NCBI GenBank assembly: GCA_027063785.1
Contig: JAMORC010000021.1
Coordinates: 1 to 38,404 of the forward strand
Reading direction: 5' to 3'
DNA: 38,404 nt
Source: Desulfurobacteriaceae bacterium
GTDB lineage: Bacteria > Aquificota > Aquificia > Desulfurobacteriales > Desulfurobacteriaceae
In this document: positions 1-38,404 of the stretch, in pieces
Position numbering within the stretch: position 1 is the stretch's first letter
How the letters are laid out: each line of letters opens with the position of its first letter
The notes under the pieces: model-generated
The model's input: only the letters and a program-made list of their open reading frames with translations
The model's database searches: none
Told to the model about the DNA's origin: nothing
Program-made: the position numbers and the translations under genes

Positions 1-55
1 TATTTGTGCTTGAGATATGGAGGGGTGTTCCTTTGAAGTTCTTTAATCTTTTCAT
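1..55 (-). CDS. 5' end of an unidentified leftward gene (partial)
   Basis: An ATG at 55-53 on the minus strand opens 18 codons without a stop up to the window edge (MKRLKNFKGTPLHISSTN). A good Shine-Dalgarno, AGGAGGTG, lies 6-7 bases upstream within 57-73. The gene is divergent from the phosphatidyltransferase gene and would share the control region at 56-176. I do not recognise the family from so few residues. A chance ORF is possible, but the ribosome-binding site and lysine-rich start make a real gene more likely. Confidence 0.45.
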   Translation of the reverse strand, partial: MKRLKNFKGTPLHISSTN

Positions 56-56
56 C

Positions 57-107
57 GGTGGACACCTCCTTTTTGTGGTGTTCAAATGTTATTGTAAGGT
101 GTCCACC
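57..107. promoter_or_regulatory. paired near-palindromic sites in divergent intergenic region (candidate operators)
   Basis: GGTGGACACCT (57-67) and its exact reverse complement AGGTGTCCACC (97-107) form an 11-base inverted repeat. Each copy is itself a near-palindrome, GGTG-NN-CACC, and the two centres lie 41 bases apart, close to four helical turns. One copy covers the Shine-Dalgarno of the leftward gene. The other lies next to a possible leftward -10 (TACAAT, 96-91). This fits two operators for a dimeric repressor. A transcript hairpin is the alternative. Confidence 0.5.
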
Positions 108-145
108 TTCTGTCTGAACTTCAACAAGCAACATAATTTTGGGAT

Positions 146-151
146 TATAAT
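146..151 (+). promoter_or_regulatory. -10 element (TATAAT) for the rightward operon
   Basis: A consensus TATAAT lies 26 bases before the ATG at 177. No good -35 hexamer is seen at the usual spacing, so the promoter may depend on an activator or on the adjacent repeat sites. It is the only clear promoter element before the rightward gene run. Confidence 0.4.
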
Positions 152-176
152 TTCTCTAAATGCAGGGGAGCGCTTG

Positions 177-764
177 ATGATAAGTTCAACCCAGCTTAAG
201 AACAAAACGCAGGAAATTTTCCGTCCCCTTGCTGAAGTCCTCGGGAGCTTCGGAATTTCTCCTTCACTTGTTACCGTTCTGGGATTTTTCTTCTCGGCAA
301 TTTCTGCGTTTTTCTTGGTTAGAGGGGATTTCCTGAACGGTACGCTCTTCTTCGTCCTTTCGGGACTGTGTGATACTTTTGACGGGATACTTGCCCGTGT
401 TACCGGCAGAAGCAGCAGCCTCGGGGCCTTCCTTGACTCTTTCCTTGACAGGTACTCTGACTTTTTCCCCCTTGCCGGAATTACTTTTTTTGCCCACTAT
501 ACCGGTGATGATCTCTTGATGTTCCTTGTTCTCCTTTCGATTTTAGGCTCTTTTGCGACAAGTTATGCAAGGGCCAGGGCAGAGTCGCTCGGGATAGAGT
601 GTAAAGTCGGTTTACTTGAAAGGCCGGAGAGGTTTTTCCTCGTTCTCTTCGGACTTGTTACGGGTTTCTTAACCTTTGCTTTCTTGCTTATGGCGCTCCT
701 TTCAAATTTCACGGCTCTTCAGCGCCTCTACTGTGCTTTTGAGAAGTTGAGGGAAAAAGAGTGA
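177..764 (+). CDS. CDP-alcohol phosphatidyltransferase family membrane protein
   Basis: An integral membrane enzyme of 195 residues that transfers a phosphatidyl group from a CDP-linked lipid to an alcohol, in phospholipid headgroup synthesis. The family signature D-x2-DG-x2-AR-x8-G-x3-D-x3-D is complete at residues 66-91 (D66, D69, D87, D91), in a protein of about six hydrophobic segments. The start is the ATG at 177 with AGGGGAG at 164-170; the frame is open further upstream to base 6, but that part covers the control region. The GISPSLVT-type N-terminus resembles inositol-phosphate-using (archaetidyl/phosphatidylinositol phosphate synthase) members more than classic PgsA, so the substrate is uncertain. 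Its stop overlaps the mltG start by 4 bases. Confidence 0.85.
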   Translation: MISSTQLKNKTQEIFRPLAEVLGSFGISPSLVTVLGFFFSAISAFFLVRGDFLNGTLFFVLSGLCDTFDGILARVTGRSSSLGAFLDSFLDRYSDFFPLAGITFFAHYTGDDLLMFLVLLSILGSFATSYARARAESLGIECKVGLLERPERFFLVLFGLVTGFLTFAFLLMALLSNFTALQRLYCAFEKLREKE

Positions 765-1774
765 AGAAGTTACTTCCCTTTTTTCTCTTAATCTCCTTAC
801 TCTCTCTATTTCTACTTTCTGTCAAAAAGTTCCTGTTTGAAATTAAAAGGGTCAGCCTTTACGTTGAGGTTAAAAAGGGGGAAACCGTAAAGGACGTTGC
901 CAAGAAGCTGGAGTCCTTAGGCGTTGTAAGTGACTGGAGGCCTTTGTATTACTTTATGAGAGTTGCAGGAATATATCCCAAGGAAGGGTGTTACAAGATA
1001 GAGGGATTTTATTCTCCGGCAGAAATCTCCCGTTTCCTTACTGCGGGATCTCCTTGCCTTAAATCCTTTACGATTCTTCCGGGCTACGACATCTTTGACG
1101 TTAATAGAGTTTTATACGAAAAGGGTTTTTGTGAAAAGGGAGAGGTTCTTGCGCTTTCAAGGGATAAGGAGTTTTTAAAAGAACTCTCTGTCCCCTTCCT
1201 TGAGGGTTTCCTTTTCCCCGATACTTACCTTGTTAACAGGAATTCTGATTGTCGCGAGGCTTTGAGGTTTGCAGTTAATAACTTTAAAGAGAAAGTCTAT
1301 CCGCTGTTTGATGGTTACTCTCCTCCGGAGAAAGTAAAAAGGGCCCTTAGTCCGGTTACTATCACTTCTATCCTCAAGGTTGCTTCGATTGTTGAGAAAG
1401 AAACCCCTTCTCAAGAGGAAAAGCCCGTTATAGCTGCTGTTATCTACAACAGGCTCATTAAGGGTATGAAACTTCAGTGCGATCCTACTGTGTTTTACGC
1501 TTATAAATTAAAAGGGATTAACAAGGAAAAACTCCATAAAGGTGATACGTTGTTTCCATCGCCTTTCAATACTTATTATGTTTCAGGCCTTCCCCCCACT
1601 CCGATTTGTAATCCCTCCCTTTCTTCCATAAAGGCTGCTATGTACCCTGCAGAGGTAGATTACCTATACTTTGTTTCTATGGGAAATGGTCGTCATGCCT
1701 TTTCTAAGAGCTATAATCAGCACTTAAAGCTCGTTAGGAAGTACTTGAAAAATGGCAAAAAGGTTCGTAATTGA
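761..1774 (+). CDS. mltG: endolytic murein transglycosylase MltG (YceG family)
   Basis: Inner-membrane lytic transglycosylase that cuts nascent glycan strands in the periplasm and so sets their length. The 337 residues hold one N-terminal membrane anchor (about 4-20), a LysM-like region (about 33-95) and the YceG catalytic domain. The catalytic glutamate sits in ASIVEKET (E212), followed by the family's VIYNRL and QCDPTV segments. The GTG start overlaps the preceding stop as GTGA, which suggests translational coupling. Length and motif order match the family. Confidence 0.93.
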   Translation: MKKLLPFFLLISLLSLFLLSVKKFLFEIKRVSLYVEVKKGETVKDVAKKLESLGVVSDWRPLYYFMRVAGIYPKEGCYKIEGFYSPAEISRFLTAGSPCLKSFTILPGYDIFDVNRVLYEKGFCEKGEVLALSRDKEFLKELSVPFLEGFLFPDTYLVNRNSDCREALRFAVNNFKEKVYPLFDGYSPPEKVKRALSPVTITSILKVASIVEKETPSQEEKPVIAAVIYNRLIKGMKLQCDPTVFYAYKLKGINKEKLHKGDTLFPSPFNTYYVSGLPPTPICNPSLSSIKAAMYPAEVDYLYFVSMGNGRHAFSKSYNQHLKLVRKYLKNGKKVRN

Positions 1775-2897
1775 CGGTTCTGGCGAGAAGTTCCCCTTTT
1801 CCAAGGGTGTTCTGGTTCGCTCGCTCACGCGGGCAGGCCTTTCTGTTGATGATGCCTATAGGGTTGCTGACGAGGTATCGAGGAAGTTCAGGGGAACGGT
1901 AACTTCAGAGGAGCTTGTAGATCTTGTCTACGACACGCTGAAGAGCCTATTTGGCAGGAAAATAGCAGGCCGTTACAGAAGGCTTGTTAGGGAAAAAGAG
2001 GTTCTAGTTTGTGAGGAGTGCGGAAAGGCAGTTGTTCCGTTCTCCAGGGGTATTCTTGCCGGCTCGATTCGTTCTGCGGGAGTTGATATTAGTGAGGCCT
2101 TTGAGATAGCAAGGGAAGTTCACGATTTTCTGGTTAAATCGGGGAAATTTAGGGTTAGAAGGGCTGAGTTAAGGGAGATAACTGCAAAGCTTTTAAAGGA
2201 AAAGCTCGGTAAAGATTATGCTAAAAGGTATCTCCTTTGGCGTCAGGTAAAGAAGTTAAATAAACCTGTCATAATCCTGATAGGCGGAGCTACGGGTGTT
2301 GGGAAGTCCCGGCTTGCTGCCGAACTTACGGGAATTTTGGAAATTAACAGGATGGCCTCTACCGATTCGGTTAGAGAAGTTATGAGGAAAATGGTTTCAA
2401 AGTCCCTCGTTCCGTCGATTCACGTTTCGAGCTATGAGGCGGGGAAGTTTATATACCCGTTTGAGAGGATAGATAAAAGGGACAGGATAATTTACGGCTT
2501 TGTGGATCAAACCGAGAAAGTTCTCACGGGAATTGAGGCTGTAATAAATAGGGCTATAAAGGAAAACGTGAGTCTTGTCGTTGAAGGGATTCACCTTATT
2601 CCGGGTATCGGGGAGAAGTTTGAAGGAAGGGCCTACGTTGTTCATGTTCTGCTTACGACTCTTGATGAGGAGATTCACAAAAGCAGGTTTCGCTCCAGGG
2701 AAAAGAGTTCCCAGAGAACCAGCAAGAAGTATTTGAAACACTTTAAATCAATAAGAATAATCCAGGATTTCCTTTATCAGAAGGCGAAGGAAAAGGGCAT
2801 TCCTGTTATAGATAACATAGATTTTGACGACACGAGGAAGAAAGTTCTGGAAACGATTACCGGTGAGCTTATAGAGAAGGTAGGAGTAAAGGTGTGA
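1752..2897 (+). CDS. twin ATP-cone / 2-phosphoglycerate kinase-like protein
   Basis: 381 residues in three parts. Two ATP-cone nucleotide-binding modules (about 1-80 and 83-165, both with the dG..vPFs..kl pattern) precede a P-loop kinase domain (about 170-381) with Walker A GGATGVGKS at 178-186. The kinase part resembles 2-phosphoglycerate kinase, which in some methanogens makes 2,3-bisphosphoglycerate, precursor of the thermoprotectant cyclic 2,3-diphosphoglycerate. ATP cones usually sense ATP or dATP (ribonucleotide reductase, NrdR), so allosteric control by nucleotides is inferred. A Cys pair (C87, C90) lies at the start of the second cone. The ATG overlaps mltG by 23 bases. No cDPG synthetase is in the window, so the substrate here is unproven. 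Confidence 0.75.
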   Translation: MAKRFVIDGSGEKFPFSKGVLVRSLTRAGLSVDDAYRVADEVSRKFRGTVTSEELVDLVYDTLKSLFGRKIAGRYRRLVREKEVLVCEECGKAVVPFSRGILAGSIRSAGVDISEAFEIAREVHDFLVKSGKFRVRRAELREITAKLLKEKLGKDYAKRYLLWRQVKKLNKPVIILIGGATGVGKSRLAAELTGILEINRMASTDSVREVMRKMVSKSLVPSIHVSSYEAGKFIYPFERIDKRDRIIYGFVDQTEKVLTGIEAVINRAIKENVSLVVEGIHLIPGIGEKFEGRAYVVHVLLTTLDEEIHKSRFRSREKSSQRTSKKYLKHFKSIRIIQDFLYQKAKEKGIPVIDNIDFDDTRKKVLETITGELIEKVGVKV

Positions 2898-3268
2898 CTC
2901 TTCTCTTTGTGGGACTTGGCGGCTTTATCGGTGCAGTGCTGAGGTTTCTTATATCGGGAGTTGTTCAGAAACACTTTCCCGGTTCTTTTCCTGTGGGAAC
3001 ACTGACGGTTAACGTTCTCGGAAGCTTTGTTATAGGTTTTCTCGTTTTCCTTTTTGAGAACCTCTTGGCTCCTCAGTTAAAGGCTTTTCTTGTTACCGGA
3101 ACTCTGGGAGCTTTGACTACATTTTCTACTTTCAGTTTTGAGACCGCCGTTATGATTCAGGAAGGAGCACTGTTTAGAGCAGTTCTAAACATTCTTCTGA
3201 ACGTTGTTCTGTGCATCCTTGCAACATTTTCCGGAATGGGCTTTTACAGAATTCTTTTTAGGCTTTAA
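2894..3268 (+). CDS. crcB: fluoride ion channel CrcB/FluC
   Basis: Small membrane protein (124 residues, four hydrophobic segments) of the CrcB/Fluc family, dual-topology dimers that export fluoride from the cytoplasm. Family marks visible are the N-terminal GGFIGAVLRF, the central TLTVNVLGSF (with the conserved asparagine) and TLGALTTFSTFSFE, the phenylalanine- and threonine-rich pore segment. The GTG start overlaps the previous stop as GTGA, so it is probably translated with the kinase gene. I found no fluoride riboswitch before it, and the coupling suggests constitutive expression. Confidence 0.92.
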   Translation: MTLLFVGLGGFIGAVLRFLISGVVQKHFPGSFPVGTLTVNVLGSFVIGFLVFLFENLLAPQLKAFLVTGTLGALTTFSTFSFETAVMIQEGALFRAVLNILLNVVLCILATFSGMGFYRILFRL

Positions 3269-3299
3269 TTTCCTGTACTTTTGTCCGGAGGAGTAAACT

Positions 3300-4610
3300 T
3301 TGGAAAAAGCCGTTACCGTAATAGGCGGTGGGCTTGCAGGTGTGGAAGCAGCCCACAAGTTATCGAAGGAAGGGAAAAAGGTTATCCTGTATGAAATGCG
3401 TCCGGAGAAGACTACTCCTGCTCACAAGAGCGATAAGCTTGCCGAACTTGTTTGTTCGAACACGCTGGGGGGAATTGATATAACCACTCCGAGAGGGCTT
3501 TTGAAGAAGGAAATGGAACTTCTCGGATCCCTCGTTATTGAAGCGGCGAAAAGGACGGCTGTACCTGCCGGAGGAGCTTTAGCCGTTGATAGGGAAAAGT
3601 TTGCGGAGTACATAACCGAAAAGATTGAGAGGGATCCCAACATAGAAGTAGTCAGGAAGGAGGTTACCGAAATTCCGCCTGAAGGGATTGTAATTGTTGC
3701 TACGGGACCTTTGACTTCTGATGCCTTTTCTGAGTACCTGAGGAGATACTTGGGAGAAGAGGAACTCTCCTTCTACGACGCAATATCCCCGATTGTCTAT
3801 GCCGACTCAATAGACTACTCAAAGTGTTTTTGGGGTTCTCGCTACGGAAAGGGGGGAGATGACTACCTAAACTGCCCGATGACGGAAGAGGAGTACAGGC
3901 GTTTTTACAATGCTCTTATTGAGGCTGAGAAAGTTCCCTTTAAGGACTTTGAGAAAGCCTGTTACTTTGAGGGGTGCATGCCAATTGAGGAGATGGCCGA
4001 GAGGGGAGAGCAGACGCTCCTCTTTGGTCCGCTTAAACCGGTGGGACTTGTGGATCCGAGAACCGGCAAAAGGCCCTTTGCCGTTGTTCAGCTGAGAAAG
4101 GAAAACAGGGAGGGGACTCTTCTGAACTTGGTCGGTTTTCAGACAAAGCTTAAGTATCCGGAGCAGAAGAGGGTCTTTAGGCTCATTCCCGGACTTGAGA
4201 GGGCAGAGTTTGCCCGGTATGGAAGCATTCATAGAAACACGTTTATAAATTCGCCGAAACTTTTAATGAGAACGCTTCAGCTTAAGAAGGATCCGAGGGT
4301 TCTCTTTGCCGGCCAGATAACGGGGGTTGAGGGGTATCCGGAGTCGGCTGCTACCGGGATAATTGCCGGAATTAACGCTTCGAGGCTTTCTGATGGGAGG
4401 AATGCCGTTTATCCTCCAGAAACAACGATGATCGGAGCACTCCTCAAGTACATAACTACGGCCGATCCCGAACGTTTCCAGCCGATGAACGCAAACTTCG
4501 GACTGCTTCCTCCTCCGGAGAAGAGGATAAAAGGTAAACTTAACAGAAGAAAATACCTGGCCGAAAGGGCACTGAGGGATCTGGAGAGATGGTTAAGAGA
4601 GCTTTACTGA
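3300..4610 (+). CDS. trmFO: folate-dependent tRNA (uracil-54-C5)-methyltransferase TrmFO
   Basis: Flavoprotein that makes ribothymidine at position 54 of the tRNA T-loop, with 5,10-methylenetetrahydrofolate as carbon donor and FADH2 as reductant. The N-terminal FAD-binding Rossmann motif is [13 protein letters not shown]. The two functional cysteines of the family are seen as [10 protein letters not shown] (C52) and [11 protein letters not shown] (C226). The 436-residue length is typical. The start is TTG with GGAGGA seven bases upstream (3287-3292); no ATG fits the conserved N-terminus. It lies 31 bases after crcB. Confidence 0.95.
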
Positions 4611-5788
4611 TTTTCCTGCTGCTGACGCTTCCGGTAGAGGGGGCTTTTTACCAGATCGATGTTGTAAAGAAAGTAGGAAGGAAAAGTGCTAAGGGAGTTC
4701 CCTTTGTTCTCTACCGCATAAAGAAAGGGGATACGCTTTTAAAAATTCTGTCAAAGTTCGGAATTCCGCCGCAGTTTTTAAACGATGTTGCCAGGATTAA
4801 CGATATAAAGAACCCTAATGTCATATATGCTGGAAGAACGTTAAAGATTCCTGTGGGATTGGGTTGGTCAAGAAAAACTAAAGTAAAAGTAAAGCGGTTT
4901 CCCGAGCTGGAAGTTCTTGATAAATTTGGAGCGGTAACGCGCAAAGGAGCACTCTTTATCGGGGATCGCTCTCTTCCTTTTTCTAAATATCCTAAGGTAT
5001 CTATCGGGGGTAAGGAATTTATTGTTGACCTTTCGGGAAACCTTTCGAAGGATCTAAAGGAGAAGCTTAAAGAGATTGGCTTTTCTGTTGTTGGGAGTGA
5101 GGATTTAAACAGGTTAATCAGGAATTACCTTTCGGTGAATTTTCCCGCTGTTGAGGAGAACGGTACGTTGGTTCTGGGACTTAAAGATGTCCTGACGTAC
5201 CATTATGACTTTATGGGTTACGATCCCGATTCGGGAAGGAGAGTTGTAGTAAACGTTGTCGGGGATACTCCTAAGGAGCTTGAAAACATTCTTAAATCCT
5301 ATGAGGTTTTGCTCTTTCAGCCGGACAGGCGAAGTCCTGATACGGAAGAGGGCAGGGGCATTTTAAAGGTGGTTTCCGGTAAGGGGCTTGAAAAGCTGGC
5401 AGGTGTTGTTGAAGTTTTAACGGGGGAGAAGGGAAGGCTGACCGACTTAGGTATCGAGTTTCCGAAAAGTAAGGTTTACCTTATCTACGATTACGTTAAT
5501 CCGGATGAGAAGGTAGCCCTTGAGCTTAGGGGTTACAAAGTAAAGCCTTTGTCGGGGAACTTTCTGGTCGATCTTGAAGAAACGCTTTCTGCGATTCCCT
5601 TGGCTTCGAAGAGGGTGAAGCTCATCCTTTACGAACCTCCCGGAAGTAAGGGGAGGCGTTCAAAGTTCGAGATAGAAGGGGTACTGGTATCCGCGAAGGA
5701 TAGGGATTGGTTTCTGGTTGATTCGGTTGATAGGGTAGAGGAGGTACCTTACCTCCTCTACCGCGGAGTTAACGTCATTATCTACTGA
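4589..5788 (+). CDS. secreted LysM-domain protein of unknown function
   Basis: 399 residues with a Sec signal peptide (about 1-20, ending in VEGA) and one LysM peptidoglycan-binding domain (about 42-90, [13 protein letters not shown] to GRTLKIP). The long remainder (about 95-399) shows no family I recognise. It looks alpha/beta and soluble, so the protein probably acts in the periplasm at the cell wall. The ATG overlaps trmFO by 22 bases. The 3' end overlaps the convergent pgk by 7 bases and contains a perfect 13-base inverted repeat (5734-5762). Confidence 0.75.
5734..5762. repeat. perfect 13-bp inverted repeat at a convergent gene end
   Basis: GGTAGAGGAGGTA (5734-5746), loop CCT, TACCTCCTCTACC (5750-5762), inside the last codons of the LysM gene and just beyond the pgk stop. 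It would form a very stable hairpin in either transcript, although no T-tract follows on either strand. With no room between the convergent genes, it is the best candidate for a bidirectional mRNA 3'-end or stability element. It encodes part of [12 protein letters not shown], so the structure is under a coding constraint too. Confidence 0.6.
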
Positions 5789-6999
5789 GGTTTATCGGAA
5801 AGAGCTATTACTCCCGGAAGTTCTTTACCCGCCAGGAACTGGAGAAATGCTCCTCCTCCCGTTGAGACGTGGTCTACCTCGTGTTCGAGTCCGAGCATTT
5901 CTATTGCGGCTACGCTGTCTCCTCCTCCTACTATCCTGAGGGCTTCCTTGTGTTCAGCAACGATTTTTCCGATGGCCATTGTTCCGTAGCGGAACTTTTC
6001 AAACTCAAATACTCCCATGGGACCGTTCCAGAGAATCGTTTTTGCGTCGGAAAGTGCTTCCTTGAAGAGCTCAACGGTTGCAGGTCCTATGTCAAGTCCC
6101 ATCATATTTTCTGGTATCTCTTTGTAGGTTGTGAGCTTCGAGTGGGCAGTAGGGGAGAATTGGTCTGCGTTATTGCTGTCAACGGGGATGTAGAACTTTA
6201 CCCCTTTCTTGTCGGCCTCTTCCATTATTTCCCTTGCCGTATCTATGAGTTCTTCTTCTACCAGAGATTTACCTACCTCATAGCCGGAAGCCTTCAGGAA
6301 AGTGTAAGCCATTCCGCCACCGACCAGCATTTTGTCAACTATCTTAAGCAGGTTCTTTATTACCTCAAGCTTTCCGGAAACCTTGGAGCCTCCGATTATT
6401 AGAGCCATCGGCCTTTCGGGGTTTTCAAGGGCCATTTGAAGGTACTTTATCTCCTTTTCGAGGAGGAATCCTGCCACTGCTATGGAGACGAACTCGGTTA
6501 TTCCGTAAGTTGAAGCGTGTTTTCTGTGGGCAGTTCCGAAGGCGTCGTTAACGTAGATATCGGCAAGGCGGGCAAGCTTTTTTGCAAATTCGGGATCGTT
6601 TTTGGTCTCTTCGGGGTAAAACCTTACGTTTTCGAGAAGGGCAACATCTCCTGGGTTCATTTCCTCGACAGCTTTTTCCACTACTTCTCCTACACAGTCT
6701 GGAATGAACCTGACTTCTCTTTCTAATAAAGTGTGGAGCCTATCGGCAACGGGTTTGAGTGACAGGGACGGATCCCAGCCTTTAGGTCTGTCAAGGTGTG
6801 AACACAGGATGACCTTTGCTCCGTGGTCAATTAAGTAATTGATTGTCGGAACTGCAGCCCTTATCCTTTTGTCGTTCATTATTACGCCGTTCTCGATGGG
6901 TACGTTGAAGTCTACTCTTACAAAAACCTTTTTCCCCTTAAGTTCTTCGACCGGTATGTCCCGGAGCGTCATTTTGTTAAACATTTTCCTGTAAGGCAT
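5782..6999 (-). CDS. pgk: phosphoglycerate kinase
   Basis: Transfers phosphate between 1,3-bisphosphoglycerate and ADP in glycolysis and gluconeogenesis, in the cytoplasm. The 405 residues carry the N-domain signature VFVRVDFNVPI, the substrate-site HLDRPKG, and the nucleotide-domain IIGGSKVSGKLEVI and GGGDSVAAIE segments. The ATG at 6999 has a strong GAGGAGGTGG site upstream, although conserved homology begins about ten residues later. It overlaps nadD by 23 bases and so is co-transcribed with it. In an rTCA-type autotroph it would work in the gluconeogenic direction (inference). Confidence 0.96.
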   Translation of the reverse strand: MPYRKMFNKMTLRDIPVEELKGKKVFVRVDFNVPIENGVIMNDKRIRAAVPTINYLIDHGAKVILCSHLDRPKGWDPSLSLKPVADRLHTLLEREVRFIPDCVGEVVEKAVEEMNPGDVALLENVRFYPEETKNDPEFAKKLARLADIYVNDAFGTAHRKHASTYGITEFVSIAVAGFLLEKEIKYLQMALENPERPMALIIGGSKVSGKLEVIKNLLKIVDKMLVGGGMAYTFLKASGYEVGKSLVEEELIDTAREIMEEADKKGVKFYIPVDSNNADQFSPTAHSKLTTYKEIPENMMGLDIGPATVELFKEALSDAKTILWNGPMGVFEFEKFRYGTMAIGKIVAEHKEALRIVGGGDSVAAIEMLGLEHEVDHVSTGGGAFLQFLAGKELPGVIALSDKPQ

Positions 7000-7624
7000 T
7001 TTTCCACCACCTCCTCAAAACGTTTTCCGAAGACTCGGGCAGAAAGTAGGAGATCGGCAAGCCCGATTTTAACCTTTTCCTGATTTCGGTTGCACTAATA
7101 TCTATGGATCTTCCCCTGAAAATGATTACCTGGAACTCCGGTTTTACTGTTGCTTTACTGCCGAATCTTGCTTCGAAAACTTTTAATTTTGTCCCCAATT
7201 TACGTTCTACGTCTCCTATGTCTACGGGACATCCCGGTCTTACTACAACAATAAGCGTGGAAAGTTTCAGGATTTCCTTTGGTTCTTTCCAAAGGGGAAG
7301 GGAGTTAAAGGAGTCGCTTCCCATTATAAAAGCGGGCTTCTCCCGGTATTTTCTGTGAAACTCCCTTAATGTCTCCACCGTGTAGGATTTTACTTCTCTT
7401 TCGATTTCGTAAGTCCAGACTGAAAACCTATCTTCTAATTTAACGGCTTCCCTGAGGATTTTTAGTCTTACTTTTGCCGGGATCATAAGTTTTCCCTTCA
7501 GGGGTTGTATGTTTGCCGGGACAAAGATGATTTCCTCAAGGCCGAAGGTTTCCAGAACATCCCTGGCCACTATCAAATGGCCGATGTGGACCGGGTTAAA
7601 GCTTCCTCCGAAAAGGGCTTTCAA
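6977..7624 (-). CDS. nadD: nicotinate-nucleotide adenylyltransferase
   Basis: Adenylates nicotinate mononucleotide to deamido-NAD in NAD synthesis. The HxGH nucleotidyltransferase motif appears in LFGGSFNPVHIGHL and the second signature as ISATEIRKRL, with HSPLS-like loops between. I place the start at the TTG (7624-7622), giving 215 residues that begin right at KALFGGSF as in the family, with AGGAGA five bases upstream. A TTG at 7657 would add 11 residues, but its ribosome site is too close. It is divergent from leuC across 57 bases. Confidence 0.9.
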   Translation of the reverse strand: MKALFGGSFNPVHIGHLIVARDVLETFGLEEIIFVPANIQPLKGKLMIPAKVRLKILREAVKLEDRFSVWTYEIEREVKSYTVETLREFHRKYREKPAFIMGSDSFNSLPLWKEPKEILKLSTLIVVVRPGCPVDIGDVERKLGTKLKVFEARFGSKATVKPEFQVIIFRGRSIDISATEIRKRLKSGLPISYFLPESSENVLRRWWKNALQENV

Positions 7625-7635
7625 TTTGTTTCTCC

Positions 7636-7644
7636 TGATATAAT
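7636..7644 (+). promoter_or_regulatory. extended -10 promoter for the leuC-like gene
   Basis: TGATATAAT is a perfect extended -10 (TG-N-TATAAT). It lies 38 bases before the ATG at 7682, giving a predicted 5' leader of about 30 bases. No -35 match is needed with this element. It lies in the 57-base gap between divergent nadD and leuC. Confidence 0.6.
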
Positions 7645-7681
7645 TTGAAGCTGTCAAAATTCTCCTATAAGGAGTAGGGTA

Positions 7682-8950
7682 ATGGGAATGACAATAACCC
7701 AGAAAATTTTAGCCGAGCATGCCGGGAAGGAAGAAGTTCATCCGGGCGAACTGATAATGTGTAAAGTAGATATTGCCCTTGCAAACGACGTTACTGCGCC
7801 GATTGCAATTAAGCAGGTTAGAGCTTTGGGAGCTAAAAAGGTTTGGGATAATGAAAGGATAGCCCTTGTTCCCGATCATTTTGTTCCTGCAAAAGACATA
7901 AAGGCTGCAGAGCAAGTGAAGATGATGAGAGAGTTTGCAAGGGAATACGATATCAAGCTCTTCTGGCCGGAGGGAAGGGTGGGAATTGAACATGCCCTCC
8001 TCCCCGAGCAGGGTGTAGTTGTTCCCGGAGACGTCGTGATCGGGGCTGACTCCCATACCTGTACTTACGGGGCGCTGGGAGCTTTTTCAACAGGAGTCGG
8101 TTCGACCGACATGGCTTATGCCTGGCTTACCGGAGAGGTGTGGTTTAAAGTTCCCGAGCAGATGAAGTTTATCTACTACGGTAAGCGTCAGAAGTGGGTA
8201 AGCGGTAAGGACATAATACTTTACGTCATCGGAATGATAGGAGTTGACGGTGCTCTCTATAAGACGATGGAGCATACCGGTGAGGCAATAAGGGAACTGC
8301 CGATGGACGACCGCTTCACTATCTGCAACATGGCGATCGAAGCCGGGGCGAAGAACGGGATAATTGAACCTGATGAGAAGACTCTGGAGTATGTAAAGAA
8401 AAGGGCTAAGAGGCCTTACAAACTCTACAAGTCCGATCCCGATGCGGAGTACTCCGAGGTTTATGAGATAGATGTTTCGAAAATCGAACCTCAGGTAGCT
8501 TTCCCTTATCTTCCGTCAAACACCAGGCCGGTTACGGAAGCAACTCACGTAACGATTGATCAGGTTGTAATAGGTTCCTGTACAAACGGAAGGATAAGTG
8601 ACCTGAGGATTGCTGCCCAGATTCTTAAGGGCAAAAAGGTTAATCCGAACGTAAGGTGTATTGTCATACCGGCAACTCAAGAGATTTACAGACAGGCACT
8701 TAAGGAAGGCCTGATTGATATTTTCCTTGAAGCGGAGTGCGTTGTTTCAACCCCGACCTGCGGGCCGTGTCTGGGCGGGCACATGGGAATCCTTGCAAAG
8801 GGAGAAAGGGCTGTTGCCACTACGAACAGGAACTTCGTCGGAAGGATGGGACATCCGGAGAGCGAAGTTTACCTTGCTTCTCCTGCGGTGGCGGCAGCGT
8901 CGGCCGTTATGGGAAGGATTGCCCATCCCGATGAAGTTGTCGGTAGTTAA
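7682..8950 (+). CDS. leuC: 3-isopropylmalate dehydratase large subunit (LeuC/homoaconitase family)
   Basis: Aconitase-family [4Fe-4S] hydro-lyase subunit that isomerises 2-isopropylmalate in leucine synthesis; close relatives act on homocitrate or citraconate/methylmalate. The cluster cysteines are C300 (VIGSCTNGR), C360 and C363 ([11 protein letters not shown]). [13 protein letters not shown] and the C-terminal VAAASAVMG segment are typical. At 422 residues it is the shorter archaeal/thermophile LeuC2 type, which needs a separate small subunit (LeuD). None follows in this window, so the partner is elsewhere and the substrate is not settled by context. The start has GGAG at 7671-7674. Confidence 0.88.
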
Positions 8951-8986
8951 TTTTTGGGCGGGACCTCCCGTCCTTTGAGGATTTAA

Positions 8987-9607
8987 ATGGAGTTCTTTGA
9001 AATAAGAAACTGGTTTGCCCATATCCTGTGTGATTACTTAAGGAAAGGGGAAGAAAGCAGCAGGAATTTACTTGAAGCTGCAATCAAGGTAATTCGGGGG
9101 GAGAGGGTAAAGGCAAACAATTTACTGGAAAAGTTACCCGAGGAAGTTGACGTATTCTGCTTAAGGGAGGGGATGTTAGAACTTGACTCGGGTAAAGTTG
9201 ATCCGATAACAGAAGAATACTTAAGGGAAAAGGCCGATAAGGTAAGCAAATTCCTGTCTCAGTTAGGAGATTTCGAACCGGTGGGAGAGGATATTGAGAA
9301 GAACGTTGAAATGGCAAGGAAGCTGTTTGACGCCGGACTCTACTTTGAAGTTCACGAACTACTTGAGGAAATCTGGATGGGGGAGTTCGGGAAAGATAGG
9401 GATTTCCTCCAGGCTTTAATTCAGATAGGTGTTGCTTACTATCACTTAGATAACTACAACAGAAGGGGGTACTTCCTTCTCCTGGAGAACGCCTTACAGC
9501 TACTTTCCGGTTATAGCGGAACTGTTTACTCGGTTGACGTAGACGGGTTAAAGGAAAGAATAAGAAAGATTTGTCAAAGACAAGTGGACAGTAGCTTGAG
9601 ATTTTGA
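8987..9607 (+). CDS. DUF309-domain protein with an unrecognised N-terminal half
   Basis: 206 residues. The C-terminal part (about 105-170) carries the DUF309 signature, LFDAGLYFEVHELLEEIWM followed by a helical LQALIQIGVAYYHL. This is a small all-helical family of unknown function that may bind ligand through its conserved His and Glu. The N-terminal 100 residues are helical and charged and match nothing I know. It sits 36 bases after leuC, probably in the same transcript. The start is an ATG with GAGG upstream. Confidence 0.65.
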   Translation: MEFFEIRNWFAHILCDYLRKGEESSRNLLEAAIKVIRGERVKANNLLEKLPEEVDVFCLREGMLELDSGKVDPITEEYLREKADKVSKFLSQLGDFEPVGEDIEKNVEMARKLFDAGLYFEVHELLEEIWMGEFGKDRDFLQALIQIGVAYYHLDNYNRRGYFLLLENALQLLSGYSGTVYSVDVDGLKERIRKICQRQVDSSLRF

Positions 9608-9684
9608 TTCCTTGCCATTTTCGGGTTGATCGGAATTAAGTTAAAAAGGAGATAGGGCGGAATTCTTCCTCCCTTTGTAGTCTA

Positions 9685-9693
9685 TGCTAAAAT
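9685..9693 (+). promoter_or_regulatory. possible extended -10 promoter
   Basis: TGCTAAAAT fits an extended -10 (TG-N-TAAAAT), 31 bases before the GTG at 9724, in a 116-base gap. No clear -35 is present. It would serve the small membrane protein and the LysR gene. Confidence 0.4.
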
Positions 9694-9723
9694 CCTAAAT
9701 CAACCATTGTAAGGGGGTGGAGT

Positions 9724-10047
9724 GTGGCAAGGAGCTTCAACGACGGCATAGCTAAAGGACTCGGTATCGGAACTACCGTTGTAGGCTTTTTTATGATGAC
9801 GATGTTTTCCCTCCTTCCTTTAGGAATATTTTCTCAGGTTCTTGACCTTGAACACTACATGGGACTTAAGTTTGGACTTGCCGCCCTGTTCTCTATCCTG
9901 ACATTTTCCCTCTACGTCAGATACGTAAAGTCAATGAAGCTTCCTCCTATAGTCTGGGGGTTCGGCACTGTAATTTCAATAATAATGTCTGGGGTGCTTT
10001 TCTTTGTGACTGTTGATGTTGTCCTGAAAATTGTTGGCCTTGAGTAA
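9724..10047 (+). CDS. small membrane protein of unknown function
   Basis: 107 residues with three predicted membrane segments (about 12-36, 46-68 and 76-103) and few charges. No family recognised. The GTG start has an AAGGGGGTGG site just upstream. The stop and the next start overlap as TAATG, so it is translationally coupled to the LysR regulator, which suggests that the regulator controls, or responds to, a process involving this protein (inference). Confidence 0.65.
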   Translation: MARSFNDGIAKGLGIGTTVVGFFMMTMFSLLPLGIFSQVLDLEHYMGLKFGLAALFSILTFSLYVRYVKSMKLPPIVWGFGTVISIIMSGVLFFVTVDVVLKIVGLE

Positions 10048-10961
10048 TGGATATCAGGCAGCTTGAGGTTTTTGTAAAGGTCTTTGAGAACTTGAGCTTT
10101 TCTAAAGCTGCCGAGCAGCTCGGTCTATCTCAACCGACTGTCAGTGCTCACGTTCAGCACCTTGAGGACTTTATCGGAAAGAAGCTTTTTGACAGGGTTG
10201 GGAGGAGGGTGGTTCCCACGGCAGAAGCAAAGCTACTTTACAGGCACGCCGTAGAGATACTGAGGAAGAGGGAAGAAGCTATCTCGGAACTGCTTTCGCT
10301 GGATAAAACTGCCGTTTTTAAAGAGGTTCGGATAGCGGCGAGTAATATTCCCGGGGATTACCTCCTCCCTCATAACTTAAACAGGCTGAGGAATATTTTT
10401 TCTGGCGCAAGGGTTATCGTTGATATTTTAGATTCTCAGAAGGTTCTGACTGTTCTTCTGGAAAAGGCCTCCATTTACGACCTTGGGTTTGTCGGGACGG
10501 AGGTAGATGATAATAGAATTGAGTCAAAAAAGGTTTTGAGTGATGAGATTGTCCTTATAGCCCCTCCTTACTTTAAGAAGAGTGAAGTTTTTCTCAATGA
10601 GCTTTCCCAGCTTCCTTTGATAATGAGGGAGCCTGAGTCCGGCACCAGAAATGCCGTGGAGAGAGCTTTGAAAAACAGCGGTCTGAATCCCGGGAAGCTA
10701 AACATCGTGGCTTTCTTGGGAAGTAATACTGCGATAAAAGAGGCGGTTAAGAGCGGGGCTGGATTCGGGCTTGTCTCGAAGTATTCTGTCCGGTCGGAAC
10801 TGGAGTATGGGCTTTTAAAGGTTGTGGCTGTTAAGGGTTTGAAAATAGAGAGGTGTTTTTATGCCGTTAGAAGGAGGGACATAACGCCTTCTCCTGCTGT
10901 GAAAGTTATCTGGGGAAGCATAGAAAAGCTGTTCAAGAACGGGAACTGCTTGAATACTTAA
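10047..10961 (+). CDS. LysR-family transcriptional regulator
   Basis: 304 residues, the normal LysR size. The N-terminal winged helix-turn-helix (about 1-60) is textbook: MDIRQLEVFVKVFENLSFSK then AAEQLGLSQPTVSAHVQHLE. A two-lobed substrate-binding effector domain follows (about 90-300). It resembles CysB/CysL-like members that respond to sulfur or carbon metabolites, but the effector cannot be read from sequence. Its start overlaps the stop of the membrane protein. No divergent target gene is present, which is unusual for this family. Confidence 0.93.
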   Translation: MDIRQLEVFVKVFENLSFSKAAEQLGLSQPTVSAHVQHLEDFIGKKLFDRVGRRVVPTAEAKLLYRHAVEILRKREEAISELLSLDKTAVFKEVRIAASNIPGDYLLPHNLNRLRNIFSGARVIVDILDSQKVLTVLLEKASIYDLGFVGTEVDDNRIESKKVLSDEIVLIAPPYFKKSEVFLNELSQLPLIMREPESGTRNAVERALKNSGLNPGKLNIVAFLGSNTAIKEAVKSGAGFGLVSKYSVRSELEYGLLKVVAVKGLKIERCFYAVRRRDITPSPAVKVIWGSIEKLFKNGNCLNT

Positions 10962-11021
10962 GTGTATTAATGGCGTCCCTGTAGATATGGCTTTTGGGAG
11001 ATTTGACTTTACTTGATTTCA

Positions 11022-11114
11022 TCAATGGAGTATTTCTCTATGAGAAAAGAGGAGTTCCCCGAGGGATTCTTCTCCCTCGAGGACTTTTTCTGCCAAACTG
11101 AAAAGTTCTTCCAT
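11022..11114 (-). CDS. tiny ORF coupled to the MTAP gene (30 residues)
   Basis: An ATG at 11114-11112 overlaps the MTAP stop as TAATG and opens 30 acidic, leucine-rich codons (MEELFSLAEKVLEGEESLGE, then LLFSHREILH) to a TGA. The overlap is the kind used for coupled translation in this genome. The same bases hold a 7-bp hairpin with a short T-tract on the plus strand, so the stretch may be only a terminator for the LysR gene. No family recognised. Confidence 0.35.
   Translation of the reverse strand: MEELFSLAEKVLEGEESLGELLFSHREILH
11060..11089 (+). terminator. possible terminator after the LysR gene
   Basis: CGAGGGA (11060-11066), six-base loop, TCCCTCG (11073-11079), then TTTTT at 11085-11089. 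The five bases between stem and T-tract make it imperfect. It lies about 100 bases past the LysR stop, where convergent transcription meets. Confidence 0.35.
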
Positions 11115-11968
11115 TAAATCCTTCCTTCAAGGAGGAGGGATAACCTTTTCTTAACTTCTTCCGTTATGTATTCCGGCTTTGTTTGAATAGCTCCGAGGAG
11201 AGCCGTTTTTGCCGGTGAGTTCTCGAGGTCTTCCGGCTTTATCGTTTCGATTACTCTCTTGAGCATCTTTTTTGCGTTTTCTATGTTCCTGGCCATTGTT
11301 GCCAGAACTTTCTCTACGTTTACCTCTTCCCCTTCTTTCCAGACATCGTAGTCTGTGGCAAGTGCGACTGCTGAATAGGGGATTTCTGCTTCCCTTGCCA
11401 GCTTTGCTTCGGGAATGTTCGTCATTCCTATGACGTCAACGCCCCAGCTTCTGTAAATCTTCGATTCTGCTTTTGTCGAGAACTGGGGTCCTTCAATGCA
11501 GATGTAAGTTCCTTCGGGGTGGTAGGGGATTCCTTCGGCCTCGCATGCCTCCGCTATTATCCTGTTAAGGAGCGGGCAGGTGGGAGTATCAAACGGTATA
11601 TGGGCAACAATTCCGTTACCGAAGAAGGTTGATGGCCTGTTCTTTGTCCTGTCAAAATACTGAGTGACTATGACGAAATCCCCCGGCTTTATTTCCTCCT
11701 TCATCGAGCCGACGGCACTTACGGAGATTATGCAGTCGACTTCCAACATCTTGAAGCCGTAGATGTTTGCCCTGTAAGGGACTTCAGATGGAAGGTAAAC
11801 GTGGCCTCTCCCATGGCGGGGAAGGAAGTACACGTCCTTTCCTGCGAGTTTCCCGTGAATATAGGCATCGGAAGGTTTTCCAAAAGGGGTTTCAAGCCGG
11901 ATTTCTTCAACCTCCGAAAGGCCTTCTATGTCGTAGAGTCCGCTTCCGCCTATGATGCCTATCTTCAT
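11114..11968 (-). CDS. mtnP: S-methyl-5'-thioadenosine phosphorylase
   Basis: Cleaves methylthioadenosine with phosphate to adenine and methylthioribose-1-phosphate, salvaging methionine sulfur and purine left by polyamine synthesis and radical-SAM enzymes. The 284 residues show the PNP-superfamily marks: IIGGSGLYDIEGL at the start, phosphate-site RHGRGH, ISVSAVGSM, EGPQFSTKAES and IGMTNIPEAKLAREAEI. The last two fit MTAP rather than plain purine phosphorylase. AGGAGGA precedes the ATG. It is near the end of the long leftward operon, which also has the SAM user RimO. Confidence 0.93.
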   Translation of the reverse strand: MKIGIIGGSGLYDIEGLSEVEEIRLETPFGKPSDAYIHGKLAGKDVYFLPRHGRGHVYLPSEVPYRANIYGFKMLEVDCIISVSAVGSMKEEIKPGDFVIVTQYFDRTKNRPSTFFGNGIVAHIPFDTPTCPLLNRIIAEACEAEGIPYHPEGTYICIEGPQFSTKAESKIYRSWGVDVIGMTNIPEAKLAREAEIPYSAVALATDYDVWKEGEEVNVEKVLATMARNIENAKKMLKRVIETIKPEDLENSPAKTALLGAIQTKPEYITEEVKKRLSLLLEGRI

Positions 11969-11977
11969 TCTATCCTC

Positions 11978-12247
11978 CTACTTGAGCTTAATAATCGTTC
12001 CCATACCCCATACGTTAATCACCTTGTCGCCGTCACTGTCGGTTCCTTCCAGTATTTTGATAGTTATGTTCTTTACTCCGTCTGCCTGGAGTTGCTGAGC
12101 CTGCTGTTCGAGCATGGAAACCACCCTCATTACCGGGTCAATGGGGAGTTCACCGTTGAACCAGCTTTTCTGCTTTTGCTGAGCAAAGGCGTAAGCAATA
12201 TTGACAATCTCGTGTTCCTGCTGTACCTCTCCGAAGGAAAGAAGCAT
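11978..12247 (-). CDS. 89-residue protein of unknown function
   Basis: Small soluble protein between the MCP-like and MTAP genes (gaps 3 and 9 bases). The middle is glutamine-rich (SMLEQQAQQLQADG) and helical, followed by two short strands. No signal or membrane segment. GAGGAGG precedes the ATG at 12247. The position suggests expression with the ODP/MCP pair, but no function can be given. Confidence 0.65.
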   Translation of the reverse strand: MLLSFGEVQQEHEIVNIAYAFAQQKQKSWFNGELPIDPVMRVVSMLEQQAQQLQADGVKNITIKILEGTDSDGDKVINVWGMGTIIKLK

Positions 12248-12250
12248 ACT

Positions 12251-12997
12251 CTACCTCCTCATTTGTAAGCTGAATGTTTTAACGATATTCTCCTTTACCT
12301 CTTTGAGGATTTCAAGGATTTTATCTATGCTTTTTGATATACCTACAAGTCCTTCGACGTTTCTTATCGTTCTTTCCTGAGAACCGTAGACCCTGTCAAG
12401 TTCTTCTATTATTTCGACGACTTTATTTATTTCTGTGATCATTTCCCTCGTCCTTTCCCTTATCTGGCTTACGGTTTCCGTATTTTCCTTAAGTCTTTTA
12501 AGCTCTTTTCCTATTACTTTCTCTAGTTCTTGAATTTTATGTATCGATTTAAATGTATTTTTTGCCATTGTCCTTATTTCGTTCGCAACCACAGCGAAAT
12601 TCCTTCCTGCTTCTCCAGCTCTTGCCGCTTCTATGGAGGCGTTTATTGCGATTAGCTCAATGTGAGATGCTATTTCCTCTATGTCGGCGAGGTATCTCTT
12701 TATAAGCTCGAAGTTTTTGTAGAAAGAGCCGAGATTTTCAAGTATTTCTCCAAGCTCCTCAATTACGGGAGATATAGATTCGACAAAGTTTTTGAGTTTT
12801 ACGGATATTTCCTTGAGAGATTCAACGTCCCTGTTTACGACTTCGCTACTCGACCTTAAGACTTCTTCCACTTCCTTTACGAGTGAGGCAATAACTTCCG
12901 AAAGGCTTTCCTGCGAAAGGTAACACCTCTCCACGTTGGAAAGGGCATCGGAAAGGGACTCAACGAGTTTCCACTTTATATCAGATCCACCCCGCAT
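12251..12997 (-). CDS. cytoplasmic methyl-accepting chemotaxis-like signalling protein
   Basis: 248 residues, almost all coiled coil, with no membrane segment and no recognised sensor domain. The MCP hairpin tip that contacts CheA and CheW is clear at about 113-149 ([19 protein letters not shown], then [11 protein letters not shown]). The family usually reads [16 protein letters not shown], so the [14 protein letters not shown] version is close. Both arms are short (about four to five heptads), a small receptor class. It overlaps the ODP gene by 22 bases, so the two proteins probably form one signalling unit with ODP as sensor (inference). The start has GGAG about eight bases upstream. Confidence 0.85.
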
Positions 12998-13749
12998 TTT
13001 AAGTTCTCCATGAATTTAATGAAGTAGGGGACAAACTCCTCGGGTATTATTGCTCCGTGCTGAGGAAGTATTGCCTTAATTTCCAGCTTTTTTACCCTTT
13101 CAGCCCACTGTTTCGTCACTTTGTTACTTGCCATCAGTATCCTGTGGGGAGTATAGAGATATTCAAGATGTTCCAGCCAATCGTTAACGACTAAGTACTT
13201 GAAGTTCCCCAGGGCTATCCCGATATCTCCGGTAAAGAGGAATTTCGAGACTGGATCGTACAGGGTAAAGTGGTTCGGGGAGTGCATGTAGTGGGCCGGT
13301 ATGGCCTCAAGGTGACTCCTTCCGAGGGGTATCCTTTTGCCTTCCTTGGGAAGTGCTTCGAGGCTCTCTTCAACCTCAGTTACTCCGAAGTGAGGGAGGA
13401 ACCTCGACCAGAGTTCTCCTATAACGATTTTTGCCTTGGGACAGACGTCTTTCCACATCGGAAGGGAACCGCACACATCGGGATCCTGATGGCAGAAGTA
13501 GAGGTACTTTATCTTTTCCAGGGAGATGTACTTTGAAACGTTGAAAACTATTAGCGGGAAGAGGGCATATCCTCCCGGATCTATGATTATTCCTTCTCCC
13601 CTGTCTATTACGAGGTAGGAGAGAACGTCTACTCCCTTTGCTTCACTTCCCCTTCTGCTTCCTAGGTAGATGACCTTGTGATCTTTCCCTTCGAAAAGAA
13701 CCGTGTCCTTTGCCGGATCAAGCTCTTTGGAGATCACATAAGCAGCCAT
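12976..13749 (-). CDS. oxygen-binding diiron protein (ODP), metallo-beta-lactamase fold
   Basis: 257 residues of the flavodiiron-type metallo-beta-lactamase fold, without the flavodoxin domain. Metal ligands visible are H87, D89 and D91 in [10 protein letters not shown], a histidine of AHYMHSPNH (about 153-160), D175 in FTGDIG and H231 in LPQHGA. HQDPDV, in place of the flavodiiron HxExDH, marks the ODP group, studied in Treponema denticola as a non-haem oxygen or iron sensor feeding the chemotaxis kinase. The next gene, overlapping by 22 bases, encodes a soluble chemoreceptor-like domain, which supports a sensing role over O2 reduction. Confidence 0.85.
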
Positions 13750-13761
13750 TCCTATCCCCTA

Positions 13762-14976
13762 TCAGAGTTTCCTTTCGTCGTACTCAATCTTAACATTCGG
13801 TTTAGGAGCCGGTAGCGTTTCCGCAGGCTTTGAAATTTCGAATTTCCCTTCCTTTATCCAGGACTTGAGGATTTCTGCTATTTCTCTTGCCTTGTAGTAT
13901 GAAGAAACTGGGGAGGTCGGGACTTTCTTTCCTTCTATTTCTATAAATCCTTTCCTGAGATCCCCGTAGCTTACGAATGTTATCGGTTTAGCGTTTCCGG
14001 AAGGATAATCGACGGAGTAGTCGATAACGGGTGCGAGTATCTCGTCGTCCCTTACGGAGGTGTAAAAGGCTATCCTCTCGTTGAGTATGGGTATTGGAAT
14101 TCCTATACCTACAAACATGGAGACGCCGTAACCCAGGATAGATGCCGCCTTTATGAAATCCGTGGACATCTGTTTCATGTCCCCGACTACCATCAGCGTT
14201 CCGGAACCCTCTACCGGCTGTCCCTTCTTTGTTCTCCTTATCCCGAAGGGGGAGTGTTGAGTTCCGTGAAATGCAACGTATCCTATGCCTCCTCCTAAGA
14301 ATATCCTCGTGCCTATACCTATTGTTTCAAAGTACGGGTCGTTCATTAGGGGGGAAAGCTGTCCAGCTCCCGAGTACGTAGCGTTTCCGAAGTTAGGTTT
14401 AAGCGTTCCCATGTAGGTGTATATCGTTCTTGATGACTTGTTAACGGCCACGTTGTAGTTCTGGTAGGCGTTCCTTGGAGAGCAGAGGATAGCATCGTTT
14501 ATCGTCTTTATGTTTATGAGCTTCTTCACCTCCCTCCTCGGGTAACAGTCCGTTCCGTAACCGTAAGCCTCAAGCTCTATGTCTTCTCCGGCTATCAGCT
14601 CCTCTATTACGTGGGCGCCTCCGTACTCAAACTTTCCCGGGTAGACTTCATTTCTCGGGTCGTTCTCCGGCAGGGCGGTTGCTCCTATGTAGAGGTCAAC
14701 TGCGGCAATTCCGCCGTAGGCCGGGACTCCGTTGAGGTATATCTCTTCCATTTTCATTCTCGGCTTGGTGTGTCCGACGTTGAGGAAAGCTCCGGAAGAA
14801 CACATGGCTCCGAAAGTTCCAGTGGTCACCACATCGACCTTTTCCGCGGCTTTCACGACCCCAAGCTCTTCAACTATTTCTATCATTTCCTCGGCCGTTA
14901 CAACAACGGCTTCCCCTTTCCTTATCTTCTCGTTTATCTCTTCGTAGGTTTTGTTAACTTTGAACTTCCCTTCCAT
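13762..14976 (-). CDS. L-aspartate semialdehyde sulfurtransferase (HcyBio/DUF39)
   Basis: 404 residues of the HcyBio family (formerly DUF39), which makes homocysteine from aspartate semialdehyde and reduced sulfur in methanogens and anaerobic bacteria. Family marks are TTGTFGAMCSSGAFLNVGH (C59), GTDCYPRREVKK (C144, probably the persulfide-forming cysteine) and AILCSPRNAYQNYNVAVN (C165). Neither a CBS domain nor the NIL-ferredoxin partner gene found beside it in methanogens is present here. It abuts rimO (gap 0), so it is co-expressed with sulfur and SAM enzymes. Confidence 0.85.
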   Translation of the reverse strand: MEGKFKVNKTYEEINEKIRKGEAVVVTAEEMIEIVEELGVVKAAEKVDVVTTGTFGAMCSSGAFLNVGHTKPRMKMEEIYLNGVPAYGGIAAVDLYIGATALPENDPRNEVYPGKFEYGGAHVIEELIAGEDIELEAYGYGTDCYPRREVKKLINIKTINDAILCSPRNAYQNYNVAVNKSSRTIYTYMGTLKPNFGNATYSGAGQLSPLMNDPYFETIGIGTRIFLGGGIGYVAFHGTQHSPFGIRRTKKGQPVEGSGTLMVVGDMKQMSTDFIKAASILGYGVSMFVGIGIPIPILNERIAFYTSVRDDEILAPVIDYSVDYPSGNAKPITFVSYGDLRKGFIEIEGKKVPTSPVSSYYKAREIAEILKSWIKEGKFEISKPAETLPAPKPNVKIEYDERKL

Positions 14977-16296
14977 TTAACTTTCCCCTACCGGAATTTC
15001 GGCTTTTATTTCCTCTGCAATGAGGTCAACGTTGCTTGCCAAACCCGTTACCTTTGCCTTTACGATTTGACCGGGGCGAAAGTTCCCCTTTAGAAAAACT
15101 ATGCCGTCTATTTCGTAGGCGTTGCGGTAGCTCCTGGCTTCCGCAAATCCCGGCATCTCCTCGCTTGTTGAGTCGACTATGAGTTTCAGCTCCTTTCCGA
15201 TAAGCTCTCTGTGTTTCTTCTCGTAAATCGAATACTGGGTCTGTTCGAGCAAGTTAAGCCTTGATTCCTTAAGCTCTTCCGGAAGATCTCCCAGTGGATA
15301 TGCGGCAGTTCCTTCTTCCCTCGAGTACTTAAAAAATCCAGCCCAGTCAAGCTGATATTCTTTGATGAAGGAGTGAAGCTCTTCAAACTCTGCCTCACCT
15401 TCGGTTGGGAATCCTACTATGAACGTTGTTCTTATGGTGACGTTCGGGATTCTCTTTCTCAGCTTTTCAATAAGTTCTCTTGCGAACTTCCCCGAATACT
15501 TCCTGCCCATCGAGGCAAGAACTTTGTCGTTTATATGCTGAAGGGGAACGTCAAAATAATTCAGGATCTTTTCGGAGGAGGCAACGAGGTCGATAAGGTT
15601 ATCCGTTATGTGAGAGGGATATGTGTACATAAGCCTTATCCATTCTATGTCCTTAATTTTTTCCAGTTCTAAAAGGAGCTTGAAAAGTCCTTCCCTTTCT
15701 CCTTTGTCGTAAAGGTAGGCCGTCGTATCCTGGGCAATAACGTAGAGTTCTTTAACTCCCTTTTCAGCAAGGAGCTTCGCTTCTTCAACAACCTCTTCCA
15801 ACGGACGGCTCTTAAGAGGTCCCCTGATTATCGGTATGGCGCAGTATGCACAGCCGTTTGAGCATCCCTCACTGATTTTAAGGTAGGCAAGGTGCGGCGG
15901 AGTCAGTATTTCCCTCAAAAGATAGGGCTTCGTTGCGGCAAATTTCCTGTTTATGGCCTTCTCTACGACTGCCTCAATTTCATCTACTCCGATGAAGGCA
16001 TCGACTTCCGGAAGTTCCTTCTTCAGTTCCGCCTTATACCTCTGATACAGGCAACCCGCAACTATAACTTTCCTGTGGCCGGAGGCCTTCGCTTCTATAG
16101 CGTTTAGGATTTCATCAATCGATTCCTCTTTTGCTGGTCTGATGAAACCGCAGGTGTTTACGATTATCACGTCAGCTTCGTTCAAGTTCCTCACCAGCTC
16201 AACGTCTCCCGCTGCTTTCAAGAACCCTACCATGTATTCCGTATCTACCCAGTTTTTGGGGCATCCGAGGCTTATGACCGCTACCTTTTTCTTCAA
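14977..16296 (-). CDS. rimO: ribosomal protein S12 methylthiotransferase RimO
   Basis: Radical-SAM methylthiotransferase that modifies the conserved aspartate of ribosomal protein S12. The 439 residues hold the N-terminal MTTase domain with its three cluster cysteines (SLGCPKN, NTCGFI, VAGCLYQR), the radical-SAM CxxxCxxC in EGCSNGCAYC, and a C-terminal TRAM domain (about 375-435). SLGCPKNWVD and NTCGFI separate it from MiaB, which is also present at 34077-35399. ATG start, eight bases after selD. Confidence 0.95.
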   Translation of the reverse strand: MKKKVAVISLGCPKNWVDTEYMVGFLKAAGDVELVRNLNEADVIIVNTCGFIRPAKEESIDEILNAIEAKASGHRKVIVAGCLYQRYKAELKKELPEVDAFIGVDEIEAVVEKAINRKFAATKPYLLREILTPPHLAYLKISEGCSNGCAYCAIPIIRGPLKSRPLEEVVEEAKLLAEKGVKELYVIAQDTTAYLYDKGEREGLFKLLLELEKIKDIEWIRLMYTYPSHITDNLIDLVASSEKILNYFDVPLQHINDKVLASMGRKYSGKFARELIEKLRKRIPNVTIRTTFIVGFPTEGEAEFEELHSFIKEYQLDWAGFFKYSREEGTAAYPLGDLPEELKESRLNLLEQTQYSIYEKKHRELIGKELKLIVDSTSEEMPGFAEARSYRNAYEIDGIVFLKGNFRPGQIVKAKVTGLASNVDLIAEEIKAEIPVGES

Positions 16297-16304
16297 TTCT
16301 TACC

Positions 16305-17339
16305 TCAGAACACTTTTATTCCCGATTCTTCTGTAACTCTACCAACTACGGAAAACTGCCTGCAGTTCCTGTTTTTAAGCTCGCTTAAAAGGCTGTCCAG
16401 CCTGCTTTCCGGCACCGACATGAGGAGTCCTCCGGATGTTTGGGGGTCAAATAGAAGCATCTTCCTGTCCTCGTTTACTCCTTCAAAGGAGACGGCTTTT
16501 CCGACGTAGTCAATGTTCTCATACGTGGCTGCCGGAAGCAGTCCCATTGAGGCAAACTCCTCTGCTCCGGAGATGAAGAGAAATTTATCCGAATAAATCT
16601 CGGCTCCTACACCGCTGAACCTGACCATTTCGTATAAGTGTCCGAGGAAGCCGAATCCTGTAACGTCCGTGCAGGCATTTACTCCGACGGAGATCATCGC
16701 TTCAGACGCATTTTTGTTTAGCTCTTTCATTACTTCCGTTACTTCTTCTACCTGTTCCGGAGTGGCCATGTCTGCCTTTATTGCAGTTGTCAGGACGCCT
16801 ATGCCTAGAGGTTTTGTGTAAACGAGAACATCTCCCGGCTTTGCCGTGGAGTTCCTGATAATCCTTTCGGGATGAGTTACTCCTGTAACTGCAAGGCCGT
16901 ACTTTGTCTCAAGGTCTTCAACCGTGTGGCCTCCCACGAGCGTTACGGTTGCTTCCTTTAGCTTCTCTGCACCGCCTTCAATAATCCTTTTCAGGTAGTC
17001 AAAAGGAACTTTGCACGTGTCAAACATGACGAGGTTTATGGCCGTTATGGGTTTAGCTCCCATTGCGTAAATATCGGAAAGTGCGTTGGCAACAGCAATT
17101 TGACCGTAGTCAAATGGGTCATCGACGACGGGGGTTATAAAGTCTGCGGTTTGGACGAGAGCCAGCTCCTCTGAAATCTTGTAAACTCCGGCATCCTCGG
17201 AAGTTTCAATTCCTACAAGGAGGTTCTCGTCCTTGAAAAACGCTATCCCCTTTAGAGCCTTTTCAAGCCCGACCGGGCTTAACTTTGCTCCTCAGCCGGA
17301 AGCTCTTACCGTTTGTGTAAGCTTAAATTTCCTTTCCAT
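16305..17339 (-). CDS. selD: selenide, water dikinase, a selenocysteine-containing SelD
   Basis: Makes selenophosphate from selenide and ATP for selenocysteine and selenouridine synthesis. The full frame is 344 residues: ATG at 17339 (two bases after queC, with GGAG upstream), then MERKFKLTQTVRASG, in-frame TGA (17294-17292) as residue 16, GAKL and on without a break to 16305. Position 16 followed by GxK is exactly the catalytic Cys/Sec site of SelD (Cys17 and Lys20 in E. coli). A SECIS-like hairpin follows the TGA. Downstream DDPFDYGQIAVANALSD, GGHT and FGFLGHLYE are typical of SelD. Read as stop, the TGA would leave a pseudogene or a false start at 17063. Confidence 0.93.
17255..17294 (-). 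promoter_or_regulatory. UGA selenocysteine codon and bacterial SECIS-like hairpin
   Basis: On the minus strand the TGA (17294-17292) is followed nine bases later by an 8-bp stem, TTAAGCCC / GGGCTTGA (one G-U pair), closed by a GGUC loop at 17274-17271. A lower GAGC/GCTC pairing (17290-17287 with 17258-17255) can close a symmetric 6x6 internal loop below it. The UGA-to-loop distance of 17 bases and the GGU-type loop match bacterial SECIS elements read by SelB, such as that of fdhF. Confidence 0.82.
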
Positions 17340-17341
17340 TT

Positions 17342-18049
17342 TCACTCCGTGATCTTCCCTTCCTTCTTGAGCCGTTCTATTAGGTGATCCTCTGCCCCGG
17401 CTTCTGCCCAGCCCTTTGCCCTGAGAAGGCAACTGTCGCACTCCATACAGGGAACTTCGCTTCCTCTGTAGCAGGAAACGGAGTAGGAGTAGTCGGCGCC
17501 CAGTGATAGTCCCAGCTTGATTATTTCTCCTTTCGTAAGGTTGATGAGGGGAGCGTGGATTTTCCACTTTTTCCCTTCGGCTCCTATCTTGGTGCCCCTG
17601 TTGAGGGCTTCTTCCATTGCTGATAGGAATTCTGACCTGCAGTCGGGATAGCCGCTGTAATCCACGACGTTCCAGCCCCCGACAAGCTCGGTCGTACCCT
17701 TTGCTTCTGCGTAGGCTGCGGCTATTGATATGAAAATTCCGTTCCTGAAGGGAACGTAGGTTGAGGGGATTCCCCTGCTTAGCACCTCTTCGACCGATTT
17801 TGTCCTTGGAACTTCCATTTTTAGATCTGTAAGTGCGGAAGCTCCGATTTTCGACAGGTCGACTTCAAATATCATGTGTTCATCGACTCCGGCATTCTTT
17901 GCCGTAATCTTTGCCATTTCGACTTCAATCGAGTGGCGCTGTCCGTACGCAAATGTAATTGCGTAGACCTTTTCAAACTCTTTTCTTGCCCAGTAAAGGG
18001 CTGTTGTGGAGTCAAGGCCGCCGGAGAATATGACGACTGCCGATTTCAC
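17342..18049 (-). CDS. queC: 7-cyano-7-deazaguanine synthase QueC
   Basis: Converts 7-carboxy-7-deazaguanine to preQ0 with ATP and ammonia, for queuosine in tRNA. The 235 residues have the PP-loop [22 protein letters not shown], and the C-terminal zinc site [16 protein letters not shown] (four cysteines). GTG start at 18049 with AGGAG eight bases upstream. It is the first gene of the long leftward operon. No other queuosine gene is in the window. Confidence 0.95.
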
Positions 18050-18083
18050 TTTTCTGTCTCCTAAGTATTTTGGTTAAAATAGA

Positions 18084-18111
18084 ATACTATATATAGCCTC
18101 CAAATTTCCAA
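18084..18111 (-). promoter_or_regulatory. possible promoter for the queC-selD-rimO operon
   Basis: On the minus strand TTGGAA (18111-18106), a 16-base spacer and TAGTAT (18089-18084) would give a leader of roughly 28 bases before the queC GTG. The region is AT-rich with overlapping TATA-like hexamers, so the exact -10 is uncertain. Confidence 0.35.
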
Positions 18112-18165
18112 GTGTTTTTGTTTCGTAGAGGTTCTTCCTCGTGCTGAAATCCCTTGCACTTCGGT

Positions 18166-18194
18166 TTGACTGAACCTTTAACTCAAAATAAAAT
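18166..18194 (+). promoter_or_regulatory. sigma-70 type promoter for glyQ-glyS-ppdK
   Basis: TTGACT (18166-18171), exactly 17 bases, then TAAAAT (18189-18194). Transcription should begin near 18201, giving a 5' leader of about 30 bases. This is the best consensus promoter in the window. No T-box leader fits in so short a space. Confidence 0.7.
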
Positions 18195-18230
18195 TACGGC
18201 GACGAAGAGTACTTATACAGCGGAGGAGCT

Positions 18231-19103
18231 TTGACCTTTCAGGAGTTAATATTTGCCCTCCAGAATTATTGGGCCTCAAAGGGCTGTATAATCGCCAGCA
18301 GCTACGATGTTGAACAGGGTGCAGGAACTATGCACCCCTTTACCTTTTTAAAAGTTTTAGGCAAAGAACCTTGGAGAGTTGCATACGTTCAGCCCTGCCG
18401 AAGGCCGGCAGACGGCCGCTACGGGGAAAACCCCAACAGGCTTCAGCACTACTTCCAATTTCAAGTAATCCTTAAACCTTCCCCTACAGACTCTCAGGAA
18501 CTTTATCTCGGAAGCCTTGAGGCTCTTGGAATAAACCCGAGGGAACATGACATAAGGTTTGTAGAAGACGACTGGGAGTCGCCTACCTTGGGGGCTTGGG
18601 GCCTCGGATGGGAGGTGTGGCTTGACGGTATGGAAATTACCCAGTTCACCTACTTCCAGCAGGCGGGAGGGATAACCCTCGATCCGGTTTCCGTAGAAAT
18701 TACCTACGGCCTGGAAAGAATAGCCATGTACATTCAGGGAGTGGACAGCGTTTACGATATAGTGTGGACAGAGGGCGTCAAGTACGGGGATCTTTATAGG
18801 GAGAATGAGTACCAGTGGTCGGTTTACAACTTCGAGAAAGCCGATACGGAGATGCTCTTTAATCTCTTTGCCACTTTTGAGAAGGAGTCAGAAAGGCTGA
18901 TAAAGGAAGGACTTGTCCTTCCTGCTTATGATTACTGTCTCAAGTGCTCTCACGTCTTTAACCTGCTTGATGCAAGAGGAGCCATATCCGTTGCCGAAAG
19001 GGCGGCTTTTATAGGGAGGGTGAGAAGGCTTGCTTCAATGTGCGCACGAAAGTATTTAGAGATTGAAGAGGGAAGAAGTGAAGGCCAAAGAGTTTCTCCT
19101 TGA
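18231..19103 (+). CDS. glyQ: glycyl-tRNA synthetase alpha subunit
   Basis: Catalytic subunit of the bacterial alpha2beta2 glycyl-tRNA synthetase. The 290 residues start with the very conserved [18 protein letters not shown] and contain the class II motifs ([50 protein letters not shown]-like). The start is TTG at 18231 with GGAGGAG just upstream. Overlaps glyS. Confidence 0.96.
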
Positions 19104-21147
19104 AATAGGTACGGAAGAGCTTCCAGCCTCATTCATTAAACCTGCCCTTTCCTTTTTGAAAGAGCGCTTCTGCTCCCTTTTGGAGGAGAATTATTTAACA
19201 CCTGGGGGCGTGGAAGTTCACGGCACTCCCAGGAGGTTGATACTCCTTGCCTATGATATACCGGAAGTTCAGCCGGACAGGGAGGAACTGATAGTAGGTC
19301 CTTCCGTGAAGGCCGCCTTCGACCGGGAAGGTAGGCCGACAAAAGCGGCCGAGGGTTTTGCCCGTTCGAAGGGTGTAAAGGTTGAGGATCTTGTAAGAGT
19401 AACCGATCCTCCCGGAAGGAAGGGAGAATACGTTGCTGTTAAAAGGCTCGTTAGGGGGAGGCCTGCAGTTGAAGTCCTGAAAGAGCTTCTCCCTCAGCTC
19501 ATCCTATCTATTCCCTTTAGAAAGAGCATGAAGTGGGGAGAGGGGAAAATAAGGTTTGCAAGGCCGATAAGGTGGATCTTGGCCGTGTACGGAAGTGAAA
19601 CCGTTGGATTTGAGATAGACGGTATCAGGAGTTCCAACGTTTCCTTCGGTCACAGGTTTCTTGCCCCGGAACCTTTCATAGTTGAAAACCCGGCCGGCTT
19701 TCTGGAGGAGCTTGAAGAGAGATTTGTCGTCGCCGATATCGAAAAAAGGAAGGCTCTGATTATTGACGGGGCTGAAACGCTTGCCGGGCGCGTTGGGGGG
19801 AAGCTCCTTGAGGACGAAGATTTGCTGGACGAGGTAACGAATCTGGTTGAGTTTCCATATCCGATACTCGGCTCCTTTGAAGAGGAATTTCTGTCGCTTC
19901 CCGAGGAAGTGCCCGTTGTAGTTATGAAGGATCACCAGAAATTCTTTTCGGTGGTAGACAGCGAAGGGAAACTCCTTAACTACTTTGTCGGAATTTCAAA
20001 CATAAAGCCCGTTGACGATTCTGTTGTCCGAGCTGGCTATGAGAAAGTATTGAGGGCTAGGCTCTCCGATGCCCTCTTTTTCTTTAATGAGGATCGTAAG
20101 AGAAAGCTCGAAGAGAGGGTTCCTGCCCTTAAAGGGATTGTTTTTCATGAGAAGCTTGGAACAATGCTTGATAAAACGGGAAGGCTCGAAAGCCTTGCTC
20201 CTGCTGTTTCGGAAGGGCTCGGCTTTGACGGGAAGGAAAAGGTTACCAGGGCTGCGCACCTTTCAAAGGCCGACCTTTTGACGGAGATGGTGAACGAGTT
20301 TCCGGAGCTTCAGGGTACTATGGGTAAGCACTACGCCCTGCTTGACGGGGAAGACCCTGAAGTTGCCGAGGCTATAGAAGAGCATTACCTTCCTCGCTTT
20401 TCTGGGGACAAGGTTGCAAAGACAAAGACCGGTATTGCCCTTGCTGTTGCCGAAAAGCTCGACAACTTGGCCGGGTTCTTCGGCGTTGGAATAAAACCTA
20501 CCGGTTCCGCAGATCCGTTTTCCCTCAGAAGGAACGCCCTCGGGCTTATTCAAACCCTCATTGAGAACAAGTTAGACCTGAACCTTCTGCCGTTGATACA
20601 AGAAGCAGTTTTCCTCTATAAAGAACAGGGAATAGACCTGAGCAGTGAGACTGCCGAGGAAGTTCTGTCGTTCATCGTTGATAGGGAGAAAGTATTTCTG
20701 AAGGAAAAGGGCTTCAGGCCTGATACCGTAGAAGCGGTCTTATCCGTAAGCGACAATCCCTACGATGCTTTTCTGAAGGTCAAGGCCATAGACAGATTAA
20801 GGGAGAGGGAAGCCTTTGAAGAAGTTCTCATTACCATGAGGCGTGTCGTTAACATAATACCTTCCGGCTTTTCACCTGTTCCTTTCGAGCCGGAAGGCAA
20901 GTACGAAGAAGAGCTTTACCGGAAGTTTCTTGAAGTGAGAGAACAGCTTCGGGGGCTTGTTAAAAGAGGAGACTACGAAGGAGCACTGCTCCTTATTAGG
21001 GAGTTGAAGCCTTATGTTGATAGGTTCTTTGATAACGTCATGGTTATGGATAAGGACGAAAACGTCAGAAACAGAAGGCTCAGCCTTCTCTTTGAAATTG
21101 CCCGAGAACTTATGAAAATAGCCGACTTTTCAAAACTCGTCTTTTAA
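19078..21147 (+). CDS. glyS: glycyl-tRNA synthetase beta subunit
   Basis: tRNA-recognising partner of GlyQ. About 689 residues, with the conserved N-terminal [13 protein letters not shown], the HD-like middle and the C-terminal anticodon-binding region. I prefer the GTG at 19078 ([11 protein letters not shown]), which has GAGGGA four bases upstream and matches the family N-terminus. A TTG at 19063 would add five residues but has a weaker site. Either way it overlaps glyQ, by 26 or 41 bases. Confidence 0.93.
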
Positions 21148-21159
21148 GGGGGCGGCGCA

Positions 21160-23847
21160 ATGCAGAAGAAAATGGTTTACTACTTCGGCGGAGGTAAGGC
21201 CGAAGGAAAGGCCGACATGAAGATGCTCCTCGGAGGCAAGGGTGCCAACCTTGCCGAGATGACTAACTTGGGTCTTCCTGTTCCACCCGGAATAACAATA
21301 ACAACGGAAGTCTGTAAGGAATACTACAAGCTGGGAAAGCAGTTCCCCGAAGGGATGTGGGAACAGGTTCTCGAAGGTCTCAGGAAAATTGAAGAGGAGA
21401 TGGGCAAGAAGTTCGGGGATAGGAAAAATCCCCTCCTCGTTTCGGTCAGGTCGGGGGCGCCCGTATCGATGCCGGGAATGATGGACACGATTCTCAACCT
21501 GGGACTTAACGACGAGACCGTTAAGGGACTTGCCGAGTCAACGGGGAATGAAAGGTTTGCCTGGGACTCTTACAGGCGCTTCATTCAGATGTTTGGAAAC
21601 GTCGTTATGGGAATTCCCCATGAAAAGTTTGAGGAGATCCTGGAAGAGAAGAAGAAGGAAGTGGGGGCAAAGCAGGACGTTGACTTGACGGCAGAAGACT
21701 TAAAAGACGTAGTTGCCCGCTATAAAGAGCTTGTGAAAAGGGAGACGGGGAAGGAGTTTCCTCAGGATCCCTACGAACAGCTCAAGATGGCCATAAGGGC
21801 GGTGTTTGACTCCTGGAACAACCCGAGGGCAATTAAGTACAGGGAGATTAACAAGATACCCGAAGATTACGGAACTGCCGTTAACATCGTTGCCATGGTT
21901 TTCGGGAACATGGGGGATACTTCGGGAACGGGCGTTGCTTTTACCAGGAACCCCTCTACCGGGGAGAACGTATTTTACGGGGAATACCTTAAGAACGCCC
22001 AAGGGGAGGACGTTGTTGCCGGAATAAGGACTCCCCAGCCTCTTACCGTGGCCCAAAAGTCCGACAGTGATCAGACGTCTCTGGAAGAGGAATTCCCCGA
22101 GGTTTACCAGGAGCTTCTCAAAATCAGGGATATCCTGGAAAAACACTACAGGGACATGCAGGACATAGAATTCACGATAGAAAACGGAAGGCTATGGATG
22201 CTCCAAACCCGTGCCGGTAAGAGGACGGCGAGGGCAGCCGTAAAGATTGCTGTTGATATGGTGAAAGAAGGGCTTATATCGAAAGAAGAAGCCATAATGA
22301 GGGTTGATCCCGCCCTTATAAACCAGCTGCTCCACCCCATGATTGACGAGGAAGACAGGAAGAGGGCAATCGAGGAAGGAAGGCTCATAGCAAAAGGGCT
22401 TCCCGCTGCTCCTGGAGCTGTCAGCGGAAAAGTGGTCTTTAATGCCGATGATGCAGTTGAGCTTGCTGAAAAAGGAGAAAAGGTTATTCTCGTAAGGCAC
22501 GAAACCTCCCCCGAAGATATTCACGGAATGCACGCGGCTGAAGGGATACTGACGGCAAGGGGAGGAATGACCTCCCACGCCGCTGTCGTTGCAAGGGGAA
22601 TGGGTAAGACCTGCATCGTGGGTGCCGAGTCGATAGAGGTTGACTACGAAAAGGAGGAGTTCAGGGTCGGCGGTATTACCGTGAAGAAGGGAGAGGTCAT
22701 AACCTTAAACGGTTCAACCGGAGAGGTTTTCCACGGAGAGGTAAAGACGATACCTGCCCAGATTTCCGGGGAGTTTGAAGAGCTTATGAAGTGGGCTGAC
22801 GAAATAAGGGATCTCAGGGTAAGGGTCAATGCCGACACTCCGGAAGACGCAAAGCAGGGAAGGGAGTTCGGAGCCGAAGGAATAGGACTCTGTAGGACAG
22901 AGCACATGTTCTTTAAGGAAGAGAGAATCCCGGTTGTCAGGGAGATGATACTGGCCAAGACGGAGGAGGAGAGAAAGAAGGCGCTTGAGAAGCTCCTTCC
23001 CATGCAGAGGGAGGACTTTATAGCCATATTCGAAGTTATGGACGGTCTTCCGGTGAACATTAGGCTTCTTGATCCGCCCCTTCACGAGTTCCTCCCGAAG
23101 ACAGAAGAGGAGTTTGAAAGGACTTCGAAGGAGATGGGGCTTCCCGTTGAGGAACTCAAGAAGAGGGCTGAAGAGCTTCACGAAGTCAACCCGATGCTGG
23201 GATTGAGGGGATCGAGGCTCGGAATTGCTTATCCGGAAATTTACGAAATGCAGGTAAGGGCAATTCTTGAAGCTGCCTGCCACTGCAAAAAGAACGGTGT
23301 GAAAGTCCTTCCCGAGATAATGCTGCCGCTCATTGCCGACGATAGGGAGCTTTACGAGCTTAAGAAACTTGTCGATAGAGTTGCAGCCGAGGTCTTTACG
23401 GAGACGGGCGTTGAGGTAGAGTACCAGGTCGGAACGATGGTAGAAGTTCCGAGGGCTGCTCTCATAGCTGACCAGCTTGCAAGGTATGCTCAGTACTTCT
23501 CCTTTGGAACAAACGACCTGACTCAGATGACATTCGGCCTTTCGAGAGACGATGCCGGCAAGTTCATAGGAAGGTACGTGGAGCTTGGAATACTTAAAGG
23601 TGATCCCTTTATGCACATAGATGAAAATGGAGTGGGAAGGCTCATTCAGCTGGCGGTTGAAAAAGGTAACGAGACCAGGCCCGGCATAAAGACGGGAATC
23701 TGCGGTGAACACGGAGGAGATCCGAGATCCATAAACTTCTTCCAAAAAGTCGGTGTCAACTACGTCAGTCCGTCGCCGTTCAGAGTTCCGATTGCAAGGC
23801 TTGCAGCGGCTCAGGCAAAGATAAGGCAGAAAAGGGGCGAGATTTAA
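21160..23847 (+). CDS. ppdK: pyruvate, phosphate dikinase
   Basis: Reversibly converts pyruvate, ATP and phosphate to phosphoenolpyruvate, AMP and pyrophosphate; in an autotroph it feeds gluconeogenesis from pyruvate (inference). The 895 residues contain the N-terminal ATP-grasp domain (GGKGANLAEM, SVRSGAPVSMPGMMDT), the swivelling phospho-histidine domain with H473 in GGMTSHAAV, and the C-terminal PEP/pyruvate barrel with C848 in GICGEHGGDP. The threonine (T471) that regulates the plant enzyme is also present. It starts 12 bases after glyS and is followed by a terminator. Confidence 0.96.
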   Translation: MQKKMVYYFGGGKAEGKADMKMLLGGKGANLAEMTNLGLPVPPGITITTEVCKEYYKLGKQFPEGMWEQVLEGLRKIEEEMGKKFGDRKNPLLVSVRSGAPVSMPGMMDTILNLGLNDETVKGLAESTGNERFAWDSYRRFIQMFGNVVMGIPHEKFEEILEEKKKEVGAKQDVDLTAEDLKDVVARYKELVKRETGKEFPQDPYEQLKMAIRAVFDSWNNPRAIKYREINKIPEDYGTAVNIVAMVFGNMGDTSGTGVAFTRNPSTGENVFYGEYLKNAQGEDVVAGIRTPQPLTVAQKSDSDQTSLEEEFPEVYQELLKIRDILEKHYRDMQDIEFTIENGRLWMLQTRAGKRTARAAVKIAVDMVKEGLISKEEAIMRVDPALINQLLHPMIDEEDRKRAIEEGRLIAKGLPAAPGAVSGKVVFNADDAVELAEKGEKVILVRHETSPEDIHGMHAAEGILTARGGMTSHAAVVARGMGKTCIVGAESIEVDYEKEEFRVGGITVKKGEVITLNGSTGEVFHGEVKTIPAQISGEFEELMKWADEIRDLRVRVNADTPEDAKQGREFGAEGIGLCRTEHMFFKEERIPVVREMILAKTEEERKKALEKLLPMQREDFIAIFEVMDGLPVNIRLLDPPLHEFLPKTEEEFERTSKEMGLPVEELKKRAEELHEVNPMLGLRGSRLGIAYPEIYEMQVRAILEAACHCKKNGVKVLPEIMLPLIADDRELYELKKLVDRVAAEVFTETGVEVEYQVGTMVEVPRAALIADQLARYAQYFSFGTNDLTQMTFGLSRDDAGKFIGRYVELGILKGDPFMHIDENGVGRLIQLAVEKGNETRPGIKTGICGEHGGDPRSINFFQKVGVNYVSPSPFRVPIARLAAAQAKIRQKRGEI

Positions 23848-23849
23848 CC

Positions 23850-23873
23850 GGGGGCTTCTGCCCCCTTTAACTT
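23850..23873 (+). terminator. intrinsic terminator after ppdK
   Basis: GGGGGC (23850-23855), loop TTCT, GCCCCC (23860-23865), followed by the T-rich TTTAACTTT. The stem is strong and the T-tract is broken, so some read-through into the next small gene is likely. Confidence 0.75.
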
Positions 23874-23886
23874 TCTCGGAGGGGCT

Positions 23887-24132
23887 TTGAGGTTAGAAGT
23901 TTACAGTAAGTCCGGAGATCTGATTGCCGGCTGGGAAGTCGATGAAAGTGATTGTTCTTATTTCAGGGAAAAGAATGATGAAGAAATTCTGCTTGAGGTT
24001 GCCGGCATGATTTCCGCTGCCCTTAAGGCAGAGGAGGGATTAGACCTTACTCCTATTATGGTTTTAAGGGAAATTGGAAAATTAGTCATTTGCGGAAGAG
24101 AAGTGGAGATAGGCGGGAACCCCGCCTTTTAG
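23887..24132 (+). CDS. 81-residue acidic protein of unknown function
   Basis: Small soluble protein with a TTG start at 23887 and CGGAGGGG just before it. Strand-rich start (RLEVYSKSGDLIAGWEVDE), helical centre, then REVEIGG. No family recognised. It lies between two terminators with no promoter of its own visible, so it probably depends on read-through from ppdK. The last codons (GGNPAF) are built from the next terminator hairpin, so the gene end and its transcription stop coincide. Confidence 0.65.
   Translation: MRLEVYSKSGDLIAGWEVDESDCSYFREKNDEEILLEVAGMISAALKAEEGLDLTPIMVLREIGKLVICGREVEIGGNPAF
24112..24130 (+). terminator. terminator inside the end of the 81-residue gene
   Basis: GGCGGG (24112-24117), loop AAC, CCCGCC (24121-24126), then TTTT (24127-24130). 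The stop codon TAG overlaps the last T. The minus-strand reading lacks a T-tract, so it serves only the rightward gene. Confidence 0.7.
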
Positions 24133-24137
24133 ATGCC

Positions 24138-24326
24138 TCAGCCGAAAGCAGTGCAGCTTCCGCCAGAAGTCCCTGAATCCCCTCCGACAGCACAGGCCGA
24201 AACTTTCTTAACTACTTTCTCGGAACCGCACTCCGGGCATTTCACCTGAGAAATCTGAGAGTAAGAGAGGAGGAACTTTTCAAATTCCTTTCCGCATTCC
24301 TGACACTTAAACTCATAGATGGGCAT
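24138..24326 (-). CDS. FmdB-family zinc ribbon protein
   Basis: 62 residues: MPIYEFKCQECGKEFE, a second CPECGS pair, then a Gly/Ser tail (GGDSGTSGGSC). This is the standard FmdB/regulatory zinc-ribbon form, with four cysteines binding one zinc. The function is poorly known despite the old link to an amidase regulator. GGAGG precedes the ATG at 24326. It is convergent with the 81-residue gene (gap 5 bases) and divergent from the ferritin-like gene. Confidence 0.9.
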   Translation of the reverse strand: MPIYEFKCQECGKEFEKFLLSYSQISQVKCPECGSEKVVKKVSACAVGGDSGTSGGSCTAFG

Positions 24327-24407
24327 TCTTAACCTCCGCTTTGAATATAATAAATAGCGGGCGCTTAATAAGATAGGGTTATCCTTTTAAACTGCAACGG
24401 AGTAGTC

Positions 24408-24929
24408 ATGGATAGGGGAAGAAGGAAGGCTTTGAAGCTTCTCTTCGGAACGCTTGCATCTCAGGTTTTGATTAAACCTGCGTCTGCTGTTAAAACGGGG
24501 GATGCATTTATAAACCTCTGTAATTTGGCCATATCCCACGAATATGGGGCGATAGTTCAGTACATCAATCACAGCGGAGTTATTTCGGACCACAAGTTGG
24601 ACAGTGTTTTCATGATGAACATGAAGGATGAGATTGTTCATGCCAGATCTATAACGGAATTTGTGCTTAAGGAAGGAGGAACTCCGACCGTCGGCATCTG
24701 GCCGCCACAGACCGGGAAGGATCCGGTTACACTGATAAAGGAAGATATAGCCGGTGAAACTGCTGCCATTAATCTCTATCAGCAAATTCTTGATATGCCC
24801 GAATCCCGGAAGTTCAGGGATGCTGTATACAAGTTTTTGAGGAATGAAATTGAACACAGAAAAAGGCTTAAGAAGCTACTTAAGGAATTTTCGGAAAAAC
24901 CTGAAGTTAAGGGCAGGAAGGCTCTATAA
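24408..24929 (+). CDS. Tat-exported ferritin-like diiron protein
   Basis: 173 residues. The N-terminus DRGRRKALKLLFGTLASQ is a twin-arginine signal (R5-R6), probably cleaved after KPASA. The rest is a four-helix ferritin-like bundle with a full diiron set: E45 (HEYG), E75-x2-H78 (DEIVHA), E117 (AGETAA) and E147-x2-H150 (NEIEH). Family members store or oxidise iron, or detoxify peroxide; export as a folded protein suggests the periplasm. The gene overlaps the HD-GYP gene by up to 86 bases, an unusually long overlap. Confidence 0.8.
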   Translation: MDRGRRKALKLLFGTLASQVLIKPASAVKTGDAFINLCNLAISHEYGAIVQYINHSGVISDHKLDSVFMMNMKDEIVHARSITEFVLKEGGTPTVGIWPPQTGKDPVTLIKEDIAGETAAINLYQQILDMPESRKFRDAVYKFLRNEIEHRKRLKKLLKEFSEKPEVKGRKAL

Positions 24930-26505
24930 CTCGATTATTGTAAGGAGTCTGCTCCCCGTTCTTCTTCTCGTTTTTATTACTCTATTGGTAATGCACTTTG
25001 TTTCGGTTTTCCTGTTTAAGAGTTACGTGACGGCTGAATTTATTCAGAAGACAGGAGTTGAAACGGATCTGCTTAAAGAGCTGATTTCAAATGAGGTAGA
25101 AGGGCTTCGCTATACGAATGTGCTTTCCTCAATGAGGGCTTTTGTCGACAGTGAACCCGATGTCATTGCGGTAAGGCTGGTTCATCCCGGGACGGGTTCG
25201 ACCATACTTGAGGTTGAAGATAAAGGTAAAAAGGGGGAACTGGAGTTTCCTCTCTGCAAAGGTGAACTTCTTGACGGGGTCTGTTTGCTCAAAGTCTCAA
25301 GGAAAATCGGCCTTTCATCGGAGGCGTACCTGAAGTTTGAAGCTCTTTACTCTACAAAGAGGATTAATGAAATCTTTTCTCGATTCAAGCTTACGATAGG
25401 TTTGTTGGAGCTGGTAATCGTATTTATTGTTTGCCTTGTTTATCCTTTTAGCTCTTCTTACTTAAGGAGAAGGATTGAGAAGATTTCCTCCGCTTTGAGG
25501 AATTGGAAAGAAGGAGGAATAGAGAAACTAAAGGAGCAGATGGATGATGATGAGCTGAGGGAGGTAGAAGAAAAAATCGTAGAAGTTTACGAAGAGCTGA
25601 TAAGGGAAAAGAGAATAGACGACCTGCTGCTTAGGATATCTACCGACTTGCTGAAAATTTCCGGGGGAGAATCGACTCTGTTTGGTCTTGTAAAGAAGAC
25701 CGAAGAAGTGTTAAACCGTCAGTTAGGAATAAACTACCTGAGGATCAAGCCTTCCGATTCGGTCGATGAGGTCCCCGGTAGAACGATTGTTACCTTTCTG
25801 AACAACCCGGACCTCTGTCTTGTTATTGACGGAGAATTTCCCTATCAGAACAAGGTACTGGCAATAGTTACTAACATCCTCGATTCCCTTTTTCAAAGGG
25901 TTAAGGAAAGAGAGGCCAAGGAAGAACTCTTTTTCGGAACCATTACCGCTCTTGCAAACGCGATAGACGCCCTCTCTCCTTGGACAAAAGGTCACAGCCA
26001 GAGGGTTGCCGAAATAGCGGTTAAGATCGGTGAGGAAATGAAGATGACAGAAGAAGACCTTCACAAGCTGAAAGTTGCAGGTATACTTCACGATATAGGA
26101 AAGATAGGCGTTTCTCTATCCATTATAGATAAGCCCGGGAAACTTACACCTCAGGAGTACGAGGTTATTAAAAGACACCCTGAAATAGGTTATGAGATTC
26201 TCAAGCCCATAAAGCAGCTTAAGGAAATTGTCCCGGCCGTTCTATATCACCATGAAAGGTGCAACGGAAGCGGTTACCCCAAGGGGCTTAAATGTGATGA
26301 AATTCCCCTGATGGCGAAGATAATAGCGGTGGCCGATGTTATAGAGGCTATGACGGCGGAAAGGCCTTACAAACGTGCATTTTCTCTGGAAGAGGTTTTC
26401 GACTACCTGAGGAAGGAAAAGGGAACGCTGTTTGATCCGGAAGTTGTGGAGGCTGCCGAGAGGGCTTATAGTGAAATAGCCGAAATCGTTAAGCGTGATA
26501 CCTAA
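24844..26505 (+). CDS. membrane-bound HD-GYP domain sensor protein
   Basis: 553 residues: membrane segment at about 34-56, periplasmic sensor region (about 60-180), second membrane segment (about 182-205), coiled coil and a GAF-like spacer (about 215-350), then an HD-GYP phosphodiesterase domain (about 355-540). The HD pair is H416-D417 (GILHDIGKIG), followed by H469-H470 and G477-Y478-P479. HD-GYP enzymes usually degrade cyclic di-GMP. A TTG at 24850 has better spacing from GAGGA (24839-24843) than the ATG; both lie deep inside the ferritin-like gene. The periplasmic domain may sense a signal linked to that protein (inference). Confidence 0.88.
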   Translation: MKLNTEKGLRSYLRNFRKNLKLRAGRLYNSIIVRSLLPVLLLVFITLLVMHFVSVFLFKSYVTAEFIQKTGVETDLLKELISNEVEGLRYTNVLSSMRAFVDSEPDVIAVRLVHPGTGSTILEVEDKGKKGELEFPLCKGELLDGVCLLKVSRKIGLSSEAYLKFEALYSTKRINEIFSRFKLTIGLLELVIVFIVCLVYPFSSSYLRRRIEKISSALRNWKEGGIEKLKEQMDDDELREVEEKIVEVYEELIREKRIDDLLLRISTDLLKISGGESTLFGLVKKTEEVLNRQLGINYLRIKPSDSVDEVPGRTIVTFLNNPDLCLVIDGEFPYQNKVLAIVTNILDSLFQRVKEREAKEELFFGTITALANAIDALSPWTKGHSQRVAEIAVKIGEEMKMTEEDLHKLKVAGILHDIGKIGVSLSIIDKPGKLTPQEYEVIKRHPEIGYEILKPIKQLKEIVPAVLYHHERCNGSGYPKGLKCDEIPLMAKIIAVADVIEAMTAERPYKRAFSLEEVFDYLRKEKGTLFDPEVVEAAERAYSEIAEIVKRDT

Positions 26506-26523
26506 ACTTTAGAGGGAGCATCA

Positions 26524-27600
26524 ATGAAGAGCCTTTCGGAACTTAGGGAAGAGATAGACAGGATTGACAGGGAGCTTCTCTCTTTACTCAACAGGAGGGC
26601 AAAGCTTGCCAGAGAAGTGGGAGAGATAAAAAAGAAGAAGCAGCTTCCCTTTTACGTTCCCGGCAGGGAGGCGAAAATCCTGGCAAAGCTGGAGGAGGTG
26701 AATCCCGGTCCTCTGCCCAACGAAAGCATAAGGGCTATTTTCAGGGAAATAATCTCTGCTTGTAGAGCCCTTGAGGAGCCTACCAAGGTGGCCTTCCTGG
26801 GACCTCAGGCCACCTTTACCCACCTCGCCGCTTTAAAGCACTTCGGTACTTCTTCCGACCTCAGACCTATGGATTCGATAGAGGATGTCTTTGATGAAGT
26901 TGAAAAGGGAAGGGTCGATTACGGCGTTGTTCCGATAGAGAACTCCATAGAAGGAATTGTTAACTACACGATTGACATGTTCCTGGACAGGGACTTAAAA
27001 GTCACCGGAGAGGTATTCATACCTGTTAACCTTCACCTTATGAGCAAGGAGGATTCCCTGGAGAAGATTCAGAGGGTTTACTCCCACCGCCATGCCATAG
27101 CTCAGGCAAGGAAGTGGCTGTCTGAAAATCTCCCGAAAGTAGAAGTGATAGAAGTTTCAAGTACTGCTAAAGCCGCCGAAATGGCAAGCAAGGAGGAGGG
27201 AAGCGGGGCGATAGCCAGTGAGGCGGCAGCTCTTCTTTACGATCTTAACATCCTTGCTAAGAACGTTCAGGAGATTTCCAAGAACTTTACCCGCTTTCTT
27301 GTTATCGGGAGCAGGGATTCGGAATTTCCCTCCGGAAGGGATAAGACTTCTATAATGTTCAGCACCAAGCATGAAGCCGGTGCCCTTTTTAAGGCCCTTC
27401 AGCCTTTTGCCGTTTACGATGTTAACCTGTCAAAAATCGAATCAAGACCGACAAAGAAAAAGCCCTGGGAGTATGTTTTCTTTGTTGATTTAGAAGGCCA
27501 CAGGAAAGAGGAAAGGGTTGCAAAAGCCTTGAAAGAACTCGAAGAAAGCTGTTCGTTTTTTAAAATCCTCGGTTCCTATCCGGCGGGATTTAAGGAATGA
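26524..27600 (+). CDS. pheA: chorismate mutase / prephenate dehydratase (P-protein)
   Basis: Fusion enzyme that makes phenylpyruvate for phenylalanine. The 358 residues are an AroQ chorismate mutase (about 1-85, ELREEIDRIDRELLSLLNRR), prephenate dehydratase (about 90-275, FLGPQATFTHLAA, PIENSIEGIV, and NFTRFLVIG carrying the TRF motif) and an ACT domain (about 280-355, with the Phe-binding ESRPTKKKPWEY). ACT domains mediate feedback by phenylalanine. ATG start 18 bases after the HD-GYP gene. Confidence 0.96.
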   Translation: MKSLSELREEIDRIDRELLSLLNRRAKLAREVGEIKKKKQLPFYVPGREAKILAKLEEVNPGPLPNESIRAIFREIISACRALEEPTKVAFLGPQATFTHLAALKHFGTSSDLRPMDSIEDVFDEVEKGRVDYGVVPIENSIEGIVNYTIDMFLDRDLKVTGEVFIPVNLHLMSKEDSLEKIQRVYSHRHAIAQARKWLSENLPKVEVIEVSSTAKAAEMASKEEGSGAIASEAAALLYDLNILAKNVQEISKNFTRFLVIGSRDSEFPSGRDKTSIMFSTKHEAGALFKALQPFAVYDVNLSKIESRPTKKKPWEYVFFVDLEGHRKEERVAKALKELEESCSFFKILGSYPAGFKE

Positions 27601-28043
27601 AAACACCGGATCTAATGGAGTTGATTCAGAGCAGGTGGTATAAGGCTCTTTATTTAGTCGTTCTTTTCTTTAGGTGGCTGTTCATTGCCGTTATGACTGT
27701 CTACTTGGCATTTTGTGTGCTGACGTTAATCTCTACTCTGTTTTCTCATATAACTTCAAGCGGAGCAAATTTTACCTTTGATTATATGCGCAATTTCCTT
27801 ACCGATGCTCTTTTCGTTCTCGTAATTCTTGATTTTGTAAGTGCAATGTTCTATCAGAAAAGGATTCACTATGTCCTGTGTCTTCTTGAAATCGGTTTCA
27901 TAGTCCTTATGAGAAAGCTGATTCTCCTCAATCCGGCTCCCGAAAATGCGCTTTTAATTTTTGTTCTGGCTGCGGCAGTTTCACTCTTCTTTGTGTTAAT
28001 TTTCTATTTCTACAAAGTAACCGGTAGGTTGAGAAAACCTTAA
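27597..28043 (+). CDS. PsiE-like integral membrane protein
   Basis: 148 residues with four predicted membrane segments (about 18-45, 65-86, 91-107 and 117-141). The pattern in the second and third segments, FLTDALFVLVILDF then CLLEIGFIVLMRKLIL, resembles the phosphate-starvation-inducible PsiE family, whose function is unclear. It overlaps pheA by 4 bases (ATGA). The family call is a pattern judgement; a generic membrane protein is the alternative. Confidence 0.6.
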   Translation: MKTPDLMELIQSRWYKALYLVVLFFRWLFIAVMTVYLAFCVLTLISTLFSHITSSGANFTFDYMRNFLTDALFVLVILDFVSAMFYQKRIHYVLCLLEIGFIVLMRKLILLNPAPENALLIFVLAAAVSLFFVLIFYFYKVTGRLRKP

Positions 28044-28057
28044 TTAAGGAATCGGCT

Positions 28058-28642
28058 ATGAGGAAAGCGGAGATCTTTAGGGAAACTAAAGAAACAAAAG
28101 TAGAAATGAAGGTAAATCTGGACGGGACGGGTTCTTATTCCGTTAAAACCGACATACCTTTTCTGACCCACATGCTTGAACTCTTTTCCCGTCATTCTCT
28201 CATAGACCTTGAGGTTACGGCAACGGGGGACGTTGAAGTTGACCATCACCACCTTATAGAAGACGTCGGGATAGTTCTGGGAGAGGCTATAGGGAAAGCG
28301 TTGGGGGATAAGAAGGGGATAAACCGCTACGGTTTCTTTACTTTGCCGATGGATGAAGTTCTTATATCGGCGGTCGTAGACCTTTCGGGAAGACCCTACT
28401 TCGTTTACAGGGGATTTCCCGAGTTTGCAACCCTTATGGGTATAGAGTTTGACCTCTTCAGAGAGTTCTGGAAATCTTTTGCCTATTCACTGAAGTGCAA
28501 CCTTCACGTAAACTGCCACTACGGTTTAAACCTTCACCACATGGCTGAAGGAACGTTTAAGTGTGTGGCGAGAGCTATCAGGATGGCGGTTATGGTTGAT
28601 GAAAGGGCAGGAGGAATACCTTCCACAAAGGGGATTTTGTGA
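28058..28642 (+). CDS. hisB: imidazoleglycerol-phosphate dehydratase
   Basis: Sixth-step enzyme of histidine synthesis. The 194 residues are the stand-alone monofunctional form with the duplicated metal-binding motifs DHHHLIEDVGI and LHHMAEGTFK, and FLTHMLELFSRH near the start. AAGGA lies eight bases before the ATG. No other his gene is in the window, so the pathway is dispersed in this genome. Confidence 0.96.
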   Translation: MRKAEIFRETKETKVEMKVNLDGTGSYSVKTDIPFLTHMLELFSRHSLIDLEVTATGDVEVDHHHLIEDVGIVLGEAIGKALGDKKGINRYGFFTLPMDEVLISAVVDLSGRPYFVYRGFPEFATLMGIEFDLFREFWKSFAYSLKCNLHVNCHYGLNLHHMAEGTFKCVARAIRMAVMVDERAGGIPSTKGIL

Positions 28643-28667
28643 ACGAAGAAGTTAAAAAGTTGAACCA

Positions 28668-28697
28668 TTGCAACCAATGAACCCCCTGCGCTAAAAA
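28668..28697 (+). promoter_or_regulatory. possible promoter for hemL
   Basis: TTGCAA (28668-28673), 18-base spacer, TAAAAA (28692-28697), in the 88-base gap before hemL. A small inverted repeat, CATTG-N4-CAATG, overlaps the -35. The -10 is weak. Confidence 0.35.
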
Positions 28698-28730
28698 CTA
28701 CGGTAAAGAAAATGCCGAAGGAGGTAGAAA

Positions 28731-30032
28731 ATGGAAGTTAGGCGTTCTAAGGAGCTTTTTGAGGAGGCAAAGAAATACATTCCCGGAGGAGTTAACAGTC
28801 CCGTGAGGGCATTTAAGTCCGTCGGAGGGATTCCGAGATTTATCGCTAAAGCGAAAGGCTCTCACATATGGGACGTTGACGGGAACGAATACATCGATTA
28901 CGTCTGTTCCTGGGGACCTATGATACTCGGTCATGCCCACCCTTCGGTTGTTAAGGCCATTCAGGAACAGGCAGAAAAGGGAACGAGCTATGGAGCACCT
29001 ACGGAGCTTGAAGTTAAGCTGGCAAAGATGATTGTAGAGCTTGTCCCTTCAGTGGAAAAAGTCAGAATGGTTAACTCGGGTACTGAAGCCACGATGTCTG
29101 CAATAAGGCTTGCCAGGGGCTATACGGGCAGGAATAAGGTAATTAAGTTTGAGGGAGGCTACCACGGACACGTTGATGCCCTTTTAGTCAAGGCCGGTTC
29201 CGGGCTTACAACTTTTGGCGTTCCGACAAGTCCGGGAATTCCCGAGGATTTCGCAAAGCACACCATAACCGTTCCCTTTAACGATATAGACGCTCTAAAA
29301 AAGGTTATTGATGAAGTCGGTGATGACGTTGCTGCTGTGATAATGGAACCTGTGATGGCCAATGCGGGTCTTATAATTCCCGAGCCGGGATTCCTCGAGA
29401 AGGTGAGGGAGCTGACAGCAGAGAAGGGCATCGTTCTTATATTCGATGAAGTTATTACAGGTTTCAGGCTTTCCCTCGGTGGTGCTCAGGAATACTTCGG
29501 TGTAACTCCTGACCTTTCCTGTTTCGGAAAGATAATAGGGGGAGGACTTCCGGTTGGAGCTTTCGGAGGAAGGAAGGAGATTATGGATTACCTCGCTCCT
29601 GAGGGACCTGTTTATCAGGCAGGAACGCTGTCCGGAAATCCTCTGGCAATGATTGCGGGGATAAAAACCCTGGAAGAGCTGAAAAAGCCTGGAGTTTATG
29701 ATGAGTTAAGGAAGAAGACGGAGAAGCTTTCCGAAGGGCTGAAAGGGGCAGCAAGGAAGGCTGGGATAGCAGATAAGCTCTGTTTTAAACAGATAGAAAG
29801 CATATCTATCGTCTACTTCACTTCCAGGGATGTCAGGAACTATCAGGATGCCCTCACCTCAAATACCGAGGCTTACGCTAAGTTCTTTAACAGGATGCTG
29901 GAACTCGGAGTCTACTTTGCTCCATCTCAATTTGAAGTTGCCTTTATGTCTACCGCTCACACCGATGAGGATATAGAGAAGACTGTTGAGGCGGCAGAGG
30001 TTGCTTTTAAGGAAGCAGCAAGCATACTTTAA
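28731..30032 (+). CDS. hemL: glutamate-1-semialdehyde 2,1-aminomutase
   Basis: PLP enzyme that makes 5-aminolevulinate from glutamate-1-semialdehyde in the C5 haem/tetrapyrrole route. The 433 residues show [17 protein letters not shown] at the N-terminus, the cofactor pocket [16 protein letters not shown] and YHGH, and the PLP lysine K267 in [17 protein letters not shown]. Strong AAGGAGG before the ATG. A terminator follows. Confidence 0.96.
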
Positions 30033-30083
30033 GATTGGGAAAGAAAGGACCTCTTTAGTCTTATGTCTGGAATTTCCCTTTTC

Positions 30084-30114
30084 GGCCTCCCCTAATCGGG
30101 GAGGCCTTAATTTT
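30084..30114 (+). terminator. strong intrinsic terminator/attenuator between hemL and the atp genes
   Basis: GGCCTCCCC (30084-30092), loop TAATC, GGGGAGGCC (30098-30106), then TTAATTTT (30107-30114). The 3' arm contains GGAGG (30100-30104), the only upstream Shine-Dalgarno for the ATG at 30116, so folding would both end transcription and hide that site. Confidence 0.8.
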
Positions 30115-30115
30115 C

Positions 30116-30337
30116 ATGGAGAAGAAGGTGGGTAAGTTAAGGGACTATATAGAGAGAACGTCCTACATGATGGTGGGGGTGCAGTTTGCCCTCGCCGTCT
30201 TCATAGGCCTTGCCATAGGTTATTACCTCGATAAGGCGTTTGATACTTTTCCGTGGCTGACTGTATTTTGGTTCTTTATAGGTCTGGCCGCCGGCTTTAA
30301 AAACGTTTACCGGGAAATCAAGAAGATATCGAAATGA
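30116..30337 (+). CDS. AtpZ/AtpI-like F0F1 ATP synthase accessory protein
   Basis: 73 residues with two membrane segments (about 18-39 and 46-66), of the small ATPase_gene1/AtpZ type found at the head of atp operons, where it helps c-ring assembly or ion supply. Visible marks are GVQFALAVFIGLAIGYYLD and FFIGLAAGFKNVYRE. The ATG at 30116 follows a terminator hairpin directly. A GTG at 30128 has GGAG (30118-30121) at ideal distance and may be the true start. The next gene overlaps by 4 bases. Confidence 0.75.
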   Translation: MEKKVGKLRDYIERTSYMMVGVQFALAVFIGLAIGYYLDKAFDTFPWLTVFWFFIGLAAGFKNVYREIKKISK

Positions 30338-30720
30338 GTGAGTTTGAAAAGTTCTTAAAGCTGTTTATTAAAGTAGAACTGTTTCTGTTTCTTATACTGA
30401 CGGGAGGTTTAATCCTCCTTAAGGGAGCGGAGACCTTTACTTGGTCGTTTGTATTGGGTTATGGCGTTATGTCTTTAGACTTTTTCCTTTTAGTCAGGTT
30501 CTCTAAAAGAGTTCCGGAGCTTGTATCTGCCAACGTCTATCCTAAAAGCGGATTCCTCTGGCGATATCTTTTGGTGGGAGGCGTGCTTGTTCTTCTTTCT
30601 TTGTTTACCCCCATAGACTTCTTTGCTATAATTTCGGCGGTCGCAGCCAGTCAGGTTGGGCTGCTCCTGACGGTGATACTCCACAGCAGGGAGAGAAGGA
30701 GATGGAACACGGCAGCATAA
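30334..30720 (+). CDS. atpI: ATP synthase subunit I-like membrane protein
   Basis: 128 residues with four predicted membrane segments, matching the poorly conserved AtpI (Unc1) proteins that sit before the a subunit gene and help c-ring assembly. Evidence is mostly position and topology. Overlaps its neighbours by 4 bases upstream and 19 downstream (atpB). Confidence 0.7.
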   Translation: MSEFEKFLKLFIKVELFLFLILTGGLILLKGAETFTWSFVLGYGVMSLDFFLLVRFSKRVPELVSANVYPKSGFLWRYLLVGGVLVLLSLFTPIDFFAIISAVAASQVGLLLTVILHSRERRRWNTAA

Positions 30721-31376
30721 TAAAGATTGTGGGAATTCCCGACCACGTAACTATGACGTGGCTTATGATGGCAGTTGTTCTCACCTTCGCCTACATTCTC
30801 GGTAAAAATCTTAGGAAGTTCCCCGATAGGGTTCAGTATGTCTTTGAAGCCTTAACTTCCTTCATTGTTTATACCCTTGAAGATGCAATGGGAAGTTACG
30901 GAAGGAAGTTTTTTCCCCTGATAGCCGGACTTGCGGTCTTTATACTCTTCGGAAACCTGATGGGACTTATCCCAGGGCTTACTCAGCCTACCGCAAATCT
31001 CAACACGACCCTTGCCTTGGCAATTATCTCTTTCCTGGTTTACAACTATGAGGGGATTAAGAAGCACGGAATTGTGAACTACATAAAGCACTTTGCCGGT
31101 CCCGTTCCGTGGATGGCTCCCATAATGTTCCCCATTGAGGTTGTATCTCACCTTTCGAGGATACTTTCCCTCTCCTTCCGTCTCTTCGGAAACATGTTCG
31201 GCGATGAGATGGTCGTTCTGGTGGCCCTCATGCTCGTACCTTTCCTCGTTCCGGTGGCCGGAGAATTTATCGTCTTTGCCAACAGCTTCCTTCAGACGTT
31301 TATCTTCTGTATACTTACTGTTGTTTATATAGCAACTGCAATCGAAGAGCACGAGGAAGAACACGCAGGATATTAA
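30702..31376 (+). CDS. atpB: ATP synthase F0 subunit a
   Basis: Membrane stator subunit carrying the two ion half-channels. The 224 residues contain the signature SRILSLSFRLFGNMFGDEM, with the essential arginine R160, then PFLVPVAGEF and QTFIFCILTVVYI in the last helices. The ATG at 30702 lies inside the end of the subunit I-like gene; GGGAG upstream. No gene for subunit b or any F1 subunit is found here. Confidence 0.95.
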   Translation: MEHGSIIKIVGIPDHVTMTWLMMAVVLTFAYILGKNLRKFPDRVQYVFEALTSFIVYTLEDAMGSYGRKFFPLIAGLAVFILFGNLMGLIPGLTQPTANLNTTLALAIISFLVYNYEGIKKHGIVNYIKHFAGPVPWMAPIMFPIEVVSHLSRILSLSFRLFGNMFGDEMVVLVALMLVPFLVPVAGEFIVFANSFLQTFIFCILTVVYIATAIEEHEEEHAGY

Positions 31377-31395
31377 TAGAAAATCAGGGAGGTAA

Positions 31396-31740
<345 letters not shown>

Positions 31741-31764
31741 GATTGCATTAATTAAAACATTGAA

Positions 31765-31788
31765 AGAGCGGCCGTAAAAGGCCGCTCT
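31765..31788. terminator. bidirectional terminator between atpE and the convergent gene
   Basis: AGAGCGGCC (31765-31773), loop GTAAAA, GGCCGCTCT (31780-31788). The plus side is followed by AATAGTTTAG and the minus side by TTTCAATGTTTT, so it can stop both transcripts. It overlaps the stop of the leftward gene by two bases. Confidence 0.75.
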
Positions 31789-32137
31789 AATAGTTTAGTA
31801 AGTTTAACAAGAACTTAAAAACTGAAAGAATTCCTACTATTAAAGACACCATCAAAAAGCTGAATAAGAAAAAAGCAAGGTAACTCAGCAAGGTTTCTTT
31901 AATCCGTTTAAACCGATTTTCTCTACCCTCTGATTTTTTCTTACCCAGTTCTCCGTAGATAAATTCTGTCTCTAATACCTCCATCAGTTCCTTATACTCG
32001 TTGTCGTCTCTTAACTTAAGGCTTATCTCTTTCCCGTCGGTCAGCAACTTCAATGTGATTTCACCGTTTTCCCTCTTCACCGTGATGGCCGAAACCCTGT
32101 CCAAGTTTATGATTGTGTCTCCGATGCGCAAAAACAT
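31787..32137 (-). CDS. membrane-anchored protein of unknown function
   Basis: 116 residues: a strand-rich N-terminal domain (about 1-60, FLRIGDTIINLDRVSAI and similar to small PH-like folds), a basic linker (about 68-82), and one long C-terminal membrane segment (about 84-112). The cytoplasmic domain would be tethered at its C-terminus. No family recognised. It lies 3 bases after the BCAM0308-like gene, so they are probably transcribed together. Confidence 0.6.
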   Translation of the reverse strand: MFLRIGDTIINLDRVSAITVKRENGEITLKLLTDGKEISLKLRDDNEYKELMEVLETEFIYGELGKKKSEGRENRFKRIKETLLSYLAFFLFSFLMVSLIVGILSVFKFLLNLLNY

Positions 32138-32140
32138 TTC

Positions 32141-32653
32141 TTAGAAATCCCTTTTCCAGTAAACCCTTACCAGTTTTTCCCCTTCGTTGTACTTGACTTC
32201 GAACTCTCCTTTAAATGCTTTGTTGACAGCTTCTCCCAAGTGCCTTGCCAGGTGTTCGCTGGTCGTTGCAATTTCGGTAGTTCCGTCCTCTTTTTCTTCG
32301 ATCCAGAGTATTCTCTGAAGCGGTCTAAGGCTCATAACCTCGTCTACCACGTTTTTTATCCTGTTTAGGATCTCTTCCTTGTGTTCCTGGAAGAACTTTC
32401 CGCTTAAGTAAACGAATCCTCCGGGATACCTGTCCCTCTTCCTCCTGCATGCCGGGCAGAGCGCCCTGTTTGCATTTTGGGGGATTGGCTCCGGGAGCTG
32501 TTCAGGCCACTGCCACCTGCCGTCCTTGAAAACGGCACCGCACTCTTCACAAACGGTGGGTTCGGGATACTTCTTCTTCTCGTAGTAGGGATTATCGCTT
32601 TCCCATGTGTACTCCTTTCTTCCGGCGGGTACGTAGTTGCGGTTTCCGCCCAT
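32141..32653 (-). CDS. BCAM0308-like zinc-ribbon protein
   Basis: 170 residues. A four-cysteine zinc site is formed by VCEECGAVF (about 35-38) and LCPACRRKR (about 66-69), with PEPTVCEECGAVFKDGRWQW typical of a conserved bacterial family named after BCAM0308. An alpha/beta domain follows that ends in the ATTSEHLARHLGEAV helix. It looks like a nucleic-acid or ribosome-associated fold (NMD3-like zinc region), but function is unknown. GGAGGAG precedes the ATG at 32653. Confidence 0.65.
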   Translation of the reverse strand: MGGNRNYVPAGRKEYTWESDNPYYEKKKYPEPTVCEECGAVFKDGRWQWPEQLPEPIPQNANRALCPACRRKRDRYPGGFVYLSGKFFQEHKEEILNRIKNVVDEVMSLRPLQRILWIEEKEDGTTEIATTSEHLARHLGEAVNKAFKGEFEVKYNEGEKLVRVYWKRDF

Positions 32654-32682
32654 ACTCTCCTCCTCAGTCTTGATTTTAGGTG

Positions 32683-32739
32683 CTTCTAATTCTTAATTTA
32701 TTACAATTTCCGTGCTTGTAATGGGATTGGAATTAGAAG
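32683..32739. repeat. nested inverted repeats between mnmC2 and the BCAM0308-like gene
   Basis: Outer arms CTTCTAATTC (32683-32692) and GAATTAGAAG (32730-32739) are perfect over 10 bases, and extend as GTGC... with a two-base bulge. Inside, 7 bases in from each arm, ATTACAA (32700-32706) and TTGTAAT (32716-32722) form a second perfect repeat around a 9-base loop. The outer right arm includes the mnmC2 stop. No T-tract follows, so it is not a standard terminator. Confidence 0.6.
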
Positions 32740-33584
32740 AGCACTTCAAGGGGAAGTTCCTTTAGTAATAACTTCATGCACCCTTCCCTTCTCCCTTTTA
32801 TCAGGAATCTATCGTCTTTGAGTTTCGGATCCCTAAACGGGACTGCAGCAGCTGAGGAGAACTTTCTTAGTATTTTATCTTCCGTTTTGAAAGCCGGAGA
32901 TGCCACTGTCGACTTTGACTTTCTTCCGAGGGCTACTCCTTCCTTGACGCCGAATCCCGCCATGTGAAGGGCTTTTCTAATGGCAGTTGAGGTTGAGTAT
33001 GTTGCGAGGATGGCTTCTCTCTTTACCATTTTCCTGATGAGAGAGAAAAGCTCCGTGCTCCACATTTCCGGATTTACTTTTGGAGAGAATGGATCATGGA
33101 AGACAGCGTCAAAGAAGTTTTGGTACTTCTTCCAGATGTTCTTAACTACGCTTCTCCCTTCGCCTATGTAGATTTTTAAGGAAATCTTAGGAGAGAAGAA
33201 GTTAAGTGTTAGAAAGCCTTTCTCAATTCTCCTGTCCTTTATGGAGGCTTTCAGTATAAACTTCCAGCTTTCCAGCTCTTTCCAGTTTAGCTTTAGCGAG
33301 GTTTTAATTACAGAAAGATCTTTCTCAAAACCGATAATTGAAACTTTTGCCGAGGGGTTTGATGAGAAGACAGAATGCAGGAATGCGGCCGTGTTGTAGC
33401 CCAAGCCAAAGCATACATCAAGTAATCTAACGTTTCCCTCTTTGGCCTTTTCCTCTACTCTACAAGGCTTACAGAACTTCTCTAATGATTCCTTTAGAGC
33501 ACCGGCAGTTATTGAGTGGTAGGGTTCTCCGAACTCTGTCGAAAATAAGGTAACGGAACCGTCAGCGGTTTTCAGGACTTTCAA
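32733..33584 (-). CDS. MnmC2-type tRNA mnm5-forming methyltransferase (DUF752)
   Basis: SAM-dependent enzyme expected to methylate aminomethyl-uridine at the tRNA wobble position. Marks: TADGSVTLFSTEFGEPYHS near the start, SAM-binding LLDVCFGLGYNTAAFL, and FHDPFSPKVNPEMWSTELF, the Methyltransf_30 signature. It is the stand-alone form without the MnmC1 oxidase domain, as known from Aquifex. I place the start at the TTG (33584-33582), one base after the preceding stop (283 residues). A longer frame to 33656 would overlap the nuclease gene by 71 bases. Confidence 0.85.
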   Translation of the reverse strand: MKVLKTADGSVTLFSTEFGEPYHSITAGALKESLEKFCKPCRVEEKAKEGNVRLLDVCFGLGYNTAAFLHSVFSSNPSAKVSIIGFEKDLSVIKTSLKLNWKELESWKFILKASIKDRRIEKGFLTLNFFSPKISLKIYIGEGRSVVKNIWKKYQNFFDAVFHDPFSPKVNPEMWSTELFSLIRKMVKREAILATYSTSTAIRKALHMAGFGVKEGVALGRKSKSTVASPAFKTEDKILRKFSSAAAVPFRDPKLKDDRFLIKGRREGCMKLLLKELPLEVLF

Positions 33585-33585
33585 C

Positions 33586-34056
33586 TTACTCGCCGAAGAG
33601 GTCTTTAATAAACCTTTCCCATTGCTCTTGGCACTCGTCCCCTTCGCAGTCGTCAAGGGGGATTACGGAGGCTTTTTCTATGACTTCCTTTTCGACGAAG
33701 ATTGGAGCATTAGCCCTCACTGCGAGGTTTATGGCATCGCTCGGGCGGGAATCTATTCTCAGCACTTCGCCGTCCGGCCTTTTTACTTCAATAACTGCGA
33801 AGTAAATTCCCTTGTCAAAGTCATTGATAACCACCCTTTCAATTTCCCCGCCGAAAGCGGACAACATCTCCCTGATAAGGTCATAGGGAAATGGTCTTGG
33901 GGGAACTGCGCCCAGAAGTTCTGTTTCTAACAGTTCTGCCTCCCAGTGGCCGACCCATATCGGAACTGCAAACCTTTCCTTTTCGTTACCCAGAATTATT
34001 ATCGGCAGGCCGCTGAACCTGTCCTGGGCAATCCCGATTACAGAAACCTCAACCAT
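33586..34056 (-). CDS. bifunctional nuclease (BFN, DUF151) domain protein
   Basis: 156 residues of the DUF151/BFN family, reported in some organisms to have DNase and RNase activity and seen widely in thermophiles. Visible marks are GHWEAELLE, PFPYDLIREMLSAFG, and IDSRPSDAINLAVRANAPIFV with the conserved RPSDA. It ends in an acidic tail. ATG with AAAGGAGAA upstream, 20 bases after miaB (measured stop to start across the gap on the minus strand). Substrate unknown. Confidence 0.9.
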   Translation of the reverse strand: MVEVSVIGIAQDRFSGLPIIILGNEKERFAVPIWVGHWEAELLETELLGAVPPRPFPYDLIREMLSAFGGEIERVVINDFDKGIYFAVIEVKRPDGEVLRIDSRPSDAINLAVRANAPIFVEKEVIEKASVIPLDDCEGDECQEQWERFIKDLFGE

Positions 34057-34076
34057 GGCCGTTCTCCTTTAAAAAG

Positions 34077-35399
34077 TTAGTTTTTAGTTTCCGCCGTAAC
34101 AGGTTTGCCTTTTAGGAAGAAGGGAGTGGCATCCGTAATTTTTACCTTTACCGTGCTCCCGATTAGCTCATCTCCGCCCTCTACTGCAACGGGCTTGTTG
34201 TCAAGGGTTCTGCCGTAAAGTTCGGTTCCTTTCGGGCTGAAGCCTTCAATTAAGACTTTCTCTACTTTTCCTATTCTTTGTTTGTTTTTCTCAAGGGCTT
34301 GTTTTTTTATCAGCTCCTGTAGCTCCTTTAGTCTCCTGTTTTTTACTTCCTTCGGAACGTTATCCGGGAAGGTTGCTGCTTTTGTAAAAGGGCGGGGAGA
34401 GTACTCAAAGACAAAGCCCTGGTCAAAGACGCACTCCTCAACGAGGGATAGAGTCTCCTCAAAATCCCTTTCTGTTTCACCCGGAAAACCTACGATGAAA
34501 TCTCCGGACAGGGCGACTTCAGGAACGATTTCCTTTAGCATTCTTACCTTCTCTATGTACTCTTCTCTTGTATAGCCTCTGTTCATTTTCTCAAGAATCC
34601 TGTTTGAGCCGCTCTGAGGAGGAAGGTGAACGTAGGGGCAGACTTTCGGAATGTTTCTGATAGCCTTTGCAATTTCTTCGCTAAATCCCGCCGGATGGGA
34701 AGTTGTGAACCTGATTCTCTCTATTCCCGGAACTTCGGAGACCATGTAGAGGAGATCTGCCAGGTTAGTTTCCCCGTAGCTGTAGAAGTCAACGTTCTGT
34801 CCGAGGAGGTGAATCTCCTTGACTCCCCTATCGGCCAGCCTTTTTACTTCTTCAAGAACCAGCTCCGGTGGGACGCTCCTTTCCCTTCCTCTGGTAAAGG
34901 GAACAATGCAGTAGGTGCAGAACCTGTTGCATCCTCTCTGAACTGTAACGTAGGCAATGTAAGGGTTTTCAAGGTAACTGTCTATCAGGGGAATCTTCTC
35001 TTCCTCGGGTATTCTTGAGCTGAGTACTTCTACGACTTTTCCTTCTTCTTTTACTCTCTCGAGGAGCTGAGGAAGTTTGACGAAGTTGAATGTTCCGAAT
35101 ACGAGATCGACGTGGGAGAACCTCATAATTTGTTCCTTTTCTTTTTGAGGAACGCAGCCTGCGACGGCAACGAGGAGATCTGGCTTTCTTCTTTTAAGTT
35201 TCTTTAGGTTTCCTATAAAGGAATAGGCCTTATTGTCGGGCTTTGCTCTGACGGAACAGGTATTAACAATGACAATATCGGCTTCTTCCGGTTCTTCGGC
35301 CTTCTCGTAACCCAACTCTTTCAGAAGGCCGGCCATTTTCTCCGAATCGTTTACGTTCATCTGGCAGCCGAAGGTCTTTATGTAAAACTTCTTAGCCAT
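34077..35399 (-). CDS. miaB: tRNA-2-methylthio-N6-dimethylallyladenosine synthase MiaB
   Basis: Radical-SAM methylthiotransferase acting on A37 of tRNA. The 440 residues have the UPF0004 domain with its cysteines (FGCQMNVNDSE, NTCSVR, VAGCVPQ), the radical-SAM motif RGCNRFCTYC, and a C-terminal TRAM domain. The sequence FGCQMN and NTCSVR identify MiaB, distinct from the RimO at 14977-16296. It appears to start the leftward transcript toward mnmC2, all tRNA or RNA functions. Confidence 0.95.
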   Translation of the reverse strand: MAKKFYIKTFGCQMNVNDSEKMAGLLKELGYEKAEEPEEADIVIVNTCSVRAKPDNKAYSFIGNLKKLKRRKPDLLVAVAGCVPQKEKEQIMRFSHVDLVFGTFNFVKLPQLLERVKEEGKVVEVLSSRIPEEEKIPLIDSYLENPYIAYVTVQRGCNRFCTYCIVPFTRGRERSVPPELVLEEVKRLADRGVKEIHLLGQNVDFYSYGETNLADLLYMVSEVPGIERIRFTTSHPAGFSEEIAKAIRNIPKVCPYVHLPPQSGSNRILEKMNRGYTREEYIEKVRMLKEIVPEVALSGDFIVGFPGETERDFEETLSLVEECVFDQGFVFEYSPRPFTKAATFPDNVPKEVKNRRLKELQELIKKQALEKNKQRIGKVEKVLIEGFSPKGTELYGRTLDNKPVAVEGGDELIGSTVKVKITDATPFFLKGKPVTAETKN

Positions 35400-35436
35400 T
35401 CCCTTCCTGCGATTCAGTTTCCTCTTAATATAGGTT

Positions 35437-36162
35437 TTACCGGCAGGGGTCGGGTATTGTTATCCCTTCCGGATAGACCATTATTTCAACCCTTCTGTTG
35501 AGTGATTTCCCTTCGGGAGTATTGTTCGGAGCAATTGGTTTTTTAGGTCCGCAACCGAAAACGACAATCCTTGTTGGGTTAACGCCGTTCAGTATAAGCT
35601 CGTTTCTAACGGCTTCAGCCCTTTTTTCGGAGAGGGATATGTTGTAGTCGAAGGATCCCGTACTGTCGGTGTATCCTGCAACGACAATGACGGTATTCGG
35701 GTTCTCCTTTAGAGTTCTCGCTATTCTTCTTATAATGTCCTTCGCTTCCGGTTTTAACTTGTAGCTGTTGAAGTCGAAGAGGACGGAATCCTTTAATACA
35801 ACCTTTACCTTGTTGGGTTCTTTAACAACGGCAACAGGTTTTGATTTGGAGATCGGCGGTTCTGAAGGGTTAACTTCCGGGTTTGTATTGTCGACCGGTT
35901 CTACTCCAAGGTTCTTCCCGAGGGAGTTGGCCTGCTGGTCAAGGATGTACCCTATGGCTCCTCCGATGGCGGCTCCTATTGCTGCTCCCAAGAGAACTCT
36001 CTTTCCTTTATTGGAGTGTTTGGGGCCGGTTGCGGCTCCCAGTGCTCCTCCGACTACTGATCCTATTGCAGCTCCTGTTACCGTTTTGTTTGTACTGCCC
36101 TGCTGGGTTGCACATCCTGTGAAAACTAAGGATATGGTCAGGAGTGATAAAATTCTTTTCAT
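35437..36162 (-). CDS. OmpA-family lipoprotein with glycine-zipper domain
   Basis: 241 residues. A lipoprotein signal ends at FTGC (lipid on C17). Then comes a glycine-zipper membrane-associated segment (about 28-75, GAAIGSVVGGALGAATG and GAAIGAAIGGAIGYILD), a proline/lysine linker, and an OmpA peptidoglycan-binding domain (about 118-235, LFDFNSYKLKPEAKDIIR, GYTDSTGSFDYNISLSEKRA, NRRVEI). It anchors the outer membrane to the cell wall, a Pal/YiaD-like role. AGGAGG before the ATG. Divergent from proA. Confidence 0.92.
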   Translation of the reverse strand: MKRILSLLTISLVFTGCATQQGSTNKTVTGAAIGSVVGGALGAATGPKHSNKGKRVLLGAAIGAAIGGAIGYILDQQANSLGKNLGVEPVDNTNPEVNPSEPPISKSKPVAVVKEPNKVKVVLKDSVLFDFNSYKLKPEAKDIIRRIARTLKENPNTVIVVAGYTDSTGSFDYNISLSEKRAEAVRNELILNGVNPTRIVVFGCGPKKPIAPNNTPEGKSLNRRVEIMVYPEGITIPDPCR

Positions 36163-36216
36163 AACCTAACCTCCTATATGTGATCCTATTTCAATTTAAT
36201 CCTAAAGGGGGAAGCT

Positions 36217-37470
36217 ATGGCTTTTGACGTTGAAAGAGTTGCAAAAATTGCAAAAGAAGTGAGTTATAAGCTACTCGGTATTTCGACTGAGGTTAAGGAC
36301 AGGACGCTTTTAAGGGCAGCGGAGCTGATAGAGGAGAAGAGAGACTTGATAGAGGCGGAGAACAGGAAGGATTTAATAGCAGGTGAGGAAAAAGGGCTTT
36401 CGAAAGCCATGCTTGATAGGCTCCTTTTGAACGAAAAAAGGATAAAAGGGATGGCTCAGGTTCTGAGAGATGTGGCATCGCTGAGCGATCCTGTTGGAGA
36501 AGTCGTAAAGATGTGGACTAGACCCAATGGGTTGAGAATAGGGAAGATGAGGGTTCCTCTGGGCGTCGTTGCAATAATCTATGAGTCGAGGCCCAACGTA
36601 ACCGTTGAAGCCGGTTCCCTGTGTATAAAAAGTTCAAATGCCGTAATTTTGAAGGGGGGATCTGAAGCGATTAATTCTAATAGAGTTCTGGTCAACATCC
36701 TTAAGGAGGCCGCTACTTCTGAGGGTTTTCCCGAAGAAGCTATCCAGTTCATTGATACGACGGAAAGGAAGGCAGTAAAGGAGCTTCTCCTCCTGGATCA
36801 GTACGTAGATGTCGTAATTCCCCGCGGGGGAGAAGGATTAATCCGTTTCGTTGCGGAAAACGCAAGGATGCCCGTTATAAAGCACTATAAGGGAGTTTGC
36901 CACGTTTTTGTTGATAAGTTTGCAGACCTCGAAAAGGCTTGGAATATCTGCTTCAACGCAAAGGTTCAGAGGCCGGGTGTCTGCAACGCAATGGAGACCA
37001 TGCTCGTTCACGCCGAGATTGCTGATGCTTTTATGCCGACCATGATTGAGCTTTTCAAGAAGGCAAAGGTAGAGCTGAGGGGTGATGATAGGACGCGGAG
37101 TTACGATCCCGACTACGTGAAGCCTGCAACCGAAGAGGACTGGTATGCCGAGTACTTGGATTTGATCCTTGCCGTAAGAATTGTTGATTCTTTAGAAGAA
37201 GCGATAGACCATATTAATACTTACGGCTCTCACCATAGTGATGCTATTGTTACGGAGAACTACACTAATGCTATGAAGTTCCTGAATCTCGTTGATTCGG
37301 CTGCCGTTTACGTTAATGCTTCGACAAGGTTTACTGACGGGAACGTCTTCGGGCTGGGTGCAGAGATGGGAATTTCTACGGATAAGGTACACGTTAGGGG
37401 GCCTATGGGCCTCGAGGATCTAACGATTCCGAAGTACATAATCTTCGGCAATGGCCAGATAAGGGAGTAA
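36217..37470 (+). CDS. proA: gamma-glutamyl phosphate reductase
   Basis: NADPH-dependent reduction of glutamyl-5-phosphate to the semialdehyde, in proline synthesis. The 417 residues show YESRPNVTVEAGSLCIKSSN, ILKGGSEAINSN and the catalytic cysteine C256 in VQRPGVCNAMETM, ending with GPMGLEDLTIPKYI. AAGGGGG precedes the ATG. proB is not in the window. Confidence 0.96.
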   Translation: MAFDVERVAKIAKEVSYKLLGISTEVKDRTLLRAAELIEEKRDLIEAENRKDLIAGEEKGLSKAMLDRLLLNEKRIKGMAQVLRDVASLSDPVGEVVKMWTRPNGLRIGKMRVPLGVVAIIYESRPNVTVEAGSLCIKSSNAVILKGGSEAINSNRVLVNILKEAATSEGFPEEAIQFIDTTERKAVKELLLLDQYVDVVIPRGGEGLIRFVAENARMPVIKHYKGVCHVFVDKFADLEKAWNICFNAKVQRPGVCNAMETMLVHAEIADAFMPTMIELFKKAKVELRGDDRTRSYDPDYVKPATEEDWYAEYLDLILAVRIVDSLEEAIDHINTYGSHHSDAIVTENYTNAMKFLNLVDSAAVYVNASTRFTDGNVFGLGAEMGISTDKVHVRGPMGLEDLTIPKYIIFGNGQIRE

Positions 37471-37472
37471 GG

Positions 37473-37598
37473 GTGATAAACAGGCCGGAGCTTGGGACGT
37501 TCTTTTTCTGGTTCTTCTTTACCGTAACGGTTCTCTGGACACTTGTAGCACTTGTTGTGAAGGTCTTTAAGCTTGTGAGGAAAAGCAGAGTGCCCTAA
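37473..37598 (+). CDS. 41-residue single-pass membrane protein
   Basis: GTG start two bases after the proA stop, with AAGGGA six bases upstream. The peptide (start MINRPELGTFFFWFFFTVTV, then one long hydrophobic run and a basic tail KLVRKSRVP) is a plausible membrane miniprotein with its C-terminus inside. Its stop codon lies in the loop of a terminator hairpin. No family recognised, and short hydrophobic ORFs can arise by chance, but site spacing and topology argue for a real gene. Confidence 0.55.
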   Translation: MINRPELGTFFFWFFFTVTVLWTLVALVVKVFKLVRKSRVP

Positions 37599-37613
37599 GG
37601 GGCACTCCTTTAT
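37588..37613 (+). terminator. terminator overlapping the end of the 41-residue gene
   Basis: GAGTGCCC (37588-37595), loop TAAG, GGGCACTC (37600-37607), then CTTTAT. The TAA stop codon (37596-37598) is in the loop. The T-tract is short. It would end the proA transcript before the mobile element. Confidence 0.6.
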
Positions 37614-37623
37614 AGAAAAACGA

Positions 37624-37678
37624 CGGGCTAAAACCCCGTTTTTCAAAGCGGGGATACAGCCCGATACCCCGAAGGGGT
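37624..37678. other. folded element upstream of tnpB (candidate IS end or structured RNA)
   Basis: Outer stem CGGGCT (37624-37629) / AGCCCG (37658-37663), a 4x4 internal loop (AAAA/ATAC), and inner stem CCCCG (37634-37638) / CGGGG (37649-37653). Two bases later comes a second hairpin, ACCCC-GAA-GGGGT (37666-37678). On the minus strand the structure is followed by TTTTT. It looks like an IS200/IS605-type end. omega RNAs normally arise at the 3' end of tnpB, so its 5' place is notable. Confidence 0.55.
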
Positions 37679-37718
37679 GTTGACTTTGAATTAGTGATAA
37701 CTTACCTTGAGTGGTGGG

Positions 37719-38404
37719 ATGAAAGTAAAAAGAGCGATAGTCTTTGAACTAAAGCACTTGAGTATAGAACAGCAAACAATACTCGGATACCTCACCTACC
37801 ACGCTGGAAGACTCTGGAATCAAGCCAACTACCTCGTAAAGAACAAATTAGTAAGACCTTACATATTTGACCTATATAACAAGCTCAAAGATACCTCCTT
37901 ACACTTACGTTCTTTACAGTCTCGCTCTGCTCAGATAGTCCTTGACGAACTGTCAAGAGGATGGAAGAACTTTTTCAAATTTTTAGAAAGTCCTGAAAAA
38001 TTCAAAAAGAAGGGAATAGAAACCGTCAAACCGCCGAGTTACGTAAATCCCGAAACACCTCACAGAGTAGTAACGTGGGACAAAACAGGATTCAAGGTTG
38101 AAGGAAGTAGGATAAGACTTTCACTTTCAAAGAGCTTAAAAGAGCATTTACTCAAGAAATTTAGATTTTCTCCTGAATACCTGTGGATAGAGACGGGGTA
38201 TAAGGACTTAGAAAACCTTGAAGTTCTTAATGTTCAAGTAGTTCCGTATAAGTCCTACGGTTACGTAAGCTTTAAGGTGGTGGTAGTGTATGAAAAAGAA
38301 GTTCCAAAAGTTGAAGCCGAAGGAGATAAGGTATTAGCGATAGACTACGGAATTTCAAACTTTGCAACCTGCGTGGTAGAAGGGAATCCAGTTTCCTACA
38401 TCAT
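37719..38404 (+). CDS. tnpB: TnpB-family RNA-guided endonuclease (partial, 3' end beyond window)
   Basis: An open frame from the ATG at 37719 runs to the window edge for 228 residues without a stop. The N-terminus MKVKRAIVFELKHLSIEQQ and RLWNQANYLV follow the usual TnpB helical start. LAIDYGISNFATCV near the end is the first RuvC motif with catalytic D209. TnpB proteins are transposon-encoded nucleases guided by an omega RNA, ancestors of Cas12. The codon use is more AT-rich than that of neighbours, fitting horizontal origin. The Shine-Dalgarno is weak (GGTGGG). The remaining catalytic residues (RuvC II and III, zinc ribbon) are off the window, so integrity is unknown. Confidence 0.88.
   Translation, partial: MKVKRAIVFELKHLSIEQQTILGYLTYHAGRLWNQANYLVKNKLVRPYIFDLYNKLKDTSLHLRSLQSRSAQIVLDELSRGWKNFFKFLESPEKFKKKGIETVKPPSYVNPETPHRVVTWDKTGFKVEGSRIRLSLSKSLKEHLLKKFRFSPEYLWIETGYKDLENLEVLNVQVVPYKSYGYVSFKVVVVYEKEVPKVEAEGDKVLAIDYGISNFATCVVEGNPVSYI

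Follow-up and report, generated by a model that had tools for sequence, protein, structure and literature searches.

A selD gene with a predicted selenocysteine codon and a conserved SECIS-like hairpin in Desulfurobacteriaceae

Introduction

Does the selenium-activating enzyme of a hot-vent bacterium itself contain selenocysteine (Sec)? The question is raised by a single TGA inside the selD gene (selenide, water dikinase; selenophosphate synthetase) of the window, a stretch of 38,404 nucleotides from a Desulfurobacteriaceae bacterium. SelD as a selenoprotein is textbook knowledge, and the catalytic roles of its Cys or Sec and of its Lys are well established. No bacterial selenoproteins are more widespread than FdhA and the Sec form of SelD (PMC1794560), and the SelD of Aquifex aeolicus was predicted to be one in 2005 (PMC1242214 Table 1). 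An earlier note, made from the letters of the window, proposed that the TGA specifies the catalytic residue. Here, we examined this proposal by translation, profile and structure-based alignment, RNA folding and comparison with related genomes.

Results

The selD frame holds one TGA at the catalytic position

Translation of the minus strand from 17339 to 16305 (stop codon included) gave a 344-residue frame that is interrupted just once, by a TGA at codon 16 (17294-17292), exactly as the earlier note had described; the terminal codon is also TGA. The residues around codon 16 read VRASG-U-GAKLSPVG. The read-through protein matched the selD equivalog model TIGR00476 with 378 bits (cut-off 125, residues 6-312), and the alignment runs across the TGA. 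U16 aligns with the catalytic Cys17 of E. coli SelD (PDB 3u0o, the best solved relative, E = 3e-73), which places the TGA where the note had put it, and also with the Cys of the same motif in 2yye. Within SG-U16-GAK19, aligned with C17 and K20 of 3u0o, the Lys three residues on is kept. With its full-length model match and its Cys/Sec-then-Lys motif, the gene is predicted to encode a SelD enzyme.

Two mechanical open reading frames accompany the gene. A truncated one (17063-16305) covers 252 aa, and a shadow frame of 91 aa (17567-17292) stops at the selD TGA and carries the first 15 codons of selD at its C-terminus. The expectation that automatic callers would truncate or fuse selD is borne out to the extent that both frames exist; the mis-annotation is seen as mechanical ORFs alone. 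A GGAG at 17345-17348 on the minus strand, 5 nt 5' of the ATG, is the likely ribosome-binding site as read from the sequence and lies within the end of queC (17342-18049, minus strand), which directly adjoins selD upstream, an order present in part of the Desulfurobacteriaceae. Directly downstream lies rimO (14977-16296, minus strand), which adjoins selD in most members of the family that were read. A 404-aa protein (13762-14976, minus strand), with rimO and a flavorubredoxin-like protein as neighbours, matches methanogenesis marker 16 weakly (TIGR03287, 130 bits, below the cut-off of 364).

The TGA is conserved in the family and beyond

The catalytic codon is TGA in every full-length selD gene of the Desulfurobacteriaceae (21 of 21), namely that of the genome holding the window and those of 20 relatives with 65-76% protein identity to the window SelD, which excludes a chance origin. 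Among the close relatives of the window selD, those with names come from metagenome-assembled genomes of Desulfurobacteriaceae and Desulfurobacterium. The TGA is likewise present in most selD genes of a second family in this class, whose SelD proteins are 37-44% identical to that of the window. A sequencing or assembly error, in which the codon is really TGT or TGC and SelD has Cys16, would give an enzyme of a kind known in many bacteria, including two genomes of the same class (G050 and G054). Against it, TGA occupies this codon in 21 separate Desulfurobacteriaceae genomes and in most genomes of the second family that encode SelD, and a conserved hairpin accompanies it. The earlier note had named such an error as what would overturn its reading; the conserved TGA rules it out in this role, and we regard the error as vanishingly improbable.

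Sequence searches also found a TGA at this position in twelve Chloroflexi-type selD genes and one Fimbriimonadaceae gene. The SelD proteins of Chloroflexi, SAR202 and Dehalococcoidia metagenome-assembled genomes with this TGA (L086-L093, L096-L099) are ~45-47% identical to the window SelD.

A SECIS-like hairpin follows the UGA

A SECIS-like hairpin, UUAAGCCC-GGUC-GGGCUUGA, occupies 17263-17282 on the minus strand, with 8 bp including one U-G pair. It begins 9 nt past the UGA, and the distance from the first UGA base to the start of its loop is 21 nt. Folding of the 42 nt from the UGA gives -20.3 kcal/mol, compared with -10.2 (sd 2.4) in shuffled sequences (z = -4.1), and none of 200 shuffles was as stable. 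The conserved part is a 5-bp core (17279-17266, minus strand; AGCCC/GGGCU around the GGUC loop). Since MAFFT did not bring hairpins from different genes into register, each pair was located by its distance from the TGA for the tally. The five core pairs are kept in 28 of the 28 TGA-bearing selD genes tallied, which comprise 21 from the Desulfurobacteriaceae and seven from the second family. Within the Desulfurobacteriaceae the core is paired in 21 of 21 genes, one of which has a two-sided change from C-G to T-A; most core pairs are invariant there, and covariation within the family therefore rests on one genome (L023). In the seven second-family genes all five of these positions are again paired, two of them by different bases, the replacements between the lineages being C-G to T-A and A-T to G-C.

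The codons that encode the core are constrained as well. Codons 21-24 have a mean codon identity of 0.90, compared with 0.45 over 132 invariant residues, and form the four-codon window of strongest synonymous constraint in selD. The outer extent of the predicted stem (lower helix, 17254-17291, minus strand) is poorly conserved; its pairs are not kept across relatives, and this lower part may be unimportant. An Rfam scan of the window found nothing at gathering thresholds, so the selD hairpin is not called by any curated family. By its fold, its conserved pairs and the synonymous constraint, the element directly downstream of the UGA is a predicted SECIS hairpin of the kind expected in a bacterial selenoprotein gene.

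The genome encodes the selenocysteine machinery

The genome that holds the window (1.57 Mb, 98.9% complete), examined through family searches and over selected stretches, encodes selA (C48, 639 bits), selB (C35, 431 bits), a tRNA-Sec with the anticodon UCA (C24:47646-47736, 83 bits) and mnmH (C63, 330 bits), which upholds the note's inference of SelA, SelB and tRNA-Sec. A UGA at the Cys/Sec position of homologues thus occurs together with selA, selB and tRNA-Sec, the combination that marks predicted bacterial selenoprotein genes. Frame conservation by itself would also be compatible with decoding of the UGA by near-cognate readthrough or as an amino acid other than Sec. Such decoding is very unlikely given a UGA exactly at the catalytic Cys/Sec position, a conserved hairpin at SECIS spacing and a full Sec machinery; the gene's own terminator, moreover, is still TGA.

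We conclude that residue 16 of SelD is almost certainly the catalytic Sec, inserted by the ordinary bacterial SelB- and SECIS-dependent route. By analogy with known bacterial Sec systems, SelB carrying Sec-tRNA-Sec, with its UCA anticodon, would bind the mRNA hairpin just past UGA 16 and deliver Sec; readthrough would then yield the 344-residue enzyme, and translation would otherwise stop after 15 residues. The enzyme, with Sec16 as its presumed catalytic residue, would convert selenide and ATP into selenophosphate, which would supply SelA for Sec synthesis, including the Sec of SelD itself and of a hydrogenase (see below), and MnmH for 2-selenouridine in tRNA. As SelD requires Sec, its own synthesis would depend on selenophosphate, a self-dependence known as a loop in organisms with Sec-SelD.

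The Sec-SelD of the window is real and well supported, and its arrangement is already known from related bacteria. With A. aeolicus SelD (PDB 2yye, 2zod, 2zau) it shares the enzyme family, the phylum and the SG-U/C-xAK motif; in that comparison, the selD genes of the second family, at the 37-44% identity given above, differ by a hairpin with a 3-nt loop and by the stem pairs at two positions. With Sec-containing bacterial SelD in general it shares the Sec at the catalytic position, the SECIS-like hairpin within the coding sequence and the sel genes in the genome; nothing essential differs, and the Desulfurobacteriaceae form a lineage-wide set of members. E. coli SelD (3u0o) has the family and the catalytic motif in common with it and has Cys17 in place of Sec. 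The result settles how selD should be annotated throughout a whole family of vent bacteria and indicates that selenium use in this lineage goes through Sec.

A group 3b hydrogenase is a further candidate selenoprotein

The earlier note had also expected other selenoproteins, and at least one more selenoprotein gene was found in the genome. In a group 3b sulfhydrogenase-type operon (L134:8600-12638, equal to G000:C5, about 50.6-54.6 kb), hydA, which encodes the hydrogenase large subunit, continues across an in-frame TGA (RAYDP-U-IACAVHQFGG). The TGA lies at the nickel-ligand position, which is occupied by Sec in NiFeSe hydrogenases, and ordinary ORF finding ends hydA before its last nickel ligands. 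The TGA is present in this genome and in nine relatives read, and is replaced by Cys in two genomes of one genus (G006, G012). A hairpin, CCACC-AGUUU-GGUGG, lies 3' of the TGA, its codons forming the five-codon window under the strongest constraint in the gene. Similar hairpins follow the UGA in hydA of this genome and its relatives and in the Sec-type fdh of relatives; their loops start at about 21-23 and read, for example, GGTCT or AGTTT. As a second UGA gene of the same genome with a hairpin at nearly equal spacing, hydA supports Sec insertion in selD.

The best matches of HydA and its operon partners are the alpha, beta, gamma and delta subunits of sulfhydrogenase (group 3b), below the equivalog cut-offs. 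An eLife study of T. ammonificans describes a group 3b HydA unique to the family, and the sole mention of selenocysteine found in it concerns the tRNA (PMC5441870). The literature searched held no report of Sec in a group 3b hydrogenase. That the Sec-SelD of Desulfurobacteriaceae feeds a little-noticed client, a Sec-containing NiFe hydrogenase of this sulfhydrogenase-type subgroup, is a proposal for which we see evenly balanced chances. If true, Sec in this genome would serve H2 metabolism and not formate dehydrogenase, as far as the examined genes show, and such a hydrogenase would be a more interesting by-product of the analysis than the Sec-SelD.

The earlier note had suggested formate dehydrogenase as a place to look for Sec. 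The formate dehydrogenase-like gene examined (C63:110148) has Cys instead (NCARICHAP) and was rejected as a second selenoprotein gene; Sec-type formate dehydrogenase does occur in some relatives. The genome gave no match to the HesB-like family, and its FlpD is free of an in-frame stop. A hairpin filter over ~98 kb of selected stretches and the window yielded, besides selD and hydA, only candidates with flanking peptides that, judged by eye, did not resemble Sec motifs.

Relatives show apparent loss and decay of Sec decoding

Two genomes from within the class, G050 and G054, serve as natural controls: they have TGT at the selD codon and no hairpin. Searches of these two genomes gave no selA match and no selB above the cut-off, and their tRNA-like match is marginal (47 bits, compared with 69-84 for clear tRNA-Sec); mnmH is kept in both. 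This state fits a loss of Sec decoding with a change from Sec to Cys, as has been described for both SelD and FdhA (PMC1794560).

The one-contig relative G029 (L030, L127, L128, L129) retains a UGA selD and an intact tRNA-Sec. Its selB has lost about residues 82-464, selA is missing, a formate dehydrogenase remnant adjoins the tRNA-Sec, and mnmH is a fragment. The selenium trait has apparently been caught in decay there, with a selD that seems no longer decodable. The selD of the window could in principle be decaying or undecoded in the same way, and G029 is a relative in that state. The genome of the window, however, has intact selA, selB and tRNA-Sec together with a second conserved selenoprotein gene, making a decayed selD highly improbable. 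Insertion of Sec at UGA 16 remains our reading of the window gene, and the genomes form a compact natural comparison of Sec-SelD with its full machinery, Cys-SelD without machinery (G050, G054) and a UGA selD that has outlasted the loss of selA and selB (G029).

Genus g7 (G006, G012, G016, G019) has selA, selB, tRNA-Sec and a UGA selD, and no formate dehydrogenase match was found in it. Both g7 genomes in which hydA was read (G006, G012) are those with Cys at the hydA position. SelD might be the sole selenoprotein of this genus.
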